DNA of 48,362 nucleotides from Rhodospirillales bacterium. GTDB taxonomy: Bacteria; Pseudomonadota; Alphaproteobacteria; ATCC43930; CGMCC-115725. Numbering within the stretch: the stretch's first letter is position 1; each line of letters opens with the position of its first letter. The translations under genes were made by a program, and so were the position numbers. Below the pieces are notes generated by a model. It made no database searches. It was not told the origin of the DNA and saw only the letters and a list, made by a program, of their open reading frames with translations. This document shows positions 1 through 48,362 of this stretch, piece after piece. The stretch covers positions 1 through 48,362 of the forward strand of contig DAHUYF010000194.1 in the NCBI GenBank assembly GCA_027315365.1, in the 5' to 3' direction.

Positions 1-1
1 C

Positions 2-205
2 GCCGCCGGCGGCCTGGGCGGGATCATCGGCGACGGCCAATTGCCCGACGCGGGGCCCGAGCAGATCCTGGAAACCTATTACAGCGTCGCCATGCTCGGC
101 GTCGCTCACGTCACCGCCGATTATCAGTTCATCAACAACCCAGCCTACAACCGCGACCGCGGACCCGTCTCGATCTTCCTTCTGCGATTGCATCTGGAAG
201 ATTGA
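2..205 (+). CDS. Carbohydrate porin (OprB-like), C-terminal fragment
   Basis: Only the last 67 codons are in the window; the 5' part lies upstream. The reading frame contains ETYYSVAMLGVAHVTADYQF followed by NNPAYNRDRGPVSIF and a short alternating hydrophobic tail before TGA. This matches the terminal strands of carbohydrate-selective OprB-family outer-membrane porins, where the NPAYNRDRGPV motif is characteristic. The protein would be a beta-barrel sugar channel. The last residues (RLHLED) lack the terminal aromatic residue usual for barrel-assembly signals, a minor oddity. The family call is fairly secure; the substrate cannot be known. Confidence 0.75.
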   Translation, partial: AAGGLGGIIGDGQLPDAGPEQILETYYSVAMLGVAHVTADYQFINNPAYNRDRGPVSIFLLRLHLED

Positions 206-250
206 CGCTCGGAACGCTTTACCGGGTGTTGCCGCGTGCGGAAGTCGTCC

Positions 251-433
251 TTAATCCGAGGGTGGCGATCCGGGTGCGACGCGGGGGCGGCGCAGCCGAC
301 GGAGCGAGCGCCAAAGGCGCGCGACGACGGCTCCGGCATGGTCGCCGCCGGCCTTGTCCTTGGGCTGGGAGCTTTCGGCGTAGGCCCGGCAGAATTCGGC
401 CCGCACCAGGGCCAAAGCGAGGCTATCCCTCAT
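251..433 (-). CDS. Small hypothetical protein (60 aa)
   Basis: A 60-residue basic ORF whose first 45 residues (for example LALVRAEFCRAY and AGAVVARLWRSLRR) look helical and protein-like, while the tail is Pro/Arg-rich. The start has a fair ribosome-binding site, AAGGAAGG eight or so bases before ATG. A consensus promoter lies about 220 bases upstream on the same strand. I do not recognise the family. It could be a real small gene or a chance frame in GC-rich DNA. Confidence 0.4.
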   Translation of the reverse strand: MRDSLALALVRAEFCRAYAESSQPKDKAGGDHAGAVVARLWRSLRRLRRPRVAPGSPPSD

Positions 434-485
434 GGTTCACCTTCCTTGCGCCGCTCGCTGCGGCGACCGGGAGAACCGGAGAGGG

Positions 486-608
486 TCACCCGATGGCAAC
501 CACCTCTCCGTCGCCCCGTGCCGGTCGGGCGATGGTATTTGCGTCGGACGCCCCCGCCATTGCCGCGCAAACGACGATGACGGTGGCCGGTCTAGGGTGA
601 CTATCCAT
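486..608 (-). CDS. Possible 40-aa small protein
   Basis: This ORF of 40 codons begins about 49 bases downstream of the predicted start point of the minus-strand promoter at 664-692 and precedes the 60-aa ORF on the same strand. It has a short hydrophobic stretch (ATVIVVCAAMAGASDA). The only ribosome-binding-like sequence (AGCAGG) abuts the ATG, which is poor spacing. No family is recognised. It is listed because promoter, order and strand agree, but it may be non-coding leader. Confidence 0.2.
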   Translation of the reverse strand: MDSHPRPATVIVVCAAMAGASDANTIARPARGDGEVVAIG

Positions 609-663
609 CCTGCTCTCTGCACGTATGCACGACCCGCCCGGGCCGGGCCGGGCGGACGCCGGC

Positions 664-692
664 TAATAAGAACCGTGCGCGTTGCTTGTCAA
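664..692 (-). promoter_or_regulatory. Sigma-70-type promoter, TTGACA-N17-TTATTA
   Basis: On the minus strand TTGACA (687-692) and TTATTA (664-669) are separated by exactly 17 bases, close to the consensus. Transcription would start near 657 and run leftward through the two small minus-strand ORFs. It points away from the response-regulator gene. Confidence 0.6.
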
Positions 693-824
693 TCGGTTTC
701 GAGGAGGCACGGGAATTCGCCGGTCGGCGACCTCGCCCAGGCCGCCGGCGTGGAATCTCGCACGCGCCGATAAGATGCTACACTCCGTGGCGGTCGGGAC
801 TGGTCGGCGCGGGATCGCTGCGGC

Positions 825-1505
825 ATGAGATTGCTGGTGGTGGAGGACAACAGGGAGCTGGCCGAGCTTCTGACCAAGGGGCTCGATGCCGCCGGCCTCG
901 CCGCCGACGTGGTGGCGACGGCCCAGGATGCGCGCGACGTGCTGGCGACGACGCGCTATGCCGCGATCGTGCTCGATCTCGGCCTGCCCGATGAGGACGG
1001 GCTCGGCGTGCTGCGCTCGCTGCGCGCCCGCGAGGACACCACCCCGGTGCTGGTGTTGACGGCGCGCGGCGGCGTGCAGGACCGTGTCGTCGGGCTGCGC
1101 AGCGGCGCCGACGACTATCTCGCCAAGCCCTTCGCGCTGGAGGAGCTGGTGGCACGGCTGCAAGCGCTGCTGCGCCGCCCGGGCGAGCTGCTGGGCCGCT
1201 CGCTGCGCGTCGGCAACATCACCTTCGACACCGAGGCGCGCCAGGTCTTCGTCGGCGATACGCCGCAATTCTTCTCCGCGCGAGAGGTGGCGGTACTTGA
1301 AATCCTGATGCGGCGCAGCGGGCGCGTGGTGTCGAAGAAGCTGGTCGAGGATCAGCTCTTTGGCCTCTCCATCGATGTCGGCTCGAACGCCATCGAGGTC
1401 TATATCCACCGCCTGCGCCGGCAGCTCGCCGACAGCGGCGCCAAGGCGCAAATCCACACGGTCAGGGGCGTGGGATATCTCATCGCCGAGGACAAGGCGC
1501 CGTGA
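825..1505 (+). CDS. OmpR-family response regulator
   Basis: The 226-residue protein has an N-terminal receiver domain (about 1-115) and a C-terminal winged-helix DNA-binding domain (about 128-222). The acidic pocket is E7/D8, the phosphoacceptor D51 in VLDLGLPDEDG, and the conserved Thr and Lys are T79 and K101. The C-terminal end has the family's TVRGVGYLI hairpin. Length and architecture match the QseB/TctD/PmrA branch. It overlaps the sensor kinase gene by four bases (GTGA), so the two form a translationally coupled pair. The neighbouring porin suggests, without proof, control of nutrient uptake. Confidence 0.93.
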   Translation: MRLLVVEDNRELAELLTKGLDAAGLAADVVATAQDARDVLATTRYAAIVLDLGLPDEDGLGVLRSLRAREDTTPVLVLTARGGVQDRVVGLRSGADDYLAKPFALEELVARLQALLRRPGELLGRSLRVGNITFDTEARQVFVGDTPQFFSAREVAVLEILMRRSGRVVSKKLVEDQLFGLSIDVGSNAIEVYIHRLRRQLADSGAKAQIHTVRGVGYLIAEDKAP

Positions 1506-2854
1506 TCCACTTCAAGTCGATCACCACTCGCGTCATCTCGCTGCACGTGATCGCGGTCGGCATCACCTCGGTCTGCATGCCGCTGGCGCTCTACTGGCTG
1601 TTGAGCACGACGGCGACCGATCTGCATCACCGCGCGCTGCGCGACTATGCCGGCACCATCGCGCAATATCTGGTGCAGCGGCAAGGCGGCTGGACGCTCG
1701 AGCTGCCCGCCGGGCTGCGCGAGCTCTATTCGCAAAGCTACGGGCGCCAGAGTTACGCCGTGCTCGACGGCGATGGCCGCGTGCTCTTCTCCTCGCTGGC
1801 GGACGGCGCGGCGATCTTCCCTGACGACCGCCGCGCCGCGCCGGAGCAGTTCCTGGAGATGCGCCGCGGCAAGGACGCGATCTACGGCGCCAGCATCGCC
1901 GAGACGATCACCGACAAGACGGTGTGGATCCAGGTTGCCCAGGACCTGGCGCATCGCGACGTGCTGATCGACGACATCGTCGCCGACTTCTTCCCGCGCG
2001 TCGGCTGGATCACCTTCCCGATCCTCCTGGTGCTGCTGATGATCGATATCGTCATCTTCCGCCGCGCGATGCAGCCGGTGCTGCAGGCCTCGGACATCGC
2101 GCGGACGATCGGTCCGGCGCGCACCGAGGTCCGCCTGCCGACGCAGGGCATGCCGCGCGAGATCCTGCCGCTGGTCCAGGCGGTGAATCAGGCGCTCGAG
2201 CGGCTCGAGCGCGGCTTCCGCACGCAGCGCGAGTTCACTGCCGACGCGGCGCACGAGCTGCGCACGCCGCTCGCCATCCTGCGCGCGCGCATCGACACGC
2301 TGGACGACAAGGTTGTGCGCGAGGCGCTGCGCCAGGACATCACCGGCATGAGCCGCATCGTCAGCCAGCTTCTCGACATCGCCGAACTCGAAAGCTTCGT
2401 CGTCGATCCCGAGGAGCGAGCCGATCTGCGGAGCGTCGCGGCCGAAGCCGCCGCCTTCATCGCGCCGCTGGCGGTGGCGCAAGGCAAGAGCATCGCGCTC
2501 ACCGGCGCCAAGCAGCCGGTCTGGATCCGCGGGAATCCGGAGACGCTGTTCCAGGCCATCCGCAACCTCGCCGAGAACGCGCTCAACCATACGCCCGCGG
2601 GCACCTCGGTCGAGATCGACGTCGCGGAGACCGGCGTCCTCCGGGTTCTCGACGACGGACCCGGCGTACCGGAAAGCGAGCGCGAACTCATCTTTCGCCG
2701 CTTCTGGCGGCGCGACCGGCGCCGGCCGGGCAATGCCGGACTCGGCCTCTCGATCGTCTCGCGCATCGTCGAGGCACATGCCGGGTCGATCGCGGTCGAG
2801 AACCGCGCCGGCGGCGGCGCCGTGTTCTCGCTGCACTTCGCCCGCGCCGCGTGA
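1502..2854 (+). CDS. Sensor histidine kinase partner
   Basis: A 450-residue inner-membrane kinase. Transmembrane segments lie at about 10-35 and 167-187 and flank a periplasmic sensor domain of about 130 residues. A linker is followed by the dimerisation domain with H251 in AAHELRTPL. The ATPase domain has the N box around N355 (RNLAENALNH), DDGPGV (384-389) and GLGLSI (413-418). The GTG start overlaps the regulator stop. TctE/QseC-like kinases share this layout. The signal sensed cannot be inferred. Confidence 0.93.
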   Translation: MIHFKSITTRVISLHVIAVGITSVCMPLALYWLLSTTATDLHHRALRDYAGTIAQYLVQRQGGWTLELPAGLRELYSQSYGRQSYAVLDGDGRVLFSSLADGAAIFPDDRRAAPEQFLEMRRGKDAIYGASIAETITDKTVWIQVAQDLAHRDVLIDDIVADFFPRVGWITFPILLVLLMIDIVIFRRAMQPVLQASDIARTIGPARTEVRLPTQGMPREILPLVQAVNQALERLERGFRTQREFTADAAHELRTPLAILRARIDTLDDKVVREALRQDITGMSRIVSQLLDIAELESFVVDPEERADLRSVAAEAAAFIAPLAVAQGKSIALTGAKQPVWIRGNPETLFQAIRNLAENALNHTPAGTSVEIDVAETGVLRVLDDGPGVPESERELIFRRFWRRDRRRPGNAGLGLSIVSRIVEAHAGSIAVENRAGGGAVFSLHFARAA

Positions 2855-2917
2855 GCGGCGGCCGGAGCCTAGTATTGCGGCTTCGACGCTTGGGAACCAG
2901 GCGTTGGCGTCGGAAAA

Positions 2918-3334
2918 CTAGACGATGGCGATGCTCGGCGCGCCGCCCTCTTCCCAGACGTTGAAGACCGCGTCCCACAGCGCGATCTCCTTGCCGCGCA
3001 TCCGCCAGAACTCCATGCCGCGGCCCCGCATGCGCTTGCCGGTCCGGGCGTCCTGCCATTGCGCGTCCCAGTCGTTGCCGATGAGATCGCCCATCACCAT
3101 GCGCAGATGCTTTTGCAGGCGGTAGCCTTGTTGCCGCGCGAAGCGCGCGCGCAGGAAGGCCTCGATCGCGCCTCGCCCACGCATCTCGGGAAAATCGCCG
3201 AACCGGACCACGGCATCCGCCGTGAAACCGGCCATGATGCCGGCGACATCGGCATTGCCGAAGAGCGTCTCCACCTGCTTAACGATCTCGCGCGCTTCCT
3301 CGAAGCTCAGCGCCTGCGCCGTTGCCGCCGTCAT
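2918..3334 (-). CDS. NTF2/SnoaL-like protein
   Basis: A 138-residue single-domain protein starting MTAATAQALSFEEAREIV. The pattern of an N-terminal helix, then DVAGIMAGFTADAVVRFGDF, EMRGRGAIEAFLRARF and C-terminal strands with WRMRGKEIALWDAVFNVWEE, fits the NTF2-like cone fold. The start was chosen for its strong ribosome-binding site (GGAGGAGGCGATC before ATG); the frame continues far upstream without coding character. Members are often binding proteins or small-molecule isomerases, so no reaction can be assigned. Confidence 0.8.
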   Translation of the reverse strand: MTAATAQALSFEEAREIVKQVETLFGNADVAGIMAGFTADAVVRFGDFPEMRGRGAIEAFLRARFARQQGYRLQKHLRMVMGDLIGNDWDAQWQDARTGKRMRGRGMEFWRMRGKEIALWDAVFNVWEEGGAPSIAIV

Positions 3335-3401
3335 GATCGCCTCCTCCCGCGGCCACGAGCGGCTAGGGCCGCGTGCCGCCTGCTCGAGCCGTGATCGGGG
3401 A

Positions 3402-3581
3402 TCAATCCTCTTCCGACGCGACGAGATCGTCCGCCCGCTCGCGCTCGGCCAGCCGCTCCTCGCAGCGCTCGGCAAGATCGACGAGATCGCGCGCCTCTTC
3501 GCCGCCCAGCTCCTGGGCGGCGCGCCGGCATCGCTCGGCCATGCTGCGGAGATAGGCAATGCTGCCCGGACGATCGATCAT
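3402..3581 (-). CDS. Small charged helical protein (59 aa)
   Basis: A 59-residue ORF: MIDRPGSIAYLRSMAERC followed by a highly charged Glu/Arg helix (AQELGGEEARDLVDLAERCE and LAERERADDLV). Two AERC motifs spaced about 27 residues apart suggest a helical hairpin. It lies just upstream of the NTF2-like gene on the same strand and could share its transcript. Similar short helical proteins are common and uncharacterised in alphaproteobacteria. I infer a real gene from composition and position; function unknown. Confidence 0.6.
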   Translation of the reverse strand: MIDRPGSIAYLRSMAERCRRAAQELGGEEARDLVDLAERCEERLAERERADDLVASEED

Positions 3582-3615
3582 GGCTGTACTTTCCCCCGGT
3601 CCGGCCGCTGCCGGC

Positions 3616-3637
3616 TGTGGATAGATTTTGTGGATAA
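3616..3637. promoter_or_regulatory. Paired DnaA-box-like sites
   Basis: TGTGGATAG (3616-3624) and TGTGGATAA (3629-3637) lie 13 bases apart in the same orientation. The second is the exact complement of TTATCCACA, the consensus DnaA box; the first has one change. They sit between the divergent 59-aa gene and the RMND1/YagE-type gene. Confidence 0.4.
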
Positions 3638-3753
3638 CTTTGCGCCGTTGCGCTTATCGTCGGAATGATTCATACCACGCCGGCAAGGATTGTCCATCGG
3701 CCTCCGGCTCGGCAGGATTTGGGCAAAGCCGATCGCGAAAGTGGCGACCCAGC

Positions 3754-4560
3754 ATGGATGCACCCGCACCTTCGATCTCCATGCCGGTCCGGGCGCTGCT
3801 GCTCGGCGAGCGCCTCGATACGCGCGGGCTCGAGCGCGACGATACCATCGCCACCAACCCGCTCACGCTGCGCATCGGCCGCGACGGCATCGCCTTCCTG
3901 TTCCGCTATGGCGTCGTGGTATTCGCCGGCCTCTCGGCGATCGAGGAGGACGATGTGGTGCGCTCACTCGGGCCGCGCATCAGCGAGCCCGCCAGCGCGC
4001 CGGAGACCGACCAGCTGCAGATCCTGATCAAGTCGGGAAGCGACGATCAGGTCGATCCCTCGGGCGCCATCATCCTCAGAGAGCCTTCGCCCGAGCGGCT
4101 GCAGATCGTCGCCAACGTGCTGTCGAAAAGCCTGGTCCTGTCGCATTACGAGAGCCGGATCGCCAGCGCCTTCGACCGCATCGAGCCGCTTGCGGCCCAA
4201 CTCCAGCGTACCGGCCGAACCGGCTACCAGGCGATCCAGCTGCTGCAGCAGATCGGCGGCGTGCTGCTGACGCAGCACCGCATGGTCGGCCGCGTCGAGA
4301 TCGAGGAGAAGCCCGACGTACTCTGGGATCACCCGGAGCTCGAACGCCTCTACGCCCGGCTCGAGGACGAGTACGAGCTGGCCGAGCGCAGCCGCGGGCT
4401 GGAAGGGAAGCTCGCGCTGATCAACGAGACGGTCGGCACGATCCTCGACCTGGTGCAGAACCAGCGCAGCACCCGGCTCGAATGGTACATCATCGGCCTC
4501 ATCCTGATCGAGATCCTGCTCAGCATCGGCGACATGCTGCTGCGGCTGCGCGTCGGCTGA
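3754..4560 (+). CDS. RMND1/YagE (DUF155) family protein
   Basis: A 268-residue protein with the DUF155 layout: an N-terminal beta-rich part (ALLLGERLDTRGLE, IAFLFRYGVVVFAGLSAIEE), a long helical middle, the motif PDVLWDHPELERLY, and a C-terminal helix RLEWYIIGLILIEILLSI that forms a membrane anchor. The family includes mitochondrial RMND1 and yeast Rmd1/Rmd8; bacterial members have unknown function. I start at the ATG at 3754, because the upstream continuation of the frame has no family similarity and overlaps the promoter region. Confidence 0.88.
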   Translation: MDAPAPSISMPVRALLLGERLDTRGLERDDTIATNPLTLRIGRDGIAFLFRYGVVVFAGLSAIEEDDVVRSLGPRISEPASAPETDQLQILIKSGSDDQVDPSGAIILREPSPERLQIVANVLSKSLVLSHYESRIASAFDRIEPLAAQLQRTGRTGYQAIQLLQQIGGVLLTQHRMVGRVEIEEKPDVLWDHPELERLYARLEDEYELAERSRGLEGKLALINETVGTILDLVQNQRSTRLEWYIIGLILIEILLSIGDMLLRLRVG

Positions 4561-4596
4561 GCCGCGAGGCCGCTGGCGGCCGGTCGGATCGGCGCC

Positions 4597-4869
4597 TCAG
4601 CGCCGCCAATTCGGCCGGCGCGGCGCCGCGCTCGCGCTCGCGGCGCGCTCGTCCTTGTGACGGAAGTTGATCCGTCCCTTGGTCAGATCGTAGGGCGTCA
4701 TCTCGATCGTCACGCGATCGCCGGCCAGGATGCGGATCCGATTCTTCTTCACGCGTCCCGAGGTATAGGCCAGGGTCTCGTGCCCGTTGTCGAGGCGGAC
4801 GCGGAACCGCGCATCCGGCAGGCGTTCCACCACCGTGCCGTCGAATTCCAACATATCTTCCTTCGCCAT
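4597..4869 (-). CDS. infA: Translation initiation factor IF-1, extended variant
   Basis: IF-1 occupies the ribosomal A site during initiation. Residues 1-72 form the complete OB fold, beginning [20 protein letters not shown] and including the conserved [13 protein letters not shown] and [12 protein letters not shown] basic, Ala/Pro/Arg-rich tail of about 18 residues follows; the usual protein is about 72 residues. The gene lies 37 bases downstream of the desaturase on the same strand. Extended IF-1 copies beside cold-shock genes exist as second copies in some alphaproteobacteria, so this may not be the sole or housekeeping infA. Confidence 0.93.
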
Positions 4870-4906
4870 CTTGCCCTCCAACGTCGTTACCGGGAGCCCT
4901 CGCCCG

Positions 4907-5947
4907 TCAAGCGCGAGCCAGGGCCGCTTGGCGAAACGATACAAGTTTTCGCTGCTCTTCGTCCCATAGCGCCAACCGGACGGATCTGATGCTTGCCCAG
5001 AGCGTGAGGCGCTTGGCGCAGCGCAATTCGGGATTCTGCTCGAAACACGCCTGCAAGCGGTAATTCGGGATCTTGCTGGCGAGATGATGGATGTGGTGGA
5101 AGCCGATGGAACCGGTGAACCAGTGCAGGAACCGCGGCAGATCGTAGAACGAGCTTCCTTCGAGCGCGGCGGCATGGAAGTCCCAACCCGCCGGGCCCTC
5201 CCAATAGGTCTCTTCGAATTGGTGCTGAACGTAGAACAGCCAGACGCCGATCGAGGTCGCCAGGAGCAGGACCGCCCCCCACGCCATCAAGGAGAGCACC
5301 GGCCCGACCAGCGCGGACATGCCCGCGACGATCGCCGTGGCGGCGAGATTGGTGCCGATGACGCTGAGCCAATTCTCCCAATCGTGGATCGACATGCGAA
5401 TGGGCAGGCGATAGCGGATCAGCAGCACATAGACCGGGCCCATGCCGAACAGCACCAGGGGATGCCGGTAAACCCGGTAGAGGAATCTCCGCCAGGCCGA
5501 CCGCACCCGATATTCGGCGACGGTCAGGGTGGTGATGTCGCCGGTGCCGCGTCGGGCAAGATTGCCGGATGTCGCATGATGGACCGCATGGTCTCTCCGC
5601 CAGGAGGCAAAGGGCATCAGCGTCAACGCGCTGATCACGCTGCCGACCAGTTCGTTGGCGCGACGCGATGCGAGGAAGGAGCCGTGGCCGCAATCGTGCT
5701 GGATGATGAACAGGCGCACCACGAAGAAGGCGGCAGGCAGCGCGAAAAGCCCGGCGAGCCAATAGCCGTGGTCGAGGCCGTAGAGCAGCGCGGCCATGCT
5801 TGCCAGCAGCGGCAATGCGGTATTGACCAGCTGGATGGCGGCGCGCCGCCGATCCGGTTCGGCATAGCCGGCCAGGCGCTTGCGGAGAGCAAGCAAAGAC
5901 CGCGGGGGCCGGGGGGGATCGCTGACGCCGGGGACGGTCATCGCCAT
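4907..5947 (-). CDS. Membrane fatty acid desaturase
   Basis: A 346-residue di-iron membrane desaturase with three histidine boxes: HDCGH near residue 90, HAVHH near 125 and HHIHH near 290. Hydrophobic segments around 45-85 and 175-245 form the membrane part. It would introduce a double bond into acyl chains, most like the acyl-lipid omega-6/delta-12 group, and so raise membrane fluidity. It sits between the cold-shock gene and infA on one strand. An in-frame ATG six bases further in (5941) has better spacing to GAGG and may be the true start. Confidence 0.9.
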
Positions 5948-5978
5948 GACCTCGGACAGGAGGGCTGACAGCAGGGAA

Positions 5979-6015
5979 ACGCCGGAAAGGAAACGGGGCG
6001 GCCGTGGCCGCCCCG
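5979..6015 (-). terminator. Terminator after the cold-shock gene
   Basis: A perfect 10-bp inverted repeat, CGGGGCGGCC (5994-6003) and GGCCGCCCCG (6006-6015), lies just after the cold-shock stop. On the minus strand it is followed by TTTCCTTTCC, a broken T-tract. It separates the cold-shock gene from the desaturase. Confidence 0.7.
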
Positions 6016-6022
6016 TCGCGAG

Positions 6023-6229
6023 TCAAGCATTCTTCAGGTTGACGGCCGCGGTCTTGCCCTGTTGGCCGCGCTCGAGATCGAAGCTCACCTTCTGGCCTTC
6101 GTGAAGGCTGCCCAGGCCGGAGACCTCGACCGCCGAGATATGCACGAACACATCTTTCGACCCGTCATCCGGCTGGATGAAGCCGTAACCCTTCATGGAA
6201 TTGAACCACTTGACAGTACCTACGGACAT
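6023..6229 (-). CDS. cspA: CspA-family cold-shock protein
   Basis: A 68-residue cold-shock domain protein, [20 protein letters not shown], with both RNA-binding motifs (KGYGFI for RNP1, DVFVHISAV for RNP2). It binds single-stranded nucleic acid and melts RNA structure. The ribosome-binding site GGAGGG is well placed. A consensus promoter lies upstream and leaves a leader of about 120 nucleotides, as in cold-inducible csp genes. A terminator follows. The label cspA denotes family, not proven cold induction. Confidence 0.95.
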
Positions 6230-6357
6230 TGAGTCCCTCCAAGGAAGAAGTGCCGCGGCACGCACGCGCCACGGGTCAAAACGCGAATTTGGACGGGACC
6301 GGGACCGGCTCGCAAGAGCACAACAACGGGGCCGACCCAAGATCGATTGACCAACTA

Positions 6358-6386
6358 AATATAGCGACCAGCAGCCGTCTTATCAA
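6358..6386 (-). promoter_or_regulatory. cspA promoter, TTGATA-N17-TATATT
   Basis: On the minus strand TTGATA (6381-6386) and TATATT (6358-6363) are 17 bases apart. Transcription would begin near 6351, giving a leader of about 120 nucleotides before the cspA ATG. Confidence 0.7.
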
Positions 6387-6495
6387 TGACGAGCCGGCGG
6401 CACCGCCAAACGCCGCACCTTCGGCCGTCGGCCCAGATCGAAAATCTTATCGATTTCAACGGCGTCGCCGGCTATCGCGAGCCGTCGCCCGGCGA

Positions 6496-6681
6496 TCAGG
6501 CGAGATCGCTTTCCATGGCCATGCGCTCATGCCCGTCCATCACGGATTTGATGCGATACTGCCGGATGCCCCGCTCGCTCGGCATCACGCGAACGATCTT
6601 GAACATGCCGAGCGGCCTGGGACGAAGATCGCTGGCGACGATCTCGACGGATTGTCCGAGCTTGAACTTGTGGAGGTCCAT
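6496..6681 (-). CDS. Small conserved protein (61 aa)
   Basis: A 61-residue protein starting MDLHKFKLGQSVEIVASDLR and ending RIKSVMDGHERMAMESDL. It reads as a small beta-barrel-like domain: strand, turn, FKIVRVMPSERGIRQYRIK, acidic end. I recall short proteins with the pattern HKFKxGQxV...YRIKS...HERxxxESDL in several alphaproteobacteria, none with a known function. A GGAG precedes the ATG by about ten bases. It is the last of five small same-strand genes before the cspA promoter. Confidence 0.75.
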   Translation of the reverse strand: MDLHKFKLGQSVEIVASDLRPRPLGMFKIVRVMPSERGIRQYRIKSVMDGHERMAMESDLA

Positions 6682-6874
6682 GACGGCAGGTGCTCCTTCA
6701 GTGGCAGTAAATCAGGGCTGTCGATCCTCGGCCCCGCGCTTCAGCGCCGGCGCATGATCTTGCGATCCGTGCCGATCCGCCGGGTGCGGCGATCGTCCGG
6801 TGGCCCCGGCCCCGTCGCGCAGAGCAGCAGCGTCCCGCCGGACACGCCCGCCCGGCGGGTTGCCACGCGACCGG

Positions 6875-7087
6875 CTAATCGGCCCCATCCTCCCGCATCC
6901 GGCCACGCGGCCGATCGCGGGCATCGGGGGCGCCGGCAACCGTTCGCTCGACGGCCTCGGCTACCGGAAAATCTTTGGCGCAGTCCGAGCATCTGACCTG
7001 GACGCCCCGTTCGCGGGGAGTCGGCCAGTTGATCAACATCTTGCCGCCGCAGTGAGGGCAACGGATCTCGATGTGCTCTTTCGGCAT
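6875..7087 (-). CDS. Small zinc-ribbon protein (70 aa)
   Basis: Seventy residues starting MPKEHIEIRCPHCGGKML. Two CxxC knuckles, CPHC at about 10-13 and CSDC at about 33-36, form a zinc ribbon; the rest is a charged disordered tail (DARDRPRGRMREDGAD). Such ribbons bind nucleic acid or protein partners. I chose the internal ATG at 7087 because family similarity begins there and the upstream extension is Arg-rich noise. Confidence 0.75.
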   Translation of the reverse strand: MPKEHIEIRCPHCGGKMLINWPTPRERGVQVRCSDCAKDFPVAEAVERTVAGAPDARDRPRGRMREDGAD

Positions 7088-7146
7088 GGGGACCTCAGGA
7101 ATGCCATCCCGCCTTGAAATGGCTCGGCCTGCACGTCGGCGCCCAG

Positions 7147-7362
7147 CTAGACCTCCTCGGCATGGACATCGGCGACGGACGATCCGGGAGCGCCCCCGGC
7201 AACGGGCGAAGAGCGTGTGATGCGAACGCGCACCGGCCGCCCATCGACGGCGATCTCGAAGCACTGGCCGCACCCCGGCGCTCTGCGAAACCGGCGCAGG
7301 CCGAGCGGGCGCGCCACCGTCTCGTTCTTCATGTTCAAAAAGAGCGTCGCTTTCGTCGTCAT
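7147..7362 (-). CDS. Small hypothetical protein (71 aa)
   Basis: Seventy-one residues starting MTTKATLFLNMKNETVARPL. The ATG at 7362 has an excellent ribosome-binding site (AGGAGGAAGGTA). It contains FRRAPGCGQCFEIAVDGRPV, with a Cys-x2-Cys pair, then a strand and an acidic tail. No family is recognised. The third of five small genes in a row on this strand. Confidence 0.65.
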   Translation of the reverse strand: MTTKATLFLNMKNETVARPLGLRRFRRAPGCGQCFEIAVDGRPVRVRITRSSPVAGGAPGSSVADVHAEEV

Positions 7363-7402
7363 TACCTTCCTCCTGTCGCGGCGATGCGTTGGCGCGCTCG
7401 GG

Positions 7403-7669
7403 TCAGCACGGCGCGGCGGCATCCCGGTCGAGCGCCGCGGCGAGCTCCGCCGGGTCGATATCGACCATTTGGCCCAGCACCATGCTGGCGGGCGGTCCCG
7501 GCAGCCGGATCAGCGTGGAAACGCGCCGGTAGGCGGCGACGGAGGCGGTCGCCAGCAGCTCCTCGTCCGTCTCCACGGCATAAGATCCCGCCGGCTGCTC
7601 CTCGGCGACACCTCGCAACAGGAAGGGATGGGTGAAAGTGACGGTCCGGCTCGTCGTGCGGATGGTCAT
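7403..7669 (-). CDS. Small conserved hypothetical protein (88 aa)
   Basis: Eighty-eight residues beginning MTIRTTSRTVTFTHPFLLRG. The pattern TVTFxxPF...PAGSYAVETDEELL...AAYRRVSTLIRLP is one I recall from many short proteins of Rhizobiales and Rhodospirillales, all of unknown function. The beta-rich PAGSYxVETDEE segment suggests a compact barrel. The start at 7669 fits the conserved beginning; the frame extends upstream without coding quality. Confidence 0.75.
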   Translation of the reverse strand: MTIRTTSRTVTFTHPFLLRGVAEEQPAGSYAVETDEELLATASVAAYRRVSTLIRLPGPPASMVLGQMVDIDPAELAAALDRDAAAPC

Positions 7670-7703
7670 CGAATCCTCTTCCGGACGGCGAAACGAAGCC
7701 CGC

Positions 7704-7916
7704 TCATCCATCGAATGATGGCCGATTGCGGGCGCTGAGCTGCCCCTCATCCATGAAGATGGTGCCGTCGGGCCGCCGGATGGCGTGGACCACGAAGCCC
7801 AGCTTCAAGAAATGCATCGAGCGCTCGACCGCTTCGGCTTCCGACTGTGCGGTCGCCGTATTCCAGCGACTGGTTCCCGGACGGCGCTGCGTATCCCACC
7901 AGATGGCCCACCCCAT
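7704..7916 (-). CDS. Small hypothetical protein (70 aa)
   Basis: Seventy residues beginning MGWAIWWDTQRRPGTSRWNT. The middle, SEAEAVERSMHFLKLGFVVH, is a helix followed by strand VHAIRRPDGTIFMDEGQL. The helix-strand pattern is that of a small alpha/beta domain. It is the first of the five-gene run and 34 bases upstream of the next. No function can be given. Confidence 0.65.
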   Translation of the reverse strand: MGWAIWWDTQRRPGTSRWNTATAQSEAEAVERSMHFLKLGFVVHAIRRPDGTIFMDEGQLSARNRPSFDG

Positions 7917-8317
7917 GACGCTTACCCCCGCATTTCGGCCGTTGGCCGGGGCGGAGCCGCGACATGGCCAGGGAGGGTGCCGGGGTTCGTCCGAAATCTC
8001 CACGGCGCGGGACGGCGATCCTCCCGGCTGCACAGAGGATCGGCCCGGCATTGTTTGGAAAAGAGCATGGGACGCGCCTCCGCTCGAAGGACAGGCGAGA
8101 GCGCTGGAGTCTCCCGGCCGCCGGCGCCTGTTTCGGCGCGAGGCCGGCGATACCCACTATATGGCGACGATGAGCGCCGTTTGCGACCGCATTCTCGCCT
8201 TCAATGCACCGGTGCGTGCCGGCGACGCGCACTCGCCGGCCTCGCGAGGTCGGTCGCTTCTATCGAGTCGCCACGCCGGACAGCCGCAATTCACGCCGCT
8301 CGACGCCTGACGCGCGG
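7917..8317. other. Gap with a stem-loop
   Basis: About 400 bases between two minus-strand genes. An 8-bp perfect inverted repeat, CGATCCTC (8016-8023) and GAGGATCG (8035-8042), lies about 100 bases upstream of the small-protein run. A short plus-strand frame (8161-8310) has no ribosome-binding site and was not called. I see no strong promoter. Confidence 0.45.
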
Positions 8318-8749
8318 TCACGACCCACGTGCGTGGCCGGAGAGCGGGCGACGCTCGACCGTGAAGGCGCGCCGCGGGGTCGAGCGGACCGGTGCGAACT
8401 CTGTCGCCGCTTCCGGCGCCGTGACGGCCTCGCTGGGCGGTGCCTTGCGCGGACGCGCGCGCGACGCCTGTCCGGCCGGCCGCGGTGCCGCTTCTGGCGC
8501 CTTGCGCACCCTGAGGTGACGGGCACGAATAACGGTGCCGTCCAGCGCGCGGATCGCCGCCTCGACCGCGTTCTTCGGCGCCAGATTCACCATACCGCGC
8601 GGCGCTGCGCCGGTGGCCTCGCCCGAGCGTTTGATGACCGCGCCCAGCACCAGGCCGTATTCGTCGAACAGCTCCGCCAGCTCTCCGGCCGTGAAATCGT
8701 CGGGAAGGTTGGAGACGATGATGGTTGCTTTGAACGCTGTACGCCGCAC
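8318..8749 (-). CDS. RRM-domain RNA-binding protein
   Basis: A 143-residue protein with one RNA-recognition motif at about 7-82: RNP2-like ATIIVSNLP, helix AGELAELFDEYG, RNP1-like RGMVNLA, and final strand IRARHLRVRKA. RNP1 is weak, lacking its aromatic residues. The C-terminal 60 residues are Pro/Ala/Arg-rich and probably disordered. I place the start at GTG 8749 because GAGGAG precedes it and the RRM begins just after; the frame continues 33 codons upstream. RRM proteins in bacteria are often cold-responsive, which fits the neighbouring cspA cassette. Confidence 0.82.
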   Translation of the reverse strand: MRRTAFKATIIVSNLPDDFTAGELAELFDEYGLVLGAVIKRSGEATGAAPRGMVNLAPKNAVEAAIRALDGTVIRARHLRVRKAPEAAPRPAGQASRARPRKAPPSEAVTAPEAATEFAPVRSTPRRAFTVERRPLSGHARGS

Positions 8750-8926
8750 CGGGTCTGCTCCTCTTGGTTTCGTCCGATCGCGGCACCCTGCCGCCTTCGC
8801 CTGGTCCCGGCCCCTGCGCCATGGCACGCCGGGAAGCGGCCGCCGCATTCGACCGGCGCGAACAACCCGCTGAAGTTAACGAAGCGGATGACGGGAATGA
8901 ACTCTCGTCCTGCACTTGAAGCGCCG

Positions 8927-8954
8927 TATATAGGCGATGATGGCGCTTTGTCAA
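8927..8954 (-). promoter_or_regulatory. Consensus promoter of the RRM gene
   Basis: On the minus strand TTGACA (8949-8954) and TATATA (8927-8932) are 16 bases apart. The predicted start near 8920 leaves a leader of about 170 nucleotides before the GTG. It lies 16 bases after the CobW-type stop, so the RRM gene can be transcribed independently. Confidence 0.7.
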
Positions 8955-8969
8955 AGCGTCCCGTCCTGC

Positions 8970-10025
8970 TCATCGCACGATAGCCGCTGCCGGGTTGGCG
9001 ATCCGGTTGAAGGCAGCGAGCGACCGCTGGAGCCGGGCGCGGTCGAGGTCGCGGACGATGAATACCAGGCGCGAGGTGCGATCCGCGTCGGGCCAGCGAT
9101 CGAGATGGATGGGCGGGTGCACCAGATGCTGGACGCCGTGCACGACCAGGGGACGCTCGCTGTCCCTGACGTTGAGCAGCCCCTTGACGCGCAAGACGTT
9201 CTCTCCATGGCGGTTGAGCAGCATGCTCAGCCAGATGCCGAAGGCGGTCCAGTCGAGCGGCTGCTCGTGGCGCAGGCAGAAGGCGCGGATGCGCGCATCA
9301 TGGCGGTCGACGTCGTGGTGGCCGTCATGAGACGGGGCGCCCGGCCGCCGCAGCTCCGCCGCGAGCCATTGCCGGACTTCCGCGCTCTTGCCCGCGGCGT
9401 CGAAGAGGTCGGTGGCGAGCAGGAATTCCGGATCGACGCGGCGCGCGGGGTCGCTTTCGATGAGCGGCGCGGCGGGGTTGAGTCGCTCGAGGCGACGGCG
9501 CAGCGCCGCAACCGCGGCAGCCGGCGCAAGGTCGGTCTTGGTGATCAGCAGCCGATCGGCCACCGCCGCCTGCTTCACCGATTCCGGCTGCCGTTCGAGA
9601 TGGCCCGCACCGTTCACCGCATCCACCGTGGTGACGACGTTGCCGAGCCGGAAATGGTGGCGAACGACCGGCTCGGCCATGATGGTGGCGAGGATCGGCA
9701 CGGGATCGGCGAGGCCGGTGGTCTCGATCACCAGCCGCCGGAAATACGGCACCTCGCCGCGCTCGCGGCGGGAATGAAGGTCGCGGATCGCGGCGCCGAG
9801 ATCGCCCCTGATGGTGCAGCAGAGGCAGCCGCTCTGCAGCAGCACGACGTCGCCATCGATCCGGCGCAGCAGATGATGGTCGAGCCCGACCGCGCCGAAC
9901 TCGTTCACCAGCACCGCGCTATCGGCCAGGCGAGGCGAGGCGAGCAACCGCTGCAGCAGGCTGGTCTTGCCGCTGCCGAGGAAACCGGTGACGATATTGA
10001 CGGGGGTGGCGGCGCTGCCCTCCAT
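8970..10025 (-). CDS. CobW/COG0523-family GTPase
   Basis: A 351-residue G3E GTPase of the metallochaperone type. Walker A is GFLGSGKT (14-21); the metal motif CLCC is at 67-70; ETTGLADP and the base-recognition TKTD follow. A His/Asp-rich stretch (SHDGHHDVDRHD) precedes the C-terminal CobW domain. Members insert or traffic zinc or cobalt into client enzymes. The ATG at 10025 is preferred over a GTG overlapping the previous stop (10034) because GAGG sits about ten bases before it. It ends the importer/imidase operon, suggesting that it serves the metal site of that hydrolase. Confidence 0.9.
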   Translation of the reverse strand: MEGSAATPVNIVTGFLGSGKTSLLQRLLASPRLADSAVLVNEFGAVGLDHHLLRRIDGDVVLLQSGCLCCTIRGDLGAAIRDLHSRRERGEVPYFRRLVIETTGLADPVPILATIMAEPVVRHHFRLGNVVTTVDAVNGAGHLERQPESVKQAAVADRLLITKTDLAPAAAVAALRRRLERLNPAAPLIESDPARRVDPEFLLATDLFDAAGKSAEVRQWLAAELRRPGAPSHDGHHDVDRHDARIRAFCLRHEQPLDWTAFGIWLSMLLNRHGENVLRVKGLLNVRDSERPLVVHGVQHLVHPPIHLDRWPDADRTSRLVFIVRDLDRARLQRSLAAFNRIANPAAAIVR

Positions 10026-10030
10026 GACCG

Positions 10031-10336
10031 TCACGCCTCGCGCTCGAGGCGTTCGATCAGCGCCGGTTCGAGCGGGTCGCAGCCGCGGCCCAGCATACGC
10101 TCGGCCGCCTGCCACGCATCCACCAGCGTGGCGACGATCTCGCTCCGTCCGGTGCGGCTGCTCAGCACGTAGCTCGAACCCTGCCAATCATCGAGCCGGA
10201 GCCCGTAATGCACGAGCACCGTATTGGCGAACCCGACCCGGCGCAGCCGCTCGGCCCGGCGCGGCGCCGATGCTCCGGCGCCCGCCGCCTCTTCCGTCCA
10301 GTGCTCGCCACCGAGCATGCCGCAGAGACCGCACAT
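10031..10336 (-). CDS. MCGLCG small protein
   Basis: A 101-residue protein starting MCGLCGMLGGEHWTEEAAGA. The N-terminal C2-x2-C5 pair followed by GGEHW could bind a metal. The remainder is helical with VLVHYGLRLDDWQGSSYVL and GRSEIVATLVDAW. I recall MCGLCG-starting proteins next to CobW-type GTPases in other alphaproteobacteria, with no assigned role. It lies between the NodB-fold hydrolase (27-base gap) and the CobW gene (5-base gap), so it is probably co-translated and may act with the metallochaperone. Confidence 0.78.
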   Translation of the reverse strand: MCGLCGMLGGEHWTEEAAGAGASAPRRAERLRRVGFANTVLVHYGLRLDDWQGSSYVLSSRTGRSEIVATLVDAWQAAERMLGRGCDPLEPALIERLEREA

Positions 10337-10363
10337 GCCGTCCTCGCCGCGGCGCCGGCCGGC

Positions 10364-11248
10364 CTACTCCGCCCGGCGCGGGTTGCGCCGCGCGAAATCG
10401 TCGGCGATCTCGTCCATGGTGCAGAAGCGCACGCCGGGATGCCGGATGATATGGCCATAGAGGCGTTCCAGCATCATCAGCACCTGCGGCCGGCCGGAGA
10501 CGTCCGGATGGACGGTCATCGCGAAGCAGGCGTAATCATATTCGCGGTAGACCCAATCGAACTGGTCGCGCCACATCTCCTCGAGGTGGCGCGGATTGAC
10601 GAAGCCGTGGCTGTTGGGCGCCTTCTTGATGAACATCATCGGCGGCAGATCGTCCAGATACCAGCTCGCCGGTATCTCGATCAGCTTGGTTTCGCGGCCG
10701 CGGACCAGCGGCTTCATCCACGCTTCGGGCTTCTTCGAATAGTCGATCTTGGTCCAGCTGTCGCCGACGCGCACGTAATAGGGCTGGAAATCGTGATGCA
10801 TCAGGCTGTGGTCGTATTTGATGCCCTTCTTGAGCAACAGCTCGTTGCTGACGTTGCTGAACTCCCACCACGGCGCGACATAGCCGGTCGGACGCTTTCC
10901 GGCGAGCCGGGTGACGAGATCGATGCACTTGTCGAGCACCACCTCTTCCTGCTCGGGCGTCATCGCGATCGGGTTTTCGTGGCTGTAGCCGTGAATGCCG
11001 ATCTCGTGGCCGGCCTCGGCCACGGCCTTCATCTGCTCGGGGAAAGTCTCGATCGAATGGCCGGGAATGAACCACGTGGTCTTGATCCCCAGCCGCTCGA
11101 ACAGCTTAAGCAGACGCGGCGCTCCGACCTCGCCGGCGAACAGGCCGCGCGAAATGTCGTCCGGCGAATCCTCGCCGGCATAGGAGCCGAGCCAGCCTGC
11201 CACCGCATCCACATCGACGCCGATCGAACAAAGAATTTCCTTGGCCAT
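10364..11248 (-). CDS. NodB-fold hydrolase, HpPgdA/cyclic-imidase type
   Basis: A 294-residue polysaccharide-deacetylase-fold enzyme. The likely metal ligands are D14 (GVDVD), H86 and H90 (HGYSHEN), with the substrate-side WWEFSN. As I recall it, the sequence is very close to Helicobacter pylori HP0310 (PgdA), sharing [20 protein letters not shown] and [14 protein letters not shown]. That protein's relatives also include bacterial cyclic imide hydrolases and the PuuE allantoinase. It has no signal peptide, so a cytoplasmic small-molecule substrate is more likely than peptidoglycan. The importer and racemase beside it favour a cyclic imide, hydantoin or ureide. Confidence 0.85.
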
Positions 11249-11264
11249 CGCCTGTCTCCCTTGG

Positions 11265-12137
11265 TCAGCTTTCGATCTCGATGGGTGCCATGTTCGCCGC
11301 GCTGCGGCCGATACCGCCGCGACGCGCCCGGCGATGCTCGGCCAGCCGATAGGCGGTCATCGCCGCGAAGATGACGAGGAACGACACGCCCGTCGTCACC
11401 GTGCCGAGCGCGTAGAGCACCGGCGTCGTGACGTTGGTCGTCATGCCGTAGATCTCGAGCGGCAGGGTGTTGAAGGAGCCGGCGCTGTAGAGGGTGCGCG
11501 CGTACTCGTCGTAGGAGAGCGTGAAGCCGAAGAGGCCGATGCCGATCAGGCTTGGCGCGACCAGGGGCAGGACCACGTGGCGGATCGTCTGCCAGGGCGT
11601 GGCACCGAGGTCGCGCGCCGCTTCCTCATAGGCGCGATCGAAGCGGTTGAAGACGGCGAACATGATCAGCAGGCCGAAGGGCAGCGTCCAGGTCAGGTGC
11701 GCACCGAAGGCCGAGCTGTACCAGGCAGTATCCCAGCCGAGCATGCGGAACAGCAGCCCGATCCCGAGCCCGACCAGCACCGAGGGCACGATCAGGCTGG
11801 CGATCGCCAGGTAGAAGACGACCGACGCGCCGCGAAAGCCGCGGCGGAAGGCGAGGCCGCCGAGAAACGAGAATACCACCGTCGCCGTCATCACCGCCGC
11901 TCCGAGCAGCAGCGAGCGCCGGAACGAGCCGGCGAAATCGCCCACCATCTGCTGCTCGAACAGGCTGGCGAACCAGTGCAGCGAGACGCCGTTCATCGGA
12001 AATGTCAGACCGCCGTCGGGGCCCTGGAAGGACAGCAGCACGATGGTGAAGGTCGGCCCGTAGAGGAAGAGCACGAACAGGATGAAGAAGGCGGCGAGCG
12101 GATAGAAGCTGTGCGGCCGGCGCGCTCTTCGTGCCAT
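11265..12137 (-). CDS. ABC importer permease, PotC type
   Basis: A 290-residue inner-membrane permease with six hydrophobic segments and the EAA loop [21 protein letters not shown]. It belongs to the spermidine/putrescine-type (PotC) half of type I importers. It is four bases from the preceding permease and 16 from the hydrolase, within one operon. The substrate is probably small, organic and nitrogen-containing, but not necessarily a polyamine. Confidence 0.9.
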
Positions 12138-12140
12138 CGG

Positions 12141-13073
12141 CTAGAGCTCCTTGCGAATGTCGACGATGCGCACCAGCGCGCCGACGATGCCGAGCACGAT
12201 CGCCAACAGCACCACCGCGTTGGCCGCCGCCGCCGGATATTGCAGGAGCGACATGGCGTTCACCATCATCAGCGCGACCGACGCGCGCTGGCCGCCGCTC
12301 ATCACGCTGACCGTGACGAAATCGCCCATGACGATAGTGAGGATGAAGATGGTGCCGATGGCGATCCCCGGCTTGGTCAGCGGGATGATGACGTGCCATA
12401 GGCTCTGCCGGCCCGAGGCGCCGAGATCGCGCGCCGCCTCGAGCAACGCGCGATCGATGCGCATCATCGAGTTGAAGATCGGCACCACCATGAAGAGCGT
12501 GAAGAGGTGCACATAGGCGAGCACGACGGCGAAATTCGAGAACAGCAGGAATTCGAGCGGCTGCCGGATGAGGCCGAAATGCAGCAGCGCCTGGTTCAGG
12601 AGTCCGTTGCGCCCGAGGAACGGGATCCAAGCGATCATGCGGATGATGTTGGACGTCCAGAAGGGCACGGTGCAGACCAGGAACAGCACCGTCTGCCATG
12701 CCTTCGAGCGGACATGGAAGGCCAGGAAATAGGCCACGGTGAAGCCGATGGCGAGCGTCAGCGCCCAGGTGAGGAAGGCGACGCTGATGGTCTGCAGATA
12801 GGTGTCCCAGGTGATGGGATCGACCAGAAGATCGTGGTAGTTGGTGAAGATGAAGGCCGGGATGAGCCGCGCCGTATCGTAGTCCCAGAAGCTGACGGCG
12901 ATCACCGCCGCGATCGGAACGACGAGGAAGACCAGCAGCGTCGCGGCAAGCGGCGCTATCTGCAGATAGGGGGCGAGCGCGAAGCGGCGCCGCCTCGACC
13001 GGCGGGACGCAGCGCTCCGCTCCAGCGGCGGAGCGCCGTTCCGCCCGATCAGGCTGCGATGAACTGATTCCAC
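12141..13073 (-). CDS. ABC importer permease, PotB type
   Basis: An inner-membrane permease of about 310 residues: a basic N-terminus (RRSRRRRFALAPYLQ), six segments, and the EAA loop [21 protein letters not shown]. It pairs with the PotC-type subunit to form the channel. The start is uncertain: no ATG exists near the conserved beginning, so I chose GTG 13073, which overlaps the binding-protein gene by 25 bases; GTT/CTG codons nearer its stop are alternatives. Confidence 0.85.
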   Translation of the reverse strand: MESVHRSLIGRNGAPPLERSAASRRSRRRRFALAPYLQIAPLAATLLVFLVVPIAAVIAVSFWDYDTARLIPAFIFTNYHDLLVDPITWDTYLQTISVAFLTWALTLAIGFTVAYFLAFHVRSKAWQTVLFLVCTVPFWTSNIIRMIAWIPFLGRNGLLNQALLHFGLIRQPLEFLLFSNFAVVLAYVHLFTLFMVVPIFNSMMRIDRALLEAARDLGASGRQSLWHVIIPLTKPGIAIGTIFILTIVMGDFVTVSVMSGGQRASVALMMVNAMSLLQYPAAAANAVVLLAIVLGIVGALVRIVDIRKEL

Positions 13074-14338
13074 CTCTGAACCATGTAGCGATCCTGGTCC
13101 ATCACCGAATTCCAGCAGGCGATGTGCCCCATGCGATCGTAGAAGGAGCCGCCGTCGCGCACCGCGCCCGCCTTCTCCATCACCACGCCTTGCGGATTCT
13201 TGATCTCGCCCTTGGCCGGCTTGCCTTCCATCCAGTAGCCCCATTCATCCGCGCTCATGTACTTCTTCGCGGTATCGAGGACCGCGGAGTAGTAGCCTTG
13301 GCGGTTGAGATAGGCCCCCACCCAGCCCGACAGGTACCAGTTGACGTATTCGTAGGCGGCATCGAGCTGGAGGCCGCTGAGATGCTTGGCGAGGCCCAGA
13401 CCGCCGCCCCAGCCGCGGTACCCCTCCTTGAGCGGCTGGTAGACGCAGGGCACGCCCTTCGACCGCACCGCGGTGACCGCCGGCGACCACATCGACTGGA
13501 TGACGACCTCGCCCGAGGTCATCAGGTTGACGCTCTCGTCGAAGGTCTTCCAGAAGGCGCGGAACTGGCCGGCCTTCTTGGTCTTGATCAGAAAATCGAT
13601 GGTCTGGTCGATCTCGGCGCGGGTCATGTTGCCCTTGTCGGCGTATTTGGCGATGCCGGCCGCCTCGGCGATCATCGCCGCGTCCATGATGCCGATCGAC
13701 GGGATGTTGAGGAGCGCCGTCTTGCCGGTGAATTTGGGGTCGAGAATGTCGCTCCAGCTGTTGATCGGCCGTCCGACCAGATCGGGGCGGATGCCCAGCG
13801 TGTCCGCGTTGTAGATGGTCGGAATCATGGTGAACCACCGGGTCGGCGTCTTGGCGAACCTGGTCGCTTCCCGGCTCTCGACGAAGCTCACCGTATGCGG
13901 CGCCGTGCCCTGGGCGATCGTCGACTCGGGCGTCAGCTTGCCGGTGGTGAAGATCGGCACGATCTCGCTGAAATACTTGATGCGCTTGGTGTCCATCGGC
14001 TGCATCACGCCCGCCGGGAAGACCTTCTTGCAGATCCAGTATTCGATATCGGCGATGTCGTAGGATCGGGGCTGGGTGATCGCCCGCTGGGTGACGGCGT
14101 CGGAGTCGAGCGCCGTCATCTGCAGAGTGATCCCCAGGTCCTTCTTGCATTGCTCGGCGATGGGATTCTGGTTGGAGACGCCAGTGCCGAACTGACGCAG
14201 CACCACGTCCTTGATGTTCTGCGCCCAGATCGTCGGGAAACCGGTCAGCGCACCGCTTCCGGCCGCGGTCCCGGCCATCGCGGCCGCGCCCCTCAGCATG
14301 CCGCGGCGGGTGAAGCGGCGCGTGGTCCTTCTGCTCAT
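13049..14338 (-). CDS. ABC substrate-binding protein, PotD type, Tat-exported
   Basis: A 429-residue periplasmic binding protein. The N-terminus has twin arginines (MSRRTTRRFTRRGML) followed by a weakly hydrophobic stretch ending near IWAQN, a Tat signal. The mature part has two-lobe features such as YDIADIEYWICKKVF and SGEVVIQSMWSPAVTAV, as in PotD-like proteins. Tat export means that it folds in the cytoplasm. Ligand residues cannot be read reliably. It follows the ATPase by 58 bases and precedes both permeases. Confidence 0.9.
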   Translation of the reverse strand: MSRRTTRRFTRRGMLRGAAAMAGTAAGSGALTGFPTIWAQNIKDVVLRQFGTGVSNQNPIAEQCKKDLGITLQMTALDSDAVTQRAITQPRSYDIADIEYWICKKVFPAGVMQPMDTKRIKYFSEIVPIFTTGKLTPESTIAQGTAPHTVSFVESREATRFAKTPTRWFTMIPTIYNADTLGIRPDLVGRPINSWSDILDPKFTGKTALLNIPSIGIMDAAMIAEAAGIAKYADKGNMTRAEIDQTIDFLIKTKKAGQFRAFWKTFDESVNLMTSGEVVIQSMWSPAVTAVRSKGVPCVYQPLKEGYRGWGGGLGLAKHLSGLQLDAAYEYVNWYLSGWVGAYLNRQGYYSAVLDTAKKYMSADEWGYWMEGKPAKGEIKNPQGVVMEKAGAVRDGGSFYDRMGHIACWNSVMDQDRYMVQRWNQFIAA

Positions 14339-14396
14339 GCCTCCTGCTCCTTCTTTTGACTTTTGGCGTGCGGCGAAGCCGCGTGCTTTGCCTTGC

Positions 14397-15449
14397 TTAA
14401 TGCGTCATCACATGCATGTCGTCGCGCGCCCAGGCGGCCGAGACGCGCATGCCGAGCGCCACCGGATGAGCGAGATAGCGTTCCTCCGGCAGCATCACGG
14501 AGAGGCGAAGGCCGTCATCGATCTCGACGCCGACCTTCACCATCAATCCCAGGTACTCGATGGTCTTCACCAGTCCAGTCGCCTCGCAGGCGCCATGGCC
14601 GGGCTGCGGCGGCGCGGCGGCGAGGCGGATGCGGTCGGCGCGCACGGCAACATGGGCATCGCCGGGCGGCGCACCGCCCGGCATCGCGATCGCGCCGGCC
14701 TGGTCGTCGCCGCGGGCGGGCAGCAGGTTGTAGCCGCCGATGAAGCGGGCGACGAACACCGAGGCGGGCCGGTTGAACACCGCCTGCGGCTCGCCGACCT
14801 GCTCGATGCGGCCCTGATTCATCACCACCACCAGCGAGGCCAGCGCCATCGCCTCCTCCTGGCTGTGGGTGACGTGGATGAAGGTGATGCCGAGCTGCGC
14901 TTGCAGCACCTTCAGCTCCTCGCGCACCTGCAGCCGCAGGAAGGGGTCGAGCGCCGACAATGGCTCGTCCAGCAGCAGCACCGAGGGATCGGTGATCAGC
15001 GCCCGCGCCAGCGCCACGCGCTGCTGCTGGCCGCCGGAGAGCTGGCCGGGAAGCCGGTCGGCGAACCCGTCCATGTGCAGGCGCGCGAGCAGCTCCATCG
15101 CGCGCTTCCTGCGCGTGGCGCGGCCGACACCCTTCATCGTCAGGCTGAACGCGACATTGTCGACGCAGTCGAGATGCGGGAAGAGCGCATAGCTCTGGAA
15201 CATCATCGCCGTGCTGCGCTTGGCCGGCGCCAGGTCGGTGATATTGCGGCTGCCGAGCAGAATGTCGCCGTCAGAGACCTCTTCATGCCCGGAGATCATG
15301 CGCAGCGTAGAGGTCTTGCCGCAGCCGCTCGGGCCGAGGAGGCAGCAATAGCTGCCGGCGGGAATGCGCAGATCGACGCCGTCCACCGCCACGGTCGAGC
15401 CGTAGCGCTTCGATACCGCCACCAGTTCGACGTTGGCCGCTCCGGCCAT
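14397..15449 (-). CDS. ABC importer ATPase, PotA type
   Basis: A 350-residue ATPase with Walker A GPSGCGKT, signature LSGGQQQR, Walker B LLLDEPLSALD, the switch histidine in IHVTHSQEEA, and a C-terminal TOBE-like domain (about 260-350). It energises the four-component importer. I start at ATG 15449 (MAGAANVELVAVSKRYGS), with GGAGAGG in front; 26 upstream codons of the frame are not family-like. It is the first gene of a seven-gene operon. Confidence 0.92.
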   Translation of the reverse strand: MAGAANVELVAVSKRYGSTVAVDGVDLRIPAGSYCCLLGPSGCGKTSTLRMISGHEEVSDGDILLGSRNITDLAPAKRSTAMMFQSYALFPHLDCVDNVAFSLTMKGVGRATRRKRAMELLARLHMDGFADRLPGQLSGGQQQRVALARALITDPSVLLLDEPLSALDPFLRLQVREELKVLQAQLGITFIHVTHSQEEAMALASLVVVMNQGRIEQVGEPQAVFNRPASVFVARFIGGYNLLPARGDDQAGAIAMPGGAPPGDAHVAVRADRIRLAAAPPQPGHGACEATGLVKTIEYLGLMVKVGVEIDDGLRLSVMLPEERYLAHPVALGMRVSAAWARDDMHVMTH

Positions 15450-15716
15450 CACCTCTCCATGACTCCCGGCTTCGGCCGCCCGGCGGGCCGCCGGCGCTCG
15501 ATCCGATCTCCCGCTGCCGATCTGCAAGAGGCGTGCCGGCTGCCCGCGCCCGGCCGATGGCGTAACGGCGTCGGTCTCTGCCTATCGGCTGACCATGTCT
15601 GACGACAAATTGCCCACAGGCGTCCCTGGCCGGGCGGCCGCCGCGCCGACGCCGTCCGGGCGGATGCCTGGCGCGACTCTTGCTCGTGGCCTGGCGGCGA
15701 GCGGCGGGGCGACGCG
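15450..15716. other. Divergent promoter region, importer versus racemase
   Basis: A stretch of 267 bases between the leftward importer operon and the rightward racemase. It must hold both promoters, but I see no strong -35/-10 pair or clear operator. A 44-codon plus-strand frame from 15597 runs into the racemase start and is not convincing. Confidence 0.4.
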
Positions 15717-16466
15717 ATGCGCATCAAGGTGATCAATCCCAACACCACGCGGTCCATGACCGAGCGCATCGCCGCCGGCGCGCGCGCCGTGGCCGCGCCG
15801 GGGACCGAGATCGTCGCGGTCAGCCCCGCCATGGGACCGGTCTCGATCGAGGGGCATTACGACGAGGCGGTGAGCGCGCTCGGCGTCCTGGACGAGGTTC
15901 GCCGGGGCGAGCGCGACGGCATCGACGGCTACGTCATCGCCTGCTTCGGCGATCCCGGCTTGCGCGCCGCCCGCGAGGTCGCACGCGGGCCGGTCGTCGG
16001 CGTTGCCGAGGCGGCGATGCACGCCGCCAGCTTCATCGCCACCGGGTTTTCCATCGTCACCACGCTGGAGCGTACCTGCGACATCGCCCGGCAGCTTGCC
16101 GAGAGCTATGGCATGGCGCGTTTCTGCCGCGGCATCCGCGGCACCGACCTGGCGGTGCTGGATCTCGAGAAGCCCGGCTCCGAGGCGCGGCGCATCATCA
16201 CCGAAGAATGCCGCCGGGCGCTCCGCGAGGACCGCTCCGACGCCATCGTCCTCGGCTGCGCCGGCATGACCGATCTGGCCGCCGCCATCGCCGCGGCGCT
16301 CGACGCGCCGGTGATCTCCGGCGTCGAGGCGGCGGTGAAGATGGCGGAAGGGCTGGTGGCGCTCGGCATCGGCACCAGCAAGCGAGGCGCCTTCGCCGCG
16401 CCGCTGGCCAAGAGATATGTCGGGCTGCTGGAGGGCTTCGCGCCGCCCGGCGAGAGCGGCCGATGA
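15717..16466 (+). CDS. Hydantoin/allantoin racemase family protein
   Basis: A 249-residue Asp/Glu-racemase-fold protein, starting MRIKVINPNTTRSMTERI. The two catalytic cysteines are C76 (IACFGDP) and C181 (LGCAGM), at the same positions I recall for characterised hydantoin racemases. Such enzymes interconvert D- and L-5-substituted hydantoins or allantoin enantiomers so that a stereospecific hydrolase can use both. It is divergent from the importer-imidase operon, implying a shared pathway. Exact substrate unknown. Confidence 0.88.
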   Translation: MRIKVINPNTTRSMTERIAAGARAVAAPGTEIVAVSPAMGPVSIEGHYDEAVSALGVLDEVRRGERDGIDGYVIACFGDPGLRAAREVARGPVVGVAEAAMHAASFIATGFSIVTTLERTCDIARQLAESYGMARFCRGIRGTDLAVLDLEKPGSEARRIITEECRRALREDRSDAIVLGCAGMTDLAAAIAAALDAPVISGVEAAVKMAEGLVALGIGTSKRGAFAAPLAKRYVGLLEGFAPPGESGR

Positions 16467-16857
16467 GCGGCGGCGGCCGGCGCGTCGCGCGCAACTGTGG
16501 GCGCGATCTTACAAGACGAAAAGGATGCAAGCCTCGTCGTAGCGGCGATCTTCGCCGCACTCAGGCAGAAAATCCACTTATCCCGCCGCCCAGATTCCCC
16601 AGGCCGGCTCGGTGCTGGGCGCCGTTCGGAAATCGAACGCGCCAAGTATCAGTTTTCGATACTTTACGAGAGCGTTCTGCGGGTCACCCCGGAGCGTAGA
16701 GGCGACATCATCCACGCCGGAAGTCGGCGGGCAGTATCGGACGAAAGCTGAAGGCACGCGGCGAACCGCCGACGGCCATAGCCATTTTCGCCGCGTCTTC
16801 GTTCTGCGACCCGGCCACAGAAAGTCAAGGCGCCGTCGACCAAGACAATAAAAGTGT
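16467..16857. other. Low-coding gap with an inverted repeat
   Basis: About 390 bases, less GC-rich than the surroundings, between the racemase and tRNA-Gly. AAGTATC (16644-16650) and GATACTT (16658-16664) form a perfect 7-bp inverted repeat around a 7-base AT-rich spacer. One 84-codon frame (16497-16751) uses TTA codons that are unlike neighbouring genes, so it was not called. Confidence 0.4.
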
Positions 16858-16931
16858 TGGAGCGGGTGAAGGGAATCGAACCCTCGTCGTAAGCTTGGGA
16901 AGCTTCTGCTCTACCATTGAGCTACACCCGC
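16858..16931 (-). tRNA. tRNA-Gly (CCC)
   Basis: A complete 74-nt cloverleaf with encoded CCA. It starts GCGGGTGTAGCTCAATGG, has the anticodon loop TTCCCAA (anticodon CCC), T-arm GGGTTCGATTCCC and closing CCCGCTCCA. The outermost pair of the anticodon stem is G-A mismatched. It reads GGG codons. Confidence 0.96.
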
Positions 16932-16964
16932 GCGCTGCCACTTTAGGCGAAGCGCGAGCCTGCC

Positions 16965-17834
16965 TCAAGCGCCGCCGTCGAGCGCGGCCAGCCGGTCGAG
17001 GAGCACGCGATTGAAGGCATCGGCCGCCTCGTACATCACCCAATGCCCGGCGCCGGGAACGACGGCGAAGAACGCGTCCGGCCGGATCCGGCACAGCATC
17101 TCGCGCCGGTCGTCGACCCAGGGGTAAGCGGTCGCGTCGCGCTCGCCCCAGATGCCGCCGAGCGGCACCGCGATCCGCGGCAGCACCGGCCCGAGCAGGT
17201 CGAGCGGGGCGAAGACGCGGCTCCGGAGCCGCGCCCGCACCACGTTCTCGGCCTGGAGATGGACGGCGAGATCGTCGATGCCGGCGGGGTCGGCGAACAT
17301 CAGGATGCCGAGATTGGTCCGCTGCAGCGCCAGCATCTCCTCGCGGCTCATATGCCGGCGCGGCGGCTGCATCTCCTGCATCGGCGCGCGGCGCAGTCCC
17401 ATGCTGGCGGAGCCCACCAGGGTCATCGAGCGCAGCCGCCCACCGAGCGCGGCGGCGACGAAGCTGCCGAGCATGGCGCCGAAGGAGAATCCGACGAGAT
17501 GGCAGCGCTCGCCCGCCGGCAGCAGCGCGTCGAGGCCGCCGCCGATGATCGCCGCCAGGCCTTCGGGGGTGACCGGCGCCGGCGGCGTCGCACTGTCGCC
17601 GAGACCGGGCAGGTCCGCGGCGATGACGCGGTAGCGCCGGGCGAGCGCGTCGATGTTGCGCAGCCAATGCGTCCAGGAGCCGTAGCCGCCATGGAGCAGC
17701 ACCAGCGGCGGCCCGGCGCCCCAGCTGCGCCACACCATGACGCCCTCGCCGCAGGGCGAGGTTGCCGGTGCGGCGGCGCGCGCCAGGCGGTCGAGCGGCG
17801 CGAGCCACGGGCTCCTCTCTGGGGACGACAACAC
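16965..17834 (-). CDS. Alpha/beta hydrolase
   Basis: A 289-residue alpha/beta-hydrolase-fold enzyme. The oxyanion motif is LLHGGYGSW, the nucleophile is Ser in VGFSFGAM, the acid probably Asp in WGERDATA, and the base His in GAGHWV. These give a full catalytic triad. Substrate specificity cannot be read; esters or C-C bonds are possible. The start is GTG at 17834 with GAGG six bases before. It is 33 bases from tRNA-Gly on the same strand. Confidence 0.85.
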   Translation of the reverse strand: MLSSPERSPWLAPLDRLARAAAPATSPCGEGVMVWRSWGAGPPLVLLHGGYGSWTHWLRNIDALARRYRVIAADLPGLGDSATPPAPVTPEGLAAIIGGGLDALLPAGERCHLVGFSFGAMLGSFVAAALGGRLRSMTLVGSASMGLRRAPMQEMQPPRRHMSREEMLALQRTNLGILMFADPAGIDDLAVHLQAENVVRARLRSRVFAPLDLLGPVLPRIAVPLGGIWGERDATAYPWVDDRREMLCRIRPDAFFAVVPGAGHWVMYEAADAFNRVLLDRLAALDGGA

Positions 17835-17992
17835 CGGGCCTCGCGCCGTTGCCTTGCAGTCGCGACACCCTTACCGGCCGGGGCGCCGAAAGCCAAGAGC
17901 CCGGCCATGCGCGCGCCGCAGGGCCGGCTTGACGCGCGGGGAGACCGGTACAAAATGCACCGGCGGGGTCGGCCATAGACGCGGAGGGTCCC

Positions 17993-18385
17993 ATGTATGC
18001 GGAAACGACGCGGTCGATCAGAGTGTCGGTCAAGCCCTTCTATCTCGAGGACCAGTCCTCGCCCGCCGAAAATCACTACGTCTGGGCGTATCACGTGCGC
18101 ATCGAGAACCAGGGCCAGGAGACGGTGCAGCTGCGCCGCCGCCACTGGCGCATCACCGACGGCCTCGGCCGCGTGCAGGAGGTGCGCGGGCCCGGCGTCG
18201 TCGGCGAGCAGCCGGTACTGGCGCCCGGCGCGACCTACGAATATACCAGCGGTACGCCGCTCAGCACGCCGTCAGGCATCATGGTCGGCAGCTACGAGAT
18301 GGAGACGCCGCAGGGCGAGAGCTTCGCCGTCGCCATTCCCGCCTTCTCGCTCGACAGCCCGCATCAGTCGATCCGCCTCAACTGA
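17993..18385 (+). CDS. apaG: ApaG protein
   Basis: A 130-residue single-domain Ig/fibronectin-like protein with the ApaG hallmarks [47 protein letters not shown] and the C-terminal [15 protein letters not shown]. ApaG is linked to cobalt resistance and magnesium efflux phenotypes in enterics, with mechanism unknown. GGAGGG precedes the ATG. It is followed after 16 bases by folE and is probably co-transcribed. Confidence 0.95.
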
Positions 18386-18401
18386 CCCGAAAGCAACGCA
18401 C

Positions 18402-19058
18402 ATGGCATCGAAGACCGGGCTGAAGCCCGTCAACCACAAGCCCGCCGCGCGCAACGGCGCAGCGCGCCGCCCGAGCCAGGCGGAGGCGGAGCGCGCGGTG
18501 AAGACGCTGATCGAATGGGCCGGCGACGATCCCCATCGAGAAGGCCTCAAGGGCACGCCCGAGCGCGTGGTGCGCGCCTTCGAGGAGTATTTTTCCGGCT
18601 ACGGCAGCGATCCGGTCGAGCTGCTGCAGCGCACCTTCGAGGAGACCGACGGCTATGACGAGATGGTGGTGCTGCGCGACATCCGCTTCGAGAGCCATTG
18701 CGAGCACCATCTCGCGCCGATCATCGGCAAGGCGCATGTGGCCTATCTGCCGGCGCAGCGGGTCGTCGGCATCTCGAAGCTGGCGCGGCTGGTCGAGGTC
18801 TATGCCAAGCGGCTGCAGATCCAGGAGAAGATGACGGCGCAGATCGCCAATACGCTGGACCAGGTGCTGCAGCCCAAAGGCGTCGCGGTGGTCATCGAGG
18901 CGGCGCATCAATGCATGACCACCCGCGGCGTGCACAAGGCGGGCGTCGCCATGGTCACCTCGCGCATGCTCGGCGCCTTCCGCACCGACGCCTCCACCCG
19001 GCGCGAGTTCCTCGCCATCATCGGCCAGGCCGTCGGCGCGACGCTGGTCAACGTCTGA
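18402..19058 (+). CDS. folE: GTP cyclohydrolase I
   Basis: A 218-residue enzyme converting GTP to 7,8-dihydroneopterin triphosphate, the first step of folate/pterin synthesis. The zinc ligands are C100 and H103 (ESHCEHH) and C171 (CMTTRGVHK); [17 protein letters not shown] is the family signature. The 25-residue basic N-terminus is variable in the family. The start is ATG 18402, although the frame runs open through apaG. Type IA enzyme, full length. Confidence 0.96.
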
Positions 19059-19061
19059 GCG

Positions 19062-19520
19062 TCACACCGGCGGCGAGGGCGGCGCCGGGCGCGTGAGCGC
19101 GATACGCCCGGCGCCGGGGTCGCCGATCACCACCTCGACATGCCAGTTGCGCCATTCGTGGGCGTAGAGGACGGGATCGGGCAGGCGGATGAGCGCGGTC
19201 GAGACCATCACGCCGGCCTGGCTCACCGGCCGCACCGCGCCGGGCGTGATCTGCTGCATCAGCGATCCGCGATCGACCGGCGACGGCACGACATCCAGCG
19301 AATAGGCCGGCACGCGCTCGCCGGCGGCGGTCACCAGCTCGGCGCTGCGCAACGGGCGCCAGTCGACGACATCGACCACGATCACATCGGCAAGCCCGCC
19401 CGGCTTGAAGCCGATGGCGAGGCTTTGGGGCGGGATGTCGGGGGGCAGGCCGCCCGCGCGGTGCAGCCCGCCGCACCCCGCCAGCAGCAGCAACAGCAGA
19501 ACGGCAAACGAGGCGCGCAT
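19062..19520 (-). CDS. Hypothetical lipoprotein (152 aa)
   Basis: A 152-residue protein with a lipoprotein signal peptide: basic N-terminus, LLLLLLAGC lipobox with the lipidated cysteine at about 16. The mature part is Pro-rich then beta-rich (DVIVVDVVDWRPL, HEWRNWHVEVVIGD). No known domain is recognised. It converges with folE three bases away, and follows another lipoprotein on the same strand. Confidence 0.75.
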   Translation of the reverse strand: MRASFAVLLLLLLAGCGGLHRAGGLPPDIPPQSLAIGFKPGGLADVIVVDVVDWRPLRSAELVTAAGERVPAYSLDVVPSPVDRGSLMQQITPGAVRPVSQAGVMVSTALIRLPDPVLYAHEWRNWHVEVVIGDPGAGRIALTRPAPPSPPV

Positions 19521-19592
19521 CAGCCCTCCGCGGCGACCGGATGCGAGATCACCGCCGCGCGCCGCGCCAGGATCCCGCGACGGGCGGCGACG

Positions 19593-20189
19593 CTATTGAA
19601 AATAGCCGCCGAAATGGGCGCTGATCTCGTGGCTCATCTGCTGATCGAAATCGGCCATCAGCGCCTTTGTCATCTCGTACCAGGTCTTCTCGCGGTCGTT
19701 CGGCGTGATGCTCTCGAGCACGCTCTGCGAGCGCGACGCCTTCACCGATACGGTCCGCACCGCCATCCCGTGGTCGTCGACGATCTCCAGCGTCGCGGCA
19801 ACGGTGGCGTCGTAGCGCTGCGCCGGCTGGTCGGTGAAGGCGCCGGTGAGCCCCTCGTCCTTCTTCTTCAGGTCGACCTCGACGACGGAGGCATCGCGGA
19901 TGACGAAACGGGCGCGGGCGCCGCCGCCCGCAGCCTGCAGCCGGTCATGCGCCCAGTTCTCCAGCGCGCGCTGCGGCGGCACCGGGAAGAGGTGCTCGAC
20001 ATGCGGCGACTGGAAGCTCGGCTTGAAGTCGCTCTGGACATCGACCGCGCCGACCGCCAGCCGGATCGGCGGCTCGCCGGTGAAACGGATGTCGGCGAAG
20101 GTCGGCCGCGGCGGCGGCGATTCGCAGCCCGCCAGCGCGCCGGTCAAAGCCAGCGTCACGAGAATGAAGCGCACGAAGCCGAGCCGCAT
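19593..20189 (-). CDS. Conserved lipoprotein (198 aa)
   Basis: Starts MRLGFVRFILVTLALTGALA and has the lipobox LAGC. The mature domain has FADIRFTGEPPIRLAVGAVDV, repeated strands and a helix-rich end (YEMTKALMADFDQQMSHEI). It resembles uncharacterised alphaproteobacterial periplasmic lipoproteins in which a DFxxPxxxPHxEHLFPVPP motif is followed by an RLxAxG segment. Start at 20189 because the signal peptide begins there. It lies 59 bases after hslO on the same strand. Confidence 0.78.
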   Translation of the reverse strand: MRLGFVRFILVTLALTGALAGCESPPPRPTFADIRFTGEPPIRLAVGAVDVQSDFKPSFQSPHVEHLFPVPPQRALENWAHDRLQAAGGGARARFVIRDASVVEVDLKKKDEGLTGAFTDQPAQRYDATVAATLEIVDDHGMAVRTVSVKASRSQSVLESITPNDREKTWYEMTKALMADFDQQMSHEISAHFGGYFQ

Positions 20190-20248
20190 GGAGAATCCCC
20201 GCCGAGGCCGCGCCCGTCCGCGGCGGCGCGAGACTGGCACGGCCGTGC

Positions 20249-21172
20249 TCAAGAGTCCACCAGGGCATGGATGTCGTCGTCGTCGAAGCCGTAATCGGCG
20301 CTGCAGAACTGGCAGGTGACGGTGATCCTGCCCGCCACCTTCATCTCCGCCAGTTCGTCGGCGGGCAGCATGCGCAGCACCCGTTCGACGCGCTCGCGCG
20401 AGCAGCGGCAGCGCGCGGCGAGATCCTGGGGGCGATAGACGCGCACGCCATCCTCGTGGAACAGGCGGAACAGCAGCGCCTCGGGCGCCAGCGCGGCATC
20501 GACCAGCTCGGCCGAGGTGCTGGAGCTCATCAGGATGACGGCGCGGCGCCAGCCGTCCTCCGCCGCCTCCCGCCGCGCGGCATCGCCCTCGTCCGGCAGG
20601 CGCTGCACCATCAGGCTGCCGCCGCGCCAGCGCGTCACGCCCTCGGCATCGGCGACCCGCGCCACCGCCACCTTGAGCCCGGCCTCGACCTGCTCCGACT
20701 GGCGGAAATAGTGGTGCGCGCAATCGGCAAGGCTCGCCCCCTGCAATTCGACGATGCCCTGGTAGCGATCGGTATGCTCGCCCTGATCGACGGTGAAGGC
20801 GAGATGGCCGGCGCCCAGCAGGCGCGGCACCGAGCCGGCGACCTCGCCCTGCGCCACGGCCTTGGCGAGCTTCGCCGCATCGAATTGCGCGTAGCCCCGC
20901 ACCGCCCCGGCGCTGGTGACGTCGGCGACCAGCAGATGGACCGGCCCGTCGCCCTTGGTCTGCAGCGTGAAGACGCCGTCATATTTGAGCGCCCCGGCCA
21001 GCGCCGCGGCAAGCGCGATCGCCTCCCCCAGCAGCCCCGCCACGGGCTCGGGATAGGCATGGCGGGTCAGGATCTTGTCGAGCAGCGGGCCGAGGCGCAC
21101 CAGCCGGCCGCGCAGGCCCGAGGCGTCGATCTGGAACGGCTGGACGAGGTCGTCGGCGGGCAGGATCGGCAT
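20249..21172 (-). CDS. hslO: Hsp33 redox-regulated chaperone
   Basis: A 307-residue holdase activated by oxidation and unfolding. The N-terminal folding domain includes GLLGEAIALAAALAGALKYDG and LLVADVTSAGAVRGYA; the C-terminal redox switch has the four zinc cysteines as CRC...CQFC in the last 60 residues. ATG 21172 has AAGG about seven bases upstream and is preferred over GTG 21181. It is the third gene of argD-argF-hslO, an arrangement common in alphaproteobacteria. Confidence 0.95.
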   Translation of the reverse strand: MPILPADDLVQPFQIDASGLRGRLVRLGPLLDKILTRHAYPEPVAGLLGEAIALAAALAGALKYDGVFTLQTKGDGPVHLLVADVTSAGAVRGYAQFDAAKLAKAVAQGEVAGSVPRLLGAGHLAFTVDQGEHTDRYQGIVELQGASLADCAHHYFRQSEQVEAGLKVAVARVADAEGVTRWRGGSLMVQRLPDEGDAARREAAEDGWRRAVILMSSSTSAELVDAALAPEALLFRLFHEDGVRVYRPQDLAARCRCSRERVERVLRMLPADELAEMKVAGRITVTCQFCSADYGFDDDDIHALVDS

Positions 21173-21223
21173 AAGCGGCACCTTAGGGTTCGGAGCGGCG
21201 CCGGACGCCGCCCCCCTCGCCGC

Positions 21224-22153
21224 TCAGGCCAGGCACCATGTCAGGATGCCCTTCTGCGCGTGCAGCCGGTTCTCGGCCTCGTCCCACACCACCGATTGCG
21301 GGCCGTCGATGACGCCGGCGGTCACTTCCTCGCCGCGCTTGGCCGGCAGGCAGTGCATGAAGATCGCCCCCGGTTTCGCCTTGGCCATCAGCCGCTCATC
21401 GACGCGGTAAGGGGCGAGGATGTTGTGCCGGTCGAGATCGGGTTCAACCCCCATCGACACCCAAGTATCGGTGACGATGCAGTCGGCGCCGGCGGCGGCG
21501 TCCTCGGGATCGGCGGTGAGCCGCACGCGCCCGCCCTGGGCGCGCGCCCAGTCGAGCACGCGCTGCGGCGGCGAGAGCCCTGCCGGACAGGCGAGGCGCA
21601 GCTCGAAATTGAAGCGCACCGCCGCGTGCACCCAGCTCACCGCGACGTTGTTGCCGTCGCCGCTCCAGGCGACGATCTTGCCGGCGGCGCCGCCCTTGCG
21701 CTCCTCCAGCGTCATGACGTCGGCCATCAGCTGGCAGGGATGGCTGGCGTCGGTGAGGCCGTTGATCACCGGCACGGTCGCATACTGCGCCAGTTCCTCG
21801 AGCTTTGCCGCCTGCGTGGTGCGGATCATGATGGCGTCGACATAGCGCGACAGCACGCGCGCCGTATCGGCCGCGGTCTCGCCGCGCGACAGCTGGCTGT
21901 CGCTTGCCGCCAGCACGACGCAATCGCCGCCGAGCTGCTTCATCGCCACCTCGAAGGAGAGCCGCGTGCGGGTCGAGGGCTTCTCGAAGATCATCGCCAG
22001 CATCTTGCCCTTGAGCGGCTGCGAACGGTCGAGGCCGCGCTTGTAGGCGACGCCGCGGTCGAGCATGCGGCGCAGCTCCTGCGCATCGACCCGGTCGAGA
22101 TCGAGAAAGTGCCGCGGCGGCGCCACGCTCGCGGCTTCCTTCACCCGTGCCAT
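21224..22153 (-). CDS. argF: Ornithine carbamoyltransferase
   Basis: A 309-residue enzyme joining carbamoyl phosphate and ornithine to citrulline in arginine synthesis. The carbamoyl-phosphate loop is STRTR (60-64), followed by HPCQ near 140 and HCLP with the ornithine-binding cysteine near 272. The ATG overlaps argD by 13 bases, so translation is coupled. Length is normal. Confidence 0.97.
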
Positions 22154-23313
22154 TGCCGCGCCACCTGATCGATGATGCCGGTCGCCTCGTCGATATGGCG
22201 CTCGTCGATGATGAGCGGCGCGAGCAGGCGGATGACGTTTTCCCCGGCGCCGGCGACGAGCAGGCCGTTCTGGCGCAGGCGCTCGACCATGTCGGTGTTG
22301 GGGACGACGCATTTGAGCCCGATGAGCAGCCCCTTGCCGCGCACCTCGGCAAAGACCTTGGGATATTTGCCCACCAGCGCCTCGAGCCGCCGGCGCAGCA
22401 GCGCCGCCGCCCGCTCGACGCCGGCCAGGAAGCCCGGCGCCAGCATGACGTCGAGCACCGCGTCGGCCACCGCCATCGCGAGCGGATTGCCGCCGAAGGT
22501 CGAGCCGTGGCTGCCCGGGGTCATGCCGACCGCGGCGCGCTCGGTGACGAGGCAGGCGCCGACCGGGAAGCCGCCGCCCAGCGCCTTGGCGGCGGCCAGC
22601 ACGTCGGGCGGCACACCCTCCCATTCATGGGCAAAAAGCTTGCCGGTGCGGCCCATGCCGGACTGCACCTCGTCATAGACCAGCATCAGGCCGAACTCGT
22701 CGCAGATCGCGCGCAGCCCCCTGAGATAGCCCTCCGGCGCCGTCGCCAGCCCGCCTTCGCCCTGCACCGGCTCGACCAGGATGGCGGCGGTCTCCGTGGT
22801 GACCTTGGCGCGCATCTCGTTGAGGTTGCCGAAGGCGACATGGTCGAAGCCCGGCGCGGGCGGTCCGAAGCCCCTGAGGTATTTCTCGTTGCCGGCGGCG
22901 GCCAGCGTCGCCAGCGTGCGCCCGTGGAACGAGCCGGTGCAGGCGATGATCCGATAGCGCTCGGGATGGCCGGTCTCGGCGTGATATTTGCGCGCCACCT
23001 TGATCGCGCCTTCCACCGCCTCGGCACCGGAATTGCAGAAGAACACGCTGTCGGCGAAGGAATGGTCGATGAGGCGCCCGGCGACCTTCTGCTGGCCCGC
23101 CACCTGGAACAGGTTGGAGCAATGCCAGAGCTTCTGCGCCTGCTCGGTGAGCCGCGCGATCAGATGCGGATGGCAATGGCCCAGCGCGGTGACCGCGACG
23201 CCGCTGGTGAAGTCGAGATACTTCCGGCCGGAGCCGGTGAAGAGATAGGCGCCCTCGCCCCGCTCGAACGACAGATCAGCCCGAGCATAGGTCGGTAAAA
23301 CGGCTGGAATCAC
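22141..23313 (-). CDS. argD: Acetylornithine aminotransferase
   Basis: A 390-residue class-III PLP aminotransferase, the fourth step of ornithine synthesis. The Schiff-base lysine is K243 ([11 protein letters not shown]), with D214 ([13 protein letters not shown]) contacting the pyridine nitrogen; [14 protein letters not shown] binds phosphate. The start is GTG 23313, with AGGAG seven bases upstream. It heads argD-argF-hslO and is preceded by a leader of about 175 nucleotides that encodes an arginine-rich peptide. It may also act on succinyldiaminopimelate. Confidence 0.96.
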
Positions 23314-23348
23314 GGAGGTTCTCCTGCGCGAAAAGCGTGAGGGATAGG

Positions 23349-23401
23349 GGTTCGGAAGACCGACCGCCTATCGTCGTCGCTGCCGAGGCGCCGTCCGCCT
23401 C
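23349..23401 (-). promoter_or_regulatory. Mutually exclusive stems in the argD leader
   Basis: In the leader RNA GAGGCG (23396-23401) can pair with CGCCTC (23385-23390). The CGCCT part can instead pair with AGGCG (23365-23369) just after the leader peptide. A third stem, GGTCGG (23360-23365) with CCGAACC (23349-23355, one bulged A), shares a base with the second. A ribosome on the final CGA codons would mask the right-hand strands. No U-tract follows, so a standard terminator is not shown. I drew these by eye; no folding was run. Confidence 0.35.
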
Positions 23402-23433
23402 TCCCGCTCGAGCCAGCGATTATCGCGCTGCAT
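23368..23433 (-). CDS. Arginine-rich leader peptide of the arg operon
   Basis: A 21-codon ORF with nine arginines. It begins MQRDNRW and ends RQRRR; the last three sense codons are CGA-CGA-CGA before TAG, and an AGG-CGG pair lies in the middle. GGAG is six bases before the ATG. It starts about 55 bases after the predicted transcription start and ends 54 bases before the argD GTG. The placement is that of an attenuator peptide, with arginine as the end product of the pathway. Caution: random frames in GC-rich DNA are Arg-rich, so chance is possible. Confidence 0.5.
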   Translation of the reverse strand: MQRDNRWLERERRTAPRQRRR

Positions 23434-23494
23434 GATCCACTCCACTCCCCCGCCTGCCCGACCGGCCTTAACCCGGCCCCGGGGGAAGCGCGAA

Positions 23495-23523
23495 AGTATG
23501 AGGAGACGCTTCCTGCCTGTCAA
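23495..23523 (-). promoter_or_regulatory. argD-argF-hslO promoter, TTGACA-N17-CATACT
   Basis: On the minus strand TTGACA (23518-23523) and CATACT (23495-23500) are 17 bases apart. Transcription should begin near 23488, which leaves a 175-nucleotide leader before argD. It sits 28 bases beyond the stop of the upstream ABC permease gene. Confidence 0.75.
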
Positions 23524-23550
23524 TCGCGGGTTCGGACGTCGCCCGCGACC

Positions 23551-24351
23551 TCACGCCTTGAGCTTGTAGCCGCGCGCGATGAGGCCGTGGCAGAGCGCCA
23601 GCAGCCCCAGATTGACGCCGACCATGACCGCGGCGCCGGTCCAGATCGAGCCGTCGGCATGACCGATGAAGCCGTAGCGGAAGCCGTCGATCATGTAGAA
23701 GAACGGGTTCCACAGCGCCACGCCATGCCAGGGCGCGGGCAGCCGCTCGATCGAATAGAAGGTGCCGGAGAGGAAGGAGAGCGGCGTGACGACGAAATTG
23801 GTGACGGCGGCGATGTGGTCGAACTTGTCGGCCCAGATCCCGCCCAGCAGCCCCAGCAGCGACAGCAGCAGCGAGGCGGCGAAGGCATGGAACAGCACGA
23901 AGGCGGGGTCGTAAAGGCGGAGCGGCACGAAGAGCGCCATCGTTCCGGCCACCACCGCCCCCACCAGCACGCCGCGGGTCACGCCGCCCAGCGCGAAGCC
24001 CCAGGTGAGCTCGGCCGGGCTCAGAGGCGGCATCAGCACGTCGACGATGTTGCCCTGCACCTTGGCGATCATCAGCGAGGAGGAGGTGTTGGCGAAGGCG
24101 TTCTGCGCCATCGCCATCATGATCAGGCCGGGCGCCAGGAACTCGGCATAGGGAATGGCGCCGACATGGCGCCGCTGCCCGCCCAGCGCCAGCAGGAAGA
24201 CGGCGAGAAAGAGCAGCGTCGTCACCACCGGCGCCGCCACCGTCTGCATCGACACTTTGAGGAAGCGCCGCACCTCGCGCAGATAGAGCGTCCAGAATCC
24301 GAGCCAGTTGACGGCGCCGAAGCGGCGAAGATGCGGGGCGAGTTCGGGCAT
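23551..24351 (-). CDS. ABC-2 type transport permease
   Basis: A 266-residue permease of the YadH/NodJ type with six hydrophobic segments; conserved parts include LAPGLIMMAMAQNAFANTSSSL, the loop NIVDVLMPPLSPAELTWGF, and FLSGTFYSIERLPAPW. It would export a lipid, saccharide or drug-like molecule together with an ATPase. No ATP-binding gene is adjacent, so its partner is encoded elsewhere. The ATG lacks a clear ribosome-binding site. Confidence 0.9.
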   Translation of the reverse strand: MPELAPHLRRFGAVNWLGFWTLYLREVRRFLKVSMQTVAAPVVTTLLFLAVFLLALGGQRRHVGAIPYAEFLAPGLIMMAMAQNAFANTSSSLMIAKVQGNIVDVLMPPLSPAELTWGFALGGVTRGVLVGAVVAGTMALFVPLRLYDPAFVLFHAFAASLLLSLLGLLGGIWADKFDHIAAVTNFVVTPLSFLSGTFYSIERLPAPWHGVALWNPFFYMIDGFRYGFIGHADGSIWTGAAVMVGVNLGLLALCHGLIARGYKLKA

Positions 24352-24411
24352 CGAGGGCGGCAGGCTCCTGTTCGGGGCGCGGAGCTTACGCGCCCCGGCG
24401 CCGGCCGATCA

Positions 24412-24448
24412 AGGCAGGACCGACAGGCAGGACCGTAGCAGGCAGGAC
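24412..24448. repeat. Three direct repeats of AGGCAGGAC
   Basis: AGGCAGGAC occurs at 24412-24420, 24425-24433 and 24440-24448, start-to-start spacing 13 and 15 bases. It lies between the divergent ABC-2 permease and recX genes. The repeats could be a regulator-binding array or slippage products. Confidence 0.55.
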
Positions 24449-24496
24449 TGGAGTAGCGCTCGCCCGACCGCCGCCCGCGGGACTAAACTCGGGCTT

Positions 24497-25075
24497 ATGG
24501 CTCAGCCCCCGTCCAGCCGGCACCGCGGCCCCAAGCCGGCCACCGCCGCCTATCTCGAGAACGCGGCGCTGCACTATCTCGAGCGCTTTGCCAGCTCGAG
24601 CGGCAATCTGAGGCGCGTGCTGATGCGCAAGGTCGAGCGCTCGGCCCGGCTGCACGGCACCGACGTCGCGTCGGGGGCGCGGCTGGTCGACGAGATCATC
24701 GCGCGCTATCTGCGCTCCGGGCTGCTCGACGACCGCGCCTATGCCGCCCAGAAGGCGGCGAGCCTGCGCCGGCGCGGCGCCTCGCGCTACGCCATCCGCG
24801 GCAAGCTCGCGGTCAAGGGCGTCGGCGGCGACCTCATCGACGCGACGCTCGAGGCGGAAACCGCGGCGAGCGAGCTCGCCGCCGCCTGCGCCTTGGTGCG
24901 CCGCCGCCGCCTCGGCCCCTGTCGGCCGCCGGGTGCCCGCGCCGGCCTTCGCCAGAAGGACCTCGCGGCGCTGGCACGCGCCGGCTTCAGCCTCGATCTG
25001 GCCCGGCGCGTGCTCGGCGTCGGCGACGAGGCGGCGCTGGCGGCGCTGGAACGCGGCGAGGCCGAGTCCGGCTGA
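24497..25075 (+). CDS. recX: RecX-family regulatory protein
   Basis: A 192-residue helical-repeat protein that modulates RecA filaments in this family. It has the RecX three-helix repeats, with YLERFASSSGNLRRVLMRKV, the motif SGLLDDRAYAAQKAASLRRRGASRYAIRGK split across the middle repeat, and a final repeat ending DEAALAAL. The ATG at 24497 starts the conserved part. It is not next to recA, as is common in alphaproteobacteria. It converges with the MscS gene 22 bases away. Confidence 0.85.
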   Translation: MAQPPSSRHRGPKPATAAYLENAALHYLERFASSSGNLRRVLMRKVERSARLHGTDVASGARLVDEIIARYLRSGLLDDRAYAAQKAASLRRRGASRYAIRGKLAVKGVGGDLIDATLEAETAASELAAACALVRRRRLGPCRPPGARAGLRQKDLAALARAGFSLDLARRVLGVGDEAALAALERGEAESG

Positions 25076-25097
25076 GGCACCGCTTCCGGCGCGCGGT

Positions 25098-27371
25098 CTA
25101 CTTCCGCGGCGGGGCTTCGGCCGGCGTCGCCGGCATCTCGATCCGGTCGACGGTGATGTGCGCCGACGGCGCGGAGCCGCGCTTGTCCTCGCCGAAATAG
25201 ATCGTTTGATGCGGGTACGGCATCTCGATGCCGCGCTGGTCGAACGCCTTCTTCAGGCGCCGGTTGAACTCCCGGCCGACCGACCACTGCTGCATTGCCA
25301 GCGTCTTCAGCCGCGCCTGGATGATCACTGCGGAATCCTCGAAGCGGTCGACGCCGAAGACCTCGATCGGCCCGAGCATCATCGGCGCGAACTTGGGATC
25401 GGACCGGAGCTCGTCGGCCACCGCCTTCAGCACCTCGGTGACCTCGTCGGTATCTTCGCGATAGGAGACGCCGACATTGACGACGTAATAGGCATAGCCC
25501 TTGGTCATGTTCTGGACGGTGTTCACGTCGCTGAAGGGAACGGTATGCACGGTGCCCGCCACGTCGCGCAGCCGGAGGGCGCGGATCGACAGCGCCTCGA
25601 CGACGCCCGAATGCCCGTTGCCGACATCGACCACGTCGCCGACCGCAAGCGTGTCCTCGAGCAGGATGAAGAGTCCGGTGATGACGTCCTTGACCAGGGC
25701 CTGCGAGCCGAAGCCGATGGCGATGCCGGCGATGCCGGCGCCGGCGAGCAGCGGCGCGATGTTGACGCCGATCTCGGAAAGGACGATGAGGCCGACCATC
25801 ACCAGCAGCACGATCAGCACCGTGGTGCGCAGCAGCGGCAGCAGGGTGCGCGTGCGCGCGCTGCGCGCGAGCGGCTTGCCATCGACGCCGACGCCGTTCA
25901 GGTAGCGTTCGATCGCCGAGCCGAAGACCTCCCAGACCAGCAGCGCCACGAACAGCACGGTGACGATCGAGAGCGCGCTGCCGGTGATGCTGCGGCCCAT
26001 ATCGGTATTGAACCAGGCGAAGGTGCCGACGCCCCAGGCCTGCAGCAGCGCCAGCGCGGCGAAGGCGTAGACGACGATCGACGCCACCCAGGTCAGCACC
26101 GGCAGATAGCGATTGGCGCGCGTCTCGAGCCCCGGGAAGCGGTGTTTCATATCCGCGCTGACGGCAAAGCCGCGCTGGCTCAGCCGCCGCACCGAGCGGA
26201 CGATCACGCCGGCGGCGACCAGCACCACCACGCTCAGCAAGGTCGCGCGGAAGATGAAGGCGAAGCCGCCCTCGACGCGCAGCACATAGCTGCCGAAGGT
26301 GCCGACGATGTAGATGATGGCGAGCACGTGCCAGGTATCGGCGAGCCGCTGGCGCAGCATCCGCCAGCCGTGGCCGGGCGCCGGCGCGGCAGTCCCGCTC
26401 ACGGCCGTCGGCTTGCCGCGCAGCATATCGGCGACCGCCGCCCGGTTCTGCAGCACGAAGATCACCGACAGGATGCCGAGGACCAGCATCGTGCCGCGCA
26501 GCAACAGCACATAGATCGCCCCGGGCACCCCCATCCACCACGCGGCGCCGGCGAGGGCAAGGCCGTAGACCGACCAGTTGGTGAAGCGGCGCACCCAGAT
26601 ATAGAGATAGTTGCGCGTCTCGTCGCCCAGCGAATAGAGGCTCGCCGCCACTGGCGAGAGCAGCGCCACATTGGCGGCGGCGAGGATGAGCCGCGCGGTC
26701 AGGGTCGCCTGAACGATCTCCTCGGCGACGTGCGAGCTGGTGAAGCGCGCCCGCACCAGCGGCAGCACGAAATAGGCGGTGCCGGCAAAGGCGAGGACCG
26801 GCAGCGCGTCGATCACCAGCAGCAGTAGCCCCATCACCAGCTGCGCCGGCAGCGCGTCGCTGGAACGCGAGGCGAGCCGCGCATGCGGCCGGCGCAGCAC
26901 CAGCCGCAGCAGCCCGTCGGCGAGCAGTGCGGCGCCGAAGACGGTGGCGAGCTTGAAGGCGATGCTGAGCCAGCGCGCCCGCGCCATAGCATTGCTCGCC
27001 TGGTCGCGGAACCAGTCGATCAGCCGCGGCGCGTCCAGCACCACCGCGGCCGCCGCCAGGATCTCGCTGCTGATGGTGTCGATGTCGGCCGAAAGGGCGT
27101 CGAGCCAGCCGGCCGGCGCCGACGCCTCCTGCTTCTGCTCGACGCCGCGCTGAGCGGCGATCAGCGCCCGCAGCTGGCCGACGAGCTGGGCGCGCTGCTT
27201 GTCGTTCTGCAGCGTGTCGACCAGATGCTGCAGCTCGTCGGCCGAAACCGGCGCCGGCGAGGCTGCTGTCGGGAGCACGGCCGGCGTGGACTGCGCGCGC
27301 GCGATCCCGCCCAGCATCAGCAGCACGCCTGCCAAGAGGGCGAGCACGGCGAAGGTTCGGGCGGCGATCAT
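25098..27371 (-). CDS. Large MscS-family mechanosensitive channel
   Basis: A 757-residue inner-membrane protein. An N-terminal signal peptide ends near GIARAQ, and a periplasmic segment of about 100 residues includes a short coiled coil (LQHLVDTLQNDKQRAQLV). Many transmembrane segments follow, then the MscS pore helix and beta domain (LAGAGIAGIAIGFGSQALVKDVITGLFILLED read in two parts), and a C-terminal alpha/beta domain with MPYPHQTIYF. Size and layout resemble E. coli YbiO. It would open under hypo-osmotic shock. The Lys/Arg end is normal. Confidence 0.92.
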   Translation of the reverse strand: MIAARTFAVLALLAGVLLMLGGIARAQSTPAVLPTAASPAPVSADELQHLVDTLQNDKQRAQLVGQLRALIAAQRGVEQKQEASAPAGWLDALSADIDTISSEILAAAAVVLDAPRLIDWFRDQASNAMARARWLSIAFKLATVFGAALLADGLLRLVLRRPHARLASRSSDALPAQLVMGLLLLVIDALPVLAFAGTAYFVLPLVRARFTSSHVAEEIVQATLTARLILAAANVALLSPVAASLYSLGDETRNYLYIWVRRFTNWSVYGLALAGAAWWMGVPGAIYVLLLRGTMLVLGILSVIFVLQNRAAVADMLRGKPTAVSGTAAPAPGHGWRMLRQRLADTWHVLAIIYIVGTFGSYVLRVEGGFAFIFRATLLSVVVLVAAGVIVRSVRRLSQRGFAVSADMKHRFPGLETRANRYLPVLTWVASIVVYAFAALALLQAWGVGTFAWFNTDMGRSITGSALSIVTVLFVALLVWEVFGSAIERYLNGVGVDGKPLARSARTRTLLPLLRTTVLIVLLVMVGLIVLSEIGVNIAPLLAGAGIAGIAIGFGSQALVKDVITGLFILLEDTLAVGDVVDVGNGHSGVVEALSIRALRLRDVAGTVHTVPFSDVNTVQNMTKGYAYYVVNVGVSYREDTDEVTEVLKAVADELRSDPKFAPMMLGPIEVFGVDRFEDSAVIIQARLKTLAMQQWSVGREFNRRLKKAFDQRGIEMPYPHQTIYFGEDKRGSAPSAHITVDRIEMPATPAEAPPRK

Positions 27372-27474
27372 GTCGCGGCAGATTAACCGCGCGCCCCGGC
27401 AGCGCAAGCGCGGCGAGGCCGAGGCACAATATTGCCCTGGGGCGCGGGGCGGCTCCCTGGCCGCCTCCGTCGCC

Positions 27475-28959
27475 TCAGGCGGCGCGCACCTGCGCGAGGA
27501 AGCGCGCCACCTCGCCGTGCAGATTGCCGGTCAGCTCCGAGAGCCGGGCACTCGCCGCAAGCATCTCCTCGGCCGAGGTGCCGTTGGCGGTCGCGGTCTC
27601 GCTGACGGCCGCCACGGTGTGCGACGCTCCGGTTGCGCCCGAGGCGGCCTGCTGCACCGAGGTCGCGATGCCGCGCGTCGCGTCGCCCTGCTCCTGCACT
27701 GCCGAGGAGATCGAGACGGAAATGTCGCTGATTTCCCCGATGGTGCCGCCGATGCCGCGGATCGCCTCCACCGCTTGGCGGGTGGCGGCCTGGATCTGGC
27801 CGATCTGCGACGCGATGTCCTCGGTCGCCTTGGCGGTCTGGTTGGCAAGCGACTTGACCTCGGAGGCGACCACGGCAAAGCCCTTGCCCGCCTCGCCGGC
27901 GCGCGCCGCTTCGATCGTCGCGTTCAGGGCCAGGAGATTGGTCTGGCTGGCGATGTCGTTGATCAGCTGCACCACCTCGCCGATGCGCTGCGCCGCCTCG
28001 GCCAGCCCCTGCACCGTGGCATCGGTGCGCCGCGCCTCGTCGACCGCCTTGGTCGAGATGGTCGCGGATTGCGCCACTTGGCGGCCGATGGCGTCGGTCG
28101 TGGCACTCAGCGTCTCCACCGCGGCGGCCACGGCGTGGACACTCTGCGTCGTCTCGCCGAGCACGCCCACCGCCCCTTGCGCCTCGCTGCGATTGCTGCT
28201 GGCGGCGGCGGCGAGGCGGTTCGAGGTCTCCTGCATCGACCGCGTCGCCTCCGACAACCGGTCGACCGTCGCTTTGATGCTCGCCTCGAAGCGGTCGGCC
28301 ATCTCCAGCGTGATGCGGCGGCGATCGGCCTGCGCCTGCTCGCTCATCTGCGCCCGCTCGGCGCTGAGCTCCTTCTCGCGCCGTCCCGCCTCGGCCATCG
28401 CGTCGAGCGCCGACTGGCTCGCCGCGAACAGCCGGGCGAGATGCTGGGTCAGCCAGATCAGCACCGCCGATTCGATCACCACGACCGCGGCATGGAGCAG
28501 CACCCGCCAAAGGTTTGCGCCTTCCGGGAAGATCGCGAGCGGCATGATGAAATTGAGGCCGAGATGATGCAGCGCCGTCACCGCCGCCGCCAGCACGATC
28601 ACCCGCCAGTCGCAAAACGCGGCGAGCGTCGCATAGGCGGCGAAATAATACATGTGCATATCGATCTGCAGCGGACCGTGCGCCAGCCAGACGATGAGCG
28701 ACACCATGGTGATCAGCGCCACGGCAATCGCGTAGCGGCAGAAGGGGCTCTGCTCGTCTTGGAACCAGGCCGCCGTGGCAACCCCCGCCGCGACGGCGCC
28801 GATCGCCAGGGCGGCGAGCCAGGTGGTGCCGTTGGCGAGGCCGATCACCAGCAGCAAGGGCAGGTGCAGCCACAAAGCGACGATGAAGAACCGCGCCACC
28901 GCGGCGCGGAGTTGAAGCAGGCCCGAGCTTTCCATTCTGTTCTCCGTCGACGCGGTCAT
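27475..28959 (-). CDS. Methyl-accepting chemotaxis protein with multi-span sensor
   Basis: A 494-residue chemoreceptor. Residues about 20-180 form roughly six membrane segments with little periplasmic domain, including DMHMYYFAAYATLAAF and ALHHLGLNFIMP, rich in His and Met. A coiled coil follows, with the signalling tip IASQTNLLALNATIEAARAG near 335-355. There is no clear HAMP domain. Such receptors may sense redox, haem or lipid-phase signals from within the membrane. Its ATG overlaps the upstream gene's stop by ATGA, so the two are coupled. The frame upstream of 28959 is not family-like. Confidence 0.92.
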   Translation of the reverse strand: MTASTENRMESSGLLQLRAAVARFFIVALWLHLPLLLVIGLANGTTWLAALAIGAVAAGVATAAWFQDEQSPFCRYAIAVALITMVSLIVWLAHGPLQIDMHMYYFAAYATLAAFCDWRVIVLAAAVTALHHLGLNFIMPLAIFPEGANLWRVLLHAAVVVIESAVLIWLTQHLARLFAASQSALDAMAEAGRREKELSAERAQMSEQAQADRRRITLEMADRFEASIKATVDRLSEATRSMQETSNRLAAAASSNRSEAQGAVGVLGETTQSVHAVAAAVETLSATTDAIGRQVAQSATISTKAVDEARRTDATVQGLAEAAQRIGEVVQLINDIASQTNLLALNATIEAARAGEAGKGFAVVASEVKSLANQTAKATEDIASQIGQIQAATRQAVEAIRGIGGTIGEISDISVSISSAVQEQGDATRGIATSVQQAASGATGASHTVAAVSETATANGTSAEEMLAASARLSELTGNLHGEVARFLAQVRAA

Positions 28960-29291
28960 TCCGTGTCCTCCGATCGCACCAGACACCCGCCGAAGGCGAC
29001 GGGATCGATCACCGCCCAGGCGCCGGCCGCATGCAGCCGGGGAATGACGCCGGGGTCGTCGCCATGGACCACCAGGATGGAGCCGGCGATTCCCTGGCGC
29101 ACGACCACGCCGCCGGCGGCGACGACCGCGGCAAAAGCCCGCTCGCGCGTCACCCAGGGAGGAAAGATCGCGGCGACTTCGGCGAAGCCCTGCGGTTTCG
29201 CCTCCAGGCCGGCGAGAGCAACAAGGCTCGCGATCGCCATGACCGACGCTGCGAGCGCCGCGCCGCCACCGCCTCCTGCGCCGGCATGCAT
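28956..29291 (-). CDS. Small exported or membrane-anchored protein (111 aa)
   Basis: A 111-residue protein with an N-terminal hydrophobic segment (about 10-29, AALAASVMAIASLVALAG) and a soluble remainder: AEVAAIFPPWVTRERAFAAV, GGVVVRQGIAGSILVVHGDD and GAWAVIDPVAFGGCLV. The last part resembles short accessory proteins found before chemoreceptors of this type in alphaproteobacteria. Coupling to the chemoreceptor by a four-base overlap suggests a periplasmic partner. I do not recognise a named family. Confidence 0.75.
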   Translation of the reverse strand: MHAGAGGGGGAALAASVMAIASLVALAGLEAKPQGFAEVAAIFPPWVTRERAFAAVVAAGGVVVRQGIAGSILVVHGDDPGVIPRLHAAGAWAVIDPVAFGGCLVRSEDTE

Positions 29292-29340
29292 ATTCTACCC
29301 CCGATGCCGGACGGGCGCGTCCGGATCGCCCGACAATAGA

Positions 29341-29379
29341 GGCAGCCCGTAAAGTGCGGGTTAAAGTCGCCCGGCTGCC
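29341..29379. repeat. Inverted repeat GGCAGCC/GGCTGCC
   Basis: GGCAGCC (29341-29347) and GGCTGCC (29373-29379) flank a 25-base AT-richer spacer between the LysE gene and the chemoreceptor pair. It may be a weak terminator for lysE or an operator for the downstream pair; no T-tract is evident. Confidence 0.3.
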
Positions 29380-29425
29380 TGACATTCAATCAGGGTTCTA
29401 CCGACCCGCTCGCATCGGAAGAGGG

Positions 29426-30067
29426 TCAGGCAAGGCCGGTCAAGGTAGCCAGCGCCGCGGCGAGCAGGGCAAGGCCGGAGAGCACGAGGATGGCGCCCGA
29501 GATGCGGTTGAGCCAGGCGAGGCGCACCGTTCCGAAGGCGCGGCGCAGGCCGGCGATGCCGAAGCTCAATCCCAGCCACCACAGCAGCGAACCACAGAAC
29601 ACGCCGGCGACGAGCGCGCCGGTATCGAGATAGCCGCCGGTCTCGCTGACCCCCACCTTGGCGAAGATCGCGGCGAAGGCGAGGATGGTGATGGGATTGG
29701 TGATGGTCAGCGCGAAGGTCGAGACATAGGCGGCGAGCAGCGGCTCCTCGGCCATCGGCTCCGGCTCGGCATCGCCGTGCTGGCGCAGCGCCTTGATGCC
29801 GACGACGAGCAGGAACACGCCGCCCGCGGCGCCGAACCAGTCCTGATAGCGCAGCATGAAATCGCGGACGATGGTGAGGCCGAAGCCGGCGATGACGCCG
29901 AAGATCGTGTCGGCGGTCGCGGCGCCGAGGCCGGAGATGAAGCCGAACATCGGCCCTTCCACCAGCGTGCGGCGCACGCAGAGCACGCCCACCGGCCCGA
30001 CCGGCAGCGCGATGACGATGCCGACGGCAACGCCTTTGACGAGATCGATCAGCAGCGCAGCGGACAT
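29426..30067 (-). CDS. LysE-family exporter
   Basis: A 213-residue membrane protein with six hydrophobic segments and the LysE/RhtB signature GIVIALPVGPVGVLCVRRTL, plus ALTITNPITILAFAAIFA. It would export an amino acid or similar metabolite. The start ATG 30067 gives the normal family length; an open frame continues upstream across the antisense of the peroxidase gene. It is divergent from the sulfite-oxidase-like gene, with an operator-like palindrome between. Confidence 0.9.
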   Translation of the reverse strand: MSAALLIDLVKGVAVGIVIALPVGPVGVLCVRRTLVEGPMFGFISGLGAATADTIFGVIAGFGLTIVRDFMLRYQDWFGAAGGVFLLVVGIKALRQHGDAEPEPMAEEPLLAAYVSTFALTITNPITILAFAAIFAKVGVSETGGYLDTGALVAGVFCGSLLWWLGLSFGIAGLRRAFGTVRLAWLNRISGAILVLSGLALLAAALATLTGLA

Positions 30068-30126
30068 CGGCACCGAAGGGGCAGGCGGCGGGCCAGTCTC
30101 GGCGAGGCACGCGCAGGGCGCAACCG

Positions 30127-30172
30127 CGAATTGACACCACGAATTGACGCTCACGGCAAAGCGACTTTGCCG
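30127..30172. promoter_or_regulatory. Direct repeats and palindrome between divergent genes
   Basis: CGAATTGAC occurs at 30127-30135 and 30140-30148 (13-base spacing). Next to it is a 19-bp palindrome, CGGCAAAG (30154-30161), CGA, CTTTGCCG (30165-30172). All lie in the 144-base region between the LysE exporter and the sulfite-oxidase-like gene, suggesting one regulator controls both. Confidence 0.5.
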
Positions 30173-30211
30173 CCGCACGGATCCGGCTATGGTAGAGGCG
30201 AGGAGAGCGAC

Positions 30212-30880
30212 ATGACGGAAGAGCGCGACGGGCGGCTCGGACGCAGCCGCGACAAGCTGGTCGAAAGCAAGCAGCGCTGGGCGCGCGAAGGGCGGCTGCT
30301 GACCGGCCGGCAGGCGCGGCCGGAGGCCGAACGGCTGCCGCCGGGGCAGCGCCGGGTCGATACCTGGCCGGTGCTCGATCTCGGCGTCCAGCCCGACATC
30401 GCGGTCGAGCGCTGGCGCCTTGCCGTCGACGGGCTGGTCGAGAACCCGGTCGACTGGGACTGGGCCGCCTTTCGCGCGCAGCCGGGCTTCCGCGACGTCT
30501 CCGACATCCACTGCGTCACCGCTTGGTCGCGCTTCGACAATGCCTGGGACGGGGTCAGCGCCCGGCACGTGCTGGAGGCGGTCAAGCCCCGGCCCGAGGC
30601 GCGCTTCGTGATGTTTCACGGCTACGACGACTACACCACCAACCTGCCGCTCGCGGCCTTCGCCGATGACGACGTGCTGCTGGCGCATTCCTGGCAGGGA
30701 CGGCCGCTGGCGCGCGAGCATGGCGGGCCGGTACGCGCGATCGTCCCCAAGCTCTATTTCTGGAAGAGCGCCAAATGGATCCGGCGCATCGAGCTGATCG
30801 CCGCCGACCGCCCGGGTTTCTGGGAAGAACGCGGCTATCACGGCCACGGCGATCCCTGGAAGGAGGAGCGCTATGGCTGA
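30212..30880 (+). CDS. Sulfite-oxidase-like molybdopterin protein
   Basis: A 222-residue soluble protein with the SUOX molybdopterin-binding fold. The probable molybdenum-ligating cysteine is C101 in DIHCVTAWSRFDNAWDG. Other family parts are FHGYDDYTTNLPL, HGGPVRAIVPKLYFWKSAKW and the final PGFWEERGYHGHGDPW. No Tat signal or haem domain is present, so it is a cytoplasmic YedY relative of unknown substrate. It overlaps a 29-codon ORF and lies upstream of a peroxidase, so a redox-repair role is plausible. Confidence 0.9.
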   Translation: MTEERDGRLGRSRDKLVESKQRWAREGRLLTGRQARPEAERLPPGQRRVDTWPVLDLGVQPDIAVERWRLAVDGLVENPVDWDWAAFRAQPGFRDVSDIHCVTAWSRFDNAWDGVSARHVLEAVKPRPEARFVMFHGYDDYTTNLPLAAFADDDVLLAHSWQGRPLAREHGGPVRAIVPKLYFWKSAKWIRRIELIAADRPGFWEERGYHGHGDPWKEERYG

Positions 30881-30962
30881 GCCGGCCGCCCGCGATGCCG
30901 AGGCCGGGCGCCACGCTTGGCGGCGGCAGAGGCTGCCGACCGGAGGAGGAGAAGCGGCATGA
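30873..30962 (+). CDS. 29-codon ORF bridging two redox genes
   Basis: This ORF starts within the end of the sulfite-oxidase-like gene, with a strong AAGGAGGAG five bases before its ATG. It ends with an ATGA overlap on the start of the peroxidase gene. The 29 residues (MAEPAARDAEAG, then WRRQRLPTGGGE) are polar with no family similarity I know. The double overlap and good ribosome-binding site imply that it is translated, perhaps only to couple the two genes. The product may have no function of its own. Confidence 0.45.
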   Translation: MAEPAARDAEAGRHAWRRQRLPTGGGEAA

Positions 30963-31450
30963 ACGCTCATGATTTCGCCTTCACCGCGATCGACGGCCGG
31001 GAGCTGCCGCTGGCGCAGTACCGCGGCCGGCCCCTGCTCGTGGTCAACACGGCCTCGTTCTGCGGCTTCACGCCGCAATACGCCGATCTCGAAGCGGTGT
31101 GGCAGCGCTACCGCCAGCGCGGCCTCGTCGTCATCGGCGTTCCCTCCAACGATTTCGGCGAGCAGGAGCCGGGCACCGCAGAGGAGATCAAGGAGTTCTG
31201 CGAGAGCCGCTTCGCCGTCGATTTCCCGCTGACCCGGAAACAGGACGTGGTCGGGCCGGGCGCCCATGCCTTCTTCCGCTGGATCGCCGCCGAACTCGGC
31301 GAGGCCGGCACGCCGCGCTGGAACTTCCACAAATATCTCGTCGCCCCCGACGGCAGCCTCGCCGGCACCTGGCCCTCCTCGGTCCGCCCGACCGACCGCG
31401 CCGTGACCGACGAGATCGAGCGGTTGCTCCCGGCCAAGACGGGCGGTTAG
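30959..31450 (+). CDS. Glutathione peroxidase family protein
   Basis: A 163-residue thioredoxin-fold peroxidase. The peroxidatic cysteine is C35 (NTASFCGFTPQY), and the family's later motifs are present: IGVPSNDFGEQEPG and RWNFHKYLV, the latter holding the catalytic Trp/Asn. It reduces hydroperoxides, probably using thioredoxin. The ATG at 30959 has AGGAGGAG upstream and overlaps the 29-codon ORF; a TTG further upstream is not needed. A hairpin follows the stop. Confidence 0.92.
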   Translation: MNAHDFAFTAIDGRELPLAQYRGRPLLVVNTASFCGFTPQYADLEAVWQRYRQRGLVVIGVPSNDFGEQEPGTAEEIKEFCESRFAVDFPLTRKQDVVGPGAHAFFRWIAAELGEAGTPRWNFHKYLVAPDGSLAGTWPSSVRPTDRAVTDEIERLLPAKTGG

Positions 31451-31482
31451 CCCGCCAGCACCGCGGCACCTGGGCTGGCGGG
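31451..31482 (+). terminator. Terminator-like hairpin after the peroxidase
   Basis: A perfect 9-bp inverted repeat, CCCGCCAGC (31451-31459) and GCTGGCGGG (31474-31482), begins immediately after the peroxidase stop codon. There is no T-tract, so it may work as an RNA-stabilising end or with Rho. Confidence 0.5.
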
Positions 31483-31683
31483 CGCTCGCCTCTCGCGGGA
31501 AACACCCGCAGGACGGGACGCCGCGCGCGCCCAGTCGACGGCGCAGCAACGCCGCTCCGGGAGATTACAGGGATTTCACGCGCCTCGACTTGATTTCCAC
31601 CCCCGAATTGCGGCACATGGCGCAGGCGATGAAGGCGCTGACAACGACAAGGCCGCGAAGCGGCATCGGGTGAGACAAGGCCA

Positions 31684-32628
31684 ATGAACGAGATGATCGC
31701 GGTCCGCCACCTGACCAGGCGGTTCGGACCGGTCACGGCTGTGGACGACGTGTCCTTCGCGGTCTCGCGGGGCGAGGTGCTGGGCTTTCTCGGGCCCAAC
31801 GGTGCCGGCAAGTCCACCACGATGAAGATGATCACCGGCTTCCTGGCGCCGAGCGAGGGCACCGCGGTGATCTGCGGCGCCGACATCGTCGACCGGCCGA
31901 TCGCGGCGAAGCGGCATATCGGCTACCTGCCGGAGGGCGCCCCGGCATATCCCGATATGACGCCGGCGGGCTTTCTCGACTTCATCGCGCGCATCCGCGG
32001 CTTCGCCGGCGCCGAGGCGGCGCGGCGCGTCGCGCTCGCGGTCGAGCGCACGCAGCTGGCGGGCGTGCTTCACCAGCCGATCGAGACGCTGTCGAAGGGC
32101 TTCAAGCGACGCGTCGGGCTGGCGCAGGCGCTGCTGCACGAGCCGGACGTGCTGATCCTGGATGAACCGACCGACGGACTCGATCCCAACCAGAAGCACG
32201 AGGTGCGCCGCCTCATCGCCACCCTCGCCGCCGAGAAGGCGATCGTCATTTCGACGCATCTGCTCGAGGAGGTGGATGCGATCTGCACGCGCGCCCTGGT
32301 GATCGCCGCCGGCCACGTACTGGCCGACGGGACGCCGGCGGCGCTCGCCGCACGCTCGCGCCATCACAACGCCGTGCGCCTGGCGCTGGCGCAGGACGGC
32401 ATCGACGCCGCCACGGCGCTGATGCGGCTGCCCGGCGTGCTGGCGGTCGAGCCAGTGGAGGATGTCGAGGGCGCGGCGCTGATGATCTTCCCGCGCGACG
32501 GGCGCCCGATCATCGCCGAGGTCACCGATCTCGTCCGCACCGCCGGCTGGTCGGTGACGGCGCTGCGCGTCGAGCGCGGGCGCCTCGACGAGGTCTTCCG
32601 GACCATCACCCTTGTCGGCCGGGCCTGA
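31684..32628 (+). CDS. ABC ATPase, GldA-like
   Basis: A 314-residue ATPase with Walker A GPNGAGKST, a signature of the LSKGFKRRVGLAQ type, Walker B VLILDEPTDGLDP and the switch histidine in STHLLEEV. The signature and C-terminal extension match the GldA/NatA branch. It is four bases upstream of its permease and leads a gene set also containing GldG-like and DUF4340 proteins. In gliding Bacteroidetes GldAFG is an ABC complex; in proteobacteria its substrate is unknown. Confidence 0.92.
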   Translation: MNEMIAVRHLTRRFGPVTAVDDVSFAVSRGEVLGFLGPNGAGKSTTMKMITGFLAPSEGTAVICGADIVDRPIAAKRHIGYLPEGAPAYPDMTPAGFLDFIARIRGFAGAEAARRVALAVERTQLAGVLHQPIETLSKGFKRRVGLAQALLHEPDVLILDEPTDGLDPNQKHEVRRLIATLAAEKAIVISTHLLEEVDAICTRALVIAAGHVLADGTPAALAARSRHHNAVRLALAQDGIDAATALMRLPGVLAVEPVEDVEGAALMIFPRDGRPIIAEVTDLVRTAGWSVTALRVERGRLDEVFRTITLVGRA

Positions 32629-32631
32629 GCC

Positions 32632-33366
32632 ATGCACAGCACCTTTGTCATCTTCCGCCGCGAGCTGCAGAGCTATTTCGCCACGCCGCTCGCCTATGTC
32701 TTCATCGTCATCTTCCTGGTCACGGCCGGCGCGCTGACGTTTTTCCTCGGCAATTTCTTCGAGCGCGGCCAGGCCGATCTGCAGCCCTTCTTCAGCTTCC
32801 ATCCCTGGCTCTATCTCGTGCTCATCCCCGCCCTCGCCATGCGTCTCTGGGCCGAGGAGCGCAAGAGCGGCACCATCGAGCTGTTCCTGACGCTGCCGAT
32901 CTCGATGAGCGCCGCGGTGCTGGGCAAGTTCCTGGCGAGCTGGGCCTTCGCGGGCATCGCGCTGCTGCTGACCTTCCCGTTCTGGATCACCGTCAACTTC
33001 CTCGGCCGGCCCGACAACGGCGTCATCCTCGCCAGCTACATCGGCAGCTTCCTCATGGCCGGCGCCTTCCTCGCCATCGGCGCGGCGCTGTCGGCGCTGA
33101 CCAAGAACCAGGTGATCGCCTTCGTCGTCACCGCCGCCGTGTGCTTCCTCTTCACCGTCAGCGGTTCACCCATCGTGCTGGGATTCCTCAACGGCTGGGC
33201 GCCGGAGGGCGTGCTGCGAACCATCGCTTCGTTCAGCTTCCTCACCCATTTCAACGCCATCGTGCGCGGCGTCATCGACCTGCGCGACGGCGTGTTCTTT
33301 CTGTCGGTGATCGGCATCTTCCTCTTCGCCAACGCCATCCTGGTCGATCTCCAGAAGGCGGATTGA
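32632..33366 (+). CDS. ABC permease, GldF-like
   Basis: A 244-residue membrane protein with six hydrophobic segments. It has FATPLAYVFIVIFLVTAGAL, the loop LWAEERKSGTIELFLTLPIS typical of ABC-2/GldF permeases, and a last segment VIGIFLFANAILVDLQ. It pairs with the preceding ATPase. The start ATG is three bases after that gene's stop. Confidence 0.92.
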   Translation: MHSTFVIFRRELQSYFATPLAYVFIVIFLVTAGALTFFLGNFFERGQADLQPFFSFHPWLYLVLIPALAMRLWAEERKSGTIELFLTLPISMSAAVLGKFLASWAFAGIALLLTFPFWITVNFLGRPDNGVILASYIGSFLMAGAFLAIGAALSALTKNQVIAFVVTAAVCFLFTVSGSPIVLGFLNGWAPEGVLRTIASFSFLTHFNAIVRGVIDLRDGVFFLSVIGIFLFANAILVDLQKAD

Positions 33367-33381
33367 GGAGCGCCCTTCGCC

Positions 33382-35328
33382 ATGAGCAAGCCGTCACGCC
33401 GCGCCATCGCCGTCGTCGCCCTGATCTCGGCGGCGGTGCTGTTCGTCGCCATCAACGTCATCGCCCGGCACGTGCTGCGCTCGGCGCGGCTCGACCTGAC
33501 GCAGCAGCATCTCTACACGCTGTCGCAGGGCTCGAGAAAGACGCTGGCGCATATCGACGAGCCGATCACGCTGCGCTTCTACTACACGCCCCGGCTCGGC
33601 GATGAAGTGCCGTCCTACGGCATCTTCGCCCAGCGCGTGCGCGAGATGCTCGAGGAATACGCCGCGCTCGCCAAGGGCAAGATCAAGCTCGAAGTGCTCG
33701 ACCCCGAACCGTTCTCGCCGACCGAGGATCGCGCCGTGGCCTTCGGGCTGCAGGGCGTGCCGCTCGACCAGAGCGGCGATCAGGTGTATTTTGGCCTCGC
33801 CGCGACCAACTCGACCGACGACCAACAGGTCATCCCGTTCTTTCAGCCGGATCGCGAGCGCTTCCTCGAATACGACCTGACCAAGCTCATCCACAGCCTC
33901 GCCTTCCCCAAGAAGACGGTGGTCGGGCTGGTCACGCGCCTGCCGCTCGAAGGCGACTTCATGGCGGCGCTGCAGGGCAAGCCGCTCGAGCCCTATGCCA
34001 TCGTCGATCAGCTGCGCCAGCTCTACGAGTTGCACACGCTCTCCACCGATTTCGACGCGGTGCCGGCCGATGTCGACGTGCTGATGATCGTGCATCCGCA
34101 GAATCTGCCGGAGAAGACGCTTTACGCCATCGATCAGTTCGTGCTCAAGGGCGGCAAGGCGCTGGTCTTCGTCGACCCCTATTCCGAGACGCAGGCGGCG
34201 CATCCCGACCGCACCGGCGCCCCTGGCGCCACCGCCAGCAGCCTCGACAAGCTCTTCGCCGCTTGGGGCCTCGAGATGGAGAAGGGCAAGGTGGCCGGCG
34301 ACCTGCGCGACGCGCGGCGCGTCAATATCGGCAGCTCGAGCCATGTCGAGGCGGTGGAATACGTCGCCTGGCTGGCGCTCAAAGAGAGCAACCTCAACCA
34401 TGACGACCCCATCACCGGCGATCTCTCGCAGATCAACATGGCGAGCGCCGGCATCCTCAAGCCGCGGCCTGGCGCCAAGACCAGCTTCGAGCCGCTGATC
34501 ACCACCTCGACGGATTCCGAAGCGATCCCCGTCGAGAAGGTCGAGGGCATGCCCGACGTCGCGGCGCTGCTCGACGATTTCAAATCGGATCACACCCGGC
34601 TGACGCTCGCCGCCCGCGTCACCGGCCCGGCCGAGACCGCCTTTCCCGACGGGCCGCCGAAATCGGCGGCGGCCGACAAGGACAAGGGCAAGGGCCCGGA
34701 GAAGAACGACCAGAAGCCGGCGGCGGTCGAGGCGACGGCACCGCAGATCAAGACCGCGGCACAGCCGATCAATCTGGTCGTCGTCGCCGACAGCGACATC
34801 CTCGACGACCGCTTCTGGGTGCAGGTGCAGGACTTCTTCGGCCAACGCGTCGCCATCCCGAGCGCGGGCAACGGCGATTTCGTCACCAACGCCATCGACG
34901 TGCTGTCGGGCGGCACCGAGCTCATGGGCCTGCGCACCCGCGGCACCTCGGCGCGGCCCTTCGAGGTGGTGCAGGAGATCCAGCGCCAGGCCGATGCCCG
35001 CTCGCAGGCGCGCGAGAAGGAGCTCGAGCAGCAGCTCAAGGACACCCAGGCCAAAATCAAGGAACTGCAAGGCAAGGAAGGGCCCGCCGGCAACGTCGCG
35101 CTCGCCGCCGAGCAGAGCCGGACGCTGGACAATTTCCGCACGCAGATGCTGCAGATCCGCGCGCAGCTTCGTCAGGTGCAGCTCGATCTGCGGCAGGACA
35201 TCGACCGGCTGAAGGCGGCGCTCGAATTCTTCGACATCGCCTTCATCCCGCTGCTGGTCGGTCTCGCCGCCATGGTGCTCGGCCTGGTGCGCATGCGGCG
35301 GCGCAAGCGTCGCGCGGAGGCCGGCTGA
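33382..35328 (+). CDS. GldG-like periplasmic protein
   Basis: A 648-residue protein anchored by one N-terminal membrane segment (about 10-30) and one C-terminal segment (about 617-638). The large periplasmic part has the ABC-type uncharacterised (GldG) domain with LYTLSQGSRKTLAHIDEPIT, FFQPDRERFLEYDLTKLI and a Rossmann-like VLMIVHPQNLPEKTLYAID. A Lys-rich linker (ADKDKGKGPEKNDQKP) and a coiled coil near 545-620 follow. It belongs to the GldAFG-like complex and probably binds an extracytoplasmic ligand. Confidence 0.9.
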   Translation: MSKPSRRAIAVVALISAAVLFVAINVIARHVLRSARLDLTQQHLYTLSQGSRKTLAHIDEPITLRFYYTPRLGDEVPSYGIFAQRVREMLEEYAALAKGKIKLEVLDPEPFSPTEDRAVAFGLQGVPLDQSGDQVYFGLAATNSTDDQQVIPFFQPDRERFLEYDLTKLIHSLAFPKKTVVGLVTRLPLEGDFMAALQGKPLEPYAIVDQLRQLYELHTLSTDFDAVPADVDVLMIVHPQNLPEKTLYAIDQFVLKGGKALVFVDPYSETQAAHPDRTGAPGATASSLDKLFAAWGLEMEKGKVAGDLRDARRVNIGSSSHVEAVEYVAWLALKESNLNHDDPITGDLSQINMASAGILKPRPGAKTSFEPLITTSTDSEAIPVEKVEGMPDVAALLDDFKSDHTRLTLAARVTGPAETAFPDGPPKSAAADKDKGKGPEKNDQKPAAVEATAPQIKTAAQPINLVVVADSDILDDRFWVQVQDFFGQRVAIPSAGNGDFVTNAIDVLSGGTELMGLRTRGTSARPFEVVQEIQRQADARSQAREKELEQQLKDTQAKIKELQGKEGPAGNVALAAEQSRTLDNFRTQMLQIRAQLRQVQLDLRQDIDRLKAALEFFDIAFIPLLVGLAAMVLGLVRMRRRKRRAEAG

Positions 35329-35341
35329 GAAGGAGCAGACG

Positions 35342-36373
35342 ATGAAAGCCAAGGGACTGATCGGCCTACTCCTGATCACCGTCATCGCCGTCGTTGCCGC
35401 CGTGCTGGTCTCCTATCGCGGCGCGGGGAACGAGACCGATCCGCTGATCGGCGCGGTGGTGCTGCCGGAGGTGCGGCAAAAGCTCGGCGACGTGACCCGG
35501 GTGACGCTCATCCACGGCGCGACGAAGACGACGCTGCTGCGCCAGAGGGGCCGGTGGGTCGTCGAGGAGAAGAGCGGCTACGCCGCCGACCAGGCGAAGG
35601 TGGCGCAGGCGGTGCGCGGCCTTGCCGATCTGCGCTATGTCGAGCCCAAGACGCGCAAGCCCGAGCTTTATCCGCGGCTCGAAGTCGAGAATGCCGGAAA
35701 GAAGGGCGCGAAATCGACGCTGGTCACGGTCAGCGACGAGAAGGGCACGCTGCTGGGCGAGATCGTCGTCGGCAAGCGGCAGGTCGATCTGCTCGGCGGC
35801 GGCAGCGACGGCGTCTATGTGCGCAAGCCCGGCGATGCCCAATCATGGCTCGCGCGTGGCAGCCTGGAGCTGGCCGATGACGGCACCCAGTGGCTCGATC
35901 GCGGCATTCTCGACGTGCCGCGCGAGAAGGTGAAGGAGATGGTGCTGATCCAGCCCGACGGCAGCCGGCTCGATATCGCCCATGACAAGCCCGAAGACGC
36001 GCTGGCGCTCAAGGACGCGCCGGCCGATGCCAAGCTCAGGAGCGACACGGTTCTGGTCGAGCCGACCACGGCGCTGACGAGCCTGACGCTGACCGACGTG
36101 CGCCCGGCGACGCAGCTGGCGGTACCGGACACCGGCGTTTCGCAGGCCGAAATCACCACCTTCGACGGCGTTGACGTCAAGATTTCGCTGTTCGACGAAG
36201 ACGGCAAGAGCTGGGCGCGCATCGCGGCGAGCGGCGGCGCCGGCGACGCGGCGACGCAGGCGCAGGCGCTCGATGCCAAGCTGCGGCCGTGGATCTTCGC
36301 CATCCCGGACTACAAGGCCAAGGCGCTGCGCACCAAGCTCTCCGAGGTGACCGCGCCGCCCAAGGCGTCGTGA
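35342..36373 (+). CDS. DUF4340 protein
   Basis: A 343-residue protein with one N-terminal membrane segment (GLIGLLLITVIAVVAAVLV) and beta-rich repeats: VTLIHGATKTTLLRQRGRW, LLGEIVVGKRQVDLLGGGSD, then WLDRGILDVPREKVKEMVLI. The pattern and its place after a GldG-like gene match DUF4340, a family of unknown function seen with these ABC systems. It follows after 13 bases with a good AGGAG. The stop overlaps the next GTG. Confidence 0.9.
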   Translation: MKAKGLIGLLLITVIAVVAAVLVSYRGAGNETDPLIGAVVLPEVRQKLGDVTRVTLIHGATKTTLLRQRGRWVVEEKSGYAADQAKVAQAVRGLADLRYVEPKTRKPELYPRLEVENAGKKGAKSTLVTVSDEKGTLLGEIVVGKRQVDLLGGGSDGVYVRKPGDAQSWLARGSLELADDGTQWLDRGILDVPREKVKEMVLIQPDGSRLDIAHDKPEDALALKDAPADAKLRSDTVLVEPTTALTSLTLTDVRPATQLAVPDTGVSQAEITTFDGVDVKISLFDEDGKSWARIAASGGAGDAATQAQALDAKLRPWIFAIPDYKAKALRTKLSEVTAPPKAS

Positions 36374-36546
36374 GCGAGGCCGAGCCGCTCTCGCCCTGCG
36401 TCGCGGTCTGCGTGCTCGAGCCTGCCAGCGGCTATTGCCGCGGCTGCTTTCGCACCATCGACGAGATCTCGCGCTGGCTGTTGCTGGCGCGAGAGGAAAA
36501 GCGCCGCATCCTCGCCGCGCTGCCGGCGCGGCAGGCCAAGGGCTGA
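36370..36546 (+). CDS. DUF1289 small cysteine protein
   Basis: A 58-residue protein beginning (V/M)SEAEPLSPCVAVCVLEPA. Four cysteines (C-x3-C-x8-C-x2-C) and the following RTIDEISRWLLLAREEKRRI match DUF1289, thought to be a metal- or cluster-binding protein. Its GTG overlaps the stop of the DUF4340 gene by four bases, so it is coupled to the GldAFG-like set. Function unknown. Confidence 0.85.
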   Translation: MSEAEPLSPCVAVCVLEPASGYCRGCFRTIDEISRWLLLAREEKRRILAALPARQAKG

Positions 36547-36664
36547 GGTCGGCCGATCCATTCTTCACTCTTGAGAAACAGTCTCGTTCGTTTTCACCGG
36601 ATTGTCCCTGGACGAGCGCCAACCACATCATCGCCACGACTGATTGCGTCCCAAGGAGGGAAAG

Positions 36665-37288
36665 ATGGCGAAGGTTCTGGTGCTCTATTACTCCACTTAC
36701 GGCCACATCGAGACAATGGCCGAGGCGATCGCGGCCGGCGCCCGTCAGGTTCCGGGAACGCAGGTGTCGGTCAAACGCGTGCCGGAACTGATGCCCGATG
36801 ACGTCGCGCGCCAGGCCGGCGCCAAGCTCGACCAGGCGGCGCCGATCGCCAAGCCGGAGGAACTTGCCGATTACGACGCGGTGATCTTCGGCACGCCGAC
36901 GCGCTTCGGCAACATGGCGGCGCAGATGCGCAACTTCCTCGACCAGACCGGCGGACTCTGGGCGAAGGGCGCGCTGATCGGCAAGGTCGGCAGCGCCTTC
37001 GTCTCGACGGCATCGCAGCATGGCGGCCAGGAATCGACGCTGCTCTCCTTCCATACCACGCTGCTCCATTTCGGCATGGTCGTGGTTGGCCTGCCCTACA
37101 GCGCCCAGGGCCAGATGCGGCTTGACGAGATCAGCGGCGGATCGCCATATGGCGCCACGACCATTGCCGGCGGCCAGGGCCAGCGTCAGCCCAGCGCCAA
37201 CGAACTCGAGCTGGCGCGCTTCCAGGGCCGACATGTGGCGGAGATCGCCGCCGCGCTCTCTCAGGCGCGTACGGCCAAGGCGGCATAA
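36665..37288 (+). CDS. wrbA: NAD(P)H:quinone oxidoreductase WrbA
   Basis: A 207-residue flavodoxin-fold FMN enzyme reducing quinones by two electrons. FMN-phosphate loop [14 protein letters not shown]; further motifs are [39 protein letters not shown] and the end [18 protein letters not shown] very good ribosome-binding site (AAGGAGGGAAAG) fixes the ATG at 36665. The pirin gene follows after 15 bases, so both may serve quinone or flavonoid stress. Confidence 0.96.
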
Positions 37289-37303
37289 CGGAGGACCAAA
37301 GCG

Positions 37304-38155
37304 ATGGATGGCGGAATGAACCGTCCCCGGCCGGTGGCGCGGCTCGCCCGCGGCATGCCGGCCAGCGACGGCGCCGGCGTCAAGCTCAACCGCGTCATCG
37401 GCACGCCGCAGATCGCGGATGTCGACCCGTTCCTGATGCTCGACGAGTTTCGCTCCGATGACGCGGCGGACTACATCGCGGGCTTTCCCGACCATCCGCA
37501 TCGCGGCTTCGAGACCGTCACCTACATGCTGGCCGGACGCATGCGCCACGGCGACAACAAGGGTCATACCGGACGGCTCGAGGCCGGCAGCGTGCAATGG
37601 ATGACCGCCGGGCGCGGCATCGTCCATTCCGAGATGCCGGAGCAGGAGAACGGGCTGATGCAGGGCTTCCAGCTCTGGGTCAACCTGCCGGCGAAGGACA
37701 AGATGACCGAGCCGCGCTACCAGGAGATCCCGCCGCGGGACATACCGGTCGCGGCGCTCCCCGGCGGCGTCACGGTCAAGGTCATCGCCGGCACGGTCGG
37801 CGACACCACCGGGCCGATCAACGGCATCGCCACCGAGCCGATCCTGCTCGATCTCGCGCTGCCCGCCGGCGGCCGCCTGTCGCTGCCGCTGCCGCATGGG
37901 CACAACGCCTTTCTCTATGCCTTCGAGGGCGAGGCGGCGGTGGGCGAAACGGCGACCCGGCTGACGCGCGGCAGCATCGCCGTGCTCGGCCAGGGCGATA
38001 GCGTGCTGCTGACGGCCCCCGCCGGGGCGGCGCGCGTGCTGCTCGCCGCGGGCCGGCCGCTGAACGAGCCGGTGGCGCGTTACGGCCCCTTCGTCATGAA
38101 CACGCCGGACCAGCTCCGCCAGGCGATCCTGGATTTCCAGGCCGGGCGCTTCTGA
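37304..38155 (+). CDS. Pirin-family protein
   Basis: A 283-residue bicupin. The metal-binding N-terminal cupin has PDHPHRGFETVTYMLAG and the later HGDNKGHTGRLEAGSVQWMTAGRGIVHSE in two runs; these supply three His and a Glu. The C-terminal cupin includes LPLPHGHNAFLYAFEG. Bacterial pirins can act as quercetin dioxygenases or regulators. Operon with wrbA supports a redox or aromatic-compound role. Confidence 0.93.
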   Translation: MDGGMNRPRPVARLARGMPASDGAGVKLNRVIGTPQIADVDPFLMLDEFRSDDAADYIAGFPDHPHRGFETVTYMLAGRMRHGDNKGHTGRLEAGSVQWMTAGRGIVHSEMPEQENGLMQGFQLWVNLPAKDKMTEPRYQEIPPRDIPVAALPGGVTVKVIAGTVGDTTGPINGIATEPILLDLALPAGGRLSLPLPHGHNAFLYAFEGEAAVGETATRLTRGSIAVLGQGDSVLLTAPAGAARVLLAAGRPLNEPVARYGPFVMNTPDQLRQAILDFQAGRF

Positions 38156-38161
38156 CCGCGA

Positions 38162-38449
38162 TCAGTGATTCTGCGGCAGGCTGTCGGGATCGGGATAAAG
38201 GCCGGTATAGCCGGTGACCCGATTGGGCTTGGCCTCGGAGTAGCAATCGACGGACGCCAGGGTGCGATAGCAATATTCCGCCGGGATGGGCGGCGGCGCA
38301 TCGTTCCGCCCGGCCGGCGAGGGCTGGCTGTCGTTCCAGCGGCTTTGCGGCGGCGCGAATTCGGCGCGCGTCTGCCACGCGTTGCAGCCGCCGAGCAGCA
38401 GGCCCAAGGTGATCAGCGAGAGCACGTAGGAGCGAAGCGGCAAGGCCAT
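38162..38449 (-). CDS. Small lipoprotein (95 aa)
   Basis: Ninety-five residues with a lipoprotein signal: basic start, LITLGLLLGGC lipobox. The mature part is Pro/Asn-rich with PIPAEYCYRTLASVDCYSEA and GYTGLYPDPDSLP. The two cysteines (YCYRTL, VDCY) suggest a disulfide. Proteins with the CYRTLASVDCY motif occur in alphaproteobacteria without known function. It converges with pirin six bases away. Confidence 0.8.
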   Translation of the reverse strand: MALPLRSYVLSLITLGLLLGGCNAWQTRAEFAPPQSRWNDSQPSPAGRNDAPPPIPAEYCYRTLASVDCYSEAKPNRVTGYTGLYPDPDSLPQNH

Positions 38450-38572
38450 GCGGCACGGTGTCTCCGGCGATGGCGACGCGCCTACAGGATGCGCCGGCGA
38501 TCGCCGGATGATCTATAGGCCCGATCTGGTTAATGTTCCGTTGCCGCGCCACAGATGAGGGACACCCCCGAC

Positions 38573-38884
38573 ATGCGACTACGCCTTGGGTTTGCCGTGC
38601 TGCTGGCCCTGGCCGCCTGTAGCGGCACCGGCGGGTGGACCAAGCGCGGCGTTCCGCCCGACAGAGTAGCGGCCGACTACGCCGACTGCCGCCATACCGC
38701 GCAGTCGGCGCTGAGCCGCGACAGCAACATCGACACCGACATCCTGGCGTCGCGCGGCGCGGATTGGGCACGGGTCGGCTCGCTGGAGAACGCGCAGGAC
38801 GCGGACGCCAGGCGCGTAGCCCCGCGCAGCGATGCGATCATCGAGGGCTGCATGCTGGACAAGGGCTACACCAGGGCGCGCTGA
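38573..38884 (+). CDS. Small lipoprotein (103 aa)
   Basis: A lipoprotein starting MRLRLGFAVLLALAAC (lipobox LAAC). The mature region contains WTKRGVPPDRVAADYADCRH and ends EGCMLDKGYTR, leaving a pair of cysteines likely to be disulfide-bonded. WxKxGxxxxxxxxDxxxCxxxA followed by CMxxKGY is a pattern shared by many short bacterial lipoproteins. An ATG six codons upstream (38555) is possible, but the signal peptide begins better here. Confidence 0.78.
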   Translation: MRLRLGFAVLLALAACSGTGGWTKRGVPPDRVAADYADCRHTAQSALSRDSNIDTDILASRGADWARVGSLENAQDADARRVAPRSDAIIEGCMLDKGYTRAR

Positions 38885-38978
38885 GCAAGGCGGCGCGGCC
38901 CTGCCGGCGCGGCTTCGGGTCGTGCCGAGGGCGGCGCGGGCGGAGAAGCTCCCCCGCTCCGGCCGCCGCTGCGATCGT

Positions 38979-39008
38979 CATGCCGGCAGTATTTCTTTCG
39001 CCGGCATG
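38979..39008. terminator. Bidirectional terminator-like hairpin
   Basis: CATGCCGGC (38979-38987) and GCCGGCATG (39000-39008) form a perfect 9-bp stem with a 12-base AT-rich loop. It stands between the rightward lipoprotein gene and the leftward tRNA-Arg gene and could end transcription from both sides. Confidence 0.45.
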
Positions 39009-39085
39009 CGCCGCGGCCAATCCGCCGGCGGCGCGACTCGACCGCGACCGGGTGCCGGAAGGAGGAGCAGGAAAGGCGAAAGGAA

Positions 39086-39162
39086 TGGCGCGCCCGGAGA
39101 GATTCGAACTCCCAACCCCCAGATCCGTAGTCTGGTGCTCTATCCAGTTGAGCTACGGGCGC
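39086..39162 (-). tRNA. tRNA-Arg (ACG)
   Basis: A 77-nt cloverleaf with encoded CCA: acceptor GCGCCCG/CGGGCGC, D-arm AGCTCAACTGGATAGAGC, anticodon loop CTACGGA (anticodon ACG, normally edited to ICG), T-arm GGGAGTTCGAATCTC. It reads CGU, CGC and CGA. It is therefore the tRNA that would decode the three CGA codons of the candidate arg leader peptide. Confidence 0.96.
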
Positions 39163-39261
39163 AATGCTCGGCGCGGCTTGCCGCCGCCGAGGACGGGGGA
39201 AGCTAGCGGTATTGCCGCTCGATGGCAAGGCGCCCGTCGATCGCCCGCGGACGAAACTTGC

Positions 39262-39290
39262 TTGTGGCTAGAACAGCCGTTGCGTAGTAT
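39262..39290 (+). promoter_or_regulatory. Promoter of the OmpA-like lipoprotein gene
   Basis: TTGTGG (39262-39267) and TAGTAT (39285-39290) are 17 bases apart. The predicted start near 39297 gives a leader of about 100 nucleotides with two inverted repeats. Confidence 0.5.
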
Positions 39291-39317
39291 CTCCAAGGGG
39301 TTTCAGGCTGCAATGGT

Positions 39318-39379
39318 GATGATTTCCATAGCTCGGCGAAATCATCGGGCCTGTCTCGTTTGGCGGGGAAGCTGAGACA
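39318..39379 (+). promoter_or_regulatory. Structured leader with two inverted repeats
   Basis: GATGATTTC (39318-39326) and GAAATCATC (39338-39346) form a perfect 9-bp repeat with an 11-base loop. TGTCTC (39352-39357) and GAGACA (39374-39379) form a second, 6-bp one. Both lie in the leader of the following lipoprotein gene and may be RNA stems or, less likely, operators. Confidence 0.45.
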
Positions 39380-39395
39380 AAGGTAGCCGGTTAGC

Positions 39396-40583
39396 ATGTT
39401 GATTCGTCGCTCGCATCTTGGCGTGGCCATGGCAGCGCTGCTGCTTTCCGGCTGCTCATCCATCAGCAACTCGGCCGACTCGATCTGGTCCTCTCTCACA
39501 GGCCAAGACAGCGACACCACCGGCACGCCGTCCGGCGATGGCACGGTCGTGCCCATCCCGCCCTCGCCGGCGGAGCTCAACCCGCAGCCGACCTTGACCC
39601 CGAGCCAACCGCCGACGCTCAACAGCGGCAACTTCGCGGCACCGTCGGTCACGCCCGGCTCGCCGACCGGCACCTATGTCGGCGCCCAGGTGGCGGCGCT
39701 GCGCAGTGCGCTGCAGCGGCTGCAGGAAAACATCAACCAGCAGAACGCCGGGCTGCAGCAGCTGCGCCAGGGCATGGCGCAGGACGCGTCGCGCTATTTC
39801 AGCCTGGTCGGCTCGATCAATTCGCGCCTCCAGGTCGGCACCACGCCGGGCAATCCCGAACTCATCGCCCAGTGGAACCAGGCGCAGGGCGCGCTCGACC
39901 GCATGAGCGACGACATCGCCAAGCTGAACAGCCTGTCGAACCAGGCCGCTTCCGATTCCTCGCTCGCCGCCTATATCCTCGAATCGATCAAGGCGGCGTA
40001 TGGGCTGCAAGGCGCCGTCGACGAGGATCACCGCCAACTCGGCCTGCTCGAAAGCGACGTCAACCGCACCGTGGTGCTGGTCGACCGGCTGCTCAATTCG
40101 CTCTCCGACGACATCAGCCGGCAGAGCAGCTACGTCAGCAACGAGCGCGGCAACCTCGTCACCCTGTCACTCGCCATCAAGAACGGCGAGCTGTTCGGCC
40201 AGAGCCTCGGCAACCGCGCCTTCGCCACGGCGACCCCGGCGCTCGCGCCGACGCGCGGCAGTCCGCTGACCGGAATCGGCGAGCGCCGGCCGCTGGTGGT
40301 GATCCGCTTCGACCGGCCGAATGTCGAGTACGACCAGGCGCTTTATAACGCGGTCAGCCACGCGCTGCAGCGGCGGCCGGAGGCGAGCTTCGATCTCGTC
40401 GCCGTCACGCCCAATGCCGGCAGCCCGGCGCAAGTGGCGCTGCATACCGACGCCTCCAAGCGCAACGCCCAGCGTGTGCTGCGCTCGCTCACCCAGATGG
40501 GCCTGCCGGCCGACCGCATCACGCTCTCGGCCACGACCAGCGCCAGCGTCCAGAGCAACGAGGTACAGATCTACGTCCGCTGA
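39396..40583 (+). CDS. Coiled-coil lipoprotein with OmpA-like domain
   Basis: A 395-residue lipoprotein: basic start, lipobox LLSGC (C at about 20), a Pro/Thr/Gly-rich linker to about 90, a long heptad-rich helix region (LRSALQRLQENINQQNAGLQ and more, to about 265), and a C-terminal OmpA-like domain (about 298-395) with LVVIRFDRPNVEYDQALY and ASKRNAQRVLRSLTQMGLPA. The Asp and Arg used for peptidoglycan binding appear kept (HTDASKRNA), though the sequence is divergent. It could span from the outer membrane to the cell wall. The family is unnamed. Confidence 0.8.
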   Translation: MLIRRSHLGVAMAALLLSGCSSISNSADSIWSSLTGQDSDTTGTPSGDGTVVPIPPSPAELNPQPTLTPSQPPTLNSGNFAAPSVTPGSPTGTYVGAQVAALRSALQRLQENINQQNAGLQQLRQGMAQDASRYFSLVGSINSRLQVGTTPGNPELIAQWNQAQGALDRMSDDIAKLNSLSNQAASDSSLAAYILESIKAAYGLQGAVDEDHRQLGLLESDVNRTVVLVDRLLNSLSDDISRQSSYVSNERGNLVTLSLAIKNGELFGQSLGNRAFATATPALAPTRGSPLTGIGERRPLVVIRFDRPNVEYDQALYNAVSHALQRRPEASFDLVAVTPNAGSPAQVALHTDASKRNAQRVLRSLTQMGLPADRITLSATTSASVQSNEVQIYVR

Positions 40584-40664
40584 GCGGGTGCCGCGTCGGC
40601 AAGGACGCGCACGCATCGGCCGGCGCCGGCCGCCGCTCGGCCGGAAGCAAGGAACCTCAGCGCC

Positions 40665-41132
40665 ATGTCCCTGCCCGCGAGAAAGAATTTCCCGGTGAGC
40701 TGGGAGGAGATCCACCGCGACGCCCGCGCGCTGGCCTGGCGCGTCGCCGGGGTCGGGCCGTTCCGCGGCATCATCGCGATAACCCGCGGCGGGCTGGTGC
40801 CCGCCGCCATCGTGGCGCGCGAACTCGATATCCGCCTGGTCGACACCATCTGCATCTCCAGCTACGACGACGGCGCGCACCATCCGGCGGGGTCGGTGGA
40901 AGTGCTCAAGGGCATGGCCGGCGAGGGCGCCGGCTTCCTCATCATCGACGATCTCGTCGATACCGGCGAAACCGCGCGGGCGGTGCGCGAGATGCTGCCC
41001 AAGGCGCATTTCGCCACGGTCTACGCCAAGCCCGCCGGACGGCCGATGGTCGACACCTTCGTCACCGAGGTGAGCCAGGACACCTGGATCGTCTTTCCCT
41101 GGGAGGCCGAGCGGTTCAGCCCCGCGCCGTGA
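40665..41132 (+). CDS. gpt: Xanthine-guanine phosphoribosyltransferase
   Basis: A 155-residue purine-salvage enzyme transferring phosphoribose from PRPP to xanthine, guanine or hypoxanthine. [19 protein letters not shown] and [10 protein letters not shown] are typical; the PRPP loop is [32 protein letters not shown] follows. Length equals that of E. coli Gpt. It overlaps the convergent peptidase gene by 17 bases. Confidence 0.95.
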
Positions 41133-42129
41133 GCCAATCGCGATAGGATATGAGGTCGCCGAGGCTTTCCGCCGCGTAGACGCCGCGGGCCACCGCCCGC
41201 GCGACGCAGTCGGCGGCGAGCGCGCCGAGCAGCGACAGCGCGGCGGCGCGCGGCGCGCCCAGCGCGTGGCGGCCGGTCGCCAGCACGAAAACGCTGTCGC
41301 CGTCGAAGGGCGTGTGCACCGGGCGGATGGCGCGGGCAAAGCCGTCCTGCGCCATGATGGCGATGCGGCGCGCCTCGGCCTTGTCGAGGATGGCGTTGGT
41401 CGCGACCACGCCGATGGTGGTGTTGGCGCCGATCCGGGCGAAGGGCGAGGCGACCGGCGCCTCGTCGGCCGCCAGCCTGGCCCGCGGCGGCACTTGGCCG
41501 CCGAGTTCGCCCTGGCGCTCGAAGGGCCAGGCCCAGAAGCAGCTTTCGCCGGGCATCACCGTGTCGCCGACGGCGTTGACCGCCACCAGCGCGCCGACCT
41601 GCAGCCCGTCCGGCGTCACCGCCGAAACGCTGCCGAGACCGCCCTTGAGCGTGCCGGCCTTGGCGCCGAGGCCGGCGCCGGCATTGCCCAAGGCGAAATC
41701 CGCCGCCGCCGCTTCGCAGGCCTCGCGTGCCAGCCGTCCATAGGGCGGCGCCTCGCCCCAGTCCTTGTCGCCGCCGTTCAGCAGATCGAACAGGATCGCC
41801 GCCGGCACCACCGGCACCCGCACCGCGCCGACCGGATACCCCACGCCGCGCGCCGCGAGCCAAGTCATCGCCGCCGAGCCCGCCTCGAGCCCGAAGGACG
41901 AGCCGCCGCTCAGCACCACCGCATCGATCGCATCGACCAGGCAGGTGGGATCGAGCGCATCGGTCTCGCGCGTTCCCGGCGCGCCGCCGCGCACATCGAC
42001 CGCCGCCACCGCCGCCCGCTCCGGCAGGATCACGCTCACCCCGGTCCGCGCCGACGCGTCCTCGGCGTTGCCGACGCGGATGCCGGCGATGTCGGTGATG
42101 AGATTGCGCGGGCCCGGAGCGATGCTCAT
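41116..42129 (-). CDS. P1-family peptidase (DmpA/NylC-like)
   Basis: A 337-residue Ntn-type hydrolase of the DmpA/BapA/NylC superfamily. The autocleavage site is N236-T237 in [13 protein letters not shown], producing alpha and beta chains with Thr as nucleophile. The alpha part has [26 protein letters not shown] and GKxG-like [13 protein letters not shown]. Members cleave beta-peptides, D-amino-acid peptides or cyclic amides. Its tail overlaps gpt, and it is divergent from ggt. Confidence 0.9.
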
Positions 42130-42227
42130 CGCGCGATTGTCGCCGAGGGACGAGATCGTGACAACGCCGCATCTTCCGGCTTCCCGCCCCTTGCGCCGAC
42201 GATGCGAAGCGTGGAACGATCCGCCGC

Positions 42228-43949
42228 GTGACCCGCTGCGTCCTTCTCGCCCTTCTCTTCCTCGCCGCCCCCGCCCTGGCGCAGGCGCCGCCGCCGGAAC
42301 CGGCGACCGTGCGCAGCGAGCAGCACGCCAGCATCGCCCGGCATGACATGGTGGCGGCGGCCAATCCGGCCGCGGCGGCGGCCGGGCGCGAGGTGCTGCG
42401 GCGCGGCGGCAGCGCCATCGACGCGGCCATCGCCACCCAGCTCGTGCTCAATCTGGTCGAGCCGCAATCCTCGGGCATCGGCGGCGGCGCCTTCCTGGTC
42501 TACTGGTCGGCGGCGGAGCGGCGCGTCTTCACCATCGACGGACGGGAAACCGCGCCGGCGGCGGCGCGTCCCGACCGCTTTCTCGGACCCGACGGCAAGC
42601 CGCTGGCCTTCTACGACGCGGTCGTCGGCGGCCGCTCGGTCGGCGTGCCCGGCGTGCTGCGGGCGCTGGAGCTCGCCCATCGCCGCTGGGGAAAGCTTCC
42701 CTGGGCCGAGCTGTTCGCGCCGGCGATCGCGCTCGCCGAACAGGGCTTCGCGCCTTCGCCGCGGCTCCACGCGCTGCTGCTGCGCGATCCCTTCCTGCGG
42801 CTCGCCGAGCCGACGCGGCGCTATTTCTACGACGCCGACGGCGCGCCCAAGGCGCGGCTGGTCGATCCCGGTCTGGCCGCGACGCTGCGCGCCGTCGCAG
42901 CCGGCGGCGCCGACGTGTTCTATACCGGGCCGATCGCCGCCGACATCGTCCACGCCATCGCCGCCGCGCCGACCAATCCCGGCGATCTCGCGCTGTCCGA
43001 CCTCAGGGACTATCGCGCCAAGCTGCGCGCCCCGGTCTGCGGCGCCTATCGCGGCCATCGCCTCTGCGGCATGGGGCCGCCGAGCTCGGGCGCGGTGACC
43101 TTGCTGGAGATGCTGGGCATGCTGCAGCGCTTCGACCTCGCCCGGCTCAGGCCCGGCTCGGCGGCGGCGACGCATCTCTTCGCCGAGGCCGGGCGCCTCG
43201 CCTATGCCGACCGCGACCGCTACCTCGCCGACCCCGACTTCGTGCCGGTGCCGGTGCGCGGCCTGCTCGACCCCGGCTATCTCGCCCGGCGTTCGCGCCT
43301 CATCGATCCCGCGCACGCGCCGTCGGGCCCGGCGGCGCCTGGCGATCCGCCCGGCACTCACGCCTCGCTTTGGGGCCGCGACCGGGCACCGGAGCTGCCG
43401 GGCACCAGCAACATCGCCATCATCGACCGTGCCGGCGACGCGCTGGCCATGACCACCACCATCGAGAACGCCTTCGGCGCGCGCCTGCTGGTGCGCGGAT
43501 TCCTGCTCAACAACGAGCTGACCGACTTCTCCTTCGTGCCCCAGACCGACGGCAGGCCGGTGGCGAACCGGGTCGAACCCGGCAAGCGGCCGCGCAGCGC
43601 CATGGCGCCGACCCTGGTTTTCGACCGGCGCGGCCGGATCGAGCTGGCGCTGGGCTCGGCCGGCGGCCCTGCGATCATCAACGACGTCGCCAAGAGCGTC
43701 ATCGCCGTGATCGATGGCCATGACGATCTCCAGACCGCCTTCGACCTGCCCAATGACGGCAACCGCAACGGCGCCACCGAAATCGAGGCCGGCCCCGGCG
43801 CCGAGGCGATGGCGGCGGCGCTGCGCGCGCTGGGCGACCGCGTCGCGATCAGCGACCGGCCGAGCGGGCTCACCGGCATCCTGGTAACCCCCAAGGGCTT
43901 GGAAGGCGCCGCCGATCCGCGCCGCGACGGTACCGCGCTGGGGGATTAG
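42228..43949 (+). CDS. ggt: Gamma-glutamyltransferase
   Basis: A 573-residue periplasmic Ntn hydrolase. The signal peptide ends near ALAQA (about 20). The alpha subunit has SSGIGGGAFLVYW and DGRETAPAAA (glutamate site). Self-cleavage should occur before T393 (PGTSNIAIID), releasing the beta chain, which has PGKRPRSAMAPTLVF and LALGSAGGPAII. It hydrolyses glutathione and gamma-glutamyl compounds. The N393+2 residue replaces the His seen in many enzymes (TTHY). The start is GTG 42228 with a poor ribosome-binding site; the stop codon overlaps that of the convergent HxlR gene. Confidence 0.95.
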   Translation: MTRCVLLALLFLAAPALAQAPPPEPATVRSEQHASIARHDMVAAANPAAAAAGREVLRRGGSAIDAAIATQLVLNLVEPQSSGIGGGAFLVYWSAAERRVFTIDGRETAPAAARPDRFLGPDGKPLAFYDAVVGGRSVGVPGVLRALELAHRRWGKLPWAELFAPAIALAEQGFAPSPRLHALLLRDPFLRLAEPTRRYFYDADGAPKARLVDPGLAATLRAVAAGGADVFYTGPIAADIVHAIAAAPTNPGDLALSDLRDYRAKLRAPVCGAYRGHRLCGMGPPSSGAVTLLEMLGMLQRFDLARLRPGSAAATHLFAEAGRLAYADRDRYLADPDFVPVPVRGLLDPGYLARRSRLIDPAHAPSGPAAPGDPPGTHASLWGRDRAPELPGTSNIAIIDRAGDALAMTTTIENAFGARLLVRGFLLNNELTDFSFVPQTDGRPVANRVEPGKRPRSAMAPTLVFDRRGRIELALGSAGGPAIINDVAKSVIAVIDGHDDLQTAFDLPNDGNRNGATEIEAGPGAEAMAAALRALGDRVAISDRPSGLTGILVTPKGLEGAADPRRDGTALGD

Positions 43950-44413
43950 GCGTCGTTCGCCGCCGCCGCGCCAGGCCCGTCGAGCACGCGCACATTGCGC
44001 GCCGTCACCGCGCCGCCGCAGGCCGAGCAGGTCATCACGGGATCGAAGAGATGGCCGCACTCGCGGTGCTGGTAGAGCTTCGGCCGGCCGCTCTCGCCCG
44101 CCTTGTGCGCATCGCCCCAGCCCACCAGCGCCAGCAGCACCGGGTGGAGGTCGAGCCCGGTCTCGGTCAGCCGGTACTCGTAGCGCCGCGGCCGCTCCTG
44201 ATAGGCGACCCGCGCCAGCACCCCCGCCGCCACCAGCTTGCGCAGCCGGTCGGCCAGGATGTGACGGGTGATCCCGAGGCGCTGCTCGAATTCCTCGAAG
44301 CGGCGCACCCTGAGGAAGCAGTCGCGCAGGATGAGCAGGGTCCAGCGGTCGCCGATGACCGAGACCGTGCGCGCCACCGAGCACGCCTCGCGATCCAACT
44401 CCGTCCAGCGCAT
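43946..44413 (-). CDS. HxlR-family transcriptional regulator
   Basis: A 155-residue winged-helix regulator, beginning MRWTELDREACSVARTVSVI. The HxlR pattern GDRWTLLILRDCFLRVRRFEEFE, GITRHILADRLRKLV and RPRRYEYRLTETGLDL is clear. C17 of the EACSVAR motif is a typical redox or electrophile-sensing position. A C-terminal zinc ribbon (HRECGHLFDPVMTCSACGG) is present. ATG 44413 has GGAAGGGG before it. Two palindromes lie in its promoter region, so it probably represses itself and the divergent operon. Confidence 0.93.
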   Translation of the reverse strand: MRWTELDREACSVARTVSVIGDRWTLLILRDCFLRVRRFEEFEQRLGITRHILADRLRKLVAAGVLARVAYQERPRRYEYRLTETGLDLHPVLLALVGWGDAHKAGESGRPKLYQHRECGHLFDPVMTCSACGGAVTARNVRVLDGPGAAAANDA

Positions 44414-44442
44414 GGCAGCCCCTTCCGCTTTATCCTTTGACA

Positions 44443-44487
44443 AGTTCCGTTTCGGAACTCACCATAGCAAAGTTCCTTTTCGGAACT
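44443..44487. promoter_or_regulatory. Twin HxlR operators AGTTCC-N5-GGAACT
   Basis: AGTTCCGTTTCGGAACT (44443-44459) and AGTTCCTTTTCGGAACT (44471-44487) share AGTTCC-N5-GGAACT, with starts 28 bases apart. They are in the 91-base gap between the HxlR gene and the isomerase operon. The perfect 6-bp arms and duplication strongly suggest a dimeric winged-helix regulator. Confidence 0.8.
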
Positions 44488-44504
44488 CAAGCGGCGAGGA
44501 CCCC

Positions 44505-45113
44505 ATGCCCGGAACCGTCGAGTTCTATTTCGACTATGGCAGCCCCTATTCCTATATCGGGCATCTGCGCCTGCCGGAGGTGCTGCGCCGGGCGGAGGCG
44601 ACGGCGGCTTATCGGCCGATGCTGCTCGGCGGCGTGTTCCAGCTCACCGGCAACACCAGCCCTGCCTTCAACAAGGTGAAATGGTCGCACAGCCAGCGCG
44701 ACCTCGACCGTTTCGTCGCCAAATACCAGGTGCCGTTCCAGCGCAACCCGTTCTTCCCGGTCAACACGCTGAAGCTGATGCGCGGCGCCGTGGTCGCGCT
44801 GGAGGAGGGCTATCTCGTCCCCTACACCGACGCGGTCTTCGCCGGCATGTGGCGCGATGCGCGCGACATGGGTGACGAGGCGGTCATCGCCGCGACGCTG
44901 CGGGCGGCCGGGCTCGACGACGCCCGCCTGCTCGCCCGCATCACCGAGGACGGCGTCAAGCAGACGCTCAAGGCCTGGACCGAGGCGGCGGTGGCGCGCG
45001 GCGTCTTCGGCGCGCCGACCTTCTTCGTCGGCGACGAGATGTTCTTCGGCCAGGATCGGCTCGATTTCGTCGAGGATGCGCTGCTCGGCCGCCGGCATCG
45101 CCGGGCGCCCTGA
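44505..45113 (+). CDS. 2-hydroxychromene-2-carboxylate isomerase-like protein
   Basis: A 202-residue DsbA-fold kappa-class GST relative. It has YFDYGSPYSYIG at the start (Ser at about 13 replaces the catalytic cysteine), the long helical insert and the cis-Pro motif FGAPTFFVGDEMFFG. Members isomerise 2-hydroxychromene-2-carboxylate in naphthalene breakdown, often using glutathione. Other substrates are as likely. It is the first gene after the twin operators. Confidence 0.9.
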   Translation: MPGTVEFYFDYGSPYSYIGHLRLPEVLRRAEATAAYRPMLLGGVFQLTGNTSPAFNKVKWSHSQRDLDRFVAKYQVPFQRNPFFPVNTLKLMRGAVVALEEGYLVPYTDAVFAGMWRDARDMGDEAVIAATLRAAGLDDARLLARITEDGVKQTLKAWTEAAVARGVFGAPTFFVGDEMFFGQDRLDFVEDALLGRRHRRAP

Positions 45114-45116
45114 GCC

Positions 45117-45887
45117 ATGGACGGCATCGATCTCGCCGATCCCGTCTTCGCCCGCGACGGCGACTGCTGGCAGCCGCATCCCGAGGCGAGCGGCCCGTTC
45201 CGCGGCCTGCATGGCGGCGCCGTCTCGGGGCTGATCGTCGCCGAGATGGAGCGCCAGGCGCGCGAGGAGGGGCTGGGCTTCATGCTGAGCGCCTCGGTCG
45301 TGCTGCTGCGGCCGGCGCCGGCGGCACCGCTGGAGACGCGCGTCGACATCCTGCGCAAGGGCGGGCGCAGCAGCGCGCTCGAGGCCACCCTCGTCGCCGA
45401 CGGCCGGCTGATCGCCAAGGGCACGGCGTGCTGCGTCGCGCCGCACAGCGTGGCGGGGACGTCGGCCGAAAAACGGCGCCCGGCGGACGCCGCGGCGCTC
45501 CCCGCCTGGCCGCTGAAGCCGCGCTTTGCCCATCGCACCCTGTTCGACGCGCTCGACCTGCGCATCGACCCGGAGGGCACGAAATGGGGGCGGCTGCTGC
45601 GGCCGCTGATGCCCTATGACGCCGCTTTCGCGGCGGTCTTCGCCGTCGCCGACAACGGCCAGCCCTTCTCGCTCGACGCGCCGCGCGACGTGCTGAAGCA
45701 CTACACCTTCCCCAATGTCGACATCGCGATCCACACCGCGCGTCCGCCGGTGGGCGATTGGATCGGCGTCAAGGCGCGCTCCGACTGGCGGCCGGAGGGC
45801 ATGGGCCTCACCGAGTCCGAGCTCTACGACGCCGACGGGCGCTTCGGCCGCGCCTGCCAGACGGTCGTGCTGATGCCGCATGCCTGA
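45117..45887 (+). CDS. Hotdog thioesterase-like protein
   Basis: A 256-residue protein with two hotdog-like halves. The first has GPFRGLHGGAVSGLIVAEM and SASVVLLRPAPAAPLETRVD; the second FSLDAPRDVLKHYTFPNVDI and the end GRACQTVVLMP. It resembles acyl-CoA thioesterases of the TesB-like/4HBT_3 group. It is three bases after the isomerase gene, an overlapping-style operon; probable role is hydrolysis of an acyl-CoA in the same pathway. Confidence 0.8.
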   Translation: MDGIDLADPVFARDGDCWQPHPEASGPFRGLHGGAVSGLIVAEMERQAREEGLGFMLSASVVLLRPAPAAPLETRVDILRKGGRSSALEATLVADGRLIAKGTACCVAPHSVAGTSAEKRRPADAAALPAWPLKPRFAHRTLFDALDLRIDPEGTKWGRLLRPLMPYDAAFAAVFAVADNGQPFSLDAPRDVLKHYTFPNVDIAIHTARPPVGDWIGVKARSDWRPEGMGLTESELYDADGRFGRACQTVVLMPHA

Positions 45888-45897
45888 GGAGAAAGCC

Positions 45898-46623
45898 ATG
45901 ACCAATCCGGCGGCGCTGATCATCGGCGCCGGCGACGCGCTGGGCGGCGCCATCGCCCGCCGCTTCGCGCGCGAGGGCTTTACCGCCTGCGTCGTCCGCC
46001 GCAACGCCGACAAGCTCGCGCCGCTGGTGGACGCGATCCGCGCCGAGGGCGGCGAGGCGGTGCCTTTCGGCGTCGACGCGCGCAAGGAAGAGCAGATGGT
46101 CGAACTCGTCGAGCGCATCGAGCGCGGGCACGGCGCGATCGAGGTCGCCGTCTTCAACATCGGCGCCAATGTGCGCTTCCCCATCCGCGAGACCACCAGC
46201 CGCGTCTATTTCAAGGTCTGGGAGATGGGCTGCTTTGCCGGCTTCCTGATGGGGCGCGAGGCGGCCAAGGCGATGGTGCCGCGCGGCCGCGGCACCATCC
46301 TGTTCACCGGCGCCACCGCCAGCCAGCGCGGCCGCGACGGCTTCGCCGCCTTTGCCGGCGCCAAGCATGCGCTGCGCGCGCTGGCGCAGAGCATGGCGCG
46401 CGAGCTCGGACCGCAGGGCGTCCATGTCGCGCACACGCTGATCGACGGCGCCATCGACACCGCCTTCATCCGCGACAATTTCCCCGAGCGCTATGCGCTC
46501 AAAGCCAAGGACGGCATCCTCGACCCCGACGCCATCGCCGAGAATTACTGGCAGCTCCACCGCCAGCCCCGCAGCGCCTGGACGCACGAGCTCGATCTCC
46601 GCCCCTGGCGCGAGGCGTGGTAG
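45898..46623 (+). CDS. Atypical short-chain dehydrogenase/reductase
   Basis: A 241-residue Rossmann protein. The nucleotide loop is LIIGAGDALGGAIARRFA and the NAG-like motif is NIGAN (87-91). The catalytic YxxxK has Phe in place of Tyr: FAGAK, F152 and K156. Normal catalysis is thus doubtful, although this FAxAK pattern recurs in one SDR subfamily I recall. The start is 45898 with GAGGAG ahead. It is the third gene of the HxlR-controlled operon. Confidence 0.9.
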   Translation: MTNPAALIIGAGDALGGAIARRFAREGFTACVVRRNADKLAPLVDAIRAEGGEAVPFGVDARKEEQMVELVERIERGHGAIEVAVFNIGANVRFPIRETTSRVYFKVWEMGCFAGFLMGREAAKAMVPRGRGTILFTGATASQRGRDGFAAFAGAKHALRALAQSMARELGPQGVHVAHTLIDGAIDTAFIRDNFPERYALKAKDGILDPDAIAENYWQLHRQPRSAWTHELDLRPWREAW

Positions 46624-46629
46624 CCGCGC

Positions 46630-46705
46630 GACGCGCTTTGCGCGTCCTCGCGCGCGGGCTATTGCGGATGCGCCAGCAACCGCGATAGCCCGCTCCGTGC
46701 GGGCT
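46630..46705 (+). terminator. Tandem hairpins after the SDR gene
   Basis: GACGCGC-TTT-GCGCGTC (46630-46646) and AGCCCGC-TCCGT-GCGGGCT (46687-46705) are perfect 7-bp stems in the 126-base gap between the SDR gene and rlmI. No T-tract follows either, so termination strength is doubtful. Confidence 0.45.
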
Positions 46706-46749
46706 GGCCTCACCTTGCCGCCGCCGCGCCGGCGGCTACACTCGCCGCC

Positions 46750-47949
46750 ATGGCCGATGATCCCAAGGCGCGCCCCGCGATCCTGCTGCAGCCCGGGCGC
46801 CACCGCCGCGCCGAGGCCGGGCATCCCTGGGTCTATTCCAACGAAGTGACGATGGACGCGGCGGCGAAGGCGCTGCCGCCGGGCGCGCTGGTTAGCCTGC
46901 GCACCGCCGGCGGCGACCCGCTCGGCGTCGCCACCTTCAACCCGCATACGCTGGTGAGCGCGCGCCTCCTCGACCGCGACGTCAAGCGCCGCATCGACGA
47001 AGCGTTCTTCGCCGAGCGACTGGAGAGCGCGCTGGCGCTGCGCCGGCGGCTCTACGCCGAGCCCTATTACCGGCTGATCCACGCCGAGGCCGACGGCCTG
47101 CCGGGCGCCGTCATCGACCGCTATGGCGAGGCGCTGGTCGTGCAGATCAACACCGCCGGCATGGCGCGGCTGGAGTCGGATCTGCTCGCCGCCTGCGAGG
47201 CCGTGCTGGCGCCGCGCGCCGTCCTGCTGCGCAACGACAGCCCGGCGCGCGCGCTCGAGGGGCTCGAGAGCGAGCTGCGCCTCGCCAAGGGCGAGATCGC
47301 CGGCGCGATCGAGCTCGCCGAGAACGGCGCGCGCTTCCTCGCCGACGCCCGCGAGGGGCAGAAGACCGGCTGGTTCTTCGATCAGCGCGACAATCGCCGC
47401 TTCGTCGCCGCGCTGTGCTCCGGCGGCCGCGTGCTCGACCTCTATTGCTATACCGGCGGCTTCGCGGTGCAGGCGGCGATGGCCGGCGCCGACGCGGTGC
47501 TGGCGGTCGACCGCTCCGAGGCGGCGCTGGCGCTCGCCGCCGAGGCCGCCGACCTCAACGGCGTCGGCCCGCGCTGCCGCTTCCAGCGCGCCGAGATCTT
47601 CGGCATGCTCGACAGCCTCGCCGGCGCGGGCGAGCGCTTCGACGTGGTGATCGCCGACCCGCCCGCCTTCGTGAAGTCGAAGAAGGACCTGGGGCCGGGC
47701 CTGCGCGGCTACCGCAAGCTGGCGCGGCTGGCGGCAAGCCTCGTGGCGCCCGGCGGCGTGCTGTTCATCGCCTCCTGCTCGCACAATGTCGAGCCGCAGG
47801 ATTTCGCCGAGGCGGTGCGGCGCGGCCTCGAGGATGCCCGCCGCACCGGCCGCATCCTGCGCAGCGCCGGTGCGTCGCCCGATCATCCCGTGCATCCCTG
47901 GCTGCCGGAAAGCGCCTATCTCAAGGCGCAGCTCCTGGTGCTGGATTAG
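46750..47949 (+). CDS. rlmI: 23S rRNA (cytosine) methyltransferase RlmI-like
   Basis: A 399-residue class-I SAM methyltransferase. An N-terminal PUA domain (PGRHRRAEAGHPWVYSNEVT) precedes the catalytic domain: QKTGWFFDQRDNRRF, VLDLYCYTGGFAVQAA (SAM loop) and motif IADPPAFVKSKKD, with the catalytic Cys in FIASCSHNV. RlmI makes m5C1962 in 23S rRNA in E. coli. The gene is not in an operon. Confidence 0.92.
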   Translation: MADDPKARPAILLQPGRHRRAEAGHPWVYSNEVTMDAAAKALPPGALVSLRTAGGDPLGVATFNPHTLVSARLLDRDVKRRIDEAFFAERLESALALRRRLYAEPYYRLIHAEADGLPGAVIDRYGEALVVQINTAGMARLESDLLAACEAVLAPRAVLLRNDSPARALEGLESELRLAKGEIAGAIELAENGARFLADAREGQKTGWFFDQRDNRRFVAALCSGGRVLDLYCYTGGFAVQAAMAGADAVLAVDRSEAALALAAEAADLNGVGPRCRFQRAEIFGMLDSLAGAGERFDVVIADPPAFVKSKKDLGPGLRGYRKLARLAASLVAPGGVLFIASCSHNVEPQDFAEAVRRGLEDARRTGRILRSAGASPDHPVHPWLPESAYLKAQLLVLD

Positions 47950-48086
47950 AGGCGCCTTTCCTCGCCGCACCGTCCGGTTGCCCGGTCCCCGCGCCCATTC
48001 GCGGCGCCAAAATTGACACGAGCGTTCCGGTTGAGCTGGGTGTTGATAAACCCGTCGGACAGGCAATTTCCAGGAGACGGGAAGGC

Positions 48087-48332
48087 ATGTTGGTGCGCAT
48101 GGGTGTTCCGCTGGCGGTCGTGGCCATGGCTCTCTCGGCCTGTGGCACGACCACCGGCGATCGTGGCCTCTCCGGCGCCGGCATCGGCGCCGCGACGGGT
48201 GCGGTGGTCGGCGCCATCGTCGGCGGACCGGTCTTGGCGGCAGCCGCCATCGGCGCCGGCGCCGGCGCGCTGACCGGCATGGCGACGACGCCCAGCCAGG
48301 TCAATCTCGGCCGGCCGATCTGGGACCATTGA
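48087..48332 (+). CDS. Glycine-zipper lipoprotein (81 aa)
   Basis: An 81-residue protein beginning MLVRMGVPLAVVAMALSAC with the lipobox LSAC. The mature part is a Gly/Ala-rich GxxxG zipper (SGAGIGAATGAVVGAIVGGP and AAAIGAGAGALTGMA), which packs in membranes, and ends LGRPIWDH. Such proteins are outer-membrane or osmotically inducible lipoproteins of unknown role. The frame is open upstream inside rlmI, but AGGAGACGGGAAGG marks this start. Confidence 0.8.
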   Translation: MLVRMGVPLAVVAMALSACGTTTGDRGLSGAGIGAATGAVVGAIVGGPVLAAAAIGAGAGALTGMATTPSQVNLGRPIWDH

Positions 48333-48362
48333 GGACGCCGGCGGCGCGGCGATGGCGACATC

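Follow-up and report, generated by a model that had tools for sequence, protein, structure and literature searches.

A gene that lies behind another gene's transcription terminator poses a question of supply, and this question arises at a locus of a Rhodospirillales bacterium in which a cold-shock gene (csp) is followed, on the same strand, by a terminator-like hairpin, a fatty acid desaturase gene and a gene for translation initiation factor IF-1 (infA): from where are the two downstream genes transcribed? We approached it by analyzing the complete stretch of DNA that contains the locus (48,362 nt; hereafter, the window) together with related loci from other genomes. All the features described below are on the minus strand, and coordinates are those of the window.

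Gene Organization of the csp Locus

The locus starts with a promoter (TTGATA-17-TATATT, 6358–6386), located with a sigma70-like scan and with a trained matrix, followed by a structured csp 5′ leader RNA (6230–6352) and by csp (6023–6229), whose deduced product is a cold-shock domain protein of 68 aa, including the methionine. This product matches PF00313 (E = 1.7e-25; 89.1 bits, curated cut-off 27) and contains the RNP motifs, KGYGFI and VFVHI. Directly 3′ of the csp stop codon there is a terminator-like hairpin with an interrupted T-tract (5984–6017), with counterparts in relatives, and then a gene for a membrane fatty acid desaturase of 346 aa (4907–5947; PF00487, E = 1.2e-28; 101 bits, curated cut-off 29.7), which has the three histidine boxes (HDCGH, HAVHH, and HHIHH) and whose position behind csp recurs in other genomes. 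The last gene, infA-L (4597–4869), codes for a long-tailed IF-1 of 90 aa (PF01176, E = 6.4e-23; 80.6 bits, curated cut-off 30.2) with a basic C-terminal tail that is common to other long forms. The intergenic gaps are 75 nt between csp and the desaturase gene and 37 nt between the latter and infA. The initial annotation had described a cspA gene with its promoter and a leader of around 120 nt, followed closely and on the same strand by desaturase and infA genes, and our analysis agrees with it in all these respects, the leader being of approximately 122 nt.

Because the next gene downstream, coding for a DUF155 protein, is convergent, infA should be the last gene of the unit. The same order of csp, hairpin, desaturase gene and infA is also found inside a 1.85-Mb contig of a genome from another genus of the same family (G009), which argues against an assembly artefact.

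The genome of the window contains 10 cold-shock domain matches and two infA matches, corresponding to the long window copy (90 aa) and to a copy of 72 aa in another contig (G000:C40). In most of the long IF-1 forms (69 distinct sequences, 82–96 aa) the C terminus is a basic tail, for example RRPQFRRR, that is absent from the 56 distinct short forms. Upstream of csp, and on the same strand, there is a small ORF of 61 aa (6496–6681) without a Pfam match. Another csp gene of this genome (L005, in G000:C12) has the gene for ribosomal protein S21 (PF01165) 86 nt downstream, and the gap between them holds a large hairpin.

The Terminator-Like Hairpin behind csp Is Comparable to Those of Other csp Genes

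The GC-rich hairpin at 6016–5993 has 10 pairs (−22.8 kcal/mol when folded alone; 11 pairs in a longer fold) and is directly followed by TTTCCTTTCC; the 90-nt region that contains it folds with a z-score of −2.38, and 2 of 200 shuffles were equally stable. It is not reported by a general terminator scan (at least 5 T in 8 nt), and it qualifies, with 9 GC pairs and the tail TTTCCTTT, under the criterion that we designate here as strict (stem of at least 6 pairs, at least 4 GC pairs and at least 4 T in 8 nt).

Interrupted T-tracts are usual behind the csp genes of relatives. A strict terminator is present behind 16 of 33 csp genes preceding infA, 4 of 8 preceding a desaturase gene and 25 of 43 others, the latter being those with no infA or desaturase gene within 260 nt and including some that precede another gene, as occurs with S21 in L005. 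The number of T residues and of GC pairs was alike in the three classes, and a comparison of these values across classes revealed no weakened terminator that could be a sign of regulation. The 10-bp terminator with a broken T-tract pointed out by the initial annotation is real as to its hairpin and its interruption, but the break is ordinary, because strength does not distinguish the terminators that precede infA from those of other csp genes. The hairpin can best be regarded as the ordinary 3′ end of a csp message with other genes behind it, and not as a specially weakened element; if so, read-through would be necessary unless hidden promoters exist.

Recurrence of csp-infA Pairs among Alphaproteobacteria

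From the infA loci of 99 relatives and from the matches listed for 385 genomes sampled from the class, we collected 34 other adjacent csp-infA pairs, belonging to 33 alphaproteobacterial genomes. A strict terminator-like hairpin occurs in 16 of these 34 gaps. Dinucleotide shuffles of these gaps would give 2.3, and 6 of 87 same-strand gaps used as controls qualify (Fisher p = 1.6e-6, a value to be read considering that the pairs are not independent and that one family is overrepresented in the sample). Control gaps were taken from 400 kb of five genomes, with genes called by a simple script based on codon usage. At the level of genera, a strict terminator is found at least once in 10 of 16. Most of the csp-infA gaps are of 30–85 nt and, in 11 of the 16 with a strict terminator, only 17–33 nt separate the end of the stem from the infA start; the gap length of L149 (G015) is approximate, its infA start being uncertain. 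The other 18 pairs fail the strict test, two of them (G056 and G188) because csp and infA overlap and leave no room for a terminator. An overlap of this kind is seen within one genus in L259 and L266.

Excluded from this set were the window locus and the first locus of G009, where the desaturase gene lies between csp and infA, as well as L185 and L229, each with a csp-like sequence at 43% identity (the former preceding a canonical infA), L301, with a gap of 387 nt, and G006, with infA cut by the contig end.

A csp gene is found upstream of infA in 21 of the best 30 infA loci from the 99 relatives (L121–L150), including the window and G009; among the remaining nine, one is at a contig edge and one preserves a csp remnant. 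Another 60 infA loci were taken by place, of which 51 were canonical (72–73 aa), and a single one of these 51 (L185) showed an upstream csp-like domain. In the class sample, csp precedes 12 of the 34 long infA loci examined among the matches listed (22 of L241–L266, plus L287–L298). A total of 119 plasmid or chromid records had an infA match; in the four that were examined, tblastn found no csp gene within 300 nt upstream of infA, the one from Burkholderia having csp 387 nt upstream.

Association of csp with Desaturase and Helicase Genes

The csp gene is directly upstream of a desaturase gene in at least eight distinct genomes, including those of the window and G009, and four of the eight have a strict terminator behind csp. 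Among the best 80 desaturase loci, six have csp upstream, on the same strand and within 260 nt (L011, L012, L013, L018, L032, and L043), and three have it at another position in the flanking sequence (L063, L081, and L089). Of 30 further desaturase loci, four have it upstream (the window and G009, plus two duplicates of L011 and L012) and three at another position (L096, L109, and L111). The order csp, desaturase, infA was found only in the window and G009 among the loci examined; G056 contains the three genes, with the desaturase gene in convergent orientation.

We compared the 199-nt csp-infA gap of G018 with the gaps of G009 and the window, looking for a deletion scar from the gain or loss of the desaturase gene. 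This gap matches the hairpin part of the csp-desaturase gap of G009 (1% of shuffles scored as high) and, weakly, the start of the G009 desaturase gene (3% of shuffles), the other pieces being unmatched.

A DEAD-box helicase gene (PF00270) follows the desaturase gene in L011 (contig G003:C652), from the genus of the window. Additionally, infA has a DEAD-box homolog as a neighbor in 26 of 79 loci, 17 downstream and 9 upstream, in a survey that includes some duplicates and canonical infA copies and in which one helicase was checked with Pfam.

Promoters and the Loss of csp in One Genus

The csp promoter (6386–6358) was the only sigma70-like site reported within positions 4000–7500 (one found; shuffle mean of 0.4). 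A plain TTGACA/TATAAT test was uninformative, because most csp promoters were also missed by it; in its place, we used a matrix built from 29 csp promoters of relatives, with the threshold set at 10.0, the 10th percentile of the training set. The promoter from the window, which is itself part of the training set, obtained its highest score (19.7), and similar promoters are found at the same place before csp in G009 and G003. No csp-type promoter above the threshold was found in the window before the desaturase gene (score of 2.0) or before infA (5.6). A strong independent promoter at 5948–6022 had been named by the initial annotation as the observation that would speak against read-through; neither the sequence scan nor the matrix found one. 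A csp-type promoter above the threshold occurs in 3 of 32 csp-infA gaps, against a background of 2% for random sequences and of 7.6% for 79 control gaps; since promoters vary among relatives, a divergent promoter could be missed.

The distribution of infA copies bears on the same question. In eight genomes (G017, G021, G025, G026, G029, G032, G034, and G229) the sole infA match, among the matches listed, lies behind a strict terminator, although a second copy could have been missed in the poorer genomes because their stated completeness ranges from 74 to 100%. Other genomes, for instance G030, G033, G037, and G040, have one infA match behind csp, but fail the strict terminator test. The infA gene is essential in E. 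coli.

Three genomes from one genus (G039, G040, and G041) consist of a single contig and have one infA match each. In G040 the organization is promoter, leader, csp, and infA. In G042, from the same genus, a promoter, a match to the leader RNA and around 14 C-terminal codons of csp are preserved before infA, and in G039 and G041 csp is absent and infA is preceded by a similar promoter of the TATATAA type, as judged by eye. The csp losses in this genus are the best evidence that a csp promoter can drive infA. Separately, infA-L occurs without csp in G013 and G038, seemingly with its own promoters (by eye). On balance, the comparative data favor transcription of infA from the csp promoter and through the csp terminator, and the repeated, partial layout in relatives suggests that passing this stop signal may be a part of gene control.

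Proposed Read-Through of the csp Terminator and Alternative Readings

Our preferred reading, to which we assign a probability of roughly 60%, is that csp heads a cold-shock transcription unit, in which a single promoter and a single folded leader RNA would serve csp, the desaturase gene and infA-L. Most transcripts would be expected to end at the hairpin behind csp, producing a short and abundant csp mRNA, and the fraction that reads through would supply the desaturase and IF-1; with only a fraction passing, the hairpin would determine how much csp product is made relative to the downstream ones. We infer that the desaturase and IF-1 of the window come mainly from read-through, and that this increases in the cold. 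This reading is supported because gene order and hairpin recur, the leader is structured, no csp-type promoter was found downstream in the window and, where one genus has lost csp, infA is preceded by a csp-type promoter. For the same reasons, and because both the csp-desaturase and the csp-infA neighborhoods recur with their hairpins, the proposal in the initial annotation that the two genes are expressed by read-through of the csp terminator survives as the most economical one, but its T-tract is no weaker than elsewhere.

The initial annotation went further, suggesting that CspA made in the cold may itself bring about the read-through. In this special form of the reading, which we consider rather improbable, Csp, perhaps with IF-1, would melt the csp hairpin, such that read-through would rise with the level of Csp in the cold. 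In E. coli, activity of Csps and IF1 has been reported in transcription antitermination assays (PMC3017892, in part), and a strict hairpin separates csp from infA in 16 of 34 pairs. However, the terminators before infA (16 of 33) resemble those of other csp genes (25 of 43), with similar T counts, and therefore nothing marks them as special sites; besides, B. subtilis Csps are reported to be mainly pro-termination, CspB and CspD mainly favoring termination with the opposite effect at the pyr operon (PMC8307031, in part). By analogy with the E. coli proteins, antitermination by Csp at the csp hairpin is possible, with an uncertain sign of the Csp effect.

It appears unlikely that the hairpin is a 3′-end stabilizer or a processing site, with the whole unit being transcribed and the csp part then trimmed back into a longer-lived message. 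Many of the hairpins are GC-rich with poor T-tracts, and the 18 of 34 pairs that fail the strict test would fit this possibility, but 16 of the 34 csp-infA gaps, and 4 of the 8 csp-desaturase cases directly behind csp, do hold a T-tract, a frequency that matches the one found at other csp genes. The least probable alternative is that the terminator fully ends the csp transcript and that the desaturase gene and infA-L, only loosely coregulated, have unrecognized promoters of their own, as would agree with the plausible promoters of G013 and G038, with the 3 of 32 gaps above the matrix threshold and with the 22 of 34 class-sample long infA loci that, among the matches listed, lack an upstream csp, but not easily with gaps that mostly measure 30–85 nt and, in 11 of 16, have only 17–33 nt downstream of the stem, nor with a genus in which infA, once csp was lost, came to lie behind a csp-type promoter.

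Read-through from the csp promoter can also be set beside known systems. Bae 2000 and Phadtare 2007, as cited in PMC3017892, reportedly described transcription antitermination by E. coli CspA-family proteins and IF1. The csp locus shares with that system the Csp and IF1 proteins, the terminator hairpins and the cold; in contrast, the E. coli proteins were assayed on other terminators, whereas here the terminator is between csp and the downstream infA in the window, and between csp and infA in relatives. According to Giangrossi 2007, as cited in PMC6511841, E. coli infA reportedly has a cold-activated promoter. IF1 increases in the cold in E. coli (PMC6511841, in part), and the likeness lies in this raised supply; in that organism, infA has its own promoters, one of them preferentially activated in the cold (PMC6511841, in part), whereas the window infA is apparently served by the csp promoter. 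Helicases and desaturases, like Csp and IF-1, are protein types with reported links to the cold: in Caulobacter, RhlE is cold-related (PMC5472812, in part) and a fatty acid desaturase is raised in the cold (PMC8552747, in part). In titles and abstract openings, with few subscription papers covered, we found no description of an operon that joins csp to infA or to a desaturase gene and has a terminator inside it.

A doubtful extension of the preferred reading is a feedback with two antiterminators, in which Csp and the long-tailed IF-1, both RNA-melting OB-folds, would control read-through of the terminator that lies between the genes encoding them, with a new structured alphaproteobacterial csp leader RNA upstream; the helicase and desaturase genes would be attached cargo, and the only IF-1 of some lineages would depend on read-through. 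A translation-factor gene, found as sole copy in eight genomes and located behind a csp terminator of ordinary strength, offers a testable case, and such a native operon would allow testing the natural role of the antitermination by Csp and IF-1 known from E. coli assays.

A Structured Leader RNA Precedes csp

The csp leader extends for approximately 122 nt, from its predicted start at around 6351 to the ATG. An alignment of 29 leaders supports a model (R1) with four helices, with 83.4% of the cells paired: helix A (6351–6347/6279–6275), helix B (6338–6332/6306–6301; imperfect in the window), hairpin C (6320–6317/6311–6307), and hairpin D (6274–6266/6261–6253), which is followed by a GGAGG Shine-Dalgarno sequence. 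Sixteen pairs are changed on both sides, versus a mean of 9.0 in shuffles (0 of 500 as high), and the covariation score is 0.265 versus 0.154 in shuffles and up to 0.080 with the pairing slid by 1–3 columns, part of the excess for helices A–C being self-made because these were proposed from the same sequences. Hairpin D was predicted independently of manual input and shows changes on both sides in 8 of 9 pairs; helices A–C are absent from the RNAalifold prediction for the alignment. The minimum-energy fold of the window leader contains A, C, and D and is mildly more stable than shuffles (z-score of −1.50).

A covariance model of R1 gave 56 matches in 33 of the 99 relatives, of which 51 are directly before csp, one of these seen only as the first csp codons at a contig end. 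The remaining matches precede a csp pseudogene (L339) or a csp remnant followed by infA (L343), or are without csp (L335, L338, and L346). In a class sample of 289 genomes, eight were matched, three of them known from the search of relatives; of the six loci L351–L356, five have csp behind the match and L356 does not. Both searches used strict filters, with which weak matches are lost. On these counts, the family seems mainly confined to the order of the window.

The gathering-level Rfam matches in the window are two tRNAs only. As in the cspA thermoregulator (RF01766), R1 is a csp leader RNA; however, 8 of 9 csp loci match RF01766 at 20–60 bits (39.9 bits for the window csp), below the gathering score of 78, and the matches run through the coding region. 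The covarying leader is a candidate for a csp leader RNA family to be added to those known. Caulobacter cspA and cspB, according to Mazzon 2012 as cited in PMC5472812, reportedly have a long 5′ UTR with an upstream box and are subject to attenuation. The likeness of R1 to them, that of a long leader in an alphaproteobacterial csp, regulatory in Caulobacter, is by description and not by sequence; attenuation of Caulobacter cspA at optimal temperature has been reported, and the part covered of the same source does not mention a link to infA or to a desaturase (PMC5472812).

Several of these loci show further peculiarities, as judged by eye. In L339 (G035:C835), R1 and a csp pseudogene with frame breaks are followed by a small protein resembling that from the 61-aa ORF at 6496–6681, and a piece behind R1 in L338 resembles the end of S21, without a Pfam match. 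A second type of csp leader (CTTCGGC..TTGCC..AAGAACTC) seems conserved in L005, L007, and L012, and a further type (GTCGACTTTGCTACTGGGCTATC or close) is common to csp-infA pairs from three families (L230, L246, L250, and L256).
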